A DNA stretch of 64,000 nucleotides from assembly GCF_003315205.1 (NCBI RefSeq), contig NZ_QNRR01000006.1, forward strand, positions 124,001 through 188,000, given 5' to 3'. This document shows positions 1 to 64,000 of this stretch, piece after piece. The DNA is from Roseimicrobium gellanilyticum. GTDB lineage: Bacteria > Verrucomicrobiota > Verrucomicrobiia > Verrucomicrobiales > Verrucomicrobiaceae. The notes under the pieces are model-generated. The model had not been told where the DNA came from and ran no database searches. It saw only the letters and a list, made by a program, of their open reading frames with translations. The translations under genes were made by a program, and so were the position numbers. Numbering within the stretch: position 1 is the stretch's first letter; every line of letters begins with the position of its first letter.

Positions 1-157
1 CCAGCGTTGCGGAAAGCGCCTTTCACTAGGGGAACGTATCCATCAGCCAGTTCCAAAGCCTCGGCGGTGCTTTGCAAAATGCCGACGAGACGTCAGGCTT
101 CTGGGCAACTTGCATGGACCCGCTGACCCTCGTGCGCACATCTGTCAGTGGCGCCGC

Positions 158-1870
158 CTAGGCTGCGAGGGTCGTACCAAATGCCACTTGTGCCCTCATC
201 AGGTCATGCGGAGTGATCAAGCCCAGTAGTGCCCTCCGGTCGTCGCACACCAGGATAAGCGGGATGCTGGAATGAAGGAACTGCGCTTGAATGGAGCCGA
301 TGGTCTCGTGAGGTTGAACGGTGACAGCGGGAACCATCGGTGGCGGTATATCATGGTGTAGGGCATCTTCCATCGCCTGGCGCGTCACTATTCCGGTGAT
401 GTTTCCATCCAGCACCACAGGAAACAGTGAGTAGGGATGAGCAGCGAGTGTGTCTCGCAACGTCGCAGGCGCGAGATCCGGCAATGACACAGGCTGGAAG
501 CTGGCCACGGTGGACGCCGGAAGCTGATGCCAGCTTTCCAGATCACGCGGAGGAATGATGCGGTGCAACACATGTCCATCCTGCTCCAGCACCGCCTCGT
601 AGAAGCTGGTCTTCACCATGCGCCGGCTGATCGATTGACTCACCAGCGCGCCCAGCATCAGCGGCAGCACCAGGGAAAACTGATGGGTCATTTCGAAGAT
701 GATCAGGATGCCCGTCACCGGTGCGCGAACTACTGCTCCCAGGCAGGAACACATTCCCACGACGGCCAGCACTACGATGTCGGCACTGCTCAACGGAAGC
801 GCCAGACCTGCGAGTCCTGCAGCTGCCAGTCCCGCCATGCCACCGAAGAAGAGTGTCGGCGCAAAGACACCGCCGCAGCCACTCATGCCGTAGCAGGTCA
901 CCGTGGCCAGCAGCTTCGCGCCGAGCAGCACCAGCGCCAACTGCCATCCGAGGTCTCCCGCCAGCGCATCGGACAGGTCCTCGTATCCGAGCGAGAAGAC
1001 CCCCAGCCGCCCCGTGTGCGTCCACACGAGCGCCCCAATGCCCCAGGTGAGCAGCGCCGCCGGCAGTGGCAGGAGCCAGACGGGCAGGCGTCTTTGCATG
1101 ATGCTCCAGCCCCGCAGCCTCAGGCAGGACCATTGGAAGAGCACCCCAGCCAGCGTCGCACACACCGCCACCCAAGGAGTCAGCGCATAGACCTTCCACC
1201 CTGGCTGGTCCATCACGCTCATCTGAAAGGCGGGCTGCGCGCCCAGCAGGCCATGCGCCACCAGCGCGCCCAACACCGAGGCGACGAGCACATTTCCCAG
1301 GAAGCGGCTGTTGAGGTCCCCGATGATCTCCTCCAACACGAACGTCACCGCCGCGAGTGGGGTGTTGAACGCTGCCGCCAATCCTGCGGCTGCCCCTGCC
1401 GCTGCAGGCATGCGATGCCTCGACTTCGCCACACCCAGTCTCGTCGCGACGGCTGAGCCCAGTGTGCCCGCCAGTTGCACCGAAGGCCCCTCACGACCGA
1501 GACTCATCCCACCACCGATGCTCAGCACGCCCGCCACGAACTTCGTCAGCACAATCCTGGGTGACGACCATCCAAACTCCTTCCAGTAAGCCAGCTTGAG
1601 CTGCGGAATGCCACTGCCTCCCGCCTGCGGACACCAGTTGCCCACCAGAAGCCCAACCGCGAGTGCCACCCCCACCATCAGCGCCAGCGTGCGCCAGAGG
1701 AACGTCTCCGGAGATTCCTTCGCCCACGTTTCGAACGTGTGGCCATACACCAGATGGATGCACTGGTGAAACGCCACCGCCACGCCACCACCAGCCAGCC
1801 CATACACGCAGGTAGCCAGATACAGCCGCGTCCGCGGTGCCAGCCTGCCCAGTGCCTCACGTAAATTCAT
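158..1870 (-). CDS. ClC-family chloride channel/antiporter with C-terminal CBS pair
   Basis: This 570-residue membrane protein moves chloride, or exchanges chloride for protons, across the inner membrane. The ClC signatures are visible in order: GSGIP near residues 85-89, GREGP near 125-129 (its Glu is the gating glutamate of the family) and an LEEII segment after an Ala-rich helix, matching the second proton-pathway glutamate. About 120 residues after the membrane domain form two CBS-like repeats, which in relatives bind adenine nucleotides. The start at 1870 gives a short cytoplasmic N-terminus before the first hydrophobic helix. It lies downstream of gnd on the same strand, but the gnd terminator separates them, so it is probably expressed alone. 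Channel versus antiporter cannot be decided from sequence alone. Confidence 0.93.
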   Translation of the reverse strand: MNLREALGRLAPRTRLYLATCVYGLAGGGVAVAFHQCIHLVYGHTFETWAKESPETFLWRTLALMVGVALAVGLLVGNWCPQAGGSGIPQLKLAYWKEFGWSSPRIVLTKFVAGVLSIGGGMSLGREGPSVQLAGTLGSAVATRLGVAKSRHRMPAAAGAAAGLAAAFNTPLAAVTFVLEEIIGDLNSRFLGNVLVASVLGALVAHGLLGAQPAFQMSVMDQPGWKVYALTPWVAVCATLAGVLFQWSCLRLRGWSIMQRRLPVWLLPLPAALLTWGIGALVWTHTGRLGVFSLGYEDLSDALAGDLGWQLALVLLGAKLLATVTCYGMSGCGGVFAPTLFFGGMAGLAAAGLAGLALPLSSADIVVLAVVGMCSCLGAVVRAPVTGILIIFEMTHQFSLVLPLMLGALVSQSISRRMVKTSFYEAVLEQDGHVLHRIIPPRDLESWHQLPASTVASFQPVSLPDLAPATLRDTLAAHPYSLFPVVLDGNITGIVTRQAMEDALHHDIPPPMVPAVTVQPHETIGSIQAQFLHSSIPLILVCDDRRALLGLITPHDLMRAQVAFGTTLAA

Positions 1871-2005
1871 GAGCGCAATTCAAAGCAAGGATCGAGCCTC
1901 GCTCTTTGGCAACACGCCCCGCAGACAAGAATAAAGTGTCCTACCGGTATTGGGGTAGTTCAGGGTCCTACGAAGGACGCTTCACAGAGTATTGAGCAAA
2001 GAAAA

Positions 2006-2029
2006 AGCGGCCCGGTTTCCCGGGCCGCT
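2006..2029 (-). terminator. Rho-independent terminator after gnd
   Basis: A perfect 10-bp GC-rich stem (2006-2015 with 2020-2029) closes a 4-nt loop. Read on minus it is followed by a T-rich run (TTTTTC). It lies about 85 nt past the gnd stop codon and before clcA, so it most likely ends the gnd transcript. Confidence 0.85.
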
Positions 2030-2081
2030 CTCGAAAGTTTGGCTGTGATTTGTTCGCCTCGTCGGCTGCTTGCCTGACAGC

Positions 2082-2100
2082 CCGCACACGGAGTGTGCGG
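2082..2100. repeat. Short palindromic dispersed repeat (CCGCACACGGAGTG type)
   Basis: An 8-bp stem with a 3-nt loop, containing the 14-bp string CCGCACACGGAGTG. The same string recurs at 8960-8973, and inverted at 8860-8873. It lies just past the gnd stop codon and has no T-run, so it looks like a small dispersed repeat rather than a terminator. Confidence 0.6.
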
Positions 2101-2114
2101 ACCACTATTGGGCC

Positions 2115-3554
2115 TTACCCAATCACCTCAGGCCATTCCGTGTGGAACATCTGGCCTTCGGGCTTGTCGAGACGCTCGTAGGTGTGGGCGCCGAAGAAGT
2201 CGCGCTGGGCCTGCAGGAGGTTGGCGGGGAGACGTTCGGCGCGGTAGCTGTCGTAGTAGCCCAGGGAGGCGGAGAAGGCGGGGACGGGGATGCCGTTCAG
2301 GGTGGCGAGGGACACCACTTCGCGCCAGTTCTGCTGGGTCTTGCTGAGCACGTCCTTGAAGAAGGGGTCGAGCATCAGGTTCACCAGGTTGGGGTTGGTG
2401 CGATAGGCGTCCGTGATGCGGTTGAGGAACTTCGCACGGATGATGCAACCGCCACGCCAGATGGAGGCGATGCGGCCGAGGTCGAGGCCCCAGCTCTTCT
2501 TCTCGCCCATGGTCTTGATGAGGTCCAGACCCTGCGCGTAGGAGATGATCTTGGAGGCGTAGAGGGCGTCGTGCACCTTCTTCACCAGCTCGGCCTTGTC
2601 CGTGGTGATGTTCACCTTCGGGCCGGTCAGTTCCTTGCTGGCGGCGACGCGCTGCTTCTTCTGGCTGGAGAGGATGCGGGCCTCCACGGCGGCGTTGATG
2701 GTGGAGATCACGACCGCGTTCTCAGCGGCGTTGAGGAGCGTCCACTGGCCAGTGCCCTTTTGGCCCGCTTTGTCCACGATGAGCTCGACAATCGGCTTGC
2801 CGGTTTCAGCGTCCTTCTGCTCCAGCGCCTTGCCGGTGATCTGGATGAGGTAGCTGAGGAGGTCGCCTTCGTTCCACTGGTTGAAGATGGCAGCCATCTC
2901 GTCGGTGGTGATGCCAGCCTGCTTGAAGATGTTGTAGGCTTCGCAGATGAGCTGCATGTCGCCGTACTCGATGCCGTTGTGAATCATCTTCACATAGTGG
3001 CCGGCGCCGCCGGGGCCGATGTGAATCACGCAGGGCTCGCCGTCCACCTTGGCGGAGATGCTTTCGAAGATGGGCTTCATCACTTCCCAGGTGCTGGCAG
3101 GGCCACCAGGCATGATGGAGGGACCCTTGCGGGCGCCTTCTTCACCACCGGAAACGCCGGCGCCGATGAAGCGCAGGCCTTTTTCCGCGAGGTAGGCGTC
3201 GCGACGCTCGGTGGTCTGGTAGAAGCTGTTGCCGCCGTCGATGACGATGTCGCCCTTGTCGAGGAGGGGGATGAGCTGCTCGATCACGGCGTCCACGGCG
3301 TCGCGGTCGGTGTCCTTCACGGCGGTGGATTTCACCATGATCTGGATCTTGCGGGGAGTGGCCAGGCTCTGGACGAACTCTTCGAGGGTGTGGGAGCCGA
3401 CGAGCTTCTTGCCGGGGTGCTTGGCGATGAACTCATCCGTGGTCGCAGTGGTGCGGTTGAACACGGAAACCTGGAAGCCGCGGCTCTCCACGTTCAACAC
3501 GAGGTTCTGGCCCATCACGGCGAGGCCAATCAATCCGAAGTCGCTCTTAGACAT
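2115..3554 (-). CDS. gnd: 6-phosphogluconate dehydrogenase, decarboxylating
   Basis: Converts 6-phosphogluconate plus NADP+ to ribulose 5-phosphate, CO2 and NADPH in the oxidative pentose phosphate pathway (cytoplasm). The protein is 479 residues, the normal long bacterial form. It opens with a Rossmann segment (GLIGLAVMGQNLVLN), has the substrate-binding GGNSFYQTTERR and GVSGGEEGARKGPSIMPGG segments around residues 100-140, and a typical all-helical C-terminal half with RGGCIIRAKFL. I chose the ATG at 3554 because the family starts with the Rossmann strand. An in-frame start 30 nt upstream would add an unconserved decapeptide. A hairpin lies just upstream in the leader, and a strong terminator follows the gene. 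Confidence 0.97.
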   Translation of the reverse strand: MSKSDFGLIGLAVMGQNLVLNVESRGFQVSVFNRTTATTDEFIAKHPGKKLVGSHTLEEFVQSLATPRKIQIMVKSTAVKDTDRDAVDAVIEQLIPLLDKGDIVIDGGNSFYQTTERRDAYLAEKGLRFIGAGVSGGEEGARKGPSIMPGGPASTWEVMKPIFESISAKVDGEPCVIHIGPGGAGHYVKMIHNGIEYGDMQLICEAYNIFKQAGITTDEMAAIFNQWNEGDLLSYLIQITGKALEQKDAETGKPIVELIVDKAGQKGTGQWTLLNAAENAVVISTINAAVEARILSSQKKQRVAASKELTGPKVNITTDKAELVKKVHDALYASKIISYAQGLDLIKTMGEKKSWGLDLGRIASIWRGGCIIRAKFLNRITDAYRTNPNLVNLMLDPFFKDVLSKTQQNWREVVSLATLNGIPVPAFSASLGYYDSYRAERLPANLLQAQRDFFGAHTYERLDKPEGQMFHTEWPEVIG

Positions 3555-3585
3555 AGTATCAGCAGGGTGTTTGCAGTGGAACAAA

Positions 3586-3611
3586 GCCCGCCAAAATTGG
3601 GATTGGCGGGC
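3586..3611 (-). promoter_or_regulatory. Hairpin in the gnd leader
   Basis: A perfect 8-bp GC-rich stem (3586-3593 with 3604-3611) lies about 32 nt upstream of the gnd start. Read on minus it is followed by TTTGTT, so it could act as a weak attenuator or as a 5' UTR stabilising structure. No leader peptide is evident. Confidence 0.35.
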
Positions 3612-4085
3612 AGGGAGTTAACCTCAGGAGGGCAGATCGCAACCGGGAATTCGTTCATGGAAACCATGACGGGAACTCGGGTTGCAGAGCTCAGCCAGTC
3701 GGCTGCAAGCCGGGGTGAGGTCAGGAGGCGTTTTGAGTCAACGGCACGGGCAAGGTGGCGGAGGCGGGTTGATGGGCAGAAGGGCAGGTAGGCAGCGGCT
3801 TTAGCGGTAGGTAGGGGGGATTCGGTGCGAGTTGAATGAAAGATTCTTGGGGGTGCGGGGTTTGTTTTGCCCCCCCAATGAAAGCTTCCTCCCCCTGCTT
3901 CCCTTACCCTCTGGCAGCCCCACCTTCGGCTGCCTTCACGCCTCGGTGGCAAACGATGCCGCCCTGCTGATTTCCGTTCTGCGGATTCCCCTCGGAGTGA
4001 GTCAATGGCGAAGCCTGCTTAAGGCAGGTCGCCCTGTCTACTCGTCCCCCTTCTTCCTATATCTGTTCTTCATTTTCAGTCGTTC
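3612..4085. other. Intergenic region between divergent gnd and the PEP-CTERM gene
   Basis: About 470 bp without a credible coding region. It should hold the promoters of both divergent genes. A small inverted repeat (CCTGC/GCAGG) lies about 70 nt before the plus-strand start. I see no convincing sigma-70 boxes and no strong Shine-Dalgarno sequence before 4086. Confidence 0.5.
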
Positions 4086-7000
4086 ATGGCCCGATTGTCT
4101 CTCTGCCGTCCTTTCCTTCGTATCGCTAGTCTCGCGGCAATCTTTTCCTTCTCATGCCTCACGTGGGTGCAGGGTGTGGACGTCACCTGGAAAGGCACCA
4201 CCAACGTGTGGGGCACGGCCACGAACTGGACCTCTGATCCCACGCTGCCAACGGCCAGCGACCGCGTGATTTTCGGCAATGCCGGCGCCTCCCTGAGTAT
4301 CAACACAGGGGAGGACCGTTTTGTGGGCGGGGTTCTCTTCAACGGAAGCGGGAGCTACGCCATCAACGTGAATGTCGGGGTGCTCTACGTGGGGAATCAG
4401 GGCATCGAGGTGACCTCAGGCACGCAGAATTTCAACTCGGGGAACGTGCGTCTGAACGCTCCCGGGGACACCACGATCCTGAACAACGGGACGCTGAACT
4501 TCAACAACGGCATCATGTATCACCGCACGTCGGGGTCCGGGAACAAGGTGCTCACCTTCGACGGCTCTGGGAATACCACCGTGGCCAGGTTCGAGCGCCG
4601 GTCGAATACCTATGACATGAGCCTGATCAAAAATGGGTCAGGCACGCTCACGATCAGCGGCTCAGCCGCTGGGCCTGCGGGCAGCAATGCCGCAGGCGCC
4701 ATCACGGGTTCCACGACCATCAACGCGGGCAAGGTGCGGATCAATGCCGAGGCGAATCTCGGCGGAGACGCTGCTGCGTTCAATGCAGGATTGCTCACAC
4801 TGAATGGCGGCACCTTGGGAGCCTTTGCCTCCTTCACGATCGATGATGCCAATCGTGGTGTGACGCTGGGCTCCAGCGGCGGCACTTTTGATGTGGAGAC
4901 GGGCTTCACGCTGACCGTGGCCAATGTCATCACCGGCACCGGCGGCCTGGCAAAAACGGGTGCGGGCACGTTGGTCCTCTCCGGGGTGAATACTTACGCC
5001 GGTCTCACGACGGTGACCGCGGGTATCTTGAATGTGCAAGGCAACAGCGCACTGGGCACGGCGGACGCGGGAACGGTGGTGAGCAGTGGTACCACGTTGC
5101 AGGTGCAGGGGAATATTGATCTTGGCGCGGAGGCCTTGACCCTCAGTGGCGTGGGCGTTACGGGGCAGGCAGGGGCACTGGTGAATGTCAGCGGCACGAA
5201 TATCATCGGGGGCGCGCTCACCTTGGGGGCAGACACCACCATCGCCTCGCTTGCAGGCCAGTTGAACCTCACCAGCACTGCGGCAGTCGTGGGAAACAAC
5301 AGCGTGCTGACCCTCACGGGCGCGGGGAATGGCAGCCTGTCCGGTGCCATGGATGCCAGTGTGAAGAGCCTCACCAAGTCCGGTGCGGGCAACTGGATAT
5401 TGAACGGCGCCAACACCTACACGGGCGCCACCACCGTCACCAACGGCACCTTGACCATCGGCAGCGCAGGCAGCCTGGGCAATACGGAGGTCACCGTGCA
5501 GACTGGCGCGACGTTCAATGTGCTGGGCACCACGGGCACCAGCGAGGTGTCTGTTCAGACCGGTGGCACCCTGGCAGGCTCAGGCACCATGGGTGGCGCG
5601 GTCACTTTGGTAAACGGCTCCACCCTGTCCGCAGGTGATTCTCTCGTGGCCGGCAGCACGGGGACACTGAGCATCGGAGGAGGGCTGAGTCTTGCGAATG
5701 AGACCTCGCTGAACTTCAACCTCGGTACGGATAGCGACCGGGTCGCCGTTACCGGGAATCTCCTGCTGAATGGCGTGCTGCGCATCCATCAGGGCGTGGG
5801 GTTTGGAGAGGCGTCCTCCTACACGCTCTTCTCCTACACTGGCACCCTGGCAGATGCGGGATTGGCGCTGGCAGGTCCATTGTCAGGATACAATTATTCC
5901 ATCACGTCAGGAGCGGGACAGGTGAATCTGCAGGTGAACCAGACGGGGTTGCAGTTTTGGGATGGAGGCAACACATCGCAGAATGGATCCATCGATGGAG
6001 GTCCCGGTATTTGGAGCAATGTGGCAGGGAATACGAACTGGACCAATGGCACTGGCAGTACCAATGCAGCCTGGTCAGCAGGGCAGACGGCGGTATTCCT
6101 GGGAACGCCAGGAGATGTCCAGGTGGCAGACACGATCGCCGTGGGAGGCCTGCAGTTTGGCAGCAGCTACAACCTCGTGGATGCCGGCGGCAACGTGGGC
6201 AAGCTGGCCATCACGGCGGCTGCTACAGAGGTTCGCGTGGATCCTTCAATCACCGCAAACATCGGTGTGGCCATCACCGGTACGGGTGGCATCAACAAGA
6301 CAAGCACCGGCACCCTGGTGCTTTCCGCGGTGAGCAACTACACTGGAGCCACCACCGTGCGTGAGGGAACACTGAAGATTGGGGTCAACAATGCCCTGCC
6401 CACTGGCACTGCATTGACCATTGGCTCGGACGGGCTCGCGGCCCATCTGGATGCCAGCACCGCCAGCCTCACCGTGGGCAGCTTGCACGTGGCCTCCAAC
6501 GTCTCCGCGACGAGCACGGTCACCATCGGAGCCGGGCAGACGCTTTCCGTGACGGGCAGTGGTGGATTCAAGGTCGGTGTGGCAGGCACCTACAAGGTCA
6601 AAACAAACGCCACCTTCTCGGGCGGCGGTTCCCTGGTGGTGAACAACACCGCAGCCAACTTCGAAGCGGGCATCCAGCCAAACACCAGCATGACAGTGGG
6701 CCCAGGAGGCGACCCGACTTTCGATGGCGCGAGCAATGCCAACACGACAGTCGTGGACATGACCGGGCTGTCGTCCGTCACGGCCAACGTGAACAACTTC
6801 CGCGTGGGCTTTGGGATGAACAATGCCACGACCTTGAACCTCTCCAACACGGCGAACTCGATTACCGCGAATGCCATTCAAATCTCCCACAGCGATGGGC
6901 GGAATGCCCAGGCGAGCACCCTGTTTCTGGGCGGCGGCACCAATGTGCTCCTCACAGACAATCTCGAAATCGGCATCTCCAAGGGCGTGGGCACGTTGAA

Positions 7001-8408
7001 ATTTCTCTCGGCGGCCGGCACGGTTGAGATTCGCGGCAAGTCAGGCGCTGCCACGAACATCACCCTCGGAGCCACCGGTGACACCATCACGGCCGCCGGG
7101 CCCAGTGGCACCCTGGACTTGAGCGGTCACATGGCGACCGTGGTGGCCAACAATCTGGTGATGGGCAGCCGCACCACCACGAGCGGCGCTGCCACCGGAG
7201 TGCTGAACTTCGGCGGTGGCACTTTCACCGTGAACAATGTGGACATGGGCATCCTGACGGTAGGCACCTCGAGCACCATCAACACCACGCTGAACATCAG
7301 CGGCGGTACTTTCACAGTGAATGCCGGTGGCGCCTTCCGGATGGCCACCTTCTCAAGTCCAGCAGCCACAGGTCGTGTGAATGCCACCGTGAATATCACG
7401 GGCGGCACCCTGGTTTCCAATGTGGACATCGTCGAGGTGGGCGGGACCAATGCCACGACCGGCAACACGAACACGGTCATCAAGCTGGATGGAGGCACGC
7501 TCGACATGACCGGCCACAATATCGGCTCCGCCGCGAACACCATCAACACCCTCACCCTCGCCTCCGGCACCCTGAAGGACACGGGTGAGATCAATGGCGG
7601 CGCTGCCATCAGCAAGACCACGACCGGCATGCTCGTCATGCAAGGGAACAATGCCTACTCCGGCGCCACCACGGTGAGTGCGGGCACCCTGCTGGTGAAC
7701 AACACCTACACCGGCACGAGCTCCGCCACGGGCAGCAACACCGTGACCGTCAACGGAGGCACCACCTTTGGCGGAAACGGACGTGTGGCAGGACCCGTGA
7801 CGGTCAATACCAGCGCCACGCTCGCCCCCGGGGGCAACGCCACCACGATTGCCAACGGCGTCAGCGGCCTGAACACAGATGTGGGCACCCTGAAGATTGA
7901 CAATAATCTGACCGTCAGCACCGGTGCCAATCTCGCTCTGCAAATCAAGACCGATGGCACCCATGGCCTGACGGTCACCCGCGATGCCGTTACCAAAATG
8001 CTCACCTCCGTCTCTGGAACCTCGGAGGACGGCGGGAACGATCGCCTTCTGATCACCGGTGACATTTCGCTCCACTCGGGTGCGAAGATCACCGTCACGC
8101 TGGCTGCCGGGTACAATGCCACCTCGGGCAGTGTGTTCGATCTGCTGGACTGGGCCAGTGTGAATGGCGGCAGCGCGATCGACAGCGCCTTCTATGACTT
8201 CGCTGGAAATGGAAGGCGCACCGGAGCGGACAACCAGGCCTTTGGCTTGATCCTTCCGGACGTCACCGTGTTGGGCAGTGACTATTTCTGGGACGTGAGC
8301 CGGTTCGGCAGTTCCGGGACCATCTCCCTCGTGCCGGAGCCGGGAAGGGCCCTGCTTTTCATGGTGGGACTGGGCGCCTTGTTGCTCCCGCGCCGCCGCC
8401 GCAGATAG
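4086..8408 (+). CDS. Secreted PEP-CTERM protein with autotransporter-type beta-strand repeats
   Basis: A 1440-residue exported protein. Residues 1-30 form a signal peptide. The body is Gly/Thr/Ser/Asn-rich beta-helix sequence with at least four copies of the autotransporter-associated beta-strand repeat (pattern like GAGTLVLSGVNTYAG, followed by TTVTAGILN) near residues 290, 435, 740 and 1180. It ends with VPEPG, a hydrophobic helix and five arginines: a PEP-CTERM sorting tail, which in this system is cleaved by an exosortase. It probably acts on the cell surface or in extracellular matrix; the ligand is unknown. No outer-membrane beta-barrel is present, so it is not a classical autotransporter. 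A related 773-residue protein is encoded at 58014-60335. Confidence 0.9.
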   Translation: MARLSLCRPFLRIASLAAIFSFSCLTWVQGVDVTWKGTTNVWGTATNWTSDPTLPTASDRVIFGNAGASLSINTGEDRFVGGVLFNGSGSYAINVNVGVLYVGNQGIEVTSGTQNFNSGNVRLNAPGDTTILNNGTLNFNNGIMYHRTSGSGNKVLTFDGSGNTTVARFERRSNTYDMSLIKNGSGTLTISGSAAGPAGSNAAGAITGSTTINAGKVRINAEANLGGDAAAFNAGLLTLNGGTLGAFASFTIDDANRGVTLGSSGGTFDVETGFTLTVANVITGTGGLAKTGAGTLVLSGVNTYAGLTTVTAGILNVQGNSALGTADAGTVVSSGTTLQVQGNIDLGAEALTLSGVGVTGQAGALVNVSGTNIIGGALTLGADTTIASLAGQLNLTSTAAVVGNNSVLTLTGAGNGSLSGAMDASVKSLTKSGAGNWILNGANTYTGATTVTNGTLTIGSAGSLGNTEVTVQTGATFNVLGTTGTSEVSVQTGGTLAGSGTMGGAVTLVNGSTLSAGDSLVAGSTGTLSIGGGLSLANETSLNFNLGTDSDRVAVTGNLLLNGVLRIHQGVGFGEASSYTLFSYTGTLADAGLALAGPLSGYNYSITSGAGQVNLQVNQTGLQFWDGGNTSQNGSIDGGPGIWSNVAGNTNWTNGTGSTNAAWSAGQTAVFLGTPGDVQVADTIAVGGLQFGSSYNLVDAGGNVGKLAITAAATEVRVDPSITANIGVAITGTGGINKTSTGTLVLSAVSNYTGATTVREGTLKIGVNNALPTGTALTIGSDGLAAHLDASTASLTVGSLHVASNVSATSTVTIGAGQTLSVTGSGGFKVGVAGTYKVKTNATFSGGGSLVVNNTAANFEAGIQPNTSMTVGPGGDPTFDGASNANTTVVDMTGLSSVTANVNNFRVGFGMNNATTLNLSNTANSITANAIQISHSDGRNAQASTLFLGGGTNVLLTDNLEIGISKGVGTLKFLSAAGTVEIRGKSGAATNITLGATGDTITAAGPSGTLDLSGHMATVVANNLVMGSRTTTSGAATGVLNFGGGTFTVNNVDMGILTVGTSSTINTTLNISGGTFTVNAGGAFRMATFSSPAATGRVNATVNITGGTLVSNVDIVEVGGTNATTGNTNTVIKLDGGTLDMTGHNIGSAANTINTLTLASGTLKDTGEINGGAAISKTTTGMLVMQGNNAYSGATTVSAGTLLVNNTYTGTSSATGSNTVTVNGGTTFGGNGRVAGPVTVNTSATLAPGGNATTIANGVSGLNTDVGTLKIDNNLTVSTGANLALQIKTDGTHGLTVTRDAVTKMLTSVSGTSEDGGNDRLLITGDISLHSGAKITVTLAAGYNATSGSVFDLLDWASVNGGSAIDSAFYDFAGNGRRTGADNQAFGLILPDVTVLGSDYFWDVSRFGSSGTISLVPEPGRALLFMVGLGALLLPRRRRR

Positions 8409-8429
8409 GCATCAGCAGACGACCGGAGC

Positions 8430-8846
8430 TTGCCGAAGGGAAATGCGTGTCTACGTTTTCCCGTGCCTCCCTACGCCATCATCCTTTCGGAAACGCCCAT
8501 CGTCAGCGAAGTCCCCACCTTTGCCGATGGGGAGGGGGCGGAGGTGCAGTTTCTTGGGACTGTCCGTGGGGAGGAAGATGGACGGGCCATCTCCGGCATC
8601 GACTACAGCGCCTACCGCCCCATGGCCGACCGCGAGCTGGAGCGCATCTGTCATCGTGCCCAGGGCGAACTTTCGCCCCATCGGGTGGAGATTCAGCACC
8701 GTCTCGGTTTCGTGCCTGCCAGGGAGCCCAGCATTGTGATTCGCGTGAAGACAAAACACAGTGCCGAGGGCTTTGAGCTCTGCCGCTGGTACCTGCGCGA
8801 AATCAAAACCTCCGTGCCCATCTGGAAGAAGCCGGTCTGGGCGTGA
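8430..8846 (+). CDS. moaE: Molybdopterin synthase catalytic subunit
   Basis: The large subunit of molybdopterin synthase; with MoaD it transfers sulfur to cyclic pyranopterin monophosphate in molybdenum cofactor synthesis. It has 138 residues. MoaE landmarks are present: FLGTVR near residue 41, the YSAYRPMA segment, HRLGFV, the KTKHSAEGFELCRWYLREIK helix and the PIWKKPVW end. The usual glutamate of PIWKKE is replaced by Pro. The open start is TTG at 8430, 21 nt after the PEP-CTERM stop; a GTG at 8463 is also possible and would drop an unconserved N-terminus. No moaD or other Moco gene is nearby. Confidence 0.88.
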   Translation: MPKGNACLRFPVPPYAIILSETPIVSEVPTFADGEGAEVQFLGTVRGEEDGRAISGIDYSAYRPMADRELERICHRAQGELSPHRVEIQHRLGFVPAREPSIVIRVKTKHSAEGFELCRWYLREIKTSVPIWKKPVWA

Positions 8847-8859
8847 TCGGTGGTTTGCC

Positions 8860-8973
8860 CACTCCGTGTGCGGCATGCAATGCACGTCTCCTGATTATCC
8901 ACTTCTCAGTGCAGTTCGCACGCTGGATAGGACGATGTGTATGTCTGTCACCTCCTGACCCGCACACGGAGTG
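8860..8973. repeat. Small element with 14-bp inverted ends
   Basis: The string CACTCCGTGTGCGG at 8860-8873 is the exact reverse complement of 8960-8973, enclosing about 86 bp with no gene. A third copy lies at 2082-2095. The right end also forms a CTGACC/GGTCAG hairpin. This looks like a short repeat element, not a regulatory operator. Confidence 0.5.
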
Positions 8974-9078
8974 GTCAGGCCACTTTTGGCGATGCAGACG
9001 GAATGAATGTTGCTTCGGTTTTTTTATAGTTGCATGTTTCGTGTCCGAGTTGATAGCTGCGGCAACAAGGAGGCAAAC

Positions 9079-9498
9079 ATGACCACCGTGGAATGCTCAC
9101 CGAAAGAAATCGGAAGGCGCTGGTTTGAGGAGGTATGGAATCAGCGGAACGTCAATGTCATCACGGAACTGCTCGCGCCGGATGCCCGGGGTCACATGGA
9201 GGGAGGGCAGGAGGTTGTGGGAGCGAGGGATTTCATCGTGTTCCACCAGAATCTACTGAAGGCCATGCCGGACCTGCGCATCTCGGTGCGCAATGTCCTT
9301 TCCGATGGAGACGATGTCTGTGTGCACTGGGAGGCCACCGCTACACACACGGGCACGGCCTTCGGTATTCCTTCGTCCGGCCGGAAACTCGCCTTCAATG
9401 GCATGACTTGGTTCCGCGTGGACAATGGTGTGATCGTGGAAGGTTGGGACTGCTGGAATCAGGGCGGCCTGTTTGCGCAGATGTCGCAAGCCGTGTGA
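9079..9498 (+). CDS. SnoaL-like / ester-cyclase family protein
   Basis: A 139-residue protein of the NTF2-like fold, SnoaL-like subgroup: N-terminal helix with RWFEEVWNQRN, then LLAPDARGHMEG, a KAMPDLRISVRNVLSDGDDVCVHWEATATHTG strand pair and a C-terminal EGWDCWNQGGLFAQM segment. Family members bind or isomerise small ring compounds, but most are uncharacterised, so the substrate is unknown. The start is fixed by an AAGGAGG ribosome binding site 6 nt before ATG 9079; the frame is open further upstream but lacks such a site. It stands alone between moaE and pgsA. Confidence 0.8.
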   Translation: MTTVECSPKEIGRRWFEEVWNQRNVNVITELLAPDARGHMEGGQEVVGARDFIVFHQNLLKAMPDLRISVRNVLSDGDDVCVHWEATATHTGTAFGIPSSGRKLAFNGMTWFRVDNGVIVEGWDCWNQGGLFAQMSQAV

Positions 9499-9646
9499 CG
9501 TCCCGCTTTTGGGTGAGCGGGCGGAGGAAGATTCCGCCATACGGCCACGTTCACGGAATCGTGCGTTGACAGTGGCGCATGATGTTTCTATTCAGAGGTG
9601 AAGACGGCATCATTCCCTCGCTGTCTTCCTGTTCCGCGCCGCCTGC

Positions 9647-10234
9647 ATGAATCTTCCCAACAAGCTCACCGTTGCCCGTTTCATTCTCACGGTGGTGTTT
9701 GTCATTCTGTTCTACGTCCCGCTGCAGAACCGCGTGGGACTGGCGTTGCTGGTGTTCATCGCGGCCGCGCTCACGGATCTGGCGGATGGGAAAATCGCCC
9801 GCGCCCGGGGGCTGGTGACGAATTTCGGCAAGCTGATGGATCCCCTGGCGGACAAGGTGCTGATGACGGCGGCCCTGGTGTTTCTGGCCGTGGCGGAACT
9901 GCACCCGATTCCAGCGTGGATCGTGGTGGCCGTGCTGGCGCGTGAGTTCTTTGTGACCGGCATCCGTGTGGTGGCAGCGAACAACGGCGTCATCCTCGCG
10001 GCGGAGAAGCTGGGCAAGCACAAGATGGTCTGGCAGGTCATTACCACCATTTACTTTCTCATGCTGCAGGCAAGCCTGGAGCCGAACACACGTTGGCTGG
10101 ATGCGATGTTCGCATGGAAACCCATGTCTCCCGGCATCTTCGGCGTGTTCTGCCTGGTGATGATGACGGGCCTTACCATGATATCAGGGTTCAGCTACTT
10201 CTGGAAGAACCGGAAGCTCTTTGGCGACGCCTGA
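9647..10234 (+). CDS. pgsA: CDP-diacylglycerol-glycerol-3-phosphate 3-phosphatidyltransferase
   Basis: Makes phosphatidylglycerophosphate from CDP-diacylglycerol and glycerol 3-phosphate at the inner membrane, the committed step to phosphatidylglycerol. It has 195 residues, the usual length. The start MNLPNKLTVARF is characteristic. The CDP-alcohol phosphatidyltransferase signature DG(x2)AR(x8)G(x3)D(x3)D is intact, from DLADGKIARARG to GKLMDPLADK (residues about 45-70). About four to five hydrophobic helices follow. It is not tightly coupled to either neighbour. Confidence 0.93.
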   Translation: MNLPNKLTVARFILTVVFVILFYVPLQNRVGLALLVFIAAALTDLADGKIARARGLVTNFGKLMDPLADKVLMTAALVFLAVAELHPIPAWIVVAVLAREFFVTGIRVVAANNGVILAAEKLGKHKMVWQVITTIYFLMLQASLEPNTRWLDAMFAWKPMSPGIFGVFCLVMMTGLTMISGFSYFWKNRKLFGDA

Positions 10235-10357
10235 GCATGTCGTGACTCTCTCTGCCGGAGCGAAATGATCCGGTATTGCGGGAGGTGAAAACGTTATTGC
10301 CAAGTGCCCACTGCATCGCTGTAAGCTGGGTGCTCTGCTCATCGTAACCATCCGACC

Positions 10358-11662
10358 ATGAAGCCCACCCACTTCGCCACCCGCACCACCCTGCTCGCGC
10401 TCGCTCTGGCGCTTCCCACCCTGCTGCCTGCGCAGACACGTTCCAGTCTGCCTCCTCGCGGGGGCGTCACCGTTGCCACGGCTGCCGTGGGTGATTGGCC
10501 CACGTTCCGCGGAGCCGACCGCACGGACATTTCCAAGGAAACCGGACTGCTGAAGCAGTGGCCTTCTTCCGGACCCAAGAAACTGTGGACCTATGAAAAT
10601 GCCGGTTTCGGCTATTCCGGCTTCGCCATCGCAGGTGGCACCCTGTACACCCTCGGAGCGCGTGACTCGGTGGAGTATCTCGTCGCGGTGGACGCGAACA
10701 CCGGCAAGGAGAAGTGGGCCGCGGAAATCGGGCCGCTGCTGACCAATGGCTGGGGAGATGGCCCACGTGCCACACCCACGGTGGACGGTGACCGCGTCTA
10801 TGCCATGGGCGGAAAGGGCGACCTCGTGTGCGTCAGCGCCAAGGATGGCAAGGAACAGTGGAAGGCCAGCATGACCGAAGCGGGCGGCAAGGTCCCCGGC
10901 TGGGGCTATTGCGAATCTCCGCTGGTGGATGGCAAGCTCGTCATCTGCACCCCCGGCGGCCCCAAAGGCACCCTGATGGCGCTCGACAAGATGACCGGCA
11001 AACAGGTCTGGCAGAGCGAGGAGTGGACGGACGGCGCGCAGTACGCCAGCCCCATCGTGATTGAGCACGGCGGCAAGCGTCAGTACGTGCAGCTCACCAT
11101 GCAGAACTTTGCCGGAGTGAATGCGGCGGATGGCAAGGTCGTCTGGAAGTCCGCCTTCCCGGGCAAGACGGCCGTGATTCCCACCCCCATCTACAAGGAT
11201 GGCCAGGTGTATGTGGCAGCTGGCTACGGCGTGGGCTGCAAGTCCGTGAAACTCACGGGCAGCGCCGAGCCGGAAGTGCTCTATGAAAACACCAACATGG
11301 TGAACCATCACGGCGGTGTGATCCTCGTGGGTGACTATCTCTACGGCCACTCTGACAAGGGCGGCTGGACCTGCCAGGACTTCAAGACTGGCGAGGTGAA
11401 GTGGGCGGAGAACGGCAAGCTCAAGAAGGGCGCCATCCACTGCGCGGACGGCATGCTCTACCTGCTGGAGGAAAACACCGGCACCGTGGTGCTCATTGAG
11501 GCGTCACCGAACGGTTGGAATGAGCATGGGCGATTCGTCCTGGAGCCGCAGACGACGAACCGCAATCCCAAGGGCAAAATCTGGGTCCACCCCGTGGTCA
11601 GCAATGGAAAGCTGTACCTGCGGGACCAGGAGTTCGTTTCCTGCTTTGACCTGAAGAAATAA
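10358..11662 (+). CDS. Exported PQQ-like beta-propeller repeat protein
   Basis: A 434-residue protein with a signal peptide (hydrophobic stretch ending PTLLPAQ, residues 1-26) followed by WPTFRG, the usual entry motif of PQQ-like propellers in this phylum. The blades show repeated patterns such as LVAVDANTGKEKW, LVCVSAKDGKEQWK, LMALDKMTGKQVW and NAADGKVVWK. These match the structural repeat of PQQ dehydrogenases and BamB, but no catalytic domain or haem motif is present. It is likely a periplasmic binding or scaffold protein of unknown substrate. A paralogue follows directly at 11805. Confidence 0.88.
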   Translation: MKPTHFATRTTLLALALALPTLLPAQTRSSLPPRGGVTVATAAVGDWPTFRGADRTDISKETGLLKQWPSSGPKKLWTYENAGFGYSGFAIAGGTLYTLGARDSVEYLVAVDANTGKEKWAAEIGPLLTNGWGDGPRATPTVDGDRVYAMGGKGDLVCVSAKDGKEQWKASMTEAGGKVPGWGYCESPLVDGKLVICTPGGPKGTLMALDKMTGKQVWQSEEWTDGAQYASPIVIEHGGKRQYVQLTMQNFAGVNAADGKVVWKSAFPGKTAVIPTPIYKDGQVYVAAGYGVGCKSVKLTGSAEPEVLYENTNMVNHHGGVILVGDYLYGHSDKGGWTCQDFKTGEVKWAENGKLKKGAIHCADGMLYLLEENTGTVVLIEASPNGWNEHGRFVLEPQTTNRNPKGKIWVHPVVSNGKLYLRDQEFVSCFDLKK

Positions 11663-11804
11663 GCAGTTCGGACTGCTCATGCATCTCGCCGTCTGGCCGG
11701 CGCGGAAAACTCCGCGCTAAGGCCGGGCGGTATTGCACGTTTGCAATTTGGGGCACATGAATGCCCCATCAGTCGCTCGCATCCCACGCTCACCCGTCTT
11801 TCCC

Positions 11805-13079
11805 ATGAAAGTTTCCCAGCCTCTTTGGGCAGCCTGTCTCCTGACCGTCACCCTTTCGTCCTGCCTCCTGCCCGCTGCCTCCGCGGCGAACTGGCCCATG
11901 TGGCGGGGACCCACCAACGACGGCGTCACTGAGGAAACGGATCTGCCGCTCCAGTGGAGCACGACGGAAAATGTAAAGTGGAAGGTGTCCCTGCCGGACC
12001 GTGGAAACTCCACCCCGGTGGTGTGGGGGGACAAGGTCTTCCTCACCCAACCCATCGAGCGTGAAGGGAAGCGGCTGCTGCTTTGCTTCGACAAGAAGAC
12101 GGGCAACAAGCTGTGGGAATCCGGCATCACCTACAAGGAGGCCGAGCTCACGCACGCCACCAATCCCTACTGCTCCGCCTCGCCTGCGACGGATGGAGAA
12201 CGCGTAGTGGTCTTCTTCGGCTCCGCAGGTGTGTACTGCTATGACATGAATGGCAAGGAACTGTGGAAGCGCACGGATCTGGGACGCCAGCATCACATTT
12301 GGGGGAATGGCACCTCGCCAGTGATCGCGGGAGATCGCGTGTTTCTGAACTTCGGCCCCGGGGAGAAGACGGTGCTGTACGCCTTTGACAAGAAGACCGG
12401 AAAGACCCTCTGGGAACACAATGAGCCGGGTGGCGCCTCAGGTGAAGGCTCCGGCAAGAAGTGGCTGGGCTCCTGGAGCGACCCGTTGCTCCGGAAGGTG
12501 GACAATCGTTATGAACTCCTCATGACCTATCCGGGTCGCGCGTGCGCCTTTGACCCCATGACGGGCAAGGAGCTCTGGACCTGCGAAGGCATGACGCAAC
12601 TCGTCTACAACTCACCCGTGTACGCGGATGGCCTCATGGTTGCGGTGTCCAGCTACGGTGGCTCCGGCATGGTGGTGAAGGCTGGTGGAAATGGAAACGT
12701 GACCAGCAGCCACCGTGTGTGGCACCTGCCCAAGATCCAGCAGCGCATCGGTTCCGGTGTGATCCATGAGGGTCACTACTACATCCTCACGGACGGTGGC
12801 ATTGCCGAGTGCCGTGACCTGAAGACTGGCGAGGTGGTGTGGAACGAACGACTCAAAGGACCCGGCCCCACGGGGCAGAACTGGTCCTCCCTCGTGCGTT
12901 CCGGAGACAAGCTGTATGCCGCCAATCAGGGTGGTGACTGCTTTGTCTTCAAGGCGAGCCCGAAGTTTGAGCTGCTGGCGACGAACTCGCTCGGTGAAAA
13001 GATCATCGGCAGCATCGCCGTGTCTGATGGCCAGCTCTTCATCCGCAGCTACCAGAACCTGTGGTGCATTGGGAAGTGA
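11805..13079 (+). CDS. Exported PQQ-like beta-propeller repeat protein
   Basis: A 424-residue paralogue of the preceding gene. The start at 11805 places a signal peptide at the N-terminus (MKVSQPLWAACLL, then LSSC, then AASA before NWPMWRG). The LSSC could be a lipobox, so it may be a lipoprotein instead of a soluble periplasmic protein. Upstream in-frame ATGs would bury the signal. Blade motifs include LLCFDKKTGNKLW, YCYDMNGKELWKR, YAFDKKTGKTLWE and CRDLKTGEVVWNERL. Function unknown; the pair sits before DUF1080 and Gfo/Idh genes, which suggests a shared carbohydrate or oxidation context (inference). Confidence 0.87.
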   Translation: MKVSQPLWAACLLTVTLSSCLLPAASAANWPMWRGPTNDGVTEETDLPLQWSTTENVKWKVSLPDRGNSTPVVWGDKVFLTQPIEREGKRLLLCFDKKTGNKLWESGITYKEAELTHATNPYCSASPATDGERVVVFFGSAGVYCYDMNGKELWKRTDLGRQHHIWGNGTSPVIAGDRVFLNFGPGEKTVLYAFDKKTGKTLWEHNEPGGASGEGSGKKWLGSWSDPLLRKVDNRYELLMTYPGRACAFDPMTGKELWTCEGMTQLVYNSPVYADGLMVAVSSYGGSGMVVKAGGNGNVTSSHRVWHLPKIQQRIGSGVIHEGHYYILTDGGIAECRDLKTGEVVWNERLKGPGPTGQNWSSLVRSGDKLYAANQGGDCFVFKASPKFELLATNSLGEKIIGSIAVSDGQLFIRSYQNLWCIGK

Positions 13080-13133
13080 CACTAGGCTGTTTCTTCACGA
13101 AACAGACTCGATTCCGGTCGCGTACGTGAGGAG

Positions 13134-13871
13134 ATGAAGCCTCTCTCCCTGTTCATTCTCCTCGCGACTTCCACACTCGGCTTTGCCGCTGAGCCCGTCT
13201 CCCTTTTCAATGGGAAGGACCTCGACAACTGGAGTTTCAAGACCGGGAAAGGAACGCCCAAGTGGGAAGTGGCAGCGGCGAAGGTGGATGAATCCAATCC
13301 CAAGCTGCTGACCAGGGCTGGGGGCGGCTCCGGTTCCGGAATCGGAGGCCTTGCTGGGGATATCATCAGCTCTCAGTCGAGCTTGGTAAACTTCGCCACC
13401 AAACACGGCGACAGCGTGGACATCTACTCCAAGGAGAAGTTCGGCTCGTGCCTCATCGAGCTGGAAGTCATGGTGCCCAAGGGCTCCAACTCTGGCATCT
13501 ACGTGATGGGTGAATATGAAGTGCAGGTGTTCGATTCCTCCGGCAAGGCCGATGACAAGATGGGTCCCGGAGACATGGGCGCCATCTATGGCGCGGCTGT
13601 GCCCAAGGTGAATGCCTGCAAGGCTCCGGGCGAATGGCAGAAATATGTCATCGACTGGCAGGCACCCAAGTTCGATGCGAGCGGCAAGAAGATTGCCAAT
13701 GCGAAGTTCATCAAGGTGGAGCTGAACGGCAAGGTGATGCACGAAAATCTGGAGATGCCCGGCCCCACTCCCTCTGGTGTCACCGGCAAGGAAGCCGCGG
13801 AAGGTCCCATCATGTTCCAGGGTGACCACGGTCCCGTCGCCTACCGGAACATCAAGATCACGCCACGCTAG
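13134..13871 (+). CDS. DUF1080 (3-keto-disaccharide hydrolase family) secreted protein
   Basis: A 245-residue exported protein. Residues 1-19 are a signal peptide, followed by VSLFNGKDLDNWSF, the typical opening of DUF1080 domains. Later motifs GSNSGIYVMGEYEVQV, GAIYGAAVPKVNACKAPGEWQKYVIDWQAP and EGPIMFQGDHGPVAYRNIKI match the concanavalin-like jellyroll of the family. Some members hydrolyse 3-keto-glycosides made by Gfo/Idh oxidoreductases. The next gene on the same strand is such an oxidoreductase, which fits a keto-sugar route (inference from context). A poly-Gly/Ser insertion near residues 60-75 is unusual. Confidence 0.88.
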   Translation: MKPLSLFILLATSTLGFAAEPVSLFNGKDLDNWSFKTGKGTPKWEVAAAKVDESNPKLLTRAGGGSGSGIGGLAGDIISSQSSLVNFATKHGDSVDIYSKEKFGSCLIELEVMVPKGSNSGIYVMGEYEVQVFDSSGKADDKMGPGDMGAIYGAAVPKVNACKAPGEWQKYVIDWQAPKFDASGKKIANAKFIKVELNGKVMHENLEMPGPTPSGVTGKEAAEGPIMFQGDHGPVAYRNIKITPR

Positions 13872-13898
13872 AAAGTAGTCCGCCGAGCCTCTGGAGGT

Positions 13899-13946
13899 TA
13901 GGCCTTCTGGCCTGACAGTGGATGTTGGGTCTTCCGACCCGACAGT
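13899..13946. repeat. Tandem pair of covarying 22-nt hairpins
   Basis: Two units, 13899-13919 and 13925-13946, share the layout stem, TTC loop, stem, GACAGT. The stems differ between units (AGGCC/GGCCT versus GGGTC/GACCC) but stay paired in each. They lie between the DUF1080 stop and the Gfo/Idh start and may be small REP-like hairpins. Confidence 0.5.
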
Positions 13947-14065
13947 TACTCCCACTTTCTCCTCGCAGCAAAAGCCCAGAACCGGGCACAAGCTGCGAAG
14001 AATAAGCGGGGCTGTACTGGCTTGTTGGGCTGCGGTACAACCGCAGCCAGCTTTTCCACCTTCCC

Positions 14066-15349
14066 ATGTCTCAAACCATCCAGATCGCCCTCGTCGGCGC
14101 CGGCATGTTCGGCGGTGATGTTCACGCCCGAGCGTACGCAGACCTGCAGCGCTTTGGCATCGCCGGCCAGCTTGCCCGTGTGGGACTGGACATGTGGAAT
14201 CGCGACTTCGCGGACATCCGTTTTGACCTCGTGGCCGTGGCCACGCGCTCCGAAGCCTCTGCAAAAAAAGCCGCCGCGAACTTCAAGGACCTCACCGGTC
14301 ATGAGCCGCGCGCCTATCACGGTGATGAACCTTGGACGGACATCCTGCGTGATTTCCCGGACCTTGATGTGCTTGCCGTGGCCACGCCGGACCACCTGCA
14401 CACCCAGCCCATTCTCGCGGCACTGGACAAGGGAGTGCATGTCATCACGGAGAAGCCCATGTGCCTGAGCATTCATGAGGCGGATGAGATCATCGACCTC
14501 GCGAAGCGAAGGAATCGCGTGGTCGCGGTGGACATGCACAAACGCTACGACCCGGACCACCTGCGCATCAAGAACGACATCCAGAACCGCATCGGCGCCC
14601 CCCTGTATGGCACCGCGTATCTTGAGGAGCCGCTGGAGGTGAGCACCAGCACCTTCAAATGGGTGGAAAGCAGCGACCCCTTCAGCTACGTGGGGCCGCA
14701 CTGGACGGATCTGATTCACAGCTACTACCAGAGCAAGCCCGTTTCACTCACCGCGATCGGCCAGAAGAAGCGTCTCGTACGTGATGGCATCAATGCCTAT
14801 GACGCCGTGCAGGTCCGCGTGGACTACGAGAACGGCATGAGCATCAACTACCACAACAACTGGATTACTCCTGCCGACTTCGAAGGGCCGGTGAACCAGG
14901 GCCACGAAATCGTTGGCGCGGATGGCAAGGTGGAGAGCGACCAGCAGTACCGTGGTTTCCGCTTCTGGAACAACGGTGGTGGCTCACGCACGAGCAACAA
15001 CCATTTCACCCGCGATGTCGCTCGTCCGGATGGCACGCGCGGTTACCTTGGCTACGGTGTCGACAGCCTCACCGTGGGCCTCGCCGCCATCTGCCGCATG
15101 AAGTATCATGGTGCATCACGAGATGATGTGGCGTCGCTTTATCCCACCGCGGAAGAGGCGCGCATCACCACTGCCATCGTCCATGCCGCGGCTGAGGTGC
15201 GTGACTTGAACTTCAAGTACACCCAGGAAGGCAAGGGCGCGCCCGTAACGGCTAGGTTCGGTGCCGATGGCATCACCATCGTGGATCCCATGCGCGCGAG
15301 CGAAGGGGTCGAGGGTGTGTTCAAGAAGGTGTATGACCGGCCGTTGTAG
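14066..15349 (+). CDS. Gfo/Idh/MocA-family NAD(P)-dependent oxidoreductase
   Basis: A 427-residue cytoplasmic-type dehydrogenase. It begins with a Rossmann strand (IQIALVGAGMFGGDVHARAY) and has the cofactor loop ending VAVATPDHLHTQPIL, then VITEKPMCLS with the family EKP lysine near residue 133, and DMHKRYDPDH in the catalytic region. The C-terminal alpha/beta domain covers residues about 150-400. Members oxidise or reduce sugars and cyclitols. It is longer than the usual 330-390 residues, mainly through loops. There is no signal peptide. It sits about 195 bp after the DUF1080 gene and converges on an AraC regulator. Confidence 0.88.
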   Translation: MSQTIQIALVGAGMFGGDVHARAYADLQRFGIAGQLARVGLDMWNRDFADIRFDLVAVATRSEASAKKAAANFKDLTGHEPRAYHGDEPWTDILRDFPDLDVLAVATPDHLHTQPILAALDKGVHVITEKPMCLSIHEADEIIDLAKRRNRVVAVDMHKRYDPDHLRIKNDIQNRIGAPLYGTAYLEEPLEVSTSTFKWVESSDPFSYVGPHWTDLIHSYYQSKPVSLTAIGQKKRLVRDGINAYDAVQVRVDYENGMSINYHNNWITPADFEGPVNQGHEIVGADGKVESDQQYRGFRFWNNGGGSRTSNNHFTRDVARPDGTRGYLGYGVDSLTVGLAAICRMKYHGASRDDVASLYPTAEEARITTAIVHAAAEVRDLNFKYTQEGKGAPVTARFGADGITIVDPMRASEGVEGVFKKVYDRPL

Positions 15350-15415
15350 CGGTGAGGTGCCAGTCCCCTTGATTGAGCGGCGGTGCTCACAGTGAAGTGA
15401 CCGTTGGACGTGACG

Positions 15416-15652
15416 GAGCGCTTTGCGTCTTGGAGTGCGGTGGCAAGCTTCAAGCGCGACACCGCTTTGAACGGAGTGAGCAAACGTTCCGTCCTCCACA
15501 GCCTCCCAACACCCCTGGCCTATGAAATTGGGCAGGGTATTGGTGAGTCTCATCCCTGGGAGAAAATCTGGGGCTCCGCTCAAAGCGGTGTCGCGGCCTC
15601 AAGGGAGGCCTCTGCCACCGCACTCCACGACGCAAAGCGCAGATCCATTTCG
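15416..15652. repeat. Long imperfect palindrome, copy 1
   Basis: The left arm (15416-15476) and right arm (15584-15652) are inverted copies around a roughly 107-bp centre. Shared arm blocks are GCGCTTTGCGTC, GGAGTGCGGTGGCA, GCGACACCGCTTTGA and CGGAG. Each arm also has a short private insert. The same arms occur at 56451-56697, and a divergent form at 52864-53092. No transposase is inside, so a MITE-like or REP-derived repeat is likely. It fills the gap between the convergent oxidoreductase and AraC genes. Confidence 0.8.
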
Positions 15653-15720
15653 CAGGATCGTGCTGACATTTGCGCCTTGGTCATAGGCCCGCTTGAGCAT
15701 CCACTTCACCTCACCGCACC

Positions 15721-16593
15721 TCACGTCAACTTCGACACCTTCTCCCGATACTCCGTGGGTGTCATTCCCATGCGTGCCTGGAAGCGCTTGTTGAAGTTGG
15801 AGAGGCTTCCATACCCACAGGCGAAAGCCACCTGGGACACACCCATCTCCACTTCTTCCAGCAGCAGGCGGCAGGCACGCCCCACGCGCAGTTCATTGAT
15901 ATAATCCGGCAGCGTGCGCCCCGTGCGCACGTGGAAGTAGCGGCTGAATGCGGCAGGACTCAGGTGCGCGAGCTTCGCCAGCTTCTGACGGCTGAGTGGT
16001 TCGGCCAGATGGTCATCAATGTGCTGGCACACGCGTCCCAGGCGCTCCTTATCCGTGAGATCGAGTTGAGGCGCAAACCCAGCGCTGGCCACGGGCTCCA
16101 GTTCATCCGACTTTGCCAATTCACCCAGGATGGCCAGCAACTCCATGAGCCGTGCATAGCCTGAGGTGTCCGCGAGCTTTTGCATCTTCTTCGCAATGGA
16201 GTCGCGCGTGCGCCCCTTCACCTGCAGGCCACGGCCGGCGAGTTGGAAGACCTTGCGCACATCGGAGAGTTCCGGGGCGGTGAGGAAACCGTTGCCCAGG
16301 AAACCATCCAGGAACTGCACCACCACGGCGTGCACGTTCTCGTCAGAGGAGCCGTTGCGCTGTTGATCCTGATGCCACACGTGAGGCAGGTTGGAACCCA
16401 CAAACACCAGGTCACCCGGGGAGAGCACGGTGATATTGTCGCCAATCATGCGGTAGCCGCTGCTCTTCAGCACCAGGGTCAGCTCATATTCCGGATGAAA
16501 GTGCCAGGGCGTGCCAAAGTCTGGAGCACGGATAATCTCACAGTGAAACGACTCCTGCGCAGTCACCGGTATCTTTTCCAGCAAGGCTTTCAT
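15721..16593 (-). CDS. AraC-family transcriptional regulator with cupin sensor domain
   Basis: A 290-residue DNA-binding regulator. The N-terminal half is an AraC-type cupin (FHPEYELTLVLKSSGYRMIGDN, then LSPGDLVFVGSNLPHVWH, residues about 27-85) that usually senses a sugar. The C-terminal 100 residues hold two helix-turn-helix motifs: LSRQKLAKLAHLSPAAFSRYF and VSQVAFACGYGSLSNFNKRF, followed by the classical MGMTPTEYR. The start at 16593 begins right before the cupin; the open frame extends upstream without conservation. A perfect 16-bp palindrome lies about 125 bp upstream. Confidence 0.92.
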   Translation of the reverse strand: MKALLEKIPVTAQESFHCEIIRAPDFGTPWHFHPEYELTLVLKSSGYRMIGDNITVLSPGDLVFVGSNLPHVWHQDQQRNGSSDENVHAVVVQFLDGFLGNGFLTAPELSDVRKVFQLAGRGLQVKGRTRDSIAKKMQKLADTSGYARLMELLAILGELAKSDELEPVASAGFAPQLDLTDKERLGRVCQHIDDHLAEPLSRQKLAKLAHLSPAAFSRYFHVRTGRTLPDYINELRVGRACRLLLEEVEMGVSQVAFACGYGSLSNFNKRFQARMGMTPTEYREKVSKLT

Positions 16594-16703
16594 GAAGGGG
16601 AGATCCCTGAAAGAGGGATGAGGGGAACTTGAATAAACTCCGTCACTCCGGGATGACAAGGACTGTCCTTCATCCCCCCGGCCACAAAATGGCCAGCCGG
16701 GGT

Positions 16704-16741
16704 GATAAATCGCACAGTTTCCTGCAGGAAACACGATAAAT
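16704..16741. promoter_or_regulatory. Palindrome flanked by GATAAAT direct repeats upstream of the AraC gene
   Basis: GTTTCCTGCAGGAAAC at 16717-16732 is a perfect 16-bp palindrome. GATAAAT occurs on both sides, at 16704-16710 and 16735-16741. It lies between the ROK stop and the AraC start, so it is a candidate operator for the AraC gene. No protein-site match is known to me. Confidence 0.4.
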
Positions 16742-16778
16742 GGACGCAGGGTATCCTGGCACCTGCTGTGCCCGACTT

Positions 16779-17501
16779 TCACTTGGGAGACTTCTTTGTC
16801 TTCCTCCGTGTGATGCGCCATGATGCGCCGTAAGGCTCAGCCAGCATGTCCGCACCCGGCCACAAACGTACGGCACCACGAAATGCCGCGCGGTTGTCCT
16901 GCTGGCTGCAGTCGGGTGGCAGCGGGCGAATGGCATCTGAATTTCCACCACCGAGCATGATGTGATCAGGCTTGAACACTTCACGCAGAAGTTCAATGCC
17001 TGCGAGCGCGGTGCGTTTCCAGCGCTTCTGTCCCCGTTTTTGAAACGCCTTGTCGGAGAGATGTTTCCCAAAGCGCTTTCCATCGGGCAGGCATAGGCTG
17101 CCGACTTCCAAGGGCACAATGACATCGTCCACAATGAGGGTCGCCCCAGTGCTGGTGCCGAAGCCCAGATAGAGCATGCGCCCTGTCCTGTGTGCGGCCA
17201 GCGCCTGCAGACCGGCGTCATTGATGAACCGGACCGGTTTGCCGAAAGCCTTCTTGAAGTCGATGCGCAGCCATCCTCCGCCGACATTCGGTGGTTCGCT
17301 TGCAGGCTGCCCATTTCTTACGACGCCCGGATAGCCGATGGTGATGGCCTGAAAGTCCCAGTCTTCGGTGGCCTTCAGCACCTCCTTGATCATGCGTGCC
17401 GCGGTCATCTTCCTCCCTGACGGAACTTTGACGACTGCTCTCCGGCCGGTGGCCATGAGCTTCACGTTCGTGCCGCCCACATCAATCATCAGGATCTTCA
17501 T
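16779..17501 (-). CDS. ROK-family sugar kinase, polyphosphate-glucokinase-like
   Basis: A 240-residue actin-fold kinase. It begins MKILMIDVGGTNVKLMATG, with the phosphate-binding DxGGTN at residues 7-12, as in polyphosphate/ATP glucokinases. FINDAGLQALAAHR (catalytic Asp in ND), LYLGFGTSTGATLIVDD and PLEVGSLCLPDGK follow. The ATG at 17501 overlaps by ATGA the out-of-frame end of the HAD gene upstream, indicating translational coupling of an ancestral HAD-ROK operon. Glucose phosphorylation is the likely role, consistent with the glycogen/trehalose enzymes encoded at 19-23 kb. A regulator role is less likely because no HTH is present. Confidence 0.82.
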   Translation of the reverse strand: MKILMIDVGGTNVKLMATGRRAVVKVPSGRKMTAARMIKEVLKATEDWDFQAITIGYPGVVRNGQPASEPPNVGGGWLRIDFKKAFGKPVRFINDAGLQALAAHRTGRMLYLGFGTSTGATLIVDDVIVPLEVGSLCLPDGKRFGKHLSDKAFQKRGQKRWKRTALAGIELLREVFKPDHIMLGGGNSDAIRPLPPDCSQQDNRAAFRGAVRLWPGADMLAEPYGASWRITRRKTKKSPK

Positions 17502-17617
17502 GACACTACTTGCGCAAGTGTGGCGGGTGTGAGTTCGCCTTTCACCATCAGCTCCAGCAATTGCACCACGCCCGCACCCGCGCGCCCGTCCGTGACGAAA
17601 TGGGCCTTTTCCTTCAG
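17498..17617 (-). other. Out-of-frame C-terminal tail of the HAD hydrolase
   Basis: Thirty-nine codons in a shifted frame read LKEKAHFVTDGRAGAGVVQ and continue to a TGA at 17498-17500. This is the ending expected for a HAD-IIB phosphatase after its NALP motif. The TGA overlaps the ROK start as ATGA. Its family-like sequence and perfect operon junction show that it belonged to the HAD gene. Confidence 0.75.
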
Positions 17618-18207
17618 CGAGGCAGGGCGTTGTCCACCGCGACGGCGCATCCGCAGAAGCTGAGGAAGGCATGATCGTTCTCGGCATCACCGACGCCTAC
17701 GACCTCACCGGGGTTGAGGTTGAGCAGCTTGAGTGCAGCCTTCAACCCTGAGGCCTTGTTCACTCCGGGAGGAAGGATCATCACTGCGCCCTTGTTGAAG
17801 GTGATGGTCAACTCCAGCCCCAATGCCTTGATGCATTCCACCGCGACGATTTCATGCGGGACACAGGTGGCAATGATGGTGAGCCCCACGGAAAGTGAGT
17901 CCACGCCGTTCTCCTGCAGCATTTCCACGAGCTCCTGTGACGGTGCCGGTGCCAGCAGGGTTTGCACGCCCGTGGCAGGCTCATAGAGTACGGCTCCATT
18001 CTCTGCCACGACGTGGTCGAAAACACGCAAATCCACCTGGAGCAACTCAAAATCACGGAGCTCACGCCCGGTCACCAGTATGACCTTGAGCCCGCTGGTT
18101 CTCGCCCGCGACACAGCCTCGTATACTTCCGGCAGCACCAGGCCATCCTCCGCCAGAGTTCCATCAAAGTCGGTGGCAAGCGCCTTCCAGGAAGAGGTGG
18201 TGTCCAT
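17614..18207 (-). CDS. HAD-IIB hydrolase, truncated by a C-terminal frameshift
   Basis: A 197-residue phosphatase of the HAD-IIB (Cof/phosphosugar phosphatase-like) type. Motif I is DFDGT with Asp 13 and 15; motif II is VILVTGR; a conserved Lys-containing NKGAVMILPPGVNKASGL precedes motif IV, GDAENDHAF. After VAVDNALPR a TGA ends the frame at 17614. The family continuation (LKEKAHFVTDG and onward) is present in the next frame, so one base appears to be missing near 17617-17622. The catalytic core is complete, so the short product might retain some activity. A sequencing error is also possible. ATG 18207 puts motif I close to the N-terminus; ATG 18231 is the alternative. Confidence 0.7.
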   Translation of the reverse strand: MDTTSSWKALATDFDGTLAEDGLVLPEVYEAVSRARTSGLKVILVTGRELRDFELLQVDLRVFDHVVAENGAVLYEPATGVQTLLAPAPSQELVEMLQENGVDSLSVGLTIIATCVPHEIVAVECIKALGLELTITFNKGAVMILPPGVNKASGLKAALKLLNLNPGEVVGVGDAENDHAFLSFCGCAVAVDNALPR

Positions 18208-18412
18208 ATCCGTAGCCGTTGAGAGGTTCATGCTCCACGCGGCAGGCGCTGAGCAGATCATGGGTCTGGCAGCAGTTCGCACGCGCTCCGCGCTTCGGTT
18301 GCCGTGGCGGCTCAAATGCATTCACGGGCATGTGGTCCGTGGATGCACCATGCCGCCTGCGGCGTCCATGGGATTGCGTCCGCGCGATGATCCTAGAACC
18401 CATTTTACGATC

Positions 18413-18670
18413 ATGTCAAAACTGACTGCAGAGCTTGATCTGGCGATCGCCAATATGGACACGGAGTTGATGGAGGAGCGCGCGGCTGAAGTGATCGGAA
18501 GGCTTCCCGGAGTGGAAGCTGCCAGGCTGATTCCGGGAGGCATCTGGATGCGCTACCGGCCTGAGGATATCAACGAACAAAGCATCAAGAGAGCCCTCCA
18601 CGATGAGGGATTTCGTCCCACTACCTTCCAGGACTCCGCGACCGGCAAGACAGGCCGTGTGTCCTACTGA
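18413..18670 (+). CDS. Small conserved-type protein of unknown function, possibly HMA-fold
   Basis: An 85-residue acidic protein beginning MSKLTAELDLAIANMDTEL. The central LPGVEAARLIPGGIWMRYRPEDINEQSIKRALHDEGF has the alternation of a ferredoxin-like (heavy-metal-associated) fold, but no metal-binding CxxC is present. I do not recognise a characterised family. The start is chosen because upstream in-frame sequence is low in conservation signals. A Lys-rich gene follows 21 nt downstream on the same strand, so they may be co-transcribed. Confidence 0.55.
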   Translation: MSKLTAELDLAIANMDTELMEERAAEVIGRLPGVEAARLIPGGIWMRYRPEDINEQSIKRALHDEGFRPTTFQDSATGKTGRVSY

Positions 18671-18691
18671 AACTACCGACCCACCGCGGCC

Positions 18692-18976
18692 ATGCCCAGA
18701 GGCGACAAATCCAAGTACACGTCGAAACAGAAACGCCAGGCGGAGCACATTGAAGAAGGCTACGAGAAGAAGGGCGTCTCCAAGAAGACGGCCAAGGCCC
18801 GCGCTTGGGCCACGGTCAACAAGTCCACCAAAGGTGGAAAGAAGAGTGGCTCCGGGAGAGGAAAGAAAGTCGACAAGAGCCCTGCCAAGAAGGGCGGAAA
18901 GAAAGGTGGAGCGGTGCGGAAGAAGAAGGCGGCCAGCAAGAAGACCGCCTCAAAGAAGAGAACTTCAAAGAAGTAG
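18692..18976 (+). CDS. Small Lys-rich protein with histone-like tail
   Basis: A 94-residue very basic protein. Residues 1-42 (MPRGDKSKYTSKQKRQAEHI, then EEGYEKKGVSKKTAKARAW, then ATVNK) match a small family often annotated as plasmid stabilisation protein in other bacteria. From residue 45 it is almost only Lys, Gly, Ser and Ala, with repeated KKT/SKK units like histone H1 tails, so it probably binds nucleic acid. The plasmid-stabilisation label has little experimental basis that I know of. It converges on the debranching enzyme gene with only 2 nt between the stops. Confidence 0.75.
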   Translation: MPRGDKSKYTSKQKRQAEHIEEGYEKKGVSKKTAKARAWATVNKSTKGGKKSGSGRGKKVDKSPAKKGGKKGGAVRKKKAASKKTASKKRTSKK

Positions 18977-18978
18977 GA

Positions 18979-21030
18979 TCACGGAGAGTCTTGCGCCGAA
19001 GTCTTCGCCCAGCAACGCAGCGCTTCGGCGACGCTCCATGCCTGGGCGATGCAGCCGCGCGCGGTGTAGGGCGCTTCCGCGTCAAAGATTTCACTCAGTG
19101 TGCCCACACCCGCTTCATTCATGTGGGCCACAAGACCATCGAGACATCCTCGCGCTCCTTGCACGTCTTTCGGATGAAGTTTCAGCCAGGCATCGATGAA
19201 GGGGCCAATCAGCCAACCCCATACGGTGCCCTGGTGGTAGGCAGCATCGCGGGCACGCAGATCGCCAAAGTAGCGTGCCTTGAAGTCGCGGTGGTGTGCG
19301 TCCAGTGAGCGCAGCCCCACGGGGGTGAGCAGTTCCTGTTTCACCTTGTTGAAGACGGCCTCCCAGTGCGTGGCTTCCAGCACCTCGTGCCTCAGTGAAA
19401 TGGAGAGAATCTGATTGGGGCGGCAGGCACTGTCATTCCCTCCCTCTCCGTCGACGACATCATACAGGTATCCCAGCTCGTCTGACCAGAAGCGTTGGTT
19501 GAAGGAACGATGAACACGGTCCGCCTCGGACGCATAGCGTGCGGCTTCTTCTGGCTTCTGCTCTTCGTGGTGCCATGCTTCCAACAGACGGAGAGCATTG
19601 TACCAGAGGGCATTGATCTCCACTGCCTTGCCACGGCGCGGTGTCACCACCCAGCCGTCCACCTTCGCATCCATCCAGGTGAGCTGGTAGCCTTCTTTTC
19701 CTTGTCTCAAGAGGCCGTCGTCTGGATCCACGCCAATGCCAAAGTGCGTGCCACGCAAATGATGCTCTGCCACATCGGCGAGTTTTGGCAGCAGGTGTCG
19801 CAGAGTGGCCCTGTCGCCTGTCACATCCACATAGCGGTCGAGCGCGTGGAAGAACCAGAGCGTGGCATCCGCTGTGTGGTAAAGGCCTTCGTTTTCACCT
19901 TCGGGGAAGAGATTTGGAATGAGGCCATCGCGAATGTAGTGGCCAAAGGTGCGCAGGATCCACCCTGCCTCATGATGACGCCCTGTCGTAAGCGTGAGTC
20001 CTTCGAGGCTGATCATCGTATCCCGTCCCCAATCGGTGAACCAGTGGTAGCCAGCGATGACCGTACGCACTTCATCCCCTGCGGCACGTGCCCGTGCCAT
20101 GTCCTCCACGCGCCCCGCCGGACGGATGATGAACTGGTCCGCAGCCAGCACCAGCTCTGCCGCTGCTCCTTCACGCACCCGTGGATCAGCCACGGAGATC
20201 AAACGCTGACGACGCTCCAGCTCCGTAGAGAGCACTTCTTCAGGCTTCAAGGCAAGCACGCGCGGCCAGTCCTCCGTGGAGGCGATAAGCGTCGCCGAGG
20301 TGTCCGGAGTGGCTACGAGGCGAAAGGTGCCCGGGCTCCACAAGACGCCCTTGGATTGATAGCCGCGGTCAGCCTCCGTCTGGTAGAAGTGTTCCCAGAT
20401 TTTTCCGCCATCGTGTGTGAACGAAACTTCCGGCGCTTGCGCCGTCAGCCGCAAGGTTTGCACGGGCGAACCGGTGGAGATTTCATACCGCATGCCCTGA
20501 ATGGTGAGTGTGAAGTCTCCTTCCAGTGGCCCCGCGACATCATCTTCGTGCCGGCGAAAATGCATGGAGGGACGCAGCTCAATGCGCAACACGTCCTGAC
20601 CTGACTCCAGATGGTACCCGAGGTATACCGTGTTCTGTCCGTGAGCAAGAATCAGGGTCTTGCTGAACTGGTAGCCTTGCACGTTGTAACGCCACCAGGG
20701 CAGCCCGTCGCGCAGTCCGAACTCATGAGCATGGTGCTGGCGTTCGCCGTTGGAATCTTCCGCCGGCTCATCTCCCCCAAAGTGGACCTTCGTCCCATCT
20801 GGCAGACACAGGTGCTCCTCAAGGTGATTCAGCATCACCACGCGTCCCAGGGGAGCGGGAAGGGAGGCTACCAGCAGGCCATGATAGCGGCGTGTCACTT
20901 TGCCCGAGATCGTACCAGAGGCGTAGCCCCCGAGGCCATTGGTGACGAGCCACTCGCGGCGCAGCATCTGGCGCGTGTGCAACCGCTCAGCATTCGCGAG
21001 GCTGATCTGTCGGGTCAGGGAAGAAGTCAT
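18979..21030 (-). CDS. Amylo-alpha-1,6-glucosidase (glycogen-debranching type)
   Basis: A 683-residue cytoplasmic glycoside hydrolase that removes alpha-1,6-linked glucose branches. The N-terminal 270 residues form the GDE N-terminal domain: LRREWLVTNGLGGYASGTISG and RRYHGLLVASLPAPLGR. The C-terminal (alpha/alpha)6 barrel has YHWFTDWGRDTMISLEGL, an acidic active-site segment, DATLWFFHAL, WMDAKVDGWVVTPR and YHQGTVWGWLIGPF. Its ATG overlaps the stop of treZ by ATGA (21027-21030), so both are translated from one mRNA. Together they suggest breakdown of branched glucans coupled to trehalose formation. Confidence 0.9.
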   Translation of the reverse strand: MTSSLTRQISLANAERLHTRQMLRREWLVTNGLGGYASGTISGKVTRRYHGLLVASLPAPLGRVVMLNHLEEHLCLPDGTKVHFGGDEPAEDSNGERQHHAHEFGLRDGLPWWRYNVQGYQFSKTLILAHGQNTVYLGYHLESGQDVLRIELRPSMHFRRHEDDVAGPLEGDFTLTIQGMRYEISTGSPVQTLRLTAQAPEVSFTHDGGKIWEHFYQTEADRGYQSKGVLWSPGTFRLVATPDTSATLIASTEDWPRVLALKPEEVLSTELERRQRLISVADPRVREGAAAELVLAADQFIIRPAGRVEDMARARAAGDEVRTVIAGYHWFTDWGRDTMISLEGLTLTTGRHHEAGWILRTFGHYIRDGLIPNLFPEGENEGLYHTADATLWFFHALDRYVDVTGDRATLRHLLPKLADVAEHHLRGTHFGIGVDPDDGLLRQGKEGYQLTWMDAKVDGWVVTPRRGKAVEINALWYNALRLLEAWHHEEQKPEEAARYASEADRVHRSFNQRFWSDELGYLYDVVDGEGGNDSACRPNQILSISLRHEVLEATHWEAVFNKVKQELLTPVGLRSLDAHHRDFKARYFGDLRARDAAYHQGTVWGWLIGPFIDAWLKLHPKDVQGARGCLDGLVAHMNEAGVGTLSEIFDAEAPYTARGCIAQAWSVAEALRCWAKTSAQDSP

Positions 21031-22946
21031 GGCTTTGCAGGGATGAGGACCACGGCCGACATGGCAGGCACAGTCCAGTTTTCTACGGACTCAAATGCTG
21101 GCGTGCCGCTGCCCCCATAGGAAGGATCTTCACTGGACCAGTGCAGGTGCCACGTGCAGCCGTCCACTGGGGCCAGCAGGGGCTCCGGCGCCGGATCAAA
21201 GTCCATCGCGGGGCCATAGTTCACGATGAGGAGCCGGTCATTCTGCTCCCTGCCAAAGCACCGCAAGACGAGCGCATTCCTGCCCAAAGGAGCGCCGTCG
21301 TATTCGCCGCGTTTCACTTTGCCGAGGAGAGGATCGTTCTTCCGCAATTGAATGAGGTCCCGGTGCAGACGGTACATCTCCTCGTTCTTTTGCCGCTCGC
21401 TGAAATCGAGCACGCACTTCTGGAATGTCTCATCACTCTGCGGATCGGACAGCACCGCGCGCGCCTTGTCCGTCGCAATGCCAGGGAACTGCTCCAGGAA
21501 CTTCACGCGACCTTCACCAATGCAGGTCGCGAGATCGGCATCGTGATCCGTGAAGTAGAGAAAGCGGGATGAGGAGGCAAACTCCTGTCCTTGGAAAAGC
21601 ATGGGCGTGCTGGGGCCCAGCAGGAGCAGCGCGGTAAGCGCGCGCAGCGTCGCCCTGTTGGCCATGTTGTGAATGCGCTGGCCCCAGAGCGAGTTGGCGA
21701 TTTGATCGTGATTCTGCAGGAAGGTCACGAAGTTCCACGGCTCTAGGTCCAGACAGGGTGTTCCCCGTTGTTTCTTTTGCCATTGGTAGTACTGGCCCTG
21801 GTAGAGAAAACCCCACTTCGCGGAGGCAACAAACTCCTGGGCCCAACCCCGGTAGTCCGTGAAGTAGGCCTCATTGCGTCCCGTCATGGCCACCATCGCG
21901 CTGTGGTGGAAGTCATCATTCCAGATGGAGTCGAGGCCGTAGCCACCGCGCGCGGATGGTCGCACCAGCTTGGAATGCTGGGATTCGTTTTCGGCGACAA
22001 TGTAGATCTTCCTTGGGCTGCCAGCAGCGCGGGCGCGGCGGGTGAGTTCAGTCAGGATGTGCTCTTCGGAGTCGTCGAAGATTTGCTGTGTGGCATCGAG
22101 TCGAAGACCGTCGAGATGAAACTCGCGGATCCAGTACTCGGCATTGGTGCAAAAGAACTCACGCACCGGGCCGGAGTTCTCGCCATCGAAGTTCAGTGCA
22201 TCACCCCACTCGGAAATCCGCTTGTGGTGGACGTAGTAGGGCGAGAACTGGCCCAGGTAATTGCCATTGGGGCCGAGATGATTGTATACCACATCAAGGA
22301 TCACGCCGATGCCGTGACGATGCGCCTCATTCACAAAGGCACGCATGTCATCCGGTGAGCCATACAACCGCGTGGGTGCAAAGAGGTTCACGCCATCATA
22401 GCCCCAGCCACGCTCGCCCGGGAAATCCGCCACCGGCATGATCTCCAGCAGCGTGATGCCGAGTAGAGCGAGCTCCGGCAGCTGTGCGGCGGCCGCGGCC
22501 CATGTTCCCTCTGGCGTGAAGGTGCCCAAGTGCATCTCATAGATGACCTGCCCTTCCTGCGGAACTCCCGGCCAATCTTCATCAGTCCATGGAAAGGCGC
22601 TGCTATCGATGAGCTGCGAAGGACCATGCGGTCCTGAGGGCTGGAAACGTGAGGCGGGATCCGGGAAGGCGCCACTTTCCACATCGAAGCGGTACAGCAT
22701 GCCCGGCGTCGCCCCGGGAACCAGTCCGGAGAAGTAGCCATCCTTCTCCGGCTCCAGCATCTGCCGCGTTGCATGTGACTCACGCGTGGCATCTCCACCC
22801 ACGAGTACAGCCACTTCCTTGCGAGAGGGAGCCCACACCCTGAAGCGTGCACCTCTGTCGCCGTGGAGTTCCGGACCCACCGGATATGTTCGTGGCATCG
22901 CCGTCTGGTGATTTCGCAACTGGGTATCCTTCTGAGATTCGGACAT
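21027..22946 (-). CDS. treZ: Malto-oligosyltrehalose trehalohydrolase
   Basis: A GH13 hydrolase (639 residues) that releases trehalose from maltooligosyl-trehalose. An N-terminal E-set domain (RFRVWAPSRKEVAVLV) precedes the barrel. GH13 regions are intact: DVVYNHLG, GLRLDATQQIFD (nucleophile Asp), IVAENE (acid/base Glu) and LQNHDQIANSLWG. The sequence GYDGVNLFAPTRLYGSPDD favours TreZ over glycogen-branching enzymes. A GTG at 22958 overlaps the previous stop as GTGA, but ATG 22946 also has a plausible upstream GGAAG. The partner TreY, which makes the substrate, is not in this window. Confidence 0.88.
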   Translation of the reverse strand: MSESQKDTQLRNHQTAMPRTYPVGPELHGDRGARFRVWAPSRKEVAVLVGGDATRESHATRQMLEPEKDGYFSGLVPGATPGMLYRFDVESGAFPDPASRFQPSGPHGPSQLIDSSAFPWTDEDWPGVPQEGQVIYEMHLGTFTPEGTWAAAAAQLPELALLGITLLEIMPVADFPGERGWGYDGVNLFAPTRLYGSPDDMRAFVNEAHRHGIGVILDVVYNHLGPNGNYLGQFSPYYVHHKRISEWGDALNFDGENSGPVREFFCTNAEYWIREFHLDGLRLDATQQIFDDSEEHILTELTRRARAAGSPRKIYIVAENESQHSKLVRPSARGGYGLDSIWNDDFHHSAMVAMTGRNEAYFTDYRGWAQEFVASAKWGFLYQGQYYQWQKKQRGTPCLDLEPWNFVTFLQNHDQIANSLWGQRIHNMANRATLRALTALLLLGPSTPMLFQGQEFASSSRFLYFTDHDADLATCIGEGRVKFLEQFPGIATDKARAVLSDPQSDETFQKCVLDFSERQKNEEMYRLHRDLIQLRKNDPLLGKVKRGEYDGAPLGRNALVLRCFGREQNDRLLIVNYGPAMDFDPAPEPLLAPVDGCTWHLHWSSEDPSYGGSGTPAFESVENWTVPAMSAVVLIPAKP

Positions 22947-22954
22947 GGTTGTGA

Positions 22955-23188
22955 TCACTTCCGGTCGCGCAGTCCAGTTTCACCCGCATGGGTGGCGCAG
23001 TGGGCACAGCAATACATGGTGCCATCTGCCTCCAGGCCGTGTCCGATGATTCTGCAACCACAATGGGCGCATTTGGGTGCCAGCGCGGAGATGGCACATT
23101 CAAAACTATCAAAGGTGTGGCTTTCTCCAGCCATCATCACCTCAAAGGACTTGTCGTAGGTATTTCCACAGGTTTCACAGGTAGCCAT
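22955..23188 (-). CDS. Small double zinc-ribbon protein
   Basis: A 77-residue protein rich in cysteine. It has CETCGNTYDKSF at the start, a single DSFECAI cysteine, then CAHCGCRIIGHG and YCCAHCATHAG, enough Cys/His pairs for two zinc sites. Similar short proteins starting MATCETCGN are widespread and uncharacterised. The start at 23188 is supported by AAGGAGA about 10 nt upstream. It is the first gene of the run leading into treZ (overlapping stop/start), so it is co-transcribed with treZ and the debranching enzyme. Confidence 0.78.
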   Translation of the reverse strand: MATCETCGNTYDKSFEVMMAGESHTFDSFECAISALAPKCAHCGCRIIGHGLEADGTMYCCAHCATHAGETGLRDRK

Positions 23189-23293
23189 GGTCGTGTTCTC
23201 CTTCCTCCCCTTCATCGCACGCAAGCCACATCACGGCTGGCAGGATTCCGTGGTAATCCCCTGAAGCCAGCATGCGATGCGCCAAACCCACGG

Positions 23294-23398
23294 CTACGAC
23301 CTGGCCGTGACGCGTGATGCAATCCAGGCGACCACTCGGAGGATGACCAGGCAGATGATGGTCACGCCGATTGCGCAGGATTGCCCGCACGAGGTCAA
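23294..23398 (-). CDS. Possible 34-residue single-pass membrane peptide
   Basis: A TTG codon at 23396-23398 overlaps the stop of the upstream coiled-coil gene (TTGA). It opens a 34-codon frame with one hydrophobic helix (CAIGVTIICLVILRVVAWIA) and a basic end. An AAGGAAGG stretch lies directly before it, too close for an ideal ribosome site. It may be a translationally coupled micropeptide or chance. Confidence 0.22.
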   Translation of the reverse strand: MTSCGQSCAIGVTIICLVILRVVAWIASRVTARS

Positions 23399-23781
23399 CC
23401 TTCCTTGTAGAGTTCCGCCTCGAGGGTGCCCCTCCGGAGGTGAAGCGCTCGAAGTTGCTGGTAGAGTCCGTCGACCTTCATGCCCCGGGAGGTGATTTTC
23501 CCCGTTGCCCTGGCTGATGACAGAGCTCCGCGTTCGTCCTCCAATTGCCTTTCCACGACGGCAATTTGTCTTTCGATGGTTCTGATCTCCGCTTTGACGG
23601 CAGCGTGTGGATCTACAATGCCCTTGTTCCCAGGTTCCGAAGCACGAGCGGGAGTGCCACCGGGGGCGTGGTGAAGACGGACAGTGCGGTGCCTTTCGCG
23701 CCGAAAGGTCTCCTTCTCAGGCCTCACCAGCAGACCCAGCCCAATGATGGCGAGAATCAGTGTCCCAATCGTGTACTTCAT
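23395..23781 (-). CDS. Membrane-anchored coiled-coil protein of unknown function
   Basis: A 128-residue protein. Residues 1-18 (MKYTIGTLILAIIGLGLL) are a hydrophobic anchor. A basic linker follows, then from about residue 60 a heptad-like helix (VKAEIRTIERQIAVVERQLEDE) and a second helix near the C-terminus. The architecture (MKY-start anchor plus glutamate-rich coiled coil) is shared with the next upstream gene at 23879, so the two look like distant paralogues. No enzymatic motif is visible. Confidence 0.55.
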   Translation of the reverse strand: MKYTIGTLILAIIGLGLLVRPEKETFRRERHRTVRLHHAPGGTPARASEPGNKGIVDPHAAVKAEIRTIERQIAVVERQLEDERGALSSARATGKITSRGMKVDGLYQQLRALHLRRGTLEAELYKEG

Positions 23782-23878
23782 GCCGGAATACAATGTTGAG
23801 CTAGAGGAGCCTTTGCTTCATGGGCGGGTTCGATATGCTGACCGATGGGGGACACGGCTGGTACCAGCTCGTCCTGTC

Positions 23879-24400
23879 TTATCGGTAGTTTCCATCGATG
23901 AGCCTGCGGAGCTCGGCAGTGACGTCGTTCAGAGAGCTCTCCGCTGTGGTGACATTGTGATTGAGGAAGTACTTCGCCTGGGAATCCAGCAGAGCGGCCT
24001 CATCTTTCAGGCGGGTCTTATAGCCGGCAATCTCTGTCTGCAGTTCCCCAATGCGTGCTCGAAGCTCCTCTTCGTAGGGAATCGCCCCAGTGTTCTCCCG
24101 TCCTTTAACCACCTTTCCATCAGCGCTGATGCGAAACTGGTAGGGAGTGAGCCTCCAGTATTGTGAATGCTCGTGCTGCCGGATGGTCGCCTGGGTGGTG
24201 TAGTCTCCAAGTGCCGTGTCCTGGCGCACAGGTCCCCAGTTTGCGATGTTCGTATAGGGGTAAGCGACCTGTCTGGACATCCATTCTTCGACAAGTGGGA
24301 TGCGCCCATCATCTTTGACTTCGAAAGGAAGCTTCGTGTTTCGCTGCATCAGCGCGCTACACACAATCAGCAAAAGGATGATGCCAGCGATGTACTTCAT
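23879..24400 (-). CDS. Membrane-anchored coiled-coil protein of unknown function
   Basis: A 173-residue protein with an N-terminal hydrophobic anchor (MKYIAGIILLLIVCSALM), an extracytoplasmic segment with tyrosine and tryptophan residues (RQVAYPYTNIANWGPV), and a C-terminal coiled coil (EEELRARIGELQTEIAGYKT onward). The cysteine at position 15 lacks a proper lipobox. It is transcribed toward the smaller relative at 23395, with about 97 nt between them. Function unknown. Confidence 0.6.
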   Translation of the reverse strand: MKYIAGIILLLIVCSALMQRNTKLPFEVKDDGRIPLVEEWMSRQVAYPYTNIANWGPVRQDTALGDYTTQATIRQHEHSQYWRLTPYQFRISADGKVVKGRENTGAIPYEEELRARIGELQTEIAGYKTRLKDEAALLDSQAKYFLNHNVTTAESSLNDVTAELRRLIDGNYR

Positions 24401-24597
24401 GGAGCCAAGGAGTGCCAGTAATACAAGTTTCTGCTATGTCTGCTATCTTTCTTTTGTAGACAGGACATCACAATTCCCCGGGTGAGTAAATGGGGCATAT
24501 CTTTGTTGGTTCATGACCGACCAACTCCAAAACCTCATGCTGGCATGAAGGACCCGGCCCCGTGGACCGCGCGGGAGAGCCATAGTGGACTTGCTCC
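24401..24597. other. Intergenic region left of the integrated element
   Basis: About 200 bp without a gene, between the coiled-coil gene start and the left attachment repeat. On the ancestral chromosome this is the sequence downstream of the tRNA-Leu 3' end. I see no terminator or operator. Confidence 0.5.
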
Positions 24598-24659
24598 AGT
24601 GCCGACAGCGGGACTCGAACCCGCACGGTGGTCGCCCACCAACGGATTTTAAGTCCGTT
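24598..24659. repeat. Left attachment repeat (tRNA-Leu 3' fragment)
   Basis: 62 bp identical to 39196-39257. It contains the anticodon arm, variable arm, T arm and 3' acceptor strand of tRNA-Leu(TAA) on minus, but no 5' half, so it is not a functional tRNA. It marks one boundary of the integrated element. Confidence 0.9.
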
Positions 24660-24723
24660 TGTGTTTAAGGCAGCAGTAGGGAAAGATTGACCGACTGCCA
24701 ATAGACTGCCAAAATACGCAAGT

Positions 24724-25947
24724 ATGGCAGCCACAAAGAAGACCGCGACCAAGAAGGGCAAACCGAAGCGCCGGGAGTGGCCCATCGTGAAGCGGACCAA
24801 ATACCGCAATGGCAGCATTGCCTACATGGTGGACACCCGTTTACGTGGCGAGGGCTCCCGTGTGTTCAAGCCGACGCTTGAGGAAGCTAACGAAGTGGCG
24901 CGTCAGGCTCGCATCCGCCGTCAGAACGAGGGCATTGGTTATTTCAGCCTGGAGGGCGATCAACGTCTCGATGCAGAGCGAGCGCTGGCGATGTTGGCAC
25001 CGTTCGGCAAGACTCTGGTGGATGCCGTGGAATTCTACGTCCCGCACCTGAAGGCGCTCCAATCCTCAAAAAGCGTGCTGGAAGCATCTGATGCCTACGA
25101 GAGCAACGCCACAGCCCGCAACCTTTCAAAGCCCCACCTCCGAGACATCCGGCTCCGCTTGGGGCGCTTCTCCGAAACCTTTGGCGATCGACTGATCGCA
25201 GAGGTGGAGGCCGAGGAGATCGACGAATGGTTGGATGACCTGGAAGTGGAGGCCGCCACGCGGAATGGCTACAGAAGGCACTTGTGCGCTCTCTGGGCGT
25301 TCGCTGGCAAGCGCGGGTGGTGCAATGCGACCGAGATTGAAAAGACCACGCTCCGCAAAGAAAACAGCGGGAAAACCGAGGTGGTGACGCCGGAGGAATG
25401 CAAGGCGCTCCTGGACCATGCCGACCCTGATATCCTTCCAGTGATCGCCGTTGGCGCTTTCGCTGGCTTGCGACGCTCTGAGCTCGGGCGGCTTCAGTGG
25501 GGCCATATCAACCTGCCGGAAAGGTTCGTAGAGGTGGTGGTAGCTGGAACCAACACGAAGTCAGCAAAGAGGCGCATCGTTGTTATGAGCGACAATCTCG
25601 CCGCGTGGCTGGCACCGTATGAGGGCAGGACCGGCTCAGTCTGGCCAGACCAGAAGGAACGCGGCAGGAGACTCCTGGACGAAGCAAAGAGGGCGGCGGG
25701 ATTCGGAACGCCTGGAACGGAGACTGACGAGGAGAAAGGGAAGGGGGTGGCGCTCATGCCATGGCGGCACAATGCGCTCAGGCATTCGTTCGCCAGCTAT
25801 CACCTCGCCAAGCACAACGACGCCGCGAAGGTTTCGCTGGAAATGGGACACACCAACTCGGTACTGGTGTTTAGACACTACAGGCAGCTAGTCCGCCCCG
25901 CAGATGCGGCGAAGTATTGGGAGGTGATGCCAACCGTCATCCCTTGA
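24724..25947 (+). CDS. Tyrosine recombinase / phage-type integrase
   Basis: A 407-residue site-specific recombinase that most likely integrates and excises the element at tRNA-Leu. A Lys-rich N-terminus (TKKGKPKRREWP) precedes an arm-binding region, a SAM-like core-binding domain (residues about 90-200) and the catalytic domain. Catalytic residues are visible: Arg in GLRRSELGRL (about 248), a Lys region near TNTKSAKRR, NALRHSFASYH (about 350), GHTN His (about 379) and Tyr in FRHYRQL (about 386). It begins 64 nt inside the left attachment repeat and reads inward. Its 3' end overlaps the convergent gene by 11 bp. Confidence 0.93.
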   Translation: MAATKKTATKKGKPKRREWPIVKRTKYRNGSIAYMVDTRLRGEGSRVFKPTLEEANEVARQARIRRQNEGIGYFSLEGDQRLDAERALAMLAPFGKTLVDAVEFYVPHLKALQSSKSVLEASDAYESNATARNLSKPHLRDIRLRLGRFSETFGDRLIAEVEAEEIDEWLDDLEVEAATRNGYRRHLCALWAFAGKRGWCNATEIEKTTLRKENSGKTEVVTPEECKALLDHADPDILPVIAVGAFAGLRRSELGRLQWGHINLPERFVEVVVAGTNTKSAKRRIVVMSDNLAAWLAPYEGRTGSVWPDQKERGRRLLDEAKRAAGFGTPGTETDEEKGKGVALMPWRHNALRHSFASYHLAKHNDAAKVSLEMGHTNSVLVFRHYRQLVRPADAAKYWEVMPTVIP

Positions 25948-26461
25948 TGGGTTTGTCCGGCGTCCACCCCCTCCAATCACTCATATACTGCTTGATCCAC
26001 TGCTGATCTTTGGCCTCGGCCATGACCTTTTTTAGCTTTGCATAGAACTTGGCGAACCCCATAAGGCGCAAGTGAATGCTGTAAGCGTCTTCAGGAATTC
26101 GGTAGTCGAGCCCACCCTCTCCCGGCTTCCACTTGTATGACTCAAGCTCCTCGACGTACGCACGGACGGAGGTCAGCGCCTTGAAAAATTCTGTCGCGTG
26201 GCCACCGCGCTCCAGAAGCTTGAGGGTTTTCCTTTTTTTCAACCTAACCTTCTTCGTGGTAGCTCGCCTGTCTTTTGCCCACTGCTCTAACTCTGGACTC
26301 CACACTACGGGAAAGTATTGAGTGTAAGTCCCTCGCTTGAAGGGCTTCGCCCCAGGTATTCCTCCAGGCATGGGTGCAAGGTTGCTGATCTGGCGCTTGG
26401 AAAGCCCGGACATTTTCGCCAGCTCCTCCCTCGAAATGAGTCGCACCGAAGAATCCTCCAT
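25937..26461 (-). CDS. HTH-containing protein of unknown function (element-encoded)
   Basis: A 174-residue protein. Its N-terminal 40 residues (LISREELAKMSGLSKRQISNL) look like a helix-turn-helix with a recognition helix SKRQISNL. The rest is basic, with a Lys-rich stretch (KKVRLKKRKTLKLLER) and aromatic helices near the C-terminus. It is divergent from the excisionase-like gene at 26505 with only 43 bp between, and convergent with the integrase. The layout suggests a regulator of the integration module, but I do not recognise the family. ATG 26461 is preferred; a TTG at 26476 is also in frame. Confidence 0.6.
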   Translation of the reverse strand: MEDSSVRLISREELAKMSGLSKRQISNLAPMPGGIPGAKPFKRGTYTQYFPVVWSPELEQWAKDRRATTKKVRLKKRKTLKLLERGGHATEFFKALTSVRAYVEELESYKWKPGEGGLDYRIPEDAYSIHLRLMGFAKFYAKLKKVMAEAKDQQWIKQYMSDWRGWTPDKPIKG

Positions 26462-26504
26462 ATGTGCAATGTGCAATTACGTTTTGACACCGTGCCATAG
26501 ACAT
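26462..26504. promoter_or_regulatory. Divergent promoter/operator region with TGTGCAA repeats
   Basis: The 43-bp gap between two divergent HTH genes contains TGTGCAATGTGCAA (7-bp unit twice, 26463-26476). Bound proteins would probably control both directions; the two flanking HTH proteins are the obvious candidates. Confidence 0.4.
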
Positions 26505-26756
26505 ATGAAAACGCAAGTACCCAGTCCGCAGCACGGTTCCCCGCTACTCCGCAAACTGCTCACCATCGAAGAAGTAGCAGACGCTTTGGCTCTCACGCGG
26601 AGGGGCGTGGAGAGCATGACCAAGCGCGGCGTGTTGCCGGTCATCAAGCTGAGCAACCGCGCCGTGCGGTATCGCCCCGAGGCCGTGGAATCCGTGCTGG
26701 ACCGTCTGACAATTGGCGCTGTCTCCGATAAACCGGGGAAGCGGGTGTCGGCATAA
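26505..26756 (+). CDS. Excisionase-like helix-turn-helix protein
   Basis: An 83-residue small DNA-binding protein. LLTIEEVADALALTRRGVESM followed by TKRGVLPVIKLSNRAVRYRPEAVESVLDRL is the HTH_17/MerR-like winged helix found in excisionases and recombination directionality factors. The basic wing (SNRAVRYR) is intact. It lies 560 bp from the integrase in the opposite arm of a small regulatory module, consistent with control of excision. ATG 26505 is chosen because the upstream in-frame extension overlaps the divergent gene. Confidence 0.78.
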   Translation: MKTQVPSPQHGSPLLRKLLTIEEVADALALTRRGVESMTKRGVLPVIKLSNRAVRYRPEAVESVLDRLTIGAVSDKPGKRVSA

Positions 26757-26818
26757 AGAAGCCGGGGAGCTTTCGCCCGCCCGGCCCGCACGTGACTGTG
26801 ATGGGAAGAGTTTAGGCG

Positions 26819-27781
26819 ATGGCATGCCAAGGCGCAACGGGAATATCAAACCCTATTGCCATCCGCTGCATGGGATTCAAACACATAGAGGCCAGCATCT
26901 TCGCGCCGGTCACTCCCACTGAAAAGCTCGTGCTTCTCGTGCTGGCGTACCATTGCAATGACAAGGATCTCCGATGTCATCCAGGCTTTGGGCGGATCTC
27001 ACGCGCTTCCGGTTTGAGCACACGAGCCGTGTCCAAGACGATCAAGGCTTTGGAGAAGCAGGGCATCATCAACGTGATCCGAGGGACTGGCACCACGTCT
27101 TCAGCGTACCGCCTCCCCTTCCTTAACGCCCCATTTCCAGACATCGAGAAGGGGGATGAATGTTGTTCACCCCTGAACGTGGTTCATCCCACCCCTGAAC
27201 CAGATTCACCCCAGGGGATGAACGTCGTGCAGGTGGGGGATGAACGTGGTTCATCCAAACAGGAAGTTAACAGGAATATTGAAAAGGAAGATAACATGAA
27301 TCTTTTTCCCGCGTCGCTTTCAGCGGACGACGGGGGCGAGCAGGGAAAGCCTTTGAAATCTCATTCTTCAAAACCCAAGAAGGTGAAGAGTGAGGCAGAC
27401 CCAAGGCATCATGAGATAACATCCCAATGGGGATCGACCTACAGAGCGTTCCATGGTCAGAGCTATGTCTTCAATAAAAAGGACGTCTCGAACCTGAAGC
27501 GCTTCCTTGCCGACGATTCCAGCACCACCGCTGAGCAGTTCCTACACCGAGCACAGGAGGCATGGAAGCGAGCCAAAGAAGATCCCTACGCCCGCCAGTG
27601 TGCGAGTGCAGCCACCATCACCGGCTTATGCAGCCGATGGAATGACATCACTCTGGAGCTTCAGCGAGCACGTGGTGGGGGAAACGTGATGCGCTTCAAG
27701 AACGGACGTGATGATCGCGGCCAGCGTCCTGGCGAAATCAAAACAGACGTCACCGCAGACAAAATCCCAAGAATCAAATAG
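26819..27781 (+). CDS. HTH replication-initiator candidate, phage O-like architecture
   Basis: A 320-residue protein. The N-terminal domain (residues about 25-105) has APVTPTEKLVLLVLAYHCN and ASGLSTRAVSKTIKALEKQG, the HTH_36 fold found in phage replication proteins. Residues about 110-205 are a low-complexity Pro/Ser/Lys linker, and the last 110 residues form a helical domain with DPRHHEITSQWGSTYRAFHG. The linker-coding DNA contains five dyad iterons (27157-27253), as with lambda ori inside gene O. The next gene, 2 nt downstream, is an ATPase of the helicase-loader type. Initiation is therefore the likely role; similarity to O is architectural, not by sequence. ATG 26870 is an alternative start. 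Confidence 0.68.
   Translation: MACQGATGISNPIAIRCMGFKHIEASIFAPVTPTEKLVLLVLAYHCNDKDLRCHPGFGRISRASGLSTRAVSKTIKALEKQGIINVIRGTGTTSSAYRLPFLNAPFPDIEKGDECCSPLNVVHPTPEPDSPQGMNVVQVGDERGSSKQEVNRNIEKEDNMNLFPASLSADDGGEQGKPLKSHSSKPKKVKSEADPRHHEITSQWGSTYRAFHGQSYVFNKKDVSNLKRFLADDSSTTAEQFLHRAQEAWKRAKEDPYARQCASAATITGLCSRWNDITLELQRARGGGNVMRFKNGRDDRGQRPGEIKTDVTADKIPRIK
27150..27257. repeat. Five dyad iterons, candidate replication origin
   Basis: Five units of TGAA-N5-TTCA lie with TGAA at 27157, 27174, 27196, 27219 and 27241; the fourth has TGCA in place of TTCA. Most are embedded in GGGGA/TCCCC-like flanks. Four of the five starts are 22-23 bp apart, about two helical turns. They lie inside the initiator candidate gene, a typical place for phage-type origins. 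Confidence 0.65.
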
Positions 27782-27783
27782 CC

Positions 27784-28737
27784 ATGACACTCCTTACACC
27801 TGAGCAACAGAGAGAGGCCGAGGCGCAAGCGCATCGCTTCCCGTCCCACCTGACGTACCTTCAGGTTCACCAACGCCTGGAAGCGGAACGCAATCCGCCG
27901 CCACCTTCACCTGAGAAACCGAAGGCTATACCCATCAAATGCCGGGAGTGTGGTACCGAGATGGATGAGCAGGATGACGTATTGCGAGCCATCTGCACCA
28001 ACTTCATCTGTGAAGCCTGCGAGAAGAAGGCTGAAGAAGAGAAGCGGCTTGCATGGGAGAATCGCCCGTTGGCCCCATGGCCGAGCCTGTGGCCGGAGCG
28101 CGCCATCCTGGACCAAGAGAATTGCAGCGGGGAGCCGTTACGACTTGCCAAGGTAATCAATGGACTGCTATCCGATGGCGCGATGGTGGGCCTGATTGGT
28201 GACCGTGGGCGCGGCAAGACCGTCATGGCTGCAAGGATCGCCCAGTGGCGACGCGAGCGCCGCGAAGAGCCCGGCATCTACGTACGTGCTGCTGATGTAT
28301 TCTCATTGATCAAGGGGACATGGGAAAAAGGTCGCTCCTCAAGCAGGGAGACAGAGGAAAGTCTGATGAACCGATTCAGGGAGGCCGAGTTCCTTGTCAT
28401 CGATGAGATACAGGAGCGGACACTATCTGAATGGGAGAACAAGATACTAGTCAACGTGCTGGACCACCGTTACGCGGGCTTGCTACCCACTCTCATTGTT
28501 GGCAACCTGAGCACCGCAGAGCTGGCAACCAATCTCGGGCCATCCATCTCCGACCGCATGGCGCAGACTGGCGGCGTGGTGGAATGTGGATGGCAGAGCT
28601 TGAGACAGCCGGGCACGAAGGTGTACACCAAGGAGCAGCGCGAGAGTATCCGCTGGAGCCATTGCCCTTTCACCTCAACCGGAGGTCTTGGGTTTCGTGG
28701 AAGGGAGATGCAACTGCATGGAGGTTACCACGCATGA
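27784..28737 (+). CDS. DnaC/IstB-like AAA+ ATPase, probable helicase loader
   Basis: A 317-residue ATPase. Residues about 50-80 form a zinc-finger-like block (CRECG, then CTNFICEACEKK). Walker A is GDRGRGKT at 139-146 and Walker B is FLVIDEI. LPTLIVGNLSTAELATNLGPSISDRM matches the sensor region of DnaC/IstB proteins (typical NLS...L...R pattern). In phages and islands such proteins load the host replicative helicase at an origin. It begins 2 nt after the initiator candidate, forming an O/P-like replication pair. The last 30 residues are not conserved-looking. Confidence 0.85.
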   Translation: MTLLTPEQQREAEAQAHRFPSHLTYLQVHQRLEAERNPPPPSPEKPKAIPIKCRECGTEMDEQDDVLRAICTNFICEACEKKAEEEKRLAWENRPLAPWPSLWPERAILDQENCSGEPLRLAKVINGLLSDGAMVGLIGDRGRGKTVMAARIAQWRRERREEPGIYVRAADVFSLIKGTWEKGRSSSRETEESLMNRFREAEFLVIDEIQERTLSEWENKILVNVLDHRYAGLLPTLIVGNLSTAELATNLGPSISDRMAQTGGVVECGWQSLRQPGTKVYTKEQRESIRWSHCPFTSTGGLGFRGREMQLHGGYHA

Positions 28738-28967
28738 GAGCGGCACTCACACCATGGCAGGAGGTATCAGGGGATGCCCCACCACCGGGGGTAAGGAATC
28801 TCTTTTAACCCCTCATCCAGTGCGGTTTAAGCATCTACCGTCATTTTCGCACGAATAACAAATTTCTGAACTTCCCATGCTCCTCACGCCCAACCAACTG
28901 CGAAACCTGCTCTCGGTCAACTGACTAGACACCAATTCACCAACTGTTTAGACACCTTCTAGACACC
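28738..28967. promoter_or_regulatory. Intergenic region with three YTAGACACC repeats
   Basis: A 230-bp gap between the replication module and the following gene block. CTAGACACC or TTAGACACC occurs three times between about 28925 and 28966, the last touching the next start codon. A fourth TAGACACC occurs inside the next gene near 29174. This looks like a regulator-binding cluster that would control the right-hand block. No protein is assigned to it. Confidence 0.45.
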
Positions 28968-29453
28968 ATGCTTCCCATGACTGCCGAGACCCCGCCCTTC
29001 GTCATGCTCACACAACAGCAGTTCATCGTCATGGCCAACATGCCGCGCAGGACGTGCAGCAGGCTTGCGAAGGAAGGCCGCATTCCTGGCACCGCTGGCC
29101 GGGCAGAGGGACGGCATAGCGACCCGTGGCCTATCCCGCTCACACCGGAGCTGAAGCAATACATCCAAGAGCGTCTAGACACCCTACGCCGTCAGAAAGT
29201 CATAGCCGAACGCAAAGCGCTGGCGCAACAGACCGGGGCAAGCCTTGCCCCCATCACAGCCATCGTGGACGGTGCCGACGCCGTCAGGGTGGGATTGTGG
29301 ACCATGATGACACGCCGGACCATTGACCGGCTTAGCGGACGCGAACTCATGCGCCTGGAGAAGACGCTACGCGATCCTGCCCGCAGCTTGTACGACATCC
29401 ACAACGCCCTGCTCTCTCGCATGGCAAGCGCTGGCATCACGCCGCTGGGGTGA
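28968..29453 (+). CDS. DNA-binding-like protein of unknown function
   Basis: A 161-residue protein. The N-terminal part (LTQQQFIVMANMPRRTCSRLA, then KEGRIPGTAGRAEGR) resembles the winged HTH of phage small terminase or excisionase proteins. A long basic helix follows (LKQYIQERLDTLRRQKVIAER). The C-terminal half is helical, with TIDRLSGRELMRLEKTLRDP. A small-terminase role is only a guess, because no large terminase is present. A second ATG at 28977 also fits; its CTTCCC leader matches other starts in this element. Confidence 0.55.
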   Translation: MLPMTAETPPFVMLTQQQFIVMANMPRRTCSRLAKEGRIPGTAGRAEGRHSDPWPIPLTPELKQYIQERLDTLRRQKVIAERKALAQQTGASLAPITAIVDGADAVRVGLWTMMTRRTIDRLSGRELMRLEKTLRDPARSLYDIHNALLSRMASAGITPLG

Positions 29454-29522
29454 GGTGGGGAATGTGCCATGTGCCAGTGGAACGGCGGAATCCACTACAT
29501 GTGACAGCACATCACTGACCCC

Positions 29523-29906
29523 ATGAAACTATTCTCGAAATCCTTCTGGTCCAAGCGGAGTGCGCCCGCCAAAACCTCCCCCACTCCTGAACCCAAGCAG
29601 GAGCCGACACCCGCACCCGTGGACATCAGCAAGCTTCACGGGAAAGCCAAAGCTGCTGCCATCCTGAACGAGCGCATGCGCACCGCTGACGCTCGCGCCG
29701 CTCTGGAGCGCGCCGAAGCCTCCACCAAGGCGGAGAAGCAGGAGCAGGCCCGTACGAAGCTCAATGAGCACGTGGTCAAGCAGGGCCAGCTCTCCACGAA
29801 GCGGGCCCGCGAGTCCTACTTCCGGCTTCACCGTGCCGACATCGACACAGCGATCAGGGAGTCCGGCCAGAACAGCAACACGTGGTACGCAACCTTCCTT
29901 GCCTAA
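29523..29906 (+). CDS. Unknown protein with the shared 50-residue C-terminal domain (copy D)
   Basis: A 127-residue Lys/Ala-rich protein. It begins MKLFSKSFWSKR, a motif shared with the gene at 30764 (MKILTKQFWKRF). A Pro-rich linker (residues about 18-33) and a helical region follow. The final 52 residues start ARTKLNEHVV and end NTWYATFLA. They align without gaps to the ends of the proteins at 30764, 32149 and 33020. It lacks a Shine-Dalgarno sequence; the leader is GACCCC directly before ATG. It lies just upstream of the S49 protease gene. Function unknown, possibly structural. Confidence 0.62.
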   Translation: MKLFSKSFWSKRSAPAKTSPTPEPKQEPTPAPVDISKLHGKAKAAAILNERMRTADARAALERAEASTKAEKQEQARTKLNEHVVKQGQLSTKRARESYFRLHRADIDTAIRESGQNSNTWYATFLA

Positions 29907-29912
29907 CTTCCC

Positions 29913-30746
29913 ATGCGCACCCTGCCCCATTTTTTCACCAAGCTTTTTGCCGAACCGCTGATGCTGCATGCACCGGCCCGCGCAGGATTCGAGGCCTACC
30001 TGCTTGGCCAGATGAGCACGGACGCCTCACGCCCTCCCGTCCGCATGGAGGGAGAGGAGAAGGCGTGGCGCATGAAGCGTGTGCTCGAGAAGCGCGGACG
30101 CCTCGCCATCGTGCGCATCTACGGCGCTATCGACAAGCAGCTCTCGACGCTGGAAATGGAGTGCTTCGGCGGGTGCGATCTCGCGGACGTGGACCGCGCC
30201 CTTGCTGCTGCCGAGGCTGACAAATCCGTGGACACCGTCATGCTGGAGTTCAACTCCCCTGGCGGCAGCGTGACCGGCGTAGCGGAGACAGCAGCACGCG
30301 TGGCGAACCTGAGGAAGACCAAGGAGGTTCACGCTTTCACGGAAACAATGTGCTGCTCTGCGGCCACGTACATCGCGAGCCAAGCGGATCATGTGGTGGT
30401 CACCCCTTCGTCTACCAACGGCTCCATTGGCGTCTACATGGCGACCCTGGACGAATCCCGCGCCTTGGAACTTGCTGGCATCACGGTCAACTTGATGAAG
30501 GCCGGAAAGTTCAAGGCCATGGGTGCCAGCTTCAAGCCGTTGGAGGATGAAGAGCGGAAGATGATGCAAGCCAGCGTGGACCGCATCCATGCCGATTTCA
30601 AAGCCGCTGTCACGAGCCTCCGCCGCGTGAAACCTGAATCCATGGAGGGTCAATGGTTCGATGGGCGGGAAGCTCTCGCCTGCGGACTCGTGGACGAAAT
30701 CACCAACATGAGCGCCGACGAATACGCGCTCGCCATCGCCTCCTAA
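29913..30746 (+). CDS. S49-family serine protease, phage head-maturation type
   Basis: A 277-residue ClpP/crotonase-fold protease. Core motifs: VRIYGAIDKQ, MLEFNSPGGSVTG (oxyanion region), ETMCCSAATYIASQADHVVV (catalytic Ser near residue 148), STNGSIGVYM and LMKAGKFKAMGASFKPL (catalytic Lys). The end WFDGREALACGLVDEI is typical. There is no signal peptide or membrane helix, unlike SppA, so it resembles the prophage proteases that mature capsids (lambda gpC type). No capsid gene is recognisable next to it. Its likely substrates are the neighbouring unknown proteins (inference). The leader is CTTCCC without Shine-Dalgarno. Confidence 0.85.
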   Translation: MRTLPHFFTKLFAEPLMLHAPARAGFEAYLLGQMSTDASRPPVRMEGEEKAWRMKRVLEKRGRLAIVRIYGAIDKQLSTLEMECFGGCDLADVDRALAAAEADKSVDTVMLEFNSPGGSVTGVAETAARVANLRKTKEVHAFTETMCCSAATYIASQADHVVVTPSSTNGSIGVYMATLDESRALELAGITVNLMKAGKFKAMGASFKPLEDEERKMMQASVDRIHADFKAAVTSLRRVKPESMEGQWFDGREALACGLVDEITNMSADEYALAIAS

Positions 30747-30763
30747 TACACCCCAGCACACCA

Positions 30764-31621
30764 ATGAAGATCCTTACGAAACAATTCTGGAAAAGGTTCA
30801 GCAGGCAAGCCGCCGCTATTGCGCCGGTTGCGCCTCTCGTGGCCAGCACACCACCGCCCGCACCCGCCGCTTCCACGCCTCCACCTGCACCCATTGCCAA
30901 ACCTGCACCCACACCCGCCCTTATGACCACTCCGCCCACCATACCGAAAGCGCCCGCTGCATCGACGCCACCCCCGGCGAAGTTCGACGTGCTCAAGGAA
31001 TCAAGCCTGTTGACCCGTGAGCAGTTCGACGCCCTGGGGCACGCCAAGCAAGCCGAATTCATCCGGAATGGCGGCTCTCTCGTGCGTGAGGTGAAGCACG
31101 GGAACGCGAACGATGTAGCGGCAGAGTCAATCGTGCGCATGCAGGATCCTGATGACGTTGCTGTGGCGTTGCTGAAAGGGTTCGGCTTGTCTATGGCTGA
31201 TGCCACCCCGCACATGATCGCATGGGGCGCGAGCCACCACGACAAATCATTCAGGGCCTACGACGATGCCCGTTGCAAAGAAGCACTGGCGAAGGCTGAA
31301 AAGTCTAGCCGTCCCGTTGGCTATCTGCTCCCCGGCGCGGCTCCGGTGAACGACGAGGCACGTATCAGCCGCAGAAAGTCAGAGCCATTCAAGCAACCCG
31401 GCGAGGTCGCGGAACCTGAGCGCCGTGCCGCTGAAGATAAGCTGGTCGCCATGCTCACCGAGTTCGAGGCCATCAACAATGAAGAACTGAGGCGCATCTG
31501 GTGGGAACGCAACCACGAGACTGTGGAGGACCACGCCAAGAACGAAACAAAGCGTTCACGCAATTGGATCGCATTCTTCGTCACACGGATCACTGGCATC
31601 AACACCCACATCACCCGCTAA
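30764..31621 (+). CDS. Unknown protein with Pro/Ala linker and shared C-terminal domain (copy A)
   Basis: A 285-residue protein. N-terminal MKILTKQFWKRF is like that of the 29523 gene. Residues about 15-75 are a Pro/Ala/Thr-rich linker (TPPPAPAASTPPP). A middle domain has LLTREQFDALGHAKQAEFIRN, a type of segment seen in phage structural or assembly proteins (weak resemblance). The 50-residue shared domain begins AEDKLVAML and ends NWIAFF, followed by a 13-residue extension. It sits after the S49 protease, so it may be a scaffold or protease substrate. TAATACACCCC overlaps the previous stop codon. Confidence 0.6.
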   Translation: MKILTKQFWKRFSRQAAAIAPVAPLVASTPPPAPAASTPPPAPIAKPAPTPALMTTPPTIPKAPAASTPPPAKFDVLKESSLLTREQFDALGHAKQAEFIRNGGSLVREVKHGNANDVAAESIVRMQDPDDVAVALLKGFGLSMADATPHMIAWGASHHDKSFRAYDDARCKEALAKAEKSSRPVGYLLPGAAPVNDEARISRRKSEPFKQPGEVAEPERRAAEDKLVAMLTEFEAINNEELRRIWWERNHETVEDHAKNETKRSRNWIAFFVTRITGINTHITR

Positions 31622-31644
31622 CCACCTCCACCCTGATACACCCC

Positions 31645-32040
31645 ATGCCCTACGATAAAGAGCAACCCATCCTCACTACGAGTGAAGTAGCCGCGCTTTC
31701 CAAAGTGGAACTCGACACGCTCACTTGCTTCAACAACTTTGTCACGGGTGACCCACCGGGCACGACCCCGGTTGAGCCTGCCCGCGTGGAAAACGAAGCC
31801 GTGATGATCTACGAAAGCGCCAAGGGTATCCGCACCATGGACCAGGAGCGCGAGCTTGCAGTTCTCAAGGCCAAGTTTGTCGGCTTCCACGAGGCGCGGG
31901 CGCTTCCATCTGGCATCTTGAAGGTGCAGCTTTTGAGCTTCAAGGATGGATTTGTGCATGTTGCGCACCCCTTCGTGAAGGACGGCCCAGTCGAGTTCTT
32001 CGGGCGCAACGGTGGAGGCTTCTACCGCATGCCTATCTGA
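31645..32040 (+). CDS. Unknown element-encoded protein
   Basis: A 131-residue protein starting MPYDKEQPILTTSEVAALSK. It has a helical N-terminus and a beta-rich C-terminal half with KVQLLSFKDGFVHVAHPFVK and EFFGRNGGGFYRMPI. It lacks the shared 50-residue domain and any recognised motif. The start directly follows a TGATACACCCC motif. It is part of the same-direction run of small genes from 29523 to 35256. Confidence 0.55.
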   Translation: MPYDKEQPILTTSEVAALSKVELDTLTCFNNFVTGDPPGTTPVEPARVENEAVMIYESAKGIRTMDQERELAVLKAKFVGFHEARALPSGILKVQLLSFKDGFVHVAHPFVKDGPVEFFGRNGGGFYRMPI

Positions 32041-32048
32041 CAATTTGC

Positions 32049-32121
32049 CCTGCACCCGTTTGTGCAGGTCATCGAGCGCCCCGCCAGATTGAACATGGAA
32101 AAGTAGCCCGGCGGGGCGCTC
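32049..32121 (+). other. Two strong hairpins in the intergenic space
   Basis: CCTGCAC/GTGCAGG (32049-32068) is a 7-bp stem. A perfect 12-bp stem pairs 32074-32085 with 32110-32121 around a 24-nt loop. Neither is followed by a T-run, so they are not simple terminators. They may be processing or stabilising structures between two element genes. Confidence 0.5.
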
Positions 32122-32148
32122 ACCACATCTTATACACCTCAGACCGCC

Positions 32149-32385
32149 ATGAGCACCGTTTACCTTGAACCACCACTTGAGGAACGCGTCACCGAAGCAG
32201 AGGTCGCAGAAGCCCGCCGCCAGGCAGCAGAAGACCGGCTGAAGGAATTGCAGGTCATGGCGTCCGCACTCAACACGCGGAGCGCACGGAAACAGTTCTG
32301 GTCGGAATACGACGAGGAGATTGTCCACCTCTCCGCCATCGAGACAAGAAAAGGAACCCGGTGGATCCACATGTTTTTACCATGA
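32149..32385 (+). CDS. Small protein with the shared C-terminal domain (copy B)
   Basis: A 78-residue protein that is little more than the shared 50-residue domain: a 26-residue lead (MSTVYLEPPLEERVTEAEVA and on) and then AEDRLKELQV through TRWIHMF plus two residues. It shows that the domain can stand nearly alone. Its stop overlaps the next ATG by ATGA (32382-32385). A TTATACACCTC motif lies 8 nt upstream of the start, with no Shine-Dalgarno. Function unknown. Confidence 0.62.
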   Translation: MSTVYLEPPLEERVTEAEVAEARRQAAEDRLKELQVMASALNTRSARKQFWSEYDEEIVHLSAIETRKGTRWIHMFLP

Positions 32386-32987
32386 GCAGCGCACAAGGCC
32401 CACAATACCCCGGCACCCACCACAAGTTTGGCGAGGAGGCCCGTTTCCGTGAGAACACGGTCGCACAGACGCCGCTTCCAACGCGGCACCGCATGTTCAC
32501 CAAGCCTTTGCCTGCTGGTCGTGTGCTTGAGTTGGCCCCAGCACCTCCACCACCGCGCCCCAGGCATCCCTTTTACGTGAGGAGATACCGCCTCAGGCAC
32601 AACCGGAACATCATCCAAGTTGCTCCAGGGACAATCAATGGCATCTACCCGACCCTTGAAGGGATTCCAATCTCAGAAGAGCCGCACCTGGAAGTCGATC
32701 TCTTTGATTGCTGGGTCTACCTGAAACTAAAATTCTCTCTCCTTGTGGTCCACGACCACGTCAACAATGCCACGCTGACGAGCGCAACAATCGTGACGGA
32801 TGCGCAAATCAACCAGCCGTACGGCCCGAACAACACAGGCGAGTATTATATCCTGCTCGCTGTCTTCAAGAACTATCAGTTAGTCGGCCAGACGACTGTG
32901 ACAAACTTGGTTGGAGAAGTCACCGGAATTCCTGACGGGAGCGCGAGAGGACGACTGGAGGTGAATGCGGTTGTCAGCGTGGTGTAG
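32382..32987 (+). CDS. Unknown beta-rich element-encoded protein
   Basis: A 201-residue protein. The first 65 residues are Pro-rich and basic (APAPPPPRPRHPFYVRRYRLR). The rest looks like an all-beta domain (VDLFDCWVYLKLKFSLLVVH, then GEYYILLAVFKNYQLVGQ) ending GRLEVNAVVSVV. That pattern suits a virion decoration or fibre protein, but no family is recognised. The start at 32382 is set by the ATGA overlap with the preceding small gene. Confidence 0.58.
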   Translation: MSSAQGPQYPGTHHKFGEEARFRENTVAQTPLPTRHRMFTKPLPAGRVLELAPAPPPPRPRHPFYVRRYRLRHNRNIIQVAPGTINGIYPTLEGIPISEEPHLEVDLFDCWVYLKLKFSLLVVHDHVNNATLTSATIVTDAQINQPYGPNNTGEYYILLAVFKNYQLVGQTTVTNLVGEVTGIPDGSARGRLEVNAVVSVV

Positions 32988-33019
32988 GGCCGGAAGCCAT
33001 CAAAGTATTCATTCCTTCC

Positions 33020-33454
33020 ATGAACCTTGAATCTCCCCAACTCATCGCGGCCCGCGCTTCACTGGCGACTTTCTGCACCACCACGGCGAGAGAGACGGCG
33101 CAGATTGCTGCGGTCACGTACTTCGTGAACAGTGATGAAGCCCTCATCCTGCTTCGGGAATGGGCACAGCTTCCACACGTGCGGTGCATCCGCCATTGCA
33201 TCCCCGGTGAAGAAGAGCTTCAGGCGGCAATCGCGAAGCTCTCGGAGCGGCCCGACAATTGCTTGCCCTTCGCACGGGAGGAGCGCAGGCAGCAGGCAGA
33301 GAAAAAGCTAGGGCAGCTTCACCACTGCTTCAGGGCGCTCCTGCATCCCGATTTGGAAAAGGAGTTCTGGACCCGGCATGAACGGGAGATCCAGATCCTC
33401 GCCCGTGATGAAAGCATGCTTGGTCAGAAGTGGATTGAGAAATTCAAACGATGA
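33020..33454 (+). CDS. Unknown protein with the shared C-terminal domain (copy C)
   Basis: A 144-residue protein. The N-terminal 90 residues are helical with several Cys and His (CTTTARETAQIAAVTYFV, then HVRCIRHCIPGEEELQAAI). After FAREERRQQ the shared 50-residue domain runs from AEKKLGQLHH to QKWIEKF plus two residues, ending the protein exactly as in copies B and D. Its stop overlaps the next start by ATGA at 33451, so the two are coupled. Confidence 0.62.
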   Translation: MNLESPQLIAARASLATFCTTTARETAQIAAVTYFVNSDEALILLREWAQLPHVRCIRHCIPGEEELQAAIAKLSERPDNCLPFAREERRQQAEKKLGQLHHCFRALLHPDLEKEFWTRHEREIQILARDESMLGQKWIEKFKR

Positions 33455-35256
33455 TCTTCCCAACCCCAACAGCTCAAGACCAAGCCGCGCTCCACTGGAC
33501 AAAGCAGGTTGATCCGTGTGAAAACTGCTGCGGCCCATGGCTCGGCTCAGTCCTGATTGCATCCCGGCGAGCGGCACTCGATACAGACCCGGAAATATCT
33601 CTTGGCGCAGACCAACCAGCCTACGAATGCGTCGTAGACATTGAACTTGGCGGATGCGGTGAAGAAAATCCATCGTGCGAGGAAGGTTTCGAAGATGCGG
33701 TTGAAGTTGCGACCAGCGAAAGGGACGACGCCCAGGTGATTTTCGACGACAAGACCTTGGAGCAGGAATTGTTGAGCGAGGCTGTCGGAGACCGGAATAC
33801 TGAGGCGGATTCAGCGTTGGCTGAGATGCAATCAGCCCGAATCGCTTACAGCCAGCTTCAGAACGCTCACACCTCAGCGCGAATCAAAGAAGAGACATTC
33901 ACGCGTAGGAACGACCCGGCTGGTGTGGCCGCAGCCCTTGCAGAGCAGGCGGCGATTCAATCGCAGCTCTCAGATCACATCTACCACGACAAAAACAATC
34001 TCTATATCACTGCCAGAACGAATGTTGGAGACGCCTACGCTGAATTTTATGAAGGACAACGGCAACTCGACCTTATCCAACGCGACCTTGATGTCGCAAT
34101 CTACAAACTCGCCTGCGCTGAGCACAATCTTTCCGTGGCCACAGGGGAAGATGTTGAGATGTGGTTTGTGTCTGGTCGAGACGGAACGATTGCCCACCTC
34201 ACGGCAGATGAGAGGCGGGACGGGTTCTATCGGCTGGAATTCGACATGGCAGAGCGGAGTGGAGAGGATGGAATATCACAACGCATCCCGCTTCCCTCTG
34301 GAACAACAAACATCCGATTTGAGTGGAGAGAGGTGTTCATACCGGCAGATGGGAGTGAGTACATTTACGGCGAGGAACCTTTTACGGAAGATGTGGAAGT
34401 TGAGTCGGGCACACAAGTTGCACGGACTGCCGACCACTATATTGCCGCTCCAGAGATTGAGGGGACCTATCGCATTGTGACCATGCCAGGCAGGGCGCAG
34501 GTGAGCATAGTTAGTGAAGACTTGCATGCCTCGAAGGTGAAATATGGTTTCCCGGCATACATCCACACTGGCACGACTGCGCAATGGTACGCCACGGAAA
34601 CCGCCTCCGGCCTCAACACTGAGACGGGCGTTTCATTCTCTGGCTCCCAATCAGTGGACGAGTTCTTCAATATCGAAAGCTCCCTGAGTGCCTCAGTCAC
34701 CGCGCACCCTGAACGCGTGTCAGGAGTTGGTGGCAATCCATTCGGCAGCAAGTCCCGCCAGTACACCGCCACGCAAAGGCAGTGGCCGGATGGAATGGTG
34801 ATGACGTTGAGCGGCCTTGTCTCCACCGATAGCATTACCCAGCCCGTGGACTCGCACCTCGATTCCGCATGGGGAACTCCGCTCCCTGAGAACCTTGCAC
34901 CTTCGACCATGACCAACCCTCATCGCAGGCTGTTCATTGGGGAGACGGCATACTCCAGGCTGCGGAGGAGGTTCAAGCTTCAGGTCACCATTCCATCAAA
35001 CCGCCCGTTTCCCGTCACCATTGAGGTGAAGTACGACAAGAAGACATACACCTATGCTACAAATAGTTGGGTTGTTGAGGAGGAGTCGCACGAGGTGACT
35101 ATTCTCACTGGAGAGACAACGGCAATTGAGGATGAGTGGACAGAGATCGATCCGATGGATGGAACGATTGTGGTGATGGCCAACGTTCGCGCAGAGCCGC
35201 ACCTGCACCTCTGGCATCTCGGTGTAGATGTCAGCATTGCGCCCCACGAGGACTAG
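33451..35256 (+). CDS. Large unknown protein with coiled coil and beta-rich C-terminus
   Basis: A 601-residue protein, the largest of the element. Residues 20-70 contain CENCCGPW and a CVVDIELGGCGEENPSC cluster. Residues about 75-225 form a long coiled coil (SERDDAQVIFDDKTLEQELL and on). The remaining two thirds are beta-rich, with several strand-turn-strand units such as FRLEW-like and YGFPAYIHTGTTAQWYAT segments. No signal peptide or enzyme motif is present. The coiled-coil plus beta layout resembles phage fibres or baseplate-like proteins, but that is only structural intuition. It ends the gene block; the next gene is on minus. Confidence 0.6.
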   Translation: MIFPTPTAQDQAALHWTKQVDPCENCCGPWLGSVLIASRRAALDTDPEISLGADQPAYECVVDIELGGCGEENPSCEEGFEDAVEVATSERDDAQVIFDDKTLEQELLSEAVGDRNTEADSALAEMQSARIAYSQLQNAHTSARIKEETFTRRNDPAGVAAALAEQAAIQSQLSDHIYHDKNNLYITARTNVGDAYAEFYEGQRQLDLIQRDLDVAIYKLACAEHNLSVATGEDVEMWFVSGRDGTIAHLTADERRDGFYRLEFDMAERSGEDGISQRIPLPSGTTNIRFEWREVFIPADGSEYIYGEEPFTEDVEVESGTQVARTADHYIAAPEIEGTYRIVTMPGRAQVSIVSEDLHASKVKYGFPAYIHTGTTAQWYATETASGLNTETGVSFSGSQSVDEFFNIESSLSASVTAHPERVSGVGGNPFGSKSRQYTATQRQWPDGMVMTLSGLVSTDSITQPVDSHLDSAWGTPLPENLAPSTMTNPHRRLFIGETAYSRLRRRFKLQVTIPSNRPFPVTIEVKYDKKTYTYATNSWVVEEESHEVTILTGETTAIEDEWTEIDPMDGTIVVMANVRAEPHLHLWHLGVDVSIAPHED

Positions 35257-35259
35257 GGC

Positions 35260-35532
35260 CTACGTGCGGTCTGCTTCATCCTCTGGCCAGACCAGACCCT
35301 CCAGCATGCGCAACTCACCGCGCCTGCGCTTGTATTCCACGCACATCAGGGACAAGATGGTGCCACACGCGCACCCGGTGACAGGAAGGGAAATCACCTT
35401 CACCATCCACACGGGATCGGCCTTGGGCAGTTCCACCACATGGAACACCAGCAGCACCGTGCAGCCGAGTCCAACGGCCAGCAGCGCGAGAAGCGCAGCG
35501 TAGGACCGGCAGACTTTGGTCATGATGCCCAT
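35260..35532 (-). CDS. Small two-helix membrane protein
   Basis: A 90-residue protein with two hydrophobic helices (YAALLALLAVGLGCTVLLVF and VISLPVTGCACGTILSLMCV), each flanked by basic residues, and a charged C-terminus (EYKRRRGELRMLEGL). The size and topology would suit a holin or a membrane accessory protein, but there is no neighbouring endolysin, so this remains open. It converges on the 601-residue gene with 3 nt between stops. A start at 35523 is also possible. Confidence 0.5.
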   Translation of the reverse strand: MGIMTKVCRSYAALLALLAVGLGCTVLLVFHVVELPKADPVWMVKVISLPVTGCACGTILSLMCVEYKRRRGELRMLEGLVWPEDEADRT

Positions 35533-35744
35533 GGTCGGGTAAGGAACGGCAAAACTTTCGGGATGCAAGGGGGAATCACGCAGTGCGGATTGACCACAAA
35601 TTGGTCGAAAATCCGTAGCAAAAGCCGATTTCACTAGGAGAGCACACAAGATTCTGAGTCTTGTGCCGACGTGGAGAAACGAAGGTTCATTCAGTTGAAG
35701 GCGTGACGGCGTGCGGTCATTGCTCGTGTACACCCGTAAAAGCC

Positions 35745-35942
35745 ATGGCTGACATTACCAGCACGCAGCTCGCGAAGATTGTTGGCTGCACCCCCAGCGC
35801 CATTTGCATGGAGAGGCATAGAGGTCGCCTTCAAGGGGGTGAAAAGCGCCCCGGCGTGCGCGGCGTCGTCTTCCCGAAGACTGAAGTCATCAAATGGCTC
35901 CGCTACAAGTGCTTGAGCCATCTCATCGAGAAGCTGCCATAA
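35745..35942 (+). CDS. Small helix-turn-helix protein
   Basis: A 65-residue protein. TSTQLAKIVGCTPSAICMERH is a compact HTH, followed by a basic loop (GRLQGGEKRPGVRG) and VVFPKTEVIKWLRYK, a wing-like strand and helix as in small phage excisionase/Cox-like proteins. It lies just upstream of two tandem palindromic operators (35973-36003), which it may bind or share with the Cro-like protein at 36122. Confidence 0.55.
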   Translation: MADITSTQLAKIVGCTPSAICMERHRGRLQGGEKRPGVRGVVFPKTEVIKWLRYKCLSHLIEKLP

Positions 35943-35972
35943 GGCTTTCCCCTCTATGGAAATAATATGCAG

Positions 35973-36003
35973 TTACTCATTGAGTAAGTTACGCATTGAG
36001 TAA
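35973..36003. promoter_or_regulatory. Tandem palindromic operators TTACTCATTGAGTAA / TTACGCATTGAGTAA
   Basis: 35973-35987 is a perfect 15-bp palindrome. 35989-36003 is the same with one change, one base further on, giving a 16-bp period. They lie between the HTH gene at 35745 and the Cro-like gene at 36122, so they are strong candidates for repressor operators of the right-hand operon. Confidence 0.65.
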
Positions 36004-36121
36004 TAATGCGCTTGTGAACTGCGGGAGTCCGCAGGAAGCAAAAGGCCCGGCCAGTGTTTGCACCACCGACCGAGCCCGCATGTAACAATCCTACACCGAG
36101 GATCATCAACAATGAGATCGT

Positions 36122-36316
36122 ATGTCAAAAGAGCTAGTGCGCAAGCTGAAAGCCGCCCGCGAACTGGTGGGCGAAACGCAGGTAGTGTTCGCCACAAGGC
36201 TGGGCGTGCCAACACGCACGCTGATAGGCTGGGAGAACGACCAGCGAACACCCCGAGGCCTCGCCCTGGAAGCCCTCAACGCAAAGCTGGACGCCATCCT
36301 AAAGGGAAAGAAGTAA
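36122..36316 (+). CDS. Cro/XRE-family HTH repressor
   Basis: A 64-residue DNA-binding protein. LKAARELVGETQVVFATRLG, then VPTRTLIGWENDQRTPRG is a standard XRE helix-turn-helix with recognition helix around TRTLIGWEN. It has no sensor or dimerisation domain beyond the last helix. It is the first gene of a tight four-gene run (36122-37318) and sits 119 nt after two tandem palindromes that are its likely operators. Confidence 0.82.
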   Translation: MSKELVRKLKAARELVGETQVVFATRLGVPTRTLIGWENDQRTPRGLALEALNAKLDAILKGKK

Positions 36317-36354
36317 AATGGCGGGGTGACAAGCGCGGACCTCGCCACGCTGGC

Positions 36355-36618
36355 TTGCCCCGCGTCCCGTTCTCGCGCCGCCCCCAGCCCGGCAATCATG
36401 GTCGCTGGCTGCACTACCGCGTTGCGCCCGGCCTTCGGAGCCTTCAGTATGTGGAGAGCCGCAGCGGAAAGAATGCGTGCATCTTCGTCTCCAAGGCGAA
36501 GGATCGCGAGCTGTGGAAGATGGCCAGCCAGCAGGGGCACGAAAACCCCGCTGTGATGTTCATCGCGAATCTGACCAAGCTGTGCGCCGCTCACATGGAA
36601 AGGAGGGCCGCAGCATGA
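36355..36618 (+). CDS. Unknown small protein of the Cro-like operon
   Basis: An open frame of about 87 codons ending at 36618, with LPRVPFSRRPQPGNHGRWLHYR and a C-terminal helix (FVSKAKDRELWKMASQQGHE). The start is uncertain: no ATG is in frame, TTG 36355 is the first plausible codon, and the frame is open further upstream. The stop overlaps the next ATG by ATGA, which supports it as a real gene. No family recognised. Confidence 0.5.
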   Translation: MPRVPFSRRPQPGNHGRWLHYRVAPGLRSLQYVESRSGKNACIFVSKAKDRELWKMASQQGHENPAVMFIANLTKLCAAHMERRAAA

Positions 36619-36863
36619 AGAGGTCACGAAACACAAAGCCGCTCATGGCTCCAGCCGACACCGTGCTCCTTCCGCAAAACGGATTCCTCCTGCGTGTGAC
36701 GGAAGCGGGCTGGATCAACATCATGCAGGGCGATGGCAATGCGAAGGACATTGCCCATGTCATCCTGAGTCCACGGGAGGCGAAGGTGCTGCTTGATGCG
36801 CTGCCGGAGTACATTCGCGCGGCCACTGAGCTCCACGCCGATAGCGAGGGGGTTCTAGTATGA
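36615..36863 (+). CDS. Unknown small element-encoded protein
   Basis: An 82-residue protein starting MKRSRNTKPLMAPADTVLLP. It appears to be an alpha/beta fold with LRVTEAGWINIMQGDG and ILSPREAKVLLDALPEYIRA. The start and the stop both overlap their neighbours as ATGA, so it is translationally coupled within the operon. No recognised family. Confidence 0.55.
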   Translation: MKRSRNTKPLMAPADTVLLPQNGFLLRVTEAGWINIMQGDGNAKDIAHVILSPREAKVLLDALPEYIRAATELHADSEGVLV

Positions 36864-37318
36864 ACTCCCCCTACTTCATCGGCCCATGGAAAGGCATGGG
36901 CGCTGCCATCGAGGATTGCGCGGAAGAGACGGGCCATTCCGTGGCTCACCTCGTGCGCATCGGCACGGACAGGGTTTTGCAGGAGTACCACACCACCGGC
37001 AAAGTGGCGGTCGGTGCAGCCTTGCGGAAGCCCTCGCGCCGTGGCCGGAAGCTTGGGAGCAAGAACGCCACCAAGGGTCCCACCCTGGACGACCTCCACC
37101 GCGATGCACAGGAGGCCAGAGAGGAGCTCAACCGGCTTCGTGCCGAGTGGGTGCTATTCTGCCTCCAGCATGGCGAGGAGGGCAAGCAGCGGGCCAAGAA
37201 CGGCGGTCCGGGCGTCGAACTGTGGCTATGCCTCAAGCTGGCCATAGAACGTGATGCCGTGGCCGTGGAGAGGCTGGCAGGGGCAAGGCTGGCGCTTACA
37301 CCGTCTGGCCAGCGGTAG
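36860..37318 (+). CDS. Unknown basic element-encoded protein
   Basis: A 152-residue protein, last of the Cro-like operon. An N-terminal region of about 45 residues (AIEDCAEETGHSVAHLVRIG) is helical and resembles ribbon-helix-helix or regulator N-termini only loosely. A basic hinge (RKPSRRGRKLGSKNATKG) suggests nucleic-acid binding, and a helical C-terminus follows. It starts by ATGA overlap at 36860 and is followed by a terminator. Confidence 0.55.
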   Translation: MNSPYFIGPWKGMGAAIEDCAEETGHSVAHLVRIGTDRVLQEYHTTGKVAVGAALRKPSRRGRKLGSKNATKGPTLDDLHRDAQEAREELNRLRAEWVLFCLQHGEEGKQRAKNGGPGVELWLCLKLAIERDAVAVERLAGARLALTPSGQR

Positions 37319-37340
37319 GCCATCCTTGAGCGAATGCGAG

Positions 37341-37378
37341 CCCGTCAGTGCCTTCGTGGTGCTGGCGGGTTTCGTTTA
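37341..37378 (+). terminator. Terminator of the Cro-like operon
   Basis: CCCGTCAG pairs with CTGGCGGG (one G-T pair), with inner pairing around a TTCG loop, followed by TTTCGTTT. It lies 22 nt after the operon's last stop codon and just before the hairpin array. Confidence 0.7.
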
Positions 37379-37717
37379 GGCGGTCGAGCGGAACGACCGC
37401 CTAATAGGTACCTCTCGGGAACCAAATCCCCGTGGTCGACCACGACCACCACGGAGGTGCGGTCCACGCGGTCATTCGCGTGGACCGCGTGGAGAAGTGC
37501 TCTCCTTGTCGCGTAGGGCACTTTTGAGGTGCGGTCACTCTTGGGTACCGCACCTTCTCGGTCGTCATCGAGGATGACTGCCGAAGTTAAATAGATGGTA
37601 CTCCTCAGTGACCATCAACCAGTCACTCGCGGTGACTGGTTGAACTTGGTCCTTGTGGATGACCAATCATTCCGCCTTCCAATTCCGACCAAAGTCCATG
37701 ATCTGACCGGAATGGAA
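37376..37717. ncRNA. Array of consecutive stem-loops; candidate structured RNA or DNA element
   Basis: About ten near-perfect hairpins follow one another with almost no spacers. Stems: 37376-37386/37394-37404 (11 bp), 37431-37444 (14-bp palindrome), 37459-37470/37477-37488 (12 bp), 37495-37500/37518-37523, 37527-37535/37547-37555 (9 bp), 37559-37569/37573-37583 (one mismatch), 37594-37602/37607-37616 (one bulge), 37616-37626/37632-37642 (11 bp), 37646-37651/37661-37666, 37677-37687/37708-37717 (one bulge). It lies between two convergent terminators and has no credible gene. It could be a large structured RNA, or a DNA site for replication or packaging. Strand is unknown. Confidence 0.6.
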
Positions 37718-37964
37718 AATAGAGGCCCGAACGCAACACGCCCCCAAGCCGTCGAAACAGTTTGAGGGCGCTTTGGTGCTGTTTGCTGCTTCTGTGCCAT
37801 CACCAGGCCAGCCGCCGTCCCCGCCGACTCAAACAGTGGTGAATCCCTCACCGACGGGAACACTGAAACATGATGCCGTGTCGAAGGGGCGTCAAGCTCC
37901 TGCGAGAATCACATCATCCACGCCTTGATGACCTCGCCGAGCGTCAGGCCGTGCGCAAAAAAGA
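37718..37964. other. Noncoding continuation of the structured tract
   Basis: About 250 bp with weaker pairings, such as 37739-37747 with 37762-37770. Short open frames on both strands lack codon character and ribosome sites. It separates the hairpin array from the minus-strand terminator at 37965. Confidence 0.4.
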
Positions 37965-37995
37965 CCCGCTGGAGAACTCCCATTCGTCCAGCGGG
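37965..37995 (-). terminator. Terminator after the minus-strand cargo gene
   Basis: A perfect 9-bp stem CCCGCTGGA/TCCAGCGGG (37965-37973 with 37987-37995). Read on minus it is followed by TCTTTTTT. It lies 150 nt past the stop of the gene at 38145. Confidence 0.8.
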
Positions 37996-38144
37996 CACAC
38001 ACATCAAACACATTTGAACGACCAACCAAGCTCCCACTTGGCGGGCCACAGACTATTCGAGGCAAGGGGGGCTCGTGCGTGTGTCAGCGTGAAATTCCGG
38101 TTCCGATTCCAGCGGAAAGCCAGGGGTGGGACCGGAATGGAATT

Positions 38145-39062
38145 TCATAAGCCCCCTCCAGCGCTGCTGGTGGAACCTTTTGGTGGCCCCTCTTCACTCT
38201 TTGATGCAGCATCATTCTTCAGAATGATGCTCAGTGCATGCTTCAGTTCGGCTTCGTCCTTCAAAAGTTGCGTCATGCGATCCGACAGCTCCGCAAGAAC
38301 CACGCGAATGCTCGTTGCTAAAGCGAGACAGTGTTCATCAGCTTGAGCGTGGACACCATCACTCAGGGCGGAGTGAAGAAGCCCGAGTGGGTTGTGGCCG
38401 TCTATGAGCAGGCTTTGAGGTATGTATGGCTTAGCCATTTCCATAGCCTTCGCGAATTGGTCCTCCGTAGCCGCTGCACGGAGTTTCTGAACATCGCTAG
38501 GTGAAGTTTGGAGGCGCTCCGCCACATCCGCGATTCTGGTGATGATCCGAGCTTTTTGATTCTCAACGACACGGCGATAATAAATGAAAGCGCCGATGCC
38601 TAATCCTTGGTTTTCACACCTCCGACCCTTCAAGAAAGCGTCGCGGTCCGGGCCTGCTAGACTGATCAACCGGGCCGGGGTCGGCGGACCGAACGGGGGA
38701 GACTCTCCGTACTTGTACGCAGTGCCCCCATCATTGTGGTTGTTTTCCTGAAGTGCCAGCGAGAAGGTTTTGGTGAAGACTTGGCAGTTCGAACATCGGT
38801 AGATGAAATAGCTGTTCCTCAGGCCTTCCACGGACAGGAAAGGCGGCGTACTCGCAGGTCTAAACACTCGTACGCCGTTGCATTTCTCATTTGGGCAGTG
38901 AAGCTGAATTTCTGGTCCTATGCAATAACGTGTGGTCCCTTGGTGTGAACCCACGATGTTTGATATGCCTCTCGTTTGGTTGGGTGGGCACGACTCAAGG
39001 AACTCAGCGAAGGAAACTTCATCCTCGTTCGGGGAGCCTGGAGATAAAATCGTGGCGCTCAT
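38145..39062 (-). CDS. Zinc-ribbon cargo protein of unknown function
   Basis: A 305-residue protein near the right end of the element. It has a zinc-ribbon-like region (LHCPNEKCNGVRVF, then YRCSNCQVFTKTF; residues about 55-100), then GRRCENQGLGIGAFIYYRRVVE and a long helical C-terminal half. The combination of N-terminal zinc ribbon and the helical QGLGIGAFIYYRRVVE core recalls DUF4145-like proteins, but I am not certain of the family. Its position at the element edge and on the opposite strand suggests accessory cargo, perhaps defence-related (inference). The start at 39062 is preferred; 39089 is also in frame. Confidence 0.65.
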   Translation of the reverse strand: MSATILSPGSPNEDEVSFAEFLESCPPNQTRGISNIVGSHQGTTRYCIGPEIQLHCPNEKCNGVRVFRPASTPPFLSVEGLRNSYFIYRCSNCQVFTKTFSLALQENNHNDGGTAYKYGESPPFGPPTPARLISLAGPDRDAFLKGRRCENQGLGIGAFIYYRRVVENQKARIITRIADVAERLQTSPSDVQKLRAAATEDQFAKAMEMAKPYIPQSLLIDGHNPLGLLHSALSDGVHAQADEHCLALATSIRVVLAELSDRMTQLLKDEAELKHALSIILKNDAASKSEEGPPKGSTSSAGGGL

Positions 39063-39195
39063 ATGCGTTCTACTGCCAAAAACTGCCAATTTTCAGTGTA
39101 TTTTCGTGTGTTTTGGTGTGTCTTTATGCGTCTTGGTGTATGAGCTGCCAAAGGCGATTACCAAGAGGTATGTGTTCAGTGTGAGCGACTTAGAG

Positions 39196-39257
39196 AGTGC
39201 CGACAGCGGGACTCGAACCCGCACGGTGGTCGCCCACCAACGGATTTTAAGTCCGTT
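39196..39257. repeat. Right attachment repeat (within tRNA-Leu)
   Basis: 62 bp identical to 24598-24659, overlapping the 3' half of the intact tRNA-Leu gene and two bases beyond. It marks the right boundary of the integrated element. Confidence 0.9.
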
Positions 39258-39283
39258 GCGTCTACCGGTTCCGCCATGTCGGC
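39198..39283 (-). tRNA. tRNA-Leu (anticodon TAA)
   Basis: An 86-nt gene on minus. The acceptor stem GCCGACA pairs with TGTCGGC, followed by discriminator A. The anticodon stem ACGGA/TCCGT encloses loop CTTAAAA, giving anticodon TAA. A long variable arm (GGTGGGCGACCACC region) marks a class II tRNA, as expected for leucine. The T loop GTTCGAGTC is standard. CCA is not encoded. The gene is the intact copy at the insertion site of the element. Confidence 0.95.
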
Positions 39284-39433
39284 CTTGGGCATTGCGGGAT
39301 GGAGTCTTTTGAAGAGCAAGGCTGACTGCGCAAGCGTCAATTGTTCCATCCGCGGCGCAACGTACTACGGATGAGGGCGATGTCCGGTAAATTCTACCTT
39401 GCTTCAGCCTGAGGCAGATTCGTTGCATCCCTC

Positions 39434-41350
39434 TCACCCGCGGCCGATGCCGTAGACCGTCTGCGCACGGGTGTAGAATTCCCGGTCAAAGCGCCCGTGC
39501 TCGGGTGGGCCGATGCCTGAACTTTTCCAGCCGCCGAATGGCAGGTCGAGCCCGGCGTCGGCGGTGGATTGGTTCACCTTGAGAATCCCGGCTCGGGCAT
39601 CCGCGAGAAAGCGCGCGGTGACTTCCTCGGAACGGGTGAACACAGCTGCCGCCAGCCCTTGGGGCACACCATTGAGAAGTGAGATGGCTTCGTCCCAGCG
39701 GTTTGCGGTTTGCATCACCAGCAGCGGTCCGAAGGATTCATGCTGCACCACTTCAGCGCGTGGATTGTCGCAGGAGATGATGGCGGGCGGATGCCAGGCT
39801 CCCTCATGCCCCCACGAGGGGTGGGGTTCGCGCTCCTCTTGGGGACAGGTCAATGTCCCGCCGGAAGTCTCAGCACGGTCGAGGAGCCGCCGAAAACGTT
39901 CGCAGTGGGCGGGCGTCACCATGGGGCCGATGCGCGTGCTCTCCTGCAGCGGGTCGCCCCAGCACAGGCGTCGCGTTTCCTGCTGCAGGTGCGACAGGAA
40001 GGCATCTTTGCAGGAGGTATGGACGATGACCCGCCGGTTGGCGGTGCAGCGCTGTCCCGCCTGGGCAAAGGCGCCCTTGGCGATGAGGCGTGCGGCCTCG
40101 GGCAGGTCCGCATCTTCCCACACAAGGGCGGCGTTGTTTCCTCCAAGTTCCGCCTGGAAGGGGAGATGCCGTCGTGCACAGATCTCGTGAGCACTGAAAC
40201 CCGTCTCCAGCGAACCGGTGAGCGTGACGGCATGGATGCCCGGGTGATTCATGAGCTGTGCGGCGGCTTCTCTCCCTCCCTCCACGAGGGTGAGGATGCT
40301 GGGAAGGGGAAGGTCTGGGCGGCTCTCCTGTAGCATCTGGATGACACGCCTCGCGATTCCAGGGGCCAGTGGCGATGGTTTCCAGGCAACCGTATTCCCG
40401 TAGAGCAAGGCCGGGGCGATCTTGCTCAGTGGGATGTAAAAGGGATTGTTCCACGGAGTGACGATTGCCACGGTGCCAAGCGGGCGGTGGCGCACCTCCG
40501 GTGCATCGCCGTGATTGGTGGCGGCATCGTCCGCGGCGCGCTGCATGACTTTGCGGAGCATGGCCGCCGTGTGCCGGACCTCGCGTTCGCCATGGTATAC
40601 GGGCTTGCCGATTTCATCTGCCATGGCCCGTGCCAGCTCATGAGCTTGATGCTCGAGCTGGCGGGCGAGAGTTTCGAGAAGGTGCGCGCGCTCTGCCATG
40701 GGGACGAGATTCATCCCTTCTGAAGCAGGCCGTGGGACTGGAATATCCGTGTGAGTCGGGATGATGGCAGGGCGGGCCGCCGTTACCACGGTGCCGTTGC
40801 ACTCCAGCATCGCGGAGATGTCAGCGACACTCGCGAAACGAATCCCACGCTGACCCAGATAGCGCCGCGTGATGGCGGCATGCAGTGGATCATCGCTGCC
40901 GGTGGCGCCATCTGCCACCCACACCGTCATGCCACGCTCATAGGCCCCCAGGATGGTCTCTCTCACACACGCGTGAAGATGCACGCCGGCAATGATTGCA
41001 TGGTCGAACCCGCCCTCCGCGAGGTGATGCCCAAGCTCAGGCTTCGTGAAAGGGCTGAATCCGGTCTTGTGCACGGTGTGCTCACCGGGCTGGGGCGCCA
41101 GTGATGCAGGAGGTGCATGCCCCGGGGTCCCCACTTCGCAGCGCCACCTGTCAGCCGCCTTCCAGTGGGGCATGCGCTCATCGCGTTCACGTGAGACGCT
41201 CGTCCAAATGTGGATGACGGGGATGCCCCGCGCCCGGCAGGCATTGAGCAAGCGGCTGCATTCGTGGATGAGCTGTCCGGCCGAAGGCTCCAATCCCGGC
41301 GCGTCGAGATAGTCCCTCTGGAGGTCCACGAGCAGAAGCACTGGCTTCAT
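39434..41350 (-). CDS. Fusion: isochorismatase-family hydrolase + aldehyde dehydrogenase
   Basis: A 638-residue two-domain enzyme. Residues 1-185 are a cysteine hydrolase of the isochorismatase/nicotinamidase fold with the triad Asp 9 (LLLVDLQRDY), Lys 95 (HKTGFSPF) and Cys 128 (HLHACVRE). Residues about 195-638 are an NAD(P)-dependent aldehyde dehydrogenase with PWNNPF, KPSPLAP, ELGGNN (Glu 401) and GQRCTANRR (catalytic Cys 435), ending PFGGWKSSGIG. The fusion would hydrolyse an amide or ester and oxidise an aldehyde; the substrate is unknown. It starts 9 nt after the stop of the dehydrogenase gene at 41360, so they form an operon. Confidence 0.88.
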   Translation of the reverse strand: MKPVLLLVDLQRDYLDAPGLEPSAGQLIHECSRLLNACRARGIPVIHIWTSVSRERDERMPHWKAADRWRCEVGTPGHAPPASLAPQPGEHTVHKTGFSPFTKPELGHHLAEGGFDHAIIAGVHLHACVRETILGAYERGMTVWVADGATGSDDPLHAAITRRYLGQRGIRFASVADISAMLECNGTVVTAARPAIIPTHTDIPVPRPASEGMNLVPMAERAHLLETLARQLEHQAHELARAMADEIGKPVYHGEREVRHTAAMLRKVMQRAADDAATNHGDAPEVRHRPLGTVAIVTPWNNPFYIPLSKIAPALLYGNTVAWKPSPLAPGIARRVIQMLQESRPDLPLPSILTLVEGGREAAAQLMNHPGIHAVTLTGSLETGFSAHEICARRHLPFQAELGGNNAALVWEDADLPEAARLIAKGAFAQAGQRCTANRRVIVHTSCKDAFLSHLQQETRRLCWGDPLQESTRIGPMVTPAHCERFRRLLDRAETSGGTLTCPQEEREPHPSWGHEGAWHPPAIISCDNPRAEVVQHESFGPLLVMQTANRWDEAISLLNGVPQGLAAAVFTRSEEVTARFLADARAGILKVNQSTADAGLDLPFGGWKSSGIGPPEHGRFDREFYTRAQTVYGIGRG

Positions 41351-41359
41351 AGGGAGAAG

Positions 41360-42538
41360 CTACTGGGCCCTCTCCGCAGCATTCGCGGCAGCTTCAGTGA
41401 TGAGCTCCGTCATCTTTCGCGTACCGGCCAGCTTCGCGCCTTCTGCCATCACTTCCCGCGTGCGCCATCCATCACGCCAGACTTGCTGGACTCCCTGCTC
41501 GATGGCGCTGGCCTCTGCCTCCAGGCCGAAGCTGTGTCGCAACATCATGGCGAGGGAAAGAATCTGGCCGACAGGGCTTGCGTCGTCCGTGTCCGCAAGG
41601 TCATAGGCCGCACCGTGGTTCGTCTGGTACACCCCATGACCCAGCGGAGTGAAGTTCCCTGAAAAGGACATCGCCCGCGAACCCAGCAGCGCGGCGGCGA
41701 GATCCGCAAGCACATCGCCGAACATGTTGGGAGCCGCGATGACGTCGAACTCCGAGGGCTGGCTGATCAACTGATAGGCCATCAGGTCGATGTCCACCAT
41801 CTTGCAGAGCACACCCTGGATTCTGGCGACCTCTTGGGCGCACTTCTGCCACATCGCGCTGATGGTGGGCACGCCGTGTTGTTTGAATACCACGGTGAGA
41901 ATGCCCCGGCGCGTGGCTGCGAGTCGCGCCGCCGCGTTGAGGAACCGCATCACCTCGGATTCGCGATAGGTGAATGCGTGCCGCGTGATGAGAGCGCCAT
42001 CGCTATCGATGATCGAGTCACCCAGTCCCTGATACAGACCGGAGATGTTCTCCCGCGCAATCAGCAAGTCGAGCCCTTGCAGCAGGTCCGTCTTCAGTGG
42101 GGATGCATCCGCCAGACCACAATGGGCCTGAATGGGACTGATTTTGAAAAACAAATCAAACTGGCGGCGCAAGTCGTACACATACCTGCTGCCGCCGGGG
42201 CCATTGAGAATGGCGCCTGAGCGCTCGAAAACATCCCGGCAAAATGCCACCACGTCTTCCGGCAGTGGATTGCCACCGGTCTTCTCCGCATCGCACCCGA
42301 TGTCGCCGCCTGTGGTCACTTCCGACCGGATGCCGGTGACGGCGCTCACGGCCTCCAGCACCTGCAATGCCGCGCGCGTGACCTGCGGGCCGATACCTTC
42401 ACCTGGCAACACGCCGATGAGTGGCGTGTCAAAACGCCGCCGCGGGCTCAGGCCTGTCACCGCGCTGATCCAGTTGCTGCAGTGACTTGCTGAAACCTGC
42501 GATGGGAGGAGTCTGGGGGGGCGGGGGACAGACGACAT
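41360..42538 (-). CDS. Isocitrate/isopropylmalate dehydrogenase family protein
   Basis: A 392-residue metal- and NAD(P)-dependent beta-decarboxylating dehydrogenase. It has the family opening LIGVLPGEGIGPQVTRAALQ after a 45-residue leader, LLIARENISGLYQG in the substrate region, TVVFKQHGVPTISAMW with the catalytic Lys, and FDVIAAPNMFGDVLADLAAAL with metal-binding Asp residues. It deviates from both IcdA and LeuB in several substrate-loop positions (RRQFDLFFKIS), so the substrate is not assigned; tartrate or homoisocitrate-like acids are possible. ATG 42538 is chosen because the sequence further upstream is unconserved. Confidence 0.82.
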   Translation of the reverse strand: MSSVPRPPRLLPSQVSASHCSNWISAVTGLSPRRRFDTPLIGVLPGEGIGPQVTRAALQVLEAVSAVTGIRSEVTTGGDIGCDAEKTGGNPLPEDVVAFCRDVFERSGAILNGPGGSRYVYDLRRQFDLFFKISPIQAHCGLADASPLKTDLLQGLDLLIARENISGLYQGLGDSIIDSDGALITRHAFTYRESEVMRFLNAAARLAATRRGILTVVFKQHGVPTISAMWQKCAQEVARIQGVLCKMVDIDLMAYQLISQPSEFDVIAAPNMFGDVLADLAAALLGSRAMSFSGNFTPLGHGVYQTNHGAAYDLADTDDASPVGQILSLAMMLRHSFGLEAEASAIEQGVQQVWRDGWRTREVMAEGAKLAGTRKMTELITEAAANAAERAQ

Positions 42539-42668
42539 CCGGGAAGGTTTTTGAATTGACCGCCATGCTAACGCGATTCCGGTGCGAGACAACCCTTGAA
42601 CACGGGTTTGCCATATCCCAGGCTGCTGCAGACAGGGATGCCCCTGTCGTTTTTCAGGTGCCTGTCCC

Positions 42669-43337
42669 TCAGGCCCTCCACCCGCGCATGCGCTCCAGCC
42701 ACAGCCTGAGTGTGGGCATGTCCGGGGGAAGTTCATTCCAACCCTTCCACGTGTAGTTGGTGAGGATGCCGTAGAGCAGGAAGTCTGCAAACACGGGAGA
42801 GCTGCCCAGGAGAAACGGCTGATGCTGCAGCATGGCATCGAAGCGGGCGAAATGTTTCGCGGACCCTGCACGCAGCTCTGCCAGGGAGGCCCGCCATTGG
42901 TCGATGCAGCCGCGACCGAATTTGCGCTCCTTGTGGCGCAAGGTCATCATGCGGCCCACGGGGTCTTCAATGGAGGGCACGTAAAAGACATCCGTGCAGC
43001 GAAAGGTCGCGCCCTCCACTTCATCATCGAGATACGCGATGAGGATGTCGTGCAGTCCTGCAAGAGTCCCGGGAAAGAGGGTGCTGCCCGCGAAGGTCTT
43101 GTCGACATAGCGCGCCACATCATTGCTCTCGGCACTGCTTTCGTAGATGGCCCTGCCCTCGTGTACCAGCATCGGCACCTGATAGTACTGCCCACCGCTC
43201 GCCTCGATGACCGCACGGCGGTCCCAGTTCGGCACGTCTACGATCTCGAAGGGCACCTCATACGCCTGCAGGATGCGCTTGATGGGCAGGCAGTAGGGGC
43301 TGTGAGGCAGGTCGTAGAGGGTCAGGCTCGCGCTCAT
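42669..43337 (-). CDS. Glutathione S-transferase family protein
   Basis: A 222-residue protein. The N-terminal thioredoxin-fold domain reads LTLYDLPHSPYCLPIKRILQ, with SPYC in the active-site position and VPMLVHEGRAIYESS as the cis-Pro plus glutathione-binding segment. The C-terminal helical domain covers residues about 90-222, with LLGSSPVFADFLLYG, the usual N-capping box. It may detoxify electrophiles or act as a maleylacetoacetate-isomerase-like enzyme. It starts 14 nt after the lexA stop on the same strand, so co-transcription with lexA is likely. Confidence 0.87.
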   Translation of the reverse strand: MSASLTLYDLPHSPYCLPIKRILQAYEVPFEIVDVPNWDRRAVIEASGGQYYQVPMLVHEGRAIYESSAESNDVARYVDKTFAGSTLFPGTLAGLHDILIAYLDDEVEGATFRCTDVFYVPSIEDPVGRMMTLRHKERKFGRGCIDQWRASLAELRAGSAKHFARFDAMLQHQPFLLGSSPVFADFLLYGILTNYTWKGWNELPPDMPTLRLWLERMRGWRA

Positions 43338-43351
43338 GGTCACTGTCAGCG

Positions 43352-43963
43352 TCAGGCGGCGTTCGGATTGGGACGGAAGAGTCCCACCATGACACCCTGA
43401 ATGGACAATTCGCGAACGGGGACGAGGTCCGGGTACGCCGGATTCTCAGCACGCAGGAAGGGGCGGCCCTTGTCGATGAGGTAGCGCTTCAGCGTCGTCT
43501 CTCCGTCCATGAGGGCGGCCACGATGTCGCGAGGCTTGGGCTCTTTCTGCTCCAGGATGACGAAGTCACCGTGGCAGATGTGGGCGCCAATCATCGAGTC
43601 GCCGCGCACTTTCAGGGCAAAAGGTTTCGAGGTCGGGCGCAGACCCATCGTTCCCAGGTCCATGCTCAGCTTGCCGTCGGCGAACTGGGGATTGTCTGCG
43701 GTGAAACCCGCAGGGATGAGGCCGTAGAAGGGGATGTCCACCGTATCGCGCTCCATGTCTTCCGGGAAGACCACGGCGCGTGCCTTGCCGGCCAGGCGAC
43801 GGATGGCGCCCTTGCGTTCCAGGGCTTTCAGGTGGCTCATCGCCGCCGTCTGGCTGGCGAATCCGAAGTGCTGCTGGATGTCCCTTGTGCTGGGCATCAC
43901 ACCGTGCGTACGCTGGTAGGTGCGTAAGAATCCGACAAGTTCCTGTTGACGTTCGGTAAGCAT
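43352..43963 (-). CDS. lexA: LexA SOS repressor
   Basis: A 203-residue repressor of DNA-damage genes that cleaves itself when RecA filaments form. The winged HTH occupies residues 1-65 (LTERQQELVGFLRTYQRTHG, then PSTRDIQQHFGFASQTAAMSHL). The autocleavage site is Ala 85-Gly 86 in GLIPAGF. The catalytic pair is Ser 123 (GDSMIGAHI) and Lys 159 (TTLKRY). The domain order and length are standard. ATG 43963 is used; ATG 43972 is equally open. A perfect palindrome just upstream is the likely autoregulatory operator. Confidence 0.94.
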   Translation of the reverse strand: MLTERQQELVGFLRTYQRTHGVMPSTRDIQQHFGFASQTAAMSHLKALERKGAIRRLAGKARAVVFPEDMERDTVDIPFYGLIPAGFTADNPQFADGKLSMDLGTMGLRPTSKPFALKVRGDSMIGAHICHGDFVILEQKEPKPRDIVAALMDGETTLKRYLIDKGRPFLRAENPAYPDLVPVRELSIQGVMVGLFRPNPNAA

Positions 43964-43973
43964 GAGGCGCATT

Positions 43974-43986
43974 TGAACACTGTTCA
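43974..43986. promoter_or_regulatory. Candidate LexA operator (TGAACA-C-TGTTCA)
   Basis: A perfect 13-bp palindrome lying 10-11 nt upstream of the lexA start and about 60 nt upstream of the divergent TPR gene. The GAAC/GTTC half-sites match the core used by Gram-positive-type LexA boxes. LexA genes are usually autoregulated, so position supports the call. Confidence 0.6.
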
Positions 43987-44045
43987 GGCAGCCAGGCAAG
44001 AGAAATCTGTTTTGCCTGCGCGCTCACCCTGAGGATATTTGCGCC

Positions 44046-44846
44046 ATGCCCGCCCCCGCTCAGTATTGGATTTTGCTCCTTACACTCATCATCTCGCCAG
44101 TTTTTTCCCAGGAAACAAAGCCTGCGCCTGCCTCCCCACCTGCCGCGAAGCCCGCTGCGGCGCAGCCTGCCGTTCCACCAAAGGACGAACCAAAAAAAGA
44201 GGAGGGCAAGGAGAGTGCCGATGCCGGGCAAAAACCCCAGGACGCCGCCACGCTCGGACTTCCGAACCAGATGAAGACCGGCACACTTCCTCCGAACAAC
44301 ACCAGCATCTCGGAACTCGCCGCGCAGGCGTTTGGTCGCAAGGACTGGGAGACCGCGCGCAAGTATTACGAGCAGATGCTGCGTGATGACCCGCTCAATG
44401 CGCTGACGCATGCCAACCTTGGCGCCGTGGAGCAGCAGGCGGGCAGGCTCAAGGAAGCGCAGGCACTCTTCAGCCGCGCCGTCGCCATCAATCCGGATTT
44501 GCAGCAGACCTGGGTCGCGCTGGGGCTGGTGAGTTATGAAAAGGGCGACCTCTACTACGCCCTGCACGCCATTGGCCGTGCCATCCATGAGGACCCCACG
44601 GATGCCCGTGCGCACAACTACCTCGCTGCTGTGTCGAAAAAACTCGGCTGGCTGGACGCCGCCGAGGCGGAACTGCTTCGCGCCATCGAACTGGACCCCA
44701 ACTACGGCAACGCGCACTTCAATCTCTGCATCATGTACCTCGAGCGCAAGCCCCCGGCCCTGGAGCTTGCCAAACGCCACTATGAGAAAGCCGTCGCCCT
44801 CGGCGCGGCTCGTGATGAGCTGGTGGAGGAGAAGCTGAAGGATTGA
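44046..44846 (+). CDS. Secreted tetratricopeptide-repeat protein
   Basis: A 266-residue protein. Residues 1-21 are a signal peptide (YWILLLTLIISPVFSQ), then a Pro/Ala/Lys-rich linker to about residue 75. At least four TPR units follow: AAQAFGRKDWETARKYYEQM, LTHANLGAVEQQAGRLKEA, TWVALGLVSYEKGDLYYAL and AHNYLAAVSKKLGWLDAAE. Such proteins mediate protein-protein contact, here in the periplasm or outer membrane. It is divergent from lexA and may share the LexA operator region, though no DNA-repair role is suggested. Confidence 0.85.
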   Translation: MPAPAQYWILLLTLIISPVFSQETKPAPASPPAAKPAAAQPAVPPKDEPKKEEGKESADAGQKPQDAATLGLPNQMKTGTLPPNNTSISELAAQAFGRKDWETARKYYEQMLRDDPLNALTHANLGAVEQQAGRLKEAQALFSRAVAINPDLQQTWVALGLVSYEKGDLYYALHAIGRAIHEDPTDARAHNYLAAVSKKLGWLDAAEAELLRAIELDPNYGNAHFNLCIMYLERKPPALELAKRHYEKAVALGAARDELVEEKLKD

Positions 44847-45262
44847 GGGGGGGAGAGCGGGCCTTGTGAATAGGGTTTTGCGATGGCGGTGCGGGCCTAT
44901 GGACCCTTGCGCTATCGACAGACAGAAGAGCTTCAAGCGGCACAAGACGGATGGCACATTCGAAGTTGCAGCCTGAAGGGCTGCCGGAGCCCAGCCCGGG
45001 GTTAGGGAGTCTTGGCGACCGACACCCTGGTAGACGAAAAAAACCCTCGGACCCTGAAGGGGTCCAGGAGAGGAGGGCAGGGTCTGCTTCGAGTATTTGG
45101 CCAAGTCGAATAACACTGGGAATTGGTCAGTCTATTGCCCAAATCTCAATAAGTTAATTCCAATTCAGAGGCGCAGACAGTTGCCTGGCTTTTGAAGCAC
45201 GTCACAGTCCAAGGCCGCTTCGCGTCACAGCATCTGGATCTGTCGCTTGTAGTCAATCCCAC
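44847..45262. other. Gap with REP-like hairpin repeats
   Basis: About 415 bp without a gene. Between about 44960 and 45070 lie short hairpins (AGCCTGAAGGGCT; GGACCC-TGAAG-GGGTCC at 45049-45065) and CCC/GGG blocks. Sequences of this kind are dispersed repeats in planctomycete and verrucomicrobial genomes (from memory). The rest shows nothing. Confidence 0.45.
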
Positions 45263-45613
45263 TCACAAATCCACCCCCGCCACCTTCAACAGCTTCATCG
45301 TGACAAAATACAATCCCACCGTGCCCACGATGCACACACCCAGCGCCGCCCAGAAGCCCCAGCCCTGACGCAGAAGCCACGGCAGCACGAGAAACATGGG
45401 AAGCGTGGGCAGCACAAACCAGAAGGTGCCGAAGGCGTGATTCGCAATCAGCGCGGTGTCCTTCTTCTCCACATAGAGCCAGATGAAGGCCAGCAGCGAA
45501 GTGAGCGGCAGCGAGTGGATGATGCTCGCGGCAAAATTATTCCGCTTCGCCGTCTCCGTCACCACCACGATGATGCCGGCGCTGAGCACGAGTTTGATGA
45601 GGTAGTAGAACAT
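45263..45613 (-). CDS. DUF3147-like membrane protein
   Basis: A 116-residue inner-membrane protein with four hydrophobic helices: FYYLIKLVLSAGIIVVVTE, SLPLTSLLAFIWLYVE, TFWFVLPTLPMFLVLPWLL and FWAALGVCIVGTVGLYFVTM. This matches the DUF3147 type, whose function is unknown. The start at 45613 precedes the first helix directly. It lies downstream of the metal-efflux operon, beyond its terminator, so it is likely a separate unit. Confidence 0.75.
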   Translation of the reverse strand: MFYYLIKLVLSAGIIVVVTETAKRNNFAASIIHSLPLTSLLAFIWLYVEKKDTALIANHAFGTFWFVLPTLPMFLVLPWLLRQGWGFWAALGVCIVGTVGLYFVTMKLLKVAGVDL

Positions 45614-45737
45614 GGGGTACGTGTTGGAGTGTTGGAATGCTGGAGTGATGCGTGCCAGATGTCTGCATCGCAGGCTCGCGCCGAGTTCAACCGCAGGCGC
45701 TGCCCCAATCAAAAATCACAAATCATCAATCATAAAT

Positions 45738-45773
45738 AGAAAAACGCCCGCCACCTCTCACGGCAGCGGGCGT
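45738..45773 (-). terminator. Terminator of the metal-efflux operon
   Basis: ACGCCCGC (45744-45751) pairs with GCGGGCGT (45766-45773). Read on minus it is followed by TTTTTCT. It lies about 27 nt after the stop of the last operon gene at 45800. Confidence 0.8.
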
Positions 45774-45799
45774 CCTTGGCAGAAATCTATTCAGCCTTC

Positions 45800-46237
45800 T
45801 CACTCCTTGCACTTGCAGAGCCACTCGGGACTCTTGCACTCGCCGCACTCGCCGGTGTCATACTCGAAGCGGGCAGTCACAGCCTTGGCCTTGGGCGTGG
45901 CCTTGTACTGGACGATGAGCCATTCACCATCCTTCACCACGGGCACGGTGAAGCCGGTCTCCGTCTTGGTCACTTCCAGTTTCACGGGGTTCTTGCGATC
46001 TCCGGTGGTGGCGGTGAGCGTGCCCTCGCCTGCCTTCATGGGCTTGAGGTCCTTGTCGAGAAGCGCGATTTGAAATTTCCCATCCTTCACGGTGACCTCG
46101 GCGTGTACGGTTTCATCCTTGCTGAGTTCCAGCAGGCGTCCGCCTTTGGGGCCGAGAGGCACACCGCCGTGGCCGAAGGCAAAGCTGGTTACAAGCGCCA
46201 GCGCGAGGGTCATCAATTTCGTTTTCATGGATTTCAT
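45800..46237 (-). CDS. Periplasmic protein of the metal-efflux operon, Cys-rich C-terminus
   Basis: A 145-residue exported protein. Residues 1-22 are a signal peptide (LMTLALALVTSFAFG) followed by HGGVPLGPKGGRLLEL. The body is a small beta-rich domain. The end, CGECKSPEWLCKCKE, holds four Cys and could bind metal. It is the last gene of the RND operon, 104 bp after the pump. A role as periplasmic metal-binding accessory is inferred from position and the cysteine tail; no family is recognised. Confidence 0.7.
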   Translation of the reverse strand: MKSMKTKLMTLALALVTSFAFGHGGVPLGPKGGRLLELSKDETVHAEVTVKDGKFQIALLDKDLKPMKAGEGTLTATTGDRKNPVKLEVTKTETGFTVPVVKDGEWLIVQYKATPKAKAVTARFEYDTGECGECKSPEWLCKCKE

Positions 46238-46341
46238 CTAGTGGGTTTGGCTTTGGGTTGGTTTGACGATTGGGTTGGTTCTCTGATTCAAGTCAGAAAT
46301 GATTTCGATGTTTGTCCTGTCAGTTCTTGTCGGTTGGTTTT

Positions 46342-49300
46342 TCAGTGTGCCGCGGGAGCTTCATTCCGGACGGCAGATTCAGCGGCGCTTCGGCCAAAGA
46401 GGTAGAAGACGGCGGGTGTGACCACGAGGTCCAGCAACGTGGAAGACACCAGGCCGCCCACGATGACCACGGCCACAGGATGCAGGATTTCCTTCCCCGG
46501 TTCATGTGCGGACAACAGCAGCGGGATGAGAGCGATGCCCGCACTCAAGGCCGTCATCACCACGGGGACGAGTCGCTCCAGCGTGCCGCGGATGATCATC
46601 TGCGGACCGAAGGACTCACCCTCGTGCTTCATGAGGTGCAGATAGTGGCTGATCATCATGATGCCGTTGCGCGCTGCCACCCCACCCACGGCGATGAAAC
46701 CCACGATGGTGGCGATGCTGATGTTGTTGATGAGGAACCACGTCAGCGCGAGACCGCCAATGAGGGCCAGTGGGATATTCAGCATCACCTGCAAGGCGAG
46801 TGACAGGCTGCGGAAGTAGCCGTAGAGCAGGATGACAATCGCGAAGAGCACGAGCACGAAGTAGAAGGCGATGGTCCTGGCCGCCTCCTGCTGCGCGCGG
46901 AACTCACCCTCGAAGCTCGGGTAGTAGCCCTCGGGAAAGTCGACCTTCTCCTTCACTTCCTTCTCCCACCGCTGCACGATGGATTGCAGATCACGCTCGC
47001 TCGTGTTCGCGCTGATGACGATGCGGCGTTGCGTGTTCTCGCGGTTGATGACGTTCGGCCCCTTGCTCTCGCGAATGTCCGCGACGAGGCGCAAGGGCAC
47101 ACGACGTCCACCCGCGGCTTCCACGAGCACGTCACCGAGCTTCTCCGGTGAGTCGCGCCACTCGGGAGGCAGGCGCAGCACCAGGTCCACGCTGCGCTCG
47201 CCTTCGCGCAACTCCGTGAGCGCGGTGCCGCCGATGAGAGCGCTCATCTGTTCATTGAGCGCGCCGGGCTGGATGCCATATGCCATGGCACGTTCGCGGT
47301 TCACCTCAATCTTCAACTGCGGAATCGGCACCTGCGCTTCCAGATACACATCCGTGAGACCTGGAATCTTCTGGCCGATGTCGCGTATCTGCGCGCCTTT
47401 CTCGCGCAACACATCGATGTTCGGACCGAAGACCTTGATGGCAATCTTCGCGCTCACGCCGCTGAGCATGTGACTGAGTCGGTGACCGATGGGCTGGCCC
47501 ACATTCACCGCGGTGCCGGGGATCGCAGCCAGCTTCTCTCGAATCTCCTTGAAGACCTCCTCACGCGGGCGGCCGCCTTCGTCGAACTCCACGTCGAACT
47601 CATTCACACTCACCGGCACCACGTGGTCATCTCGCTCGGCACGTCCGGCACGGCGGCCCACGCTCTTCACCCCTTTGATGTCCATGAGGATCTTCACACC
47701 AAGCTCGCCCACTTCATTCGTCTGCGCGAGCGAGGTGCCCGGCGCATTCGCGAGGGAGATGGTAGCGCTGCCTTCATTGAAGGCCGGCAGGAACTCCTTG
47801 CCCATCACAGGATAGAGCAGCAACGCGGCCACCATCAGGGCTCCCACGATGGCAATCACCACGAGCGGCGCGCCCAGCGCCGCACGCAGGAAGGTGTGAC
47901 GCACCAGGTTCTTCATGGCACGCACCACGAAGCCATCGCCATGGTCCTTGCCCTCCTTCGGTTTCAGCAGCAGCGAGCACATCACGGGAATGACCGTAAG
48001 CGACACCACGAACGAACCCGCCATGCTCACCATGGTGGCGATGGCAATGGGGGTGAAGAGACGACCCTCCAGACCTTCCAACCCGAGCAGCGGGAGGAAC
48101 ACCAGGATGATGAGCACCGTGGCGTAGAGGATGGAGTTACGCACCTCACCGGACGCGGTGGCAATGACTTCCATGCGCGGCTTCGGATTGGCCAGCGAAG
48201 CATTCTCGCGCAATCGCCGGAAGACATTCTCCACGTCTACAATCGCATCATCCACCACCATGCCGATGGCCACGGCGAGACCACCGAGGGTCATGGAGTT
48301 CACGCTGACTTCAAAGAGACGGAACACAAGCAGCGTGATGGCGAATGACAGCGGCATCGCCATGACCGTGATGAAGGTCGTACGGATGCTCAGCAGAAAG
48401 AGGAAGAGCACCACGGTCACCATGATGGCGCCATCGCGAATGGCCTCCTTCAGGTTGTCGATGGCATGGGTGATGAAGTCCCCCTGACGGAAGAGCAGTT
48501 CCAACTCCACGCCTTCCGGCAGGGTGGGCTTTAGGCCCTCCAACGCTTTCTCGATTTGCTCCGTGAGGCGAAGCGTATCGAAGCCAGGCGCTTTATCGAT
48601 GCTGAGGATCACGCCCATCTGCCCGTTCACACTGGCGTCACCGCGCATGATTTGCACGCCGTAGTCCAGCTTCGCCACATCCTGCAGGAGAATGGGACGA
48701 TCCTTCACCATCTTCACCACGGTCTTGCCGAGTTCCTCCAGGCTGGTGCTCATGCCGAGGTTGCGCACCATGATTTCCTTTGGTCCAGCCTGCAGGTAGC
48801 CGCTGGTGGCATTGCCCGCCGCCTTCGCGGTGGCGATGTTGATTTCCTCCAGGCTCACATCGTACGCGAGCATGCGATTTGGGTCGGGCTGCACCTGCAC
48901 CTGCTTCACGCCGCCGCCGATGTTCAGCACATCCGCGACACCGTTGATGCTTTGCAAGCGCCTCCGCAGGGTCCAGTCCGCGAGGGTGCGCAGGTCGCGA
49001 GGCTCCATGTAGCCCTTTTCACCGGGCTTCTTGTTGCTCTTCACGCCTACGAGGAGGATCTCACCCATGAGTGAAGACACCGGCGTCATGCCGGGCGTCA
49101 CGTCCTTGGGCAGATTCCCCAGCACGGCCTGCACGCGCTCCTGCACGAGCTGGCGTGCACGATAGATGTCCGTGCCCCAGGCAAACTCCGCGAAGACCAG
49201 CGAGAGGCCCACGTCTGAGTTTGACCTGACACGGTCCAGACTGGCGACACCTTGAATGGCGCTCTCCAGCGGCTGGGTGACGAGCATCTCCACCTCCTCC

Positions 49301-49473
49301 GGCGCGAGGCCGGGGCACTCGGTGAGCAGTGTCACCGTCGGCTTGGTCATGTCCGGCAGCACTTCCACCGGCAGCTTCGTGAGCGTCTGATAGCCAAAGA
49401 CCATCAGCAGCACGGAAGCCATCAGCACCAAAGGTCGATGGTGCAGCGAAAAGCGTATGAGCTTGTTCAGCAT
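46342..49473 (-). CDS. Heavy-metal efflux RND pump (CusA/CzcA family)
   Basis: A 1043-residue inner-membrane proton/metal antiporter that exports metal ions through an adaptor and outer-membrane channel. It starts MLNKLIRFSLHHRPLVLMAS. The first big periplasmic loop begins after MTKPTVTLLTECPGLAPEEVE. The proton-relay helix near residue 400 reads GMVVDDAIVDVENVFRRL. The C-terminal half repeats the fold and ends AVFYLFGRSAAESAV. The DDAIVDVEN signature differs from the classical Zn/Co (DGAVVIVEN) and Cu/Ag forms, so the metal is uncertain. It is followed by the Cys-tailed protein and preceded, 19 nt away, by the adaptor. Confidence 0.93.
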   Translation of the reverse strand: MLNKLIRFSLHHRPLVLMASVLLMVFGYQTLTKLPVEVLPDMTKPTVTLLTECPGLAPEEVEMLVTQPLESAIQGVASLDRVRSNSDVGLSLVFAEFAWGTDIYRARQLVQERVQAVLGNLPKDVTPGMTPVSSLMGEILLVGVKSNKKPGEKGYMEPRDLRTLADWTLRRRLQSINGVADVLNIGGGVKQVQVQPDPNRMLAYDVSLEEINIATAKAAGNATSGYLQAGPKEIMVRNLGMSTSLEELGKTVVKMVKDRPILLQDVAKLDYGVQIMRGDASVNGQMGVILSIDKAPGFDTLRLTEQIEKALEGLKPTLPEGVELELLFRQGDFITHAIDNLKEAIRDGAIMVTVVLFLFLLSIRTTFITVMAMPLSFAITLLVFRLFEVSVNSMTLGGLAVAIGMVVDDAIVDVENVFRRLRENASLANPKPRMEVIATASGEVRNSILYATVLIILVFLPLLGLEGLEGRLFTPIAIATMVSMAGSFVVSLTVIPVMCSLLLKPKEGKDHGDGFVVRAMKNLVRHTFLRAALGAPLVVIAIVGALMVAALLLYPVMGKEFLPAFNEGSATISLANAPGTSLAQTNEVGELGVKILMDIKGVKSVGRRAGRAERDDHVVPVSVNEFDVEFDEGGRPREEVFKEIREKLAAIPGTAVNVGQPIGHRLSHMLSGVSAKIAIKVFGPNIDVLREKGAQIRDIGQKIPGLTDVYLEAQVPIPQLKIEVNRERAMAYGIQPGALNEQMSALIGGTALTELREGERSVDLVLRLPPEWRDSPEKLGDVLVEAAGGRRVPLRLVADIRESKGPNVINRENTQRRIVISANTSERDLQSIVQRWEKEVKEKVDFPEGYYPSFEGEFRAQQEAARTIAFYFVLVLFAIVILLYGYFRSLSLALQVMLNIPLALIGGLALTWFLINNISIATIVGFIAVGGVAARNGIMMISHYLHLMKHEGESFGPQMIIRGTLERLVPVVMTALSAGIALIPLLLSAHEPGKEILHPVAVVIVGGLVSSTLLDLVVTPAVFYLFGRSAAESAVRNEAPAAH

Positions 49474-49492
49474 GATCGGATCCCGGGTGTGG

Positions 49493-50785
49493 TTAGGCGG
49501 AAGCGGACGGGCGCTTCAGGAACATGCTCACCACCAGCAATGCCAGCAGGAGACCCGTGGTCGCGGCGAAGAAGATGGCCACCATGGTCCACTGGCTGTG
49601 GTCATGGTCGTGGTCGCCACCGCCCGCGCCCTTCTTGGCAGCGGCGATTTGCGCCGCCGTCATCTCGGTGCCGTCTTCATTGTGCGGGTGGCCGTGGGCG
49701 GCATCGAGTGCCTCCTTCAAGCTCACACTGCCCTTGCCCGCATAGGTGAGGGTGTACGCGCCCTTCGTCACCACTTCATCCCCGGCGAAGAGACCACTGA
49801 TGACTTCGATGGACTGGTCATTGCTGACACCGAAGTCCACCGGTGTTTTCACAAACGCGTTCTTCAGATCGTAGTCCTTGATGAAGACAAAGCGTCCGGT
49901 GGCATCTCCCTGCACGGCTTCCTTCGGAATGGAGAGCACATTCTCCCGCGCACTCACCACGATGGCGAACTCCGCACGCATGCCAGGACGCAATACCTTG
50001 TCGGGGTTCGCGACGTGGAAGGCAGCCTCGATGGTGGCGCTCTCTTCATCCGCATACGCGCCGATGTGCGCCAGCTCCGCTTCGAATACCTTGTCCGGAT
50101 AGCCCGCGATCTTGATGCGTGCCTTCTGCCCCTTCTTGAGTTTTCCCGCGAGATGCTCCGGCACGTAGGCCGCAGCTTCCACGGTTTCCAGGTTCACGAT
50201 TTCGATGAGTGAGTCATTCGGCTCGATGGGCTGCCCCTGGGCGATGTTCACCTTCGCGATGGTGCCTGCGATGGGCGCACCCAGCATGACGGTGGGAGGT
50301 GGGTCACCGGGCTGGCGACTCTCCACCCACATGAGCTCCTCATCCTGGTCCACTTCCTGGTCGGGAAGCGCGAGCACGGAGAAGGCACGGCCGGGAATGC
50401 GGCTGCTGACGATGGCCTTCTTCCCCGGGAGGATTTCGATGCGACCCAGCGCGAAGATGGTTTCCTCAAAGTCACCTTCTTCCGTTTCCGCGGTCTCGAT
50501 GTTGAGGTTCTTCACACCTTGCTCATCAAGCACCACGGTGTTCGTCGCGCGGTTGGGGTCGGCCTTTTCGGCTTCCTCATGGTCATGATCGTGCTCTTCG
50601 CCCTCGGCACGCTTGTGCTCGCCTTCTTCCTTGTCCTTGGCAGGGGCTTCCTCCTTGGAGGTCTTTTTGTCTCCATGGCTGTGTGCTTTTCCTGGAGCCC
50701 CCTCACGGGCGCTCAGGGTGCATGGCACTGCCAGGAGGCACAGCAACGCCAGCAGGCTTGCAAAAATCTTCTTCTCAAGTTTCAT
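49493..50785 (-). CDS. RND efflux periplasmic adaptor with His-rich ends
   Basis: A 430-residue membrane-fusion protein. After a signal peptide (SLLALLCLLAVPCTLSA) a long His/Glu/Lys-rich segment (HKRAEGEEHDHDHEE) precedes the adaptor core. Core elements are RIEILPGKKAIVSSRIPG, a lipoyl-like IAGTIAKVNIAQGQPI and KDYDLKNAFVKTPV. Unusually, the C-terminus has GGDHDHDHSQ and then a hydrophobic helix (MVAIFFAATTGLLLALLVVS) with a basic end, so it may be anchored at both ends. It links the pump to the TolC-like channel and may also collect metal in the periplasm. The outer-membrane gene lies 29 nt upstream. Confidence 0.88.
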   Translation of the reverse strand: MKLEKKIFASLLALLCLLAVPCTLSAREGAPGKAHSHGDKKTSKEEAPAKDKEEGEHKRAEGEEHDHDHEEAEKADPNRATNTVVLDEQGVKNLNIETAETEEGDFEETIFALGRIEILPGKKAIVSSRIPGRAFSVLALPDQEVDQDEELMWVESRQPGDPPPTVMLGAPIAGTIAKVNIAQGQPIEPNDSLIEIVNLETVEAAAYVPEHLAGKLKKGQKARIKIAGYPDKVFEAELAHIGAYADEESATIEAAFHVANPDKVLRPGMRAEFAIVVSARENVLSIPKEAVQGDATGRFVFIKDYDLKNAFVKTPVDFGVSNDQSIEVISGLFAGDEVVTKGAYTLTYAGKGSVSLKEALDAAHGHPHNEDGTEMTAAQIAAAKKGAGGGDHDHDHSQWTMVAIFFAATTGLLLALLVVSMFLKRPSASA

Positions 50786-50814
50786 GGTATATCAGAAATG
50801 GATACAAAATGGGT

Positions 50815-52047
50815 TCAGCGGCCGCTGTTCGTGGCGGCTTCGTAGCGGATGCGGGCCAGGTGGTAGTCCCGCGTGGCATTCAGCACGGCGGCCTCCAGTT
50901 GCAGGCGCTGCTCTCGCGCGCGCAGCACGGTGAGCAGGTCGGTCTGACCGCTCTGGTAGGCCTTCTCCAGCTTGTCCGTCTGCTCCAGCACCAGCGGCAG
51001 GAGTTTCTCCTTCGTCTCGCTGGACAGCTTCGCATACGCGTTCATCTCGGAACGGGCGGCGGCGGCTTCATTGCGGATGAGGAAGGCGAGGGCCTTCGTC
51101 TCCAGCTCGGCACGGCGCGCCGCAGCGCTCTTCTCCACGACTTCGCCTTCGTTCTTGTTCCAGAAGGGCAGCGGAATAGAGACGCGCACGCCGAAGAAGG
51201 GCGTCTTGTCCAAGCCCTCCGGCGCATCCTCCGAGCGCTCATGCTCGAACAACGCACCTACCGTCCAGTCTTCCCACTTCTTCGACCGGGCAAGCTCAAT
51301 CTGTGAGCGGGCCGCGTCCTCATGCACCTTGGAGAGCAGGTAGTCCGGGCGGGATTCCCAGTTGCCCTTGGGAGCGCCATTGGTCATCGCGGGCAGGCTG
51401 CCGGTGATGGCGAGGCTGTCTGTGTCCCGCACGCCAAGCATGGGCTTGAGCTGGCCGAGCAGCGTGGTGCGTTCCGTCTCCAGTTGGCGACCCTCCAGCA
51501 GGATGCGCTGCGCATCCACCTGCGCTTGGGCCGCATCTAGTGCGGAGATTTCCCCGGTCTGGGCACGCTTCGCGGCAAAGTCGGAGAGCTTCAGCGCGAG
51601 GTCCGCCTGCTGCTGGCGCAGGGTGCGCTGCTGGTCCAGCGACAGCAGCTTCACAGCGAGGGGCCGTGCCTCGGCAATCATCTTGCGCTCGGCCTCGCGC
51701 ACCTCCAGCTCAGCGGCGCGAATCTCCTTCTGCGCGACCACCTTTTCCAGACGGAGACGCGCAGTGACGGGGAACTTCTGGTCAAAGGACACGCCAAAGG
51801 TGCCCTCGTAGAAACGATCATCGCGTTTGAAGTCGATGCCGAGTTCCGGATTCGCAAGACGGCCCGCTCCGATGAGGCGGCCCTTTGCCTCCTCAATGCG
51901 CAGACGCGCGGCAGCGAGGGCGGGATTGTTTTTCAAGGTGTAGGCAGCGACGTTGCTGTACGGCACACGCACCTCCCTGGCGGAGAGGTCCGCAGGCAGA
52001 TGCACGGCGAAGAGCGTGACAAGGGTGAGAAAAAGAGATGAGCGCAT
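50815..52047 (-). CDS. TolC/CzcC-family outer-membrane efflux protein
   Basis: A 410-residue outer-membrane channel subunit. A signal peptide (LFLTLVTLFAVHLPADLSA) is followed by two repeats of long amphipathic helices. The first includes ALAAARLRIEEAKGRLIGAG, and NPELGIDFKRDDRFYEG strands follow. The second ends with YQSGQTDLLTVLRAREQRLQ and NATRDYHLARIRYEAATN, a standard TolC-family end. With the adaptor and RND pump it forms a tripartite metal exporter. The gene is the first of the three core components; a His-rich gene precedes it. Confidence 0.9.
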   Translation of the reverse strand: MRSSLFLTLVTLFAVHLPADLSAREVRVPYSNVAAYTLKNNPALAAARLRIEEAKGRLIGAGRLANPELGIDFKRDDRFYEGTFGVSFDQKFPVTARLRLEKVVAQKEIRAAELEVREAERKMIAEARPLAVKLLSLDQQRTLRQQQADLALKLSDFAAKRAQTGEISALDAAQAQVDAQRILLEGRQLETERTTLLGQLKPMLGVRDTDSLAITGSLPAMTNGAPKGNWESRPDYLLSKVHEDAARSQIELARSKKWEDWTVGALFEHERSEDAPEGLDKTPFFGVRVSIPLPFWNKNEGEVVEKSAAARRAELETKALAFLIRNEAAAARSEMNAYAKLSSETKEKLLPLVLEQTDKLEKAYQSGQTDLLTVLRAREQRLQLEAAVLNATRDYHLARIRYEAATNSGR

Positions 52048-52206
52048 GGAGATGCGGAGTTTGCTGGGTGAGAGCAGGGGTGGAAGGAAAAGGGAATGAA
52101 CTGACAGTGCAGGGTTCGTTGGAGGAACACTCCCACGCGGGCATGACGAAGCCGCGCAGGGTTTATCAACGCGAAGCAGCGGGACATGCCGCTGCGATGT
52201 CCTGCC

Positions 52207-52683
52207 TCAAATCAGCAGGACCATGCACTTGGCCGTTTCCCGGATGCCGGGAGGCCCACTACTGCGGATGTACGGCAGCGTGGCGCTCTCGCGGGTGGTA
52301 TCGCCCGGAGCGGCCAGCAGGAAAGAAAGGAAGTCAGGAAGCTCTGCTATGGCAATGAGGACCGGCACCGGCACAGCGACCGAGGCGGTGGTGTCCTTGC
52401 CCTGGGAGGCGGCCGTGAGATTCACCTTCAGCGGGGTGTGCTCATGGGAGCCACCTTGATTCTCATGCTCATGATTCCGCGGAACGGTGCCATCGTGCTC
52501 GTGATGGTCCTCCTCGCAGGGAGCATGCAGGTCTCCATGGACGTGGTGGCAGTACTCGTAGCTGGTCTCCACGGCCTCGCCTGAGCACTCGCAGAGGAAC
52601 CCGCGCTGCAGGCCAAACACCTGCGCGCCCGCCAGCGCCAGAAGCGCGAACAGGACTACGAAGGATCTAACCGTGCGGTTCAT
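52207..52683 (-). CDS. His/Cys-rich exported protein upstream of the efflux genes
   Basis: A 158-residue protein with a signal peptide (FVVLFALLALAGAQVFG). CECSGEAVETSYEYCHHVHG followed by CEEDHHEHDG and NHEHENQGGSHEH gives more than a dozen His and several Cys, an obvious metal-binding region. The second half is uncharged (VPVPVLIAIAELPDFLSFLL) and has no recognised domain. It lies 160 nt upstream of the TolC-like gene on the same strand, so it probably acts as a periplasmic metal sensor or sponge for the pump (inference). Confidence 0.68.
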   Translation of the reverse strand: MNRTVRSFVVLFALLALAGAQVFGLQRGFLCECSGEAVETSYEYCHHVHGDLHAPCEEDHHEHDGTVPRNHEHENQGGSHEHTPLKVNLTAASQGKDTTASVAVPVPVLIAIAELPDFLSFLLAAPGDTTRESATLPYIRSSGPPGIRETAKCMVLLI

Positions 52684-53373
52684 GCAGGCGGGAAGTTACG
52701 CGAGGGTCCGGGCAAAAGTCAATGCGCTTGTATGACGTGGGGCTGTGGGGATTTGTTCAATGCGGAAGGAATCTTGTCTGTAAAGAGGGGGTAAAAAGGG
52801 GCGCGGACTGCAAAAACGTCTCGTGAACACGTAGGCACGACTGACAACGGCAACCCTGAGCATGTTCCACCTTGCGCGAAGCGCTTTGGAGTGCACGTGC
52901 GAAGCACCGCTTTGGTGGGGAACTTTGCGGTCGGAGGGGCTGTGGGAATGCAGTCGGACGAAGATAACCGACCTCGGAGAAGGACAGGATATAGGGGTGC
53001 TGCTTGCGCTGTGGGTATTGGAAATGGTGTCGCGCCGCAAAAAGCGGTGCTTCGCACGCGCACTCCAAAGCACTTCGCGCAAGGTGGTGCACGTATTGGT
53101 ACACTCTGCATTTTTAGACGCCACCAAACTCACGAGACGTCTCCAGGGAATGTTCTGCGTCATTTCTCAGCGCACAAACTCACGTGCAACACGGGATCAT
53201 CCCCCTCCAGAAATCCTACTTTTCTGCCTGGAGCCGGTGCCATTGTGTTTCATTTTTGCAGCACAGGAAAAGAGCGGTGCCTGCCCTGCGTAGGAGCACC
53301 TGACTGACACCTTTCCTTTCACCTCGGAGCAAAGTGTCTGTGCTGTGCCTGATAGCTCCTGATACACCGTCCT
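52684..53373. other. Gap between efflux operon and LamG gene
   Basis: About 690 bp holding the promoters of two divergent units and the long palindrome at 52864-53092. Open frames here read through the palindrome on both strands and look like chance products of a repeat. No other feature is evident. Confidence 0.5.
52864..53092. repeat. Long imperfect palindrome, copy 3 (divergent type)
   Basis: The left arm 52864-52913 matches the reverse complement of 53041-53092 at nearly every position over about 48 bp (blocks CCACCTTGCGCGAAG, GCTTTGGAGTGC, CGTGCGAAGCACCGCTTT). The centre is about 127 bp. The arms share GCGCTTTG, TGGAGTGC and CACCGCTTT with the copies at 15.4 and 56.5 kb, suggesting a related subfamily. 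Confidence 0.75.
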
Positions 53374-53374
53374 A

Positions 53375-53475
53375 CCGTCGCACCGCTTACCGTCGCACCG
53401 CTTACCGTCGCACCGCTTACCGTCGCACCGCTTACCGTCGCACCGCTTACCGTCGCACCGCTTACCGTCGCACCG
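53375..53475. repeat. 15-bp tandem repeat, six full copies plus a partial
   Basis: CCGTCGCACCGCTTA is repeated exactly from 53375 to 53464, with an 11-nt seventh copy to 53475. It ends 16 nt before the ATG at 53492, so it lies in the 5' leader of the LamG-like gene. Copy-number change would alter leader length but not reading frame. Confidence 0.9.
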
Positions 53476-53491
53476 GAAACCACCTCCCACC

Positions 53492-54349
53492 ATGCAACCC
53501 ACCGCACTCCCCATTCTCCTCGCGGCACTGACCGTCCTCTCCTCCTCTCTACACGCGCAGAGCACCCCGCCCGCATCGCTCAAGGAGGCCCTCACCTTCC
53601 ACGCGTCCTTCGACCACGGCTTCGACGCCGACTTCTCCAAGGGCAGCAAGGCCTGCACCGTGAAGCAGGGCAAGGAGACCGTGCCAGCCGCGGAGAATGC
53701 CGAGGTGAAAATCGTGAGCGATGGCGCGAAGTATGGCAAAGCACTGCATTTCACGAAGAAGGGTGGCACACGTCCGCAGTACAGCGGCCAAGACGGCGTG
53801 CTGGGCTACAACGACAAGAGCTGGAGCGCGACGGTTTCCGTGTGGTTGCGCCTGACACCTGACCAGGACCTGGAGCCCGGCTACTGCGACCCGGTGCAGA
53901 TTGTGGGAGATGACACGAAGAAGGGCTTCATCTTCCTGGAGTGGTCCCGCGATGAACGCCCGCGCTTCTTCCGCTATGCCATCCGCCCGCTGGTGCATCT
54001 GTGGAATCCCGACAACAAGGACTGGGCCACCATGGAGAAACGTCCCATGGTGCAGGTGGCCAATGCGCCCTTCGCCCGCGAGAAGTGGACCCACGCCGTC
54101 TTCACCCTGGAGCGCCTGAACGAGAAGGATGGCAAGCCCACAGGGAAACTGTATTTGAATGGGGAACTGCAAGGCGCGATTGAAGGCTGGGACCTCACCC
54201 TCGGCTGGGACCCCACGAAAGTATTGCTCGTCCTCGGTGCTGCCTACGTGGGACATCTGGATGACCTCGCCGTCTTCAATCGTCCCTTGAGCGCAGCGGA
54301 GGTGAAGGAGTTGATGAACTTGAAGGGCGGCGTGGGGGACTTGTATTGA
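53492..54349 (+). CDS. Secreted LamG-like jellyroll protein
   Basis: A 285-residue exported protein. Residues 1-24 form a signal peptide (LPILLAALTVLSSSLHAQ). EALTFHASFDHGFDADFSKG starts a concanavalin/LamG-like fold, with WSATVSVWLRLTPDQDLEPG, FARKWTHAVFTLERL-like strands (written FAREKWTHAVFTLERLNEKD), GKLYLNGELQGAIEGWDLTLG and VGHLDDLAVFNRPLSAAEVK, the standard closing strand. Such proteins bind or hydrolyse carbohydrates or act structurally; no catalytic residue is evident. A 15-bp tandem repeat precedes the start. Confidence 0.85.
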   Translation: MQPTALPILLAALTVLSSSLHAQSTPPASLKEALTFHASFDHGFDADFSKGSKACTVKQGKETVPAAENAEVKIVSDGAKYGKALHFTKKGGTRPQYSGQDGVLGYNDKSWSATVSVWLRLTPDQDLEPGYCDPVQIVGDDTKKGFIFLEWSRDERPRFFRYAIRPLVHLWNPDNKDWATMEKRPMVQVANAPFAREKWTHAVFTLERLNEKDGKPTGKLYLNGELQGAIEGWDLTLGWDPTKVLLVLGAAYVGHLDDLAVFNRPLSAAEVKELMNLKGGVGDLY

Positions 54350-54719
54350 GGCGCGGAGCGAACGAAACCCAACATAGCTCGCGTTAGCGAAGCTCTACGT
54401 AGCTCGCGAGTCCCTTCGCGAGGGGGCGAAATGCATGTGAGGTAGTACACTAGCCTCGCAACCATTCACGCGCCCAGGGGAACGAGGCGTTCCCCCTCCT
54501 TGGGCCTGCGCTCACCTCATGTGGTGATGCATCCGTCAAACGCACTGAGTATCGTCTAATTCGTACCATCGTACCCTTTCCCATCCACGGCAGCCAAAGC
54601 AGCCGCACCTTGACGGAGCCGCTTCATACGGGCCACCATCCGCGAAGGATTCTCCACCCAACCGCGTTACCTGCGACGATCCCGCTTTGCCTCTTTCCCC
54701 TTCCTCACCCACTGCCGCC
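54350..54719. other. Gap with small hairpin repeats
   Basis: About 370 bp between the LamG and DUF6807 genes. AGCTCGCG occurs twice (near 54376 and 54402), and CTCGCGA-GTCCC-TTCGCGAG forms a hairpin near 54403-54422. These look like REP-type short repeats. No credible gene. Confidence 0.45.
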
Positions 54720-56030
54720 ATGCCCGCGACTCCACCCTTTGCACCCCGTTCTCTCTCCGCCCTTCTCGCGGCAGCGCTCATTCTTCCTACCACATCTGCC
54801 TTCTCCGCAGACCCCACCATCACCATCCAGGCAGGTGAGCAGGACCGCACCAATACGGTCGTCACCTTCACCCTCGGCGACAAGTGGCATGACAAAACCC
54901 TCTCGGCAAAAGAAACCGACGTCCCCGTGCAGGTGGACTCCGAGGGCCGCGCCTCATTCATACTCCCCAGCCTGGCAAAGGGCACCAGCCGCACGCTCAC
55001 GCTCGTCCCCGCCAGCCCGGTGGGAAACAGCACCTCCGGCATCGACGTGGTACCCGGCGACGGCTCGCTAAACCTCGTCGCGAAGTCGACGGGCGACACG
55101 ATTCCAAATCTCAGTACCCTCATCGCCACGTACCAGATGACGCCCGGCCCGGTGCCTGCGGGCACGTCCGAGGCCTTTGCGCATGGCGCGCACCTGCATC
55201 CCGTGTACTCACCCAGTGGAAAACTGCTCACGGGAAATCATCCACCAGACCATCCACACCAGCGCGGCATCTGGATGTCCTGGACAAAAACCGAATTCGG
55301 GGCGGGGCATCCTGACTTCTGGAACATGGGCAAGGACAAGTCCGGCAAGCTCACGGGGGAAATCCGTTTCGACAAGCTGCTAAACCACTGGAGCGGCCCG
55401 GTGCACGGCGGCTTCACCAGCACCCACCGCTGGCTGGATCACACCACCGGGACAGAGCGGGAGGTGATGCTGGAAACGTGGGACCTCAAGGCCTATCATA
55501 CCATGGGACACCCTGATACCGCCGCCGCGACCCCGCCTTCCAGCGAGAAGGAGAAAGGCAAGCTGCCCGGCGTCTACCTGCTGGACCTCACCTCCACCCA
55601 GACCGTCACCGGTCAGGAACCCCTGAAACTGCCGAAGTACCACTACGGCGGCCTCGGCGTGCGCGGCAGCGCCCTGTGGGATGCCGTGGACCAGGTGACC
55701 ATGCTCACCAGCAGCGGCCACGACCGCAAAACCGGCGACGCCACGAAGGCTCGCTGGGTCTGGCTCGGCGGCGAGGTGGAGGGCACTCCCACCGGCATCA
55801 CCGTGCTCATCCACCCGGACAATTTCCGCTTCCCCCAGCCCCTGCGCCTGAACCCGAAGAACCCGCAACTCTGCGTGGCCCCGTCTGCGGATGGCGACTG
55901 GTCCATCGAACCCGGCAAGCCCCTCGTGCTGAAGTACCGCTTCGTCCTCATGGATGGCAAGCCGGACGCCAACGAGTTGGAGCGTCTATGGATGGACTAT
56001 GCGCAGCCACCGAAAGTGGAGGTGAAGTGA
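54720..56030 (+). CDS. Secreted DUF6807 / PmoA-like protein
   Basis: A 436-residue exported protein. Residues 1-28 are a signal peptide (SLSALLAAALILPTTSAFS). The C-terminal 300 residues have HLHPVYSPSGKLLTGNHPPD, HPHQRGIWMSW, a wide HGGFTSTHRWLDHTTGTERE and YHYGGLGVRGSALWD, typical of DUF6807 proteins. These are sometimes labelled methane oxygenase PmoA by weak similarity, which should not be read as monooxygenase function. The conserved His-rich segments suggest a metal or sugar site. A start at 54687 would add 11 residues. Confidence 0.85.
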   Translation: MPATPPFAPRSLSALLAAALILPTTSAFSADPTITIQAGEQDRTNTVVTFTLGDKWHDKTLSAKETDVPVQVDSEGRASFILPSLAKGTSRTLTLVPASPVGNSTSGIDVVPGDGSLNLVAKSTGDTIPNLSTLIATYQMTPGPVPAGTSEAFAHGAHLHPVYSPSGKLLTGNHPPDHPHQRGIWMSWTKTEFGAGHPDFWNMGKDKSGKLTGEIRFDKLLNHWSGPVHGGFTSTHRWLDHTTGTEREVMLETWDLKAYHTMGHPDTAAATPPSSEKEKGKLPGVYLLDLTSTQTVTGQEPLKLPKYHYGGLGVRGSALWDAVDQVTMLTSSGHDRKTGDATKARWVWLGGEVEGTPTGITVLIHPDNFRFPQPLRLNPKNPQLCVAPSADGDWSIEPGKPLVLKYRFVLMDGKPDANELERLWMDYAQPPKVEVK

Positions 56031-57060
56031 TGCGCGGGCCGGACCGGAACTGATAGAGGGACTGCGAGACGCGGCCATCCGTCAGACGGTCCGTTATTCG
56101 TACTTTTCGTTTCTTCGTACCCGCTCCCCCAGAGACACCCGGTTGCATAAGTCCCTCAGTTGGAACACACGCAAAAATCCATCCCAACCACTTCTGAATT
56201 GGGGTCCTTGTCAGATGGCATAACACGGTGTGCCAAACAAGGGGAAGAAAACTCTCCGCAACCCCCTTCTCATTGCACTATTATATAGACAAACTTTGTA
56301 TAGGAGAGACATGCAAGGGCCTGCTGCCTTGCCAACACCTGATTCACCGTCATTCAAGAAGCGGCGGTGGCGCATGTGTGTCAGGTTGGTAAATGGAGAA
56401 CTGCATGCCTGTCGAACCGTGAATTTGGTTCACTTTCTTCTGGCACGTTGAAGGAGCGCTTTGCGTCGTGGAGTGCGTGTGGCAAGCGTTAGCGCGACAC
56501 CGCTTTGAACGGAGAGGATGAGCATCATCAAGCAGTGTCGCGATCCAATTCCGAAATATTCCCCCGCAGGGAAGCTCCGGATGCTGGATTCCACTGGAGT
56601 CCTCCACTATATATCAGGACGAGATTCCTCCGTTCAAAGCGGTGTCGCGGCCTCAAGGGAGACCTTTGCCACCGCGCACCAAGACGCAAAGCGACCTGGT
56701 GCGTCAAGAGGTGCGCGCCGCGCCATTTCCTTGTCTATCCAGTCAAGTACTCTCAGGCTGACGGAGCTCAAGGATTGGCCGCTTCATCTGTCGTTCTCTC
56801 ACGCTTCGAGCGAGAGGCGAACGTCACGCTGGGCAGCTGGAGCGCCGGGGGGCACGAACGATGAAACGAAAAGCACGAATAACGAATGCATGTCAGTTAC
56901 GCAACCAGCTTACAATCAACAAGTCGCGTAAATAGCTGATTTTAGCCCTGTTTTCTGCCCATCGCCGGTCACCCGTGATCCGCAGCTTGCCAACCTCACT
57001 TGCCACAGCCCGCATCCGCGTGCATCTAGGGCGGCTCCTCATTCCGCTTTTCATTCCCGC
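56031..57060. other. One-kilobase gap holding a palindromic element
   Basis: No gene has credible support here. The main feature is the long palindrome at 56451-56697. Sequence around 56100-56300 is AT-richer than its surroundings and contains no recognised motif. The promoter of gmk should lie near 56950-57040. Confidence 0.5.
56451..56697. repeat. Long imperfect palindrome, copy 2
   Basis: The left arm 56451-56518 and right arm 56625-56697 are inverted copies around a roughly 106-bp centre. The arms match those at 15416-15476 and 15584-15652 block by block (GCGCTTTGCGTC, GGAGTGCG, GCGACACCGCTTTGAACGGA), while the centres differ. Both copies lie in gene-free gaps. Confidence 0.8.
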
Positions 57061-57675
57061 ATGTCCCGTCAATTCCCTGCCAAACGTCTCGGTGTGCTCA
57101 TGGTGGTGTCCGGCCCTTCCGGCTCGGGCAAGACGACGCTTTGCCGCAAGCTCGCCGACCTCGGCGAGGTGGTGTACTCCATCTCCGCCACCACCCGCGC
57201 GCCACGCCAGGGGGAGGCCCACGGGCGGGACTACTACTTCTTCTCCGAGGAGGAGTTCCTGGACAATGTGCAGCGTGGCGAGTTCTTCGAGCACGCCCGG
57301 GTACACGGGAATCTCTACGGCACGCTGAAGACCTATGTGAAGCAGAACCTGGAGCGTGGCATCGACGTGGTGATGGACATCGACGTGCAAGGCGCCGCCC
57401 AGGTGCGCGCTTGTGCGGATGAGCTGGTGCAGCGCTGCCTGGTGGATGTCTTCATCATGCCGCCGACTGTGGAGGCCCTGCGCGAGCGTCTCGCCGGACG
57501 CGGCACGGAGAGCGAAGAGAAGCTCTCCCTCCGCCTGCAGAATGCGCTCACCGAAATCGAGCACTGGCACGAATACCAGTACGCCCTCGTGAGTGACACC
57601 CGCGAGCTGGACCTCGACCGCTTCCGTGGTCTGCTGCTGGCGGAGCGGATGCGGGTGGAGCGGTTGTTGGATTGA
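57061..57675 (+). CDS. gmk: Guanylate kinase
   Basis: Phosphorylates GMP to GDP with ATP in the cytoplasm. It has 204 residues, the normal bacterial length. The P-loop GPSGSGKT is at residues 18-25. The GMP-binding region SISATTRAPRQGEAHGRDYYF follows, then FFEHARVHGNLYGTLK and DVVMDIDVQGAAQVR. The lid region has RLAGRGTESEEKLSLRLQNA. It is monocistronic here; a 19-bp tandem repeat follows the stop codon. Confidence 0.96.
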   Translation: MSRQFPAKRLGVLMVVSGPSGSGKTTLCRKLADLGEVVYSISATTRAPRQGEAHGRDYYFFSEEEFLDNVQRGEFFEHARVHGNLYGTLKTYVKQNLERGIDVVMDIDVQGAAQVRACADELVQRCLVDVFIMPPTVEALRERLAGRGTESEEKLSLRLQNALTEIEHWHEYQYALVSDTRELDLDRFRGLLLAERMRVERLLD

Positions 57676-57711
57676 GTTGCGCTCGAACAACAAACCGCGA
57701 CCATCGGTCGC

Positions 57712-57785
57712 AGCCACAGCAGTTGCAGTCAGCCACAGCAGTTGCAGTCAGCCACAGCAGTTGCAGTCAGCCACAGTAATCGCAG
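57712..57785. repeat. 19-bp tandem repeat after gmk
   Basis: AGCCACAGCAGTTGCAGTC occurs three times in tandem (57712-57768), followed by a partial, degenerate copy. It starts about 36 nt after the gmk stop codon. It is not a terminator and not CRISPR-like, since there are no spacers. Confidence 0.85.
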
Positions 57786-58013
57786 GGCTGCCGGTGCGAA
57801 AACCCATGCCCATGGCGGCAGAGGAATGACTGAGCTTCAGAACTGTGGTTGTGACCGCTGGTCGCGAATGGGGCATCTCCTCCCATGACGACCAAGACTC
57901 CTTGAAGCGAGTGCAGCAACCCAGTTTCGGCCTCAGCGAATGAAGCACGTCTCCTGATTCGGCTGAAGCTGCTTACCACCGTTCGCGAGCCACATGGATT
58001 GCCGTCACCGCCG
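57786..58013. other. Short gap between convergent genes
   Basis: About 230 bp between the tandem repeat and the end of the PEP-CTERM gene. I see no gene, terminator or repeat of note. Confidence 0.4.
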
Positions 58014-60335
58014 CTACTGCCTCCGTCTCCGCAGCACCAGCGCACTCAATCCCACTGCGAGTAATAGGGCACTCGAAGGCTCCGGCACGGCTTGAATGGT
58101 GAGCCGCAGAGAGCCTCCATCGCTCACATTCGAGATGGACCATTGCAGTCCGTCACCCAGCGTCGGCAGGTCGAGATTCGTATTCGCATCATCGGCACCA
58201 TTGCGAAGATTCTCCCCGGTGGAGAATCCATTCAAGGCCAGCACACCCGCCCAATCCAGCAGGTCCCAGGTATCGCCTTCCGTAGCCGTATAGGTTGCAT
58301 CAAGGGTCACCACAATGCGTGCGGCAGCATTGAGCGTGAGGCCTTGGCCGACGATGACTTTGTCCGAGGTGGTGCCATTCAAAATCGTGAGTTCAGTCAC
58401 CGTCACGTACGGTCCTTGGGAATCCTCCAGTGGGGTGAGTGCGAGTCCGCCATTGATGGTCAGCGTACCCACACCGGAGCCTGCGGTGTCTCCGGGTGCC
58501 AGCTTCCCGTAGGTCAGAGTAGTCGAGCCCTGCACCGTGCCTGTGCCCGCCAGCGTGGTGCCACGCGCATTCATGATCACATCTCCCGCCCCGGTGCGGC
58601 CCACACCGCCAATGCCCACCTGCAGCGTACCGCCGCCCACATACGTGTTTCCGGTATAGGTGTTCGCTCCGGAGAGCACGAGATTCCCGCTGCCTGCCTT
58701 GGTCATGCCATTGCTTCCGGTGATCACCGCACCGATGGTGTTTGTGTTCGGTGTGGTGTTCGTCCCATTCGCCCACACCACGCCTTCTGCGGTGCCAAAG
58801 TTCAATGTACCGGCGCGCACGTTTCCCGTGGCGCCGATGGTGCCACCATTGTTGGAGAAAAAGACACCACCGCTCGTGACCGTGAGCGTCTGGCCCACAC
58901 CTGTGGTCTGGTTGTCAGTGATGTTGCTGGCACTGAATCTCGTGAAACGCAGCGCATTGATCGTGGTGGCTCCGGCAATGGTCACGTTGTCGAGGCTCAC
59001 ATTGGTCGTGGGACCGGAGGTGTAGTTATTCGCATACTCTGCATCCACCAGCGCACGCACGCCCGTCGCCGTGTGGGTGGCAAAGCCCGAGGCGTATTGC
59101 TGGGAACCATTGATGTTCGCAGCACCCATCCATGGCATGATGCTCATGGTCGTGCTGCCTTCCGCACCGCCTCCACCGACAAGGAAGGACGCAGCATTGG
59201 CAAACGTGAGACGAGCCGTGCCTCCCAGAGTGCCACTGGTGATGTAGGCACTGGCGCCCGCACTGCGCTGCAGCGTAGCTATATTCAATCGTGTGCCCGC
59301 TGTCGTGGTCGCCCCCGACAGGCCAATCTGGCTGTAGGCACTCTTGAAATGCAGCACGCTCACATTGTCCGTCACCAGTTCCTGTCCGAGCCGCCACGGT
59401 GTATCCGCCGGGGTCGTTGCCGCCGCCTGTCCTACCGTGCGCAGCGAGCCACCGTTCATGGTGATGGTCCCGGTGGTGAGCCGCTGGCCTGGATTCTCCG
59501 CATGAGGACTCCCACTCCCCGCGTGAATGCTGCCTCCATTCTGCGTCAGGCCGGTCAGCCATCCATTGATGACAAACTCCGAGGCACTTGCCATCGAGGC
59601 ATTGGTCAGAGTGAAGCTGCCGGTATTTGTGCCACCGATGCCACGATTCGCCACCAGCGTGCCGGTGAAGCTCTTCGGAGTGGTGCCGCCGAAGGACACG
59701 GACATGGCTCCGTTGTTCGTGATCACCCCGCTGCCCGTGATGTTCCCATTCACCGTCACGCCCGTGACGAAAGCCGCTCCCCCGCTGAAGGTAATGTCGT
59801 TGTCATTCGTGGTGATGGCACCGCTCATGGTCAGCGTATCGCCACCACCCAATCGGACCTGCAGGTCTGAGTTCAGTTCCACCAGCGCGCCGATGGTATT
59901 CGAAGGAGAGCCCGCGCCCGTGGTGTTGAGTTGCGCAGGCAGCAGGTCGACGTTGTCGAAAATCAGGCGGAACGTCTCCCCGCTGGCATTGGAGATGTTG
60001 ATGGAACTGGGCGTGGTCGCATTGCTGTCGCCCAGATTCAGCACGCCCAGGGTGATGTCCTGACGGAGGCGGATCGTCTGGTTCCCGGCTATGTCGATGT
60101 TCACATTCGCCACGTCACCCTCTGCATTGGGGAAACCGGCGACCACACCGGTCCAGTTGGCATTCACGTTCCAGTTGTACGTGGAACTCGCCGCCGTCTC
60201 GTCCCACGTGAAGGTCTCCGCGCGCAACGCAGGCACGGGAAAGGCCCCGCCGCTTAACAAGCCAATCATCAAAATCAGAATGGCAGCGCGCTTGGAGGAA
60301 GATGCAATGAAACGGAGAGAACGGACAAAATCCAT
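58014..60335 (-). CDS. Secreted PEP-CTERM protein with autotransporter-type beta-strand repeats
   Basis: A 773-residue exported protein. A signal peptide occupies residues about 15-40 (AAILILMIGLLSGGAFPV, ending ALRAE). The body is beta-helix-like, with the repeat signature GNLVLSGANTYTGNTYVGGGT near residue 560, then TLAGTGTVQGSTTLTYGKLAPGD. It ends AVPEPSSALLLAVGLSALVL plus arginines, a typical PEP-CTERM sorting tail. It is a smaller relative of the protein at 4086-8408 and lies downstream of a histidine kinase on the same strand. Confidence 0.9.
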   Translation of the reverse strand: MDFVRSLRFIASSSKRAAILILMIGLLSGGAFPVPALRAETFTWDETAASSTYNWNVNANWTGVVAGFPNAEGDVANVNIDIAGNQTIRLRQDITLGVLNLGDSNATTPSSINISNASGETFRLIFDNVDLLPAQLNTTGAGSPSNTIGALVELNSDLQVRLGGGDTLTMSGAITTNDNDITFSGGAAFVTGVTVNGNITGSGVITNNGAMSVSFGGTTPKSFTGTLVANRGIGGTNTGSFTLTNASMASASEFVINGWLTGLTQNGGSIHAGSGSPHAENPGQRLTTGTITMNGGSLRTVGQAAATTPADTPWRLGQELVTDNVSVLHFKSAYSQIGLSGATTTAGTRLNIATLQRSAGASAYITSGTLGGTARLTFANAASFLVGGGGAEGSTTMSIMPWMGAANINGSQQYASGFATHTATGVRALVDAEYANNYTSGPTTNVSLDNVTIAGATTINALRFTRFSASNITDNQTTGVGQTLTVTSGGVFFSNNGGTIGATGNVRAGTLNFGTAEGVVWANGTNTTPNTNTIGAVITGSNGMTKAGSGNLVLSGANTYTGNTYVGGGTLQVGIGGVGRTGAGDVIMNARGTTLAGTGTVQGSTTLTYGKLAPGDTAGSGVGTLTINGGLALTPLEDSQGPYVTVTELTILNGTTSDKVIVGQGLTLNAAARIVVTLDATYTATEGDTWDLLDWAGVLALNGFSTGENLRNGADDANTNLDLPTLGDGLQWSISNVSDGGSLRLTIQAVPEPSSALLLAVGLSALVLRRRRQ

Positions 60336-60522
60336 GAACCTACCCCGAACCGCCCGGACACGTCCCTTCTATCGAAATGGCCGAATCCTGCGGGATGATA
60401 TGCGCGGATATGCCATCACCGGCATCGGGCAAGCTGCAAGCTCTGGAGCCCATGCCGGCACTCCGGCACAGACAGACGCGGGGGCGGCACACGTTGCAAG
60501 CACCCCACCACCTTTCGGTATA

Positions 60523-62487
60523 TCAGCTTATCCTATCCAGTGATGTCCTCACCGTCTCCGCAAGCTGTCTTGCGGAGTAGGGCTTGCGGAGGAAGATGCT
60601 GTTCTCCAGCTCACGCAGGCGGCGCGTGACCACCTCATCATTGTACCCGCTGGTGTGGATGATTTTCAGCGTGGGCTTGTCCCGCTTCAGCAGGTCCGCC
60701 AGTTCCTGTCCAGAGAGCCCGCCGGGCAGAATGAGGTCCGTGAGCAGGAGCTCGATATTCGCCCGCTCCTTCTTCCAGATTTCCAGCGCATGCACCGCAT
60801 TCACCGCGGTGAGCACGCGGTAGCCGTGGTGCTCCAAGGTGAGCTGCGCCACATGCAGCAGCGCCTGGTCATCCTCCACCATGAGAATGCACTCCGTGCC
60901 TCCGCGCACCGGCGGCAGTTCCGCCTGCGTGCTGCTGGAGGTCGACTCACGCGCCAGCGCCGGGAAGTGCACGCGGAAGAGGGTGCCGCGATTCAGCTCA
61001 CTGTGGGCCTCGATCCAGCCGTTATGCTGCTCCACGATGCCAAACACCGTGGCCAGGCCCAATCCCGTGCCCTGACCGCTCTCCTTCGTCGTGAAGAATG
61101 GCTCGAAGATACGTGGCAGATGCTCCGGAGCGATGCCGGTCCCCGTGTCCCGTACGGAGAGGCACACATGCTTGCCCGGTTGCACGCCCGGATGCAGCGC
61201 GGCGCGCTCCGGCGTCACCTGCACTGGCTCCAGGGTCACCGTGAGCAGCCCTCCCGAGGGCATGGCATCACGGGCATTGATGGCCAGATTCATGAGCACC
61301 TGCTCCATCATCCCCGGGTCCGCATGGATGAGCGGCACCCCAGGCTCGAAGTGCGTCTCCAGCGCCACATCCTCACCGAGCACACGCCGCAGCAGGCGGA
61401 TGGTACTCTCCACCGTTTCGCCAAGGTCGAGCGGTCGCGCCTTCTTCACCTCGCGACGGCTGAAGGTAAGGAGCTGCCGCGTGAGCGTGGCCGCGCGCTC
61501 GGAGGCATCCATGATGTCTCCCATGCCTTTCATCACGCGGTCCGGCAGCCCCTTCGTGGCCAGCAGCAGGGAAGTCTGGAGCTGGATCACGGCCAGCAGA
61601 TTGTTGAAGTCATGCGCAATGCCACCGGCCAGCACACCCACGGCCTCCATCTTCTGGGAATGCCGGAGCTGCAGCTCCATTTCCCGCTGCGTGGTGATGT
61701 CATCCGCCACACCTGCCACGCGGTACACGCGACCTTCTTCATCACGGATGGGGAAGGCGCGGTCATGAATCCACCGCACGGCGCCATCCGGCCGGTGGAT
61801 GCGGTATATCACATCATAGGCGCCCGTGGCCTGCATGGTGAGCGCCGCCTCCCGCACCGCATTGCGGTCCTCCGGGTGGATGGCCTCCATCCATGTCTGT
61901 GGAGACTGGTACAGCTCCGCGCAGGGGCGGCCCCACACCTTCTCATAGGCGGGGCTCACATAGATCATCTGGTTCTTCGCCAGGTCGGTAAGCCAGAAGA
62001 CCTCGCCAATGCTCTCCGTCACCTGGCGGAAGCGCCGCTCACTGTCACGCAGCGCCTCCTCAGCCTGCTTGCGGTCGGTGATGTCCTGTCCGGTGCCCAG
62101 CATCTTCACCACCCGGCCACTGGCATCGCGATCCATGGCGCCACGGCTGTGCACCCAGCGTATCGCGCCATCCGGCCGCACGATGCGGTACTCGATGTCA
62201 TAGGGCCTCAGTCCCGCGATGGCCTCCGCGTAGTGCTTCCGGCACCGCTCCCGGTCCTCGTCGTGAATGACTTCCAGCAGGTCCGTCAGCTTCAGCCGGC
62301 GCTGGGGCGAAATGCCGAAAATGCGGAAAATCTCCTCTGACCAGGTGACATTTTGGGTCTGCAGGTCCAAGTCCCAGTGGCCGATGCGGGCCATGCGCTG
62401 GGCCTCCTCCAGTCGGCGCTGACTCTCCTGCAGCGCTTCATTGAGGCGCTGCAGTTCAGAGGCATCCCTTTCCTGCGTCACTTTCAT
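60523..62487 (-). CDS. PAS-containing hybrid histidine kinase, soluble
   Basis: A 654-residue cytoplasmic signal transducer. An N-terminal coiled-coil-like helix leads to two PAS/PAC modules (residues about 30-145 and 150-270; GHWDLDLQTQNVTWSEEIFR and GEVFWLTDLAKNQMIYVSPA). The kinase core follows: GGIAHDFNNLLAV with phospho-acceptor His near 292, NLAINARDAM, DTGTGI and GTGLGLATV. A C-terminal receiver domain has MVEDDQALLHV and LLLTDLILPGG (acceptor Asp) and a conserved KP (FLRKPYS). There are no membrane helices. ATG 62487 is preferred over a GTG at 62586 because the preceding residues are unconserved. Its target is unknown. Confidence 0.88.
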   Translation of the reverse strand: MKVTQERDASELQRLNEALQESQRRLEEAQRMARIGHWDLDLQTQNVTWSEEIFRIFGISPQRRLKLTDLLEVIHDEDRERCRKHYAEAIAGLRPYDIEYRIVRPDGAIRWVHSRGAMDRDASGRVVKMLGTGQDITDRKQAEEALRDSERRFRQVTESIGEVFWLTDLAKNQMIYVSPAYEKVWGRPCAELYQSPQTWMEAIHPEDRNAVREAALTMQATGAYDVIYRIHRPDGAVRWIHDRAFPIRDEEGRVYRVAGVADDITTQREMELQLRHSQKMEAVGVLAGGIAHDFNNLLAVIQLQTSLLLATKGLPDRVMKGMGDIMDASERAATLTRQLLTFSRREVKKARPLDLGETVESTIRLLRRVLGEDVALETHFEPGVPLIHADPGMMEQVLMNLAINARDAMPSGGLLTVTLEPVQVTPERAALHPGVQPGKHVCLSVRDTGTGIAPEHLPRIFEPFFTTKESGQGTGLGLATVFGIVEQHNGWIEAHSELNRGTLFRVHFPALARESTSSSTQAELPPVRGGTECILMVEDDQALLHVAQLTLEHHGYRVLTAVNAVHALEIWKKERANIELLLTDLILPGGLSGQELADLLKRDKPTLKIIHTSGYNDEVVTRRLRELENSIFLRKPYSARQLAETVRTSLDRIS

Positions 62488-63005
62488 TTCCTTCAACGAC
62501 AACCCCTTGCTGCTATGCGGGTGAGAGAACTTGGGCTTCCCACGGATTCTTGCCGCTAGCAAGAAATCCCGGCTTTCGCTCCCCACATTTGAAGCAGCGT
62601 TTACAAAAGGCGGTCACGATGAGGGTAACTTTACTCTGAATTGCGGAAAAGACGCCTCTTTGCTTCCAGAAAAAGAAGCTGCCCACCGGGTGCATGCAAT
62701 CAGCGCAGCCTTTCCCCGGAGCCTGGTGAGGGGCAGCAAGTGTGCATGGCATGCTGCCGGCCCGGGGATGTTCGCTGCTTGAAAGGATCACAATGCTCCC
62801 CGGTGGGCAGAGTGCTTCGGCCTCCTGGTTCAGGGGAGGCAGCTGCCCGTGCGGCGGCAATCTCACAGACTTGGTCTCCTGTGAAATCAAGCACACCGCA
62901 CGGGACTGCTTGGTTTGGGGTTTGACTAAAGGTCCGCCTAAATCGTTTTTACGATAGGACTTGTTTCCTTTGCGTCTTATAAGCAAAACCTATAAGCTGC
63001 CCCAC
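62488..63005. other. Divergent intergenic region
   Basis: About 520 bp between the kinase and the LysR gene, containing the promoters of both. GCCCACCGGG and CCCGGTGGGC form an inverted pair about 130 bp apart, and GCCTCC/GGAGGC forms a hairpin near 62820. No gene is supported. Confidence 0.45.
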
Positions 63006-64000
63006 ATGGAATTGCGGCACCTCCGCTACTTCATCGCCGTGGCAGAAGCCTTGAGCTTCAGCAGGGCCGCCACGCGACTGCGCCTGTCCCAGCCCTCACT
63101 AAGCACCCAGATACGTGATCTGGAAACGGAACTTCACGTGAAACTTCTGGAACGTGACCGGAGCAATGTCTCCCTCACGGATGCCGGCACCGTCTTCCTG
63201 AAGGAAGCGCGCAGCGTGCTCGCCCGGGCGGAGAAAGCGGTGGCGCGTGCGCGTGAGGCCGCTGCCGGCATCACCGGAGAGCTGCGCATCGCCACCGTGG
63301 ACCTGCTCACCATCAAGTTCCTCCCCGGCAGCCTCACCCGCCTCCATTCCTCCACGCCCACCGCCAAGGTGCATGTGCAGGAGCGTGCGCCTTCCGAGCA
63401 GCTTCCCCTTCTGCAGGCGGGCAAGATTCACGTCGGCTTCGTGCCCATGCACTTCGCGCGACTCGCGGCGGGACGCGGACTTGGCAAAGTCGGCATCATC
63501 CACTGCCCGCTCGCCGTCATGATGTCCGCCTCGAACCCGCTGGCGAAGAAACCCGGCCTGCATCTGCTGGAACTGGCGGACAGCACCTTCATTCACATCA
63601 CCATGTTCGGCTCAGATGCGCAGCGCATGTGGACGGAGGAAATCTGCGAGTCGATGGGCTTCGTCGCCCGCATCGGCACCAGCGCCACCACGGTGGACAA
63701 TCTCATGAGCCTGGTCTCTGCCGGCGCTGGAGTGATGCTCATACCCATCGTGGCCCAGCGCCCGGAGACACCCGGTGTCGTGGTCGTGCCCCTGCTGGAC
63801 AAGGGCCTCGATTACGAGCTTCACATGATGTACAACCAGAAGTTCCCCTCAGACCTGCGGGATACCTTCATGGAAATCGTGAAGGAGGAAGTCATCAAGC
63901 TGGGACCGGAGTACTCGCCGCTGGCGGAAGGCGCACCCTCTGCCACCGCCAGGGCGAAGAGCAATCACAAGCGCGGCCACAACGGCCATGAGAACGGCAG
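63006..64000 (+). CDS. LysR-family transcriptional regulator (runs off the window end)
   Basis: The frame is open from ATG 63006 to the window end (331 codons seen). The N-terminal winged HTH is standard: MELRHLRYFIAVAEALSFSR, then AATRLRLSQPSLSTQIRDLE. The effector-binding domain starts near residue 90 (GELRIATVDLLTIKFLPGSL) and continues through LMSLVSAGAGVMLIPIVAQR. The visible end is Lys/His/Gly-rich (NHKRGHNGHENG), an unusual tail near or at the C-terminus. It is divergent from the histidine kinase, which LysR proteins often regulate from a shared intergenic region (inference). Confidence 0.9.
   Translation, partial: MELRHLRYFIAVAEALSFSRAATRLRLSQPSLSTQIRDLETELHVKLLERDRSNVSLTDAGTVFLKEARSVLARAEKAVARAREAAAGITGELRIATVDLLTIKFLPGSLTRLHSSTPTAKVHVQERAPSEQLPLLQAGKIHVGFVPMHFARLAAGRGLGKVGIIHCPLAVMMSASNPLAKKPGLHLLELADSTFIHITMFGSDAQRMWTEEICESMGFVARIGTSATTVDNLMSLVSAGAGVMLIPIVAQRPETPGVVVVPLLDKGLDYELHMMYNQKFPSDLRDTFMEIVKEEVIKLGPEYSPLAEGAPSATARAKSNHKRGHNGHENG

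Follow-up and report, generated by a model that had tools for sequence, protein, structure and literature searches.

Why should four proteins of one small integrated element carry the same short domain at their C-termini, and where does such a domain come from? This question is raised by a stretch of DNA of 64,000 nt (the window, which means here the whole stretch that was analysed) from Roseimicrobium gellanilyticum (GCF_003315205.1, NZ_QNRR01000006.1, positions 124,001-188,000, forward strand). The window contains a 14,598-bp element flanked by exact 62-bp direct repeats of a tRNA-Leu gene: attL (24598-24659), which duplicates the 3' portion of tRNA-Leu(UAA); and attR (39196-39257), located within the intact tRNA-Leu gene (39197-39283, reverse strand).

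The genes of the element described below are all on the forward strand. Those nearest to attL encode (i) a tyrosine integrase (24724-25947; PF00589, 6.4e-12; phrog_1, 2.3e-33); (ii) a replication-initiation (O/DnaD-like) protein (26819-27781; phrog_1032, 3e-13); and (iii) a DnaC-like helicase loader (27784-28737; phrog_50, 2.8e-31). Protein A (29523-29906) consists of an N-terminal FW motif, a Pro/Ala linker and the most divergent copy of the domain (copy A, 29748-29897). It is followed by an S49 head-maturation-type protease of 277 aa without a scaffold extension (29913-30746) and by protein B (30764-31621), in which an FW motif, a Pro/Ala linker and a central motif, F..L....F...GG.L, precede copy B (31430-31579) and 13 further residues; protein B has a homologue in the sister species (6e-54). 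A 130-aa protein of unassigned function, kept in the sister element (31648-32040; 3.5e-51), separates protein B from protein C (32149-32385), which is scarcely more than copy C (32227-32376) and also has a homologue in the sister species. The next gene encodes a tail-region protein homologue (32361-32987, with the start probably at 32382 or 32487), related to a protein of the sister element (1.8e-23) and to the product of the gene at 13201-13764, behind the tape measure gene, in phage contig L052 (phmmer, 3e-7). Protein D (33020-33454) joins an unassigned N-terminal part to copy D (33296-33445). The 601-aa protein after it (33451-35256) has no family match, and relatives were looked for and none was detectable; judging from its position, it is probably a tail-type structural protein. 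An XRE-type HTH regulator (36116-36316) and the DNA upstream of it (36034-36116) are conserved in 5/5 elements; HTH_17 genes are present as well, with no AlpA or Stl assignment. A tRNA-Ser called by ARAGORN at 30174 was rejected, since it falls inside the S49 gene and has no Rfam support.

Two features by which a phage satellite is recognised were found, namely (i) a compact integrated element with an integrase and intact att sites, here and likewise in four relatives; and (ii) an incomplete virion gene set, with no Pfam or PHROGs match for capsid, portal or terminase genes among the main ORFs of this element and two relatives (families unknown to these libraries would escape such a search).

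The first-pass annotation had proposed that the proteins starting at 29523, 30764, 32149 and 33020 end in an ungapped segment of 50 residues. All four ORFs exist as claimed, and the segments (residues 76-125 of A, 223-272 of B, 27-76 of C and 93-142 of D) reach a joint alignment score of 294, a value attained by none of 5000 shuffles. With the register fixed, each pairwise score was reached by 0-1 of 2000 shuffles, and copies B, C and D also emerge when the full-length proteins are compared freely without gaps (0/200 shuffles in each case). Copy A is weaker in the free search (A-C, 1/200 shuffles; A-D, 5/200), where the best match between A and B is the Pro/Ala linker. The FW motif and linker had been correctly attributed to two of the four proteins (A and B). 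As for the constant positions, Ala1, Leu5, Trp46 and Phe50 are indeed invariant in all copies, whereas the basic residue announced at position 21 occurs in three of them only (Glu in D). Three chains do stop two residues past Phe50, but they are A, C and D: the 13-residue extension belongs to B and not to the protein at 29523, evidently because the annotation had lettered the copies in another order. According to AlphaFold2, protein C has helices at residues 10-39, 44-64 and 69-76, and the 50-residue segment is predicted to be a helical hairpin with a short third helix.

No family corresponding to the domain was found in Pfam, PHROGs or NCBIfam, nor one for protein D in PADLOC; a PDB sequence search and Foldseek comparisons with PDB and viral models returned nothing significant. 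The support that the annotation had asked for was obtained, as the domain profile retrieves only proteins of similar integrated elements: among 289 genomes of this order, five are matched, always within tRNA-integrated elements of 14.6-15.7 kb. The element of the sister species (same genus) measures 14,600 bp and lies at tRNA-Tyr, and the others measure about 15.0 kb (tRNA-Ser) and 15.5-15.7 kb (tRNA-Gln). Weak class-wide matches in other genera were discarded (mostly internal stops and poor scores). Three of the relatives share their genome with GpA-terminase prophages; no GpA-type terminase was found in the genome of the window or in the sister genome, so that the former offers no obvious helper.

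The annotation had not recognised the domain and, actually, no curated family matches it; nevertheless, it has relatives, and its first ~35 residues look derived from the tail with which the capsid scaffolds of S49-type Verrucomicrobiota phages end at the C-terminus. Where phages and prophages of this group are complete, their scaffold gene is located between the genes for the S49 protein and the major capsid protein; in related elements, this place immediately after S49 is taken by the domain protein. When a 7-row profile of the domain was compared by hhalign with a 441-column S49-scaffold alignment, it picked the C-terminal tail with a score of 32.0 (next place, 11.4; maximum of 300 column shuffles, 15.4). 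In the first shuffle run, 1 of 200 shuffles scored 131.5, which was not repeated in the 300 later ones, made after stale output had been removed. The four window copies alone (26.2) and the three related-element copies alone (23.9) both settle at the tail, and the score rises to 35.6 with the sister copies added. Over the 35 matched columns, the domain aligns with trimmed scaffold tails without a gap; L8, F12, I/L15, R21, F24, W25 and H28 (numbered within the segment) are common to both, each of them in the majority of the sequences but not in every one. The hairpin turn predicted by AlphaFold2 for protein C falls at the same residues as that of a phage scaffold tail, and the central motif of protein B is the tail motif with which other scaffolds of the group end (hhalign Prob 96). 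The last ~15 residues of the domain, W46 and F50 among them, match nothing in scaffold tails. In a plain HMM search among thousands of ORFs, no single scaffold tail was significant (best E-value 0.6-0.8), and a tail-only HMM did not retrieve the element copies significantly; the link to scaffold tails is hence drawn from profile-profile comparison, register and gene position. By eye, no such tail is seen at the scaffold ends of S49-type phages from other hosts (phage 21, AcaML1, Mae-JY30, NV1.1.1 and Escherichia phage pEC-M719-6WT.1) and, in consequence, the resemblance is limited to those phages of Verrucomicrobiota type that were inspected; L052, the closest phage by its S49 protein, has a different scaffold tail. 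A sequence pattern present in 4/10 scaffold tails was devised after viewing them and is illustrative only. The gene of a scaffolding protein stands immediately ahead of that of the major capsid protein, and no major capsid gene was detected in the elements; for this reason, protein B is called scaffold-like and is not classed as a scaffold.

The S49 head-maturation-type protease reported between the first two domain proteins was borne out by PF01343 (1.8e-29) and by phrog_53, 'head maturation protease' (2.4e-66). Ser149 and Lys199/Lys201, to which catalytic roles are ascribed by analogy with the family, are invariant in the alignment of four element S49 copies. A scan of the genome collection with the S49 protein alone found nothing; alignment was required. 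It had been suggested that the domain could target proteins to a particle or to the protease. The likeness to scaffold tails points to the particle. That the domain instead recruits proteins to the S49 protease of the element itself, so that tagged proteins are delivered to it or cleaved by it, would agree with the domain proteins that flank the S49 gene in the window or stand directly behind it in three related elements, and with the similar tail that some phage S49 proteins carry within the same chain. But such a tail also ends separate scaffold proteins beside the capsid gene in L048 and L042, and the sister-species element has proteins B and C with intact domains and no S49 gene, which makes a protease tag quite unlikely; the protease of a helper could still be the partner of the domain proteins.

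The mixture of phage head- and tail-type genes with no detected capsid, portal or terminase genes might also be expected of a decaying prophage, in which the four domains would be remnants of a duplicated scaffold gene that no longer have a function. Against this, the five elements, distributed over two genera, are near-equal in length; their att repeats, located at four different tRNA genes, and their ORFs are intact, and they have a common core alongside swapped integration and replication modules. Moreover, dN/dS is far below 1: across related elements it is 0.06 for S49 and 0.24-0.47 for B-like proteins and, with respect to the sister element, 0.34 for B and 0.20 for C (dS being near saturation). 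The S49, B-like and C proteins are under purifying selection, and decay is the least probable of the readings considered. It is unlikely, too, that the domain serves as a general helical adaptor between proteins (for instance, a tail-assembly or tape-measure chaperone), unrelated to scaffolds and similar to their tails by convergence. Short amphipathic hairpins converge easily, the plain HMM searches were not significant, and in the sister element the domain proteins are encoded just upstream of a tape measure gene; nevertheless, two separate subsets of copies choose the same tail in the same register, and the window element has domain proteins with no tape measure gene recognised.

SaPI1 is a satellite of about 15 kb. 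Like it, the present element is of ~15 kb, with an integrase and no capsid genes detected, and the resemblance of its domain to scaffold tails suggests a C-terminal segment in common with a phage scaffold, as in the case of the satellite protein CpmB. SaPI1 CpmB binds the 80alpha coat protein through a C-terminal motif common to the phage scaffold (PMC5644958). Unlike CpmB, all domain copies lack the RIIK motif, the tail is on four different proteins and not on one, an S49 protease is encoded alongside, and coat binding is here putative. The element protease belongs to the same family (phrog_53) as that of the lambda-type protease/scaffold systems (gpC/Nu3; phage 21), is ~30% identical to that of phage 21 and, as in those systems, the scaffold would be encoded with or behind it; but it is short, the scaffold-like parts are on separate proteins, no capsid gene follows, and the scaffold tail of phage 21 is not recognisably similar to the domain. 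Capsid-forming PICIs encode their own shell, which was not detected in this element; together with P4, they exemplify satellites that control or supply capsid assembly, as proposed here. P4 Sid forms an external cage (PMC6893505). The PLE satellites of Vibrio have an external scaffold, TcaP (PMC10945586), as well as a tape measure protein of their own and chimeric tails (PMC12987554). Own assembly proteins are a point in common with PLE, and other, related Verrucomicrobiota elements encode tape measure proteins; by description, the scaffold of the present element would differ in being internal, anchored through its tail and associated with an S49 protease.

We consider it reasonably probable that these elements make up a family of phage satellites in Verrucomicrobiota, and that the tail of their domain proteins comes from a scaffold, probably binds coat protein and is analogous to that of SaPI1 CpmB. 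The tail would be an address for the inner face of the helper phage's procapsid; protein B would act as a competing internal scaffold, and A, C and D would bind as accessory or smaller proteins. Together with the protease, the domain proteins would divert the assembly of helper capsids, probably towards a reduced size fitting the ~15 kb genome, and helper yield would be lowered. Coat binding, size redirection and helper dependence are what we infer; the protease is not essential to this scheme, since the sister element lacks S49. With somewhat less than even confidence, a further step may be proposed: a new satellite family in which one scaffold-derived tail, multiplied onto several otherwise unrelated proteins, serves as a general capsid address and loads or builds a custom small particle from the helper shell with its own protease and tail parts.

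A literature search, with most subscription journals outside its scope, retrieved no description of phage satellites of Verrucomicrobiota, passing co-mentions aside. A short scaffold-derived tail on four proteins would, if true, generalise the principle of CpmB, a single protein, into a modular capsid address. Such a tail could also help to recognise satellites where whole-gene homology fails, would be a small, testable coat-binding domain and may enable the element to attach to the shells of another phage and remodel them.

All four proteins named in the first-pass annotation (A, B, C and D, with genes starting at 29523, 30764, 32149 and 33020, respectively) are present as ORFs, and their ungapped 50-residue terminal alignment was borne out by a joint score of 294, reached by 0 of 5000 shuffles. 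In this fixed register, each pair scores above essentially all shuffles. With 14-17 pairwise identities in 50, homology among B, C and D is clear; A diverges most but nonetheless keeps the register. The segment is followed by 2 residues in A, C and D, and by 13 in B. An N-terminal FW motif and a Pro/Ala linker are indeed common to A and B, and the basic residue described at position 21 holds for three of the four copies.

Two exact 62-bp copies of the 3' part of tRNA-Leu, at 24598-24659 and 39196-39257, delimit an element of 14,598 bp. Besides the domain proteins and the S49 protease, this element carries genes for an integrase, an O-like replication protein and a DnaC-like loader, for regulators, and for a protein homologous to one from a phage tail region. 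PHROGs and Pfam detected neither portal nor terminase nor major capsid protein among its main ORFs, and no tape measure protein was recognised. The 601-aa protein at 33451-35256 has no detectable relatives; its position and Cys-containing N-terminal part suggest a tail-type structural protein. Adjoining attR, a 314-aa protein (38145-39089, minus strand; phrog_25239, 2e-74, a family of unknown function) has no PADLOC match and is a possible cargo gene. Besides S49, the only stretch still DNA-alignable with Verrucomicrobium elements (69-78% identity) is 36034-36316, a short XRE-type regulator gene plus upstream DNA, which could be an operator or other cis site.

The S49 protein (29913-30746, plus strand) is, as had been proposed, a member of the family of head maturation proteases (phrog_53, 2.4e-66). 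It is about 30% identical to the phage 21 protease and about 50% identical to that of phage contig L052. The genes around the L052 protease can be read as coding for terminase, portal, major head protein and tape measure; PHROGs confirmed the major head protein and the tape measure. The L052 S49 is among the closest to that of the window, and within L052:11094-14542 the tape measure gene is followed by a gene for a homologue of the protein at 32361-32987; L052-like phages may be the source of both genes in the element. An ARAGORN tRNA-Ser inside the S49 gene (30174-30269) is without Rfam support and probably false.

Three elements of 15.0-15.7 kb, located at tRNA-Ser and tRNA-Gln, encode S49 proteins with ~53% identity: L033 (IMG/VR entry L053; host genome matching, putatively, Verrucomicrobium spinosum), L034 and L035 (hosts Verrucomicrobium sp. 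BvORR034 and BvORR106). In all three, S49 is followed immediately by a gene whose product has a Pro/Ala-rich part and, at its C terminus, a copy of the domain; in L033 and L035 this product terminates 2 residues past the final Phe. Another genome from the window's genus (G001) carries a 14,600-bp sister element, inserted at tRNA-Tyr. It lacks the S49 gene but encodes orthologues of B and C, the tail-region protein also present in the window, and a tape measure protein. Among 289 genomes of the order, the domain profile had matches in 5, all at these loci. Tape measure proteins (565-660 aa) are encoded in 4/5 elements, the related loci being L033:10905-12884 (minus strand), L034:7006-8880 (phrog_9959, 1.9e-63), L035:10636-12510 (minus strand) and L137:10549-12243; capsid, portal and terminase were undetected in these elements. 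The element genes are under purifying selection: across related elements, dN/dS is about 0.06 for S49 and 0.24-0.47 for B-like proteins, and between the window and sister elements 0.20 for C and 0.34 for B, with dS near saturation.

In the S49-type phages and prophages of this bacterial group, the scaffold is encoded between the protease and the major capsid protein, as a protein of its own or fused to the protease, and many scaffold tails resemble '..LLERFRSITNPAEQTAFWQGLSADQKNQIL' or '..AELFAEYNALTNANDRAAFYAKHKVAMGL'. Against a 441-column S49-scaffold alignment, the domain profile chose exactly the C-terminal tail (32.0; next place, 11.4), while 300 column-shuffled tails scored at most 15.4; in an earlier run 1/200 shuffles had scored 131.5, which did not recur in these 300, run after stale output had been cleared. 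The same tail was reached with either subset of copies, those of the window (26.2) or those of the three related elements (23.9), and adding the sister copies gave 35.6. Common positions, numbered along the segment and each present in most but not all sequences, are Leu8, Phe12, Ile/Leu15, Arg21, Phe24, Trp25 and His28; the final 15 residues (Trp46, Phe50) are specific to elements. AlphaFold2 predicts helices at 10-39, 44-64 and 69-76 in protein C (core pLDDT above 90) and at 61-70 and 74-87 in the scaffold tail of phage locus L048 (pLDDT 83-86), the second helix beginning in both 3 residues past the position-15 equivalent. Furthermore, B and its relatives contain at mid-protein a second motif, 'F..L....F...GG.L', found at the very end of the L047, L049 and L081 scaffolds. 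Homology of the domain to the scaffold C-terminal tail is thus well supported, but short of proof because plain single-profile searches were non-significant.

The first-pass annotation had suggested a tag for a particle or for the protease. The particle is the better half of that proposal; a protease tag is less likely, since the sister element carries domain proteins without S49. A decaying prophage is less likely too, as these elements are all of much the same length, their att repeats are intact and their genes are under selection.

The preferred reading is that the domain tail would bind the coat protein of a helper phage. The precedent is SaPI1, in which the C-terminal segment of CpmB, common to the 80alpha scaffold, binds coat protein, and CpmB competes with that scaffold, resulting in small shells (PMC5644958). 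A ~15 kb element with a head protease, several proteins with a scaffold-derived tail and no detected shell of its own is consistent with this logic. Chimeric tails have been reported for PLE satellites (PMC12987554), and the tape measure genes in 4/5 elements would be compatible, by analogy, with satellite-determined tail length. GpA-terminase prophages share a genome with three relatives and are their possible helpers; none was found in the window's own genome. On this reading, the element would be a satellite that mimics the scaffold, a known kind of system, the variation here being that the tail is carried on four proteins.
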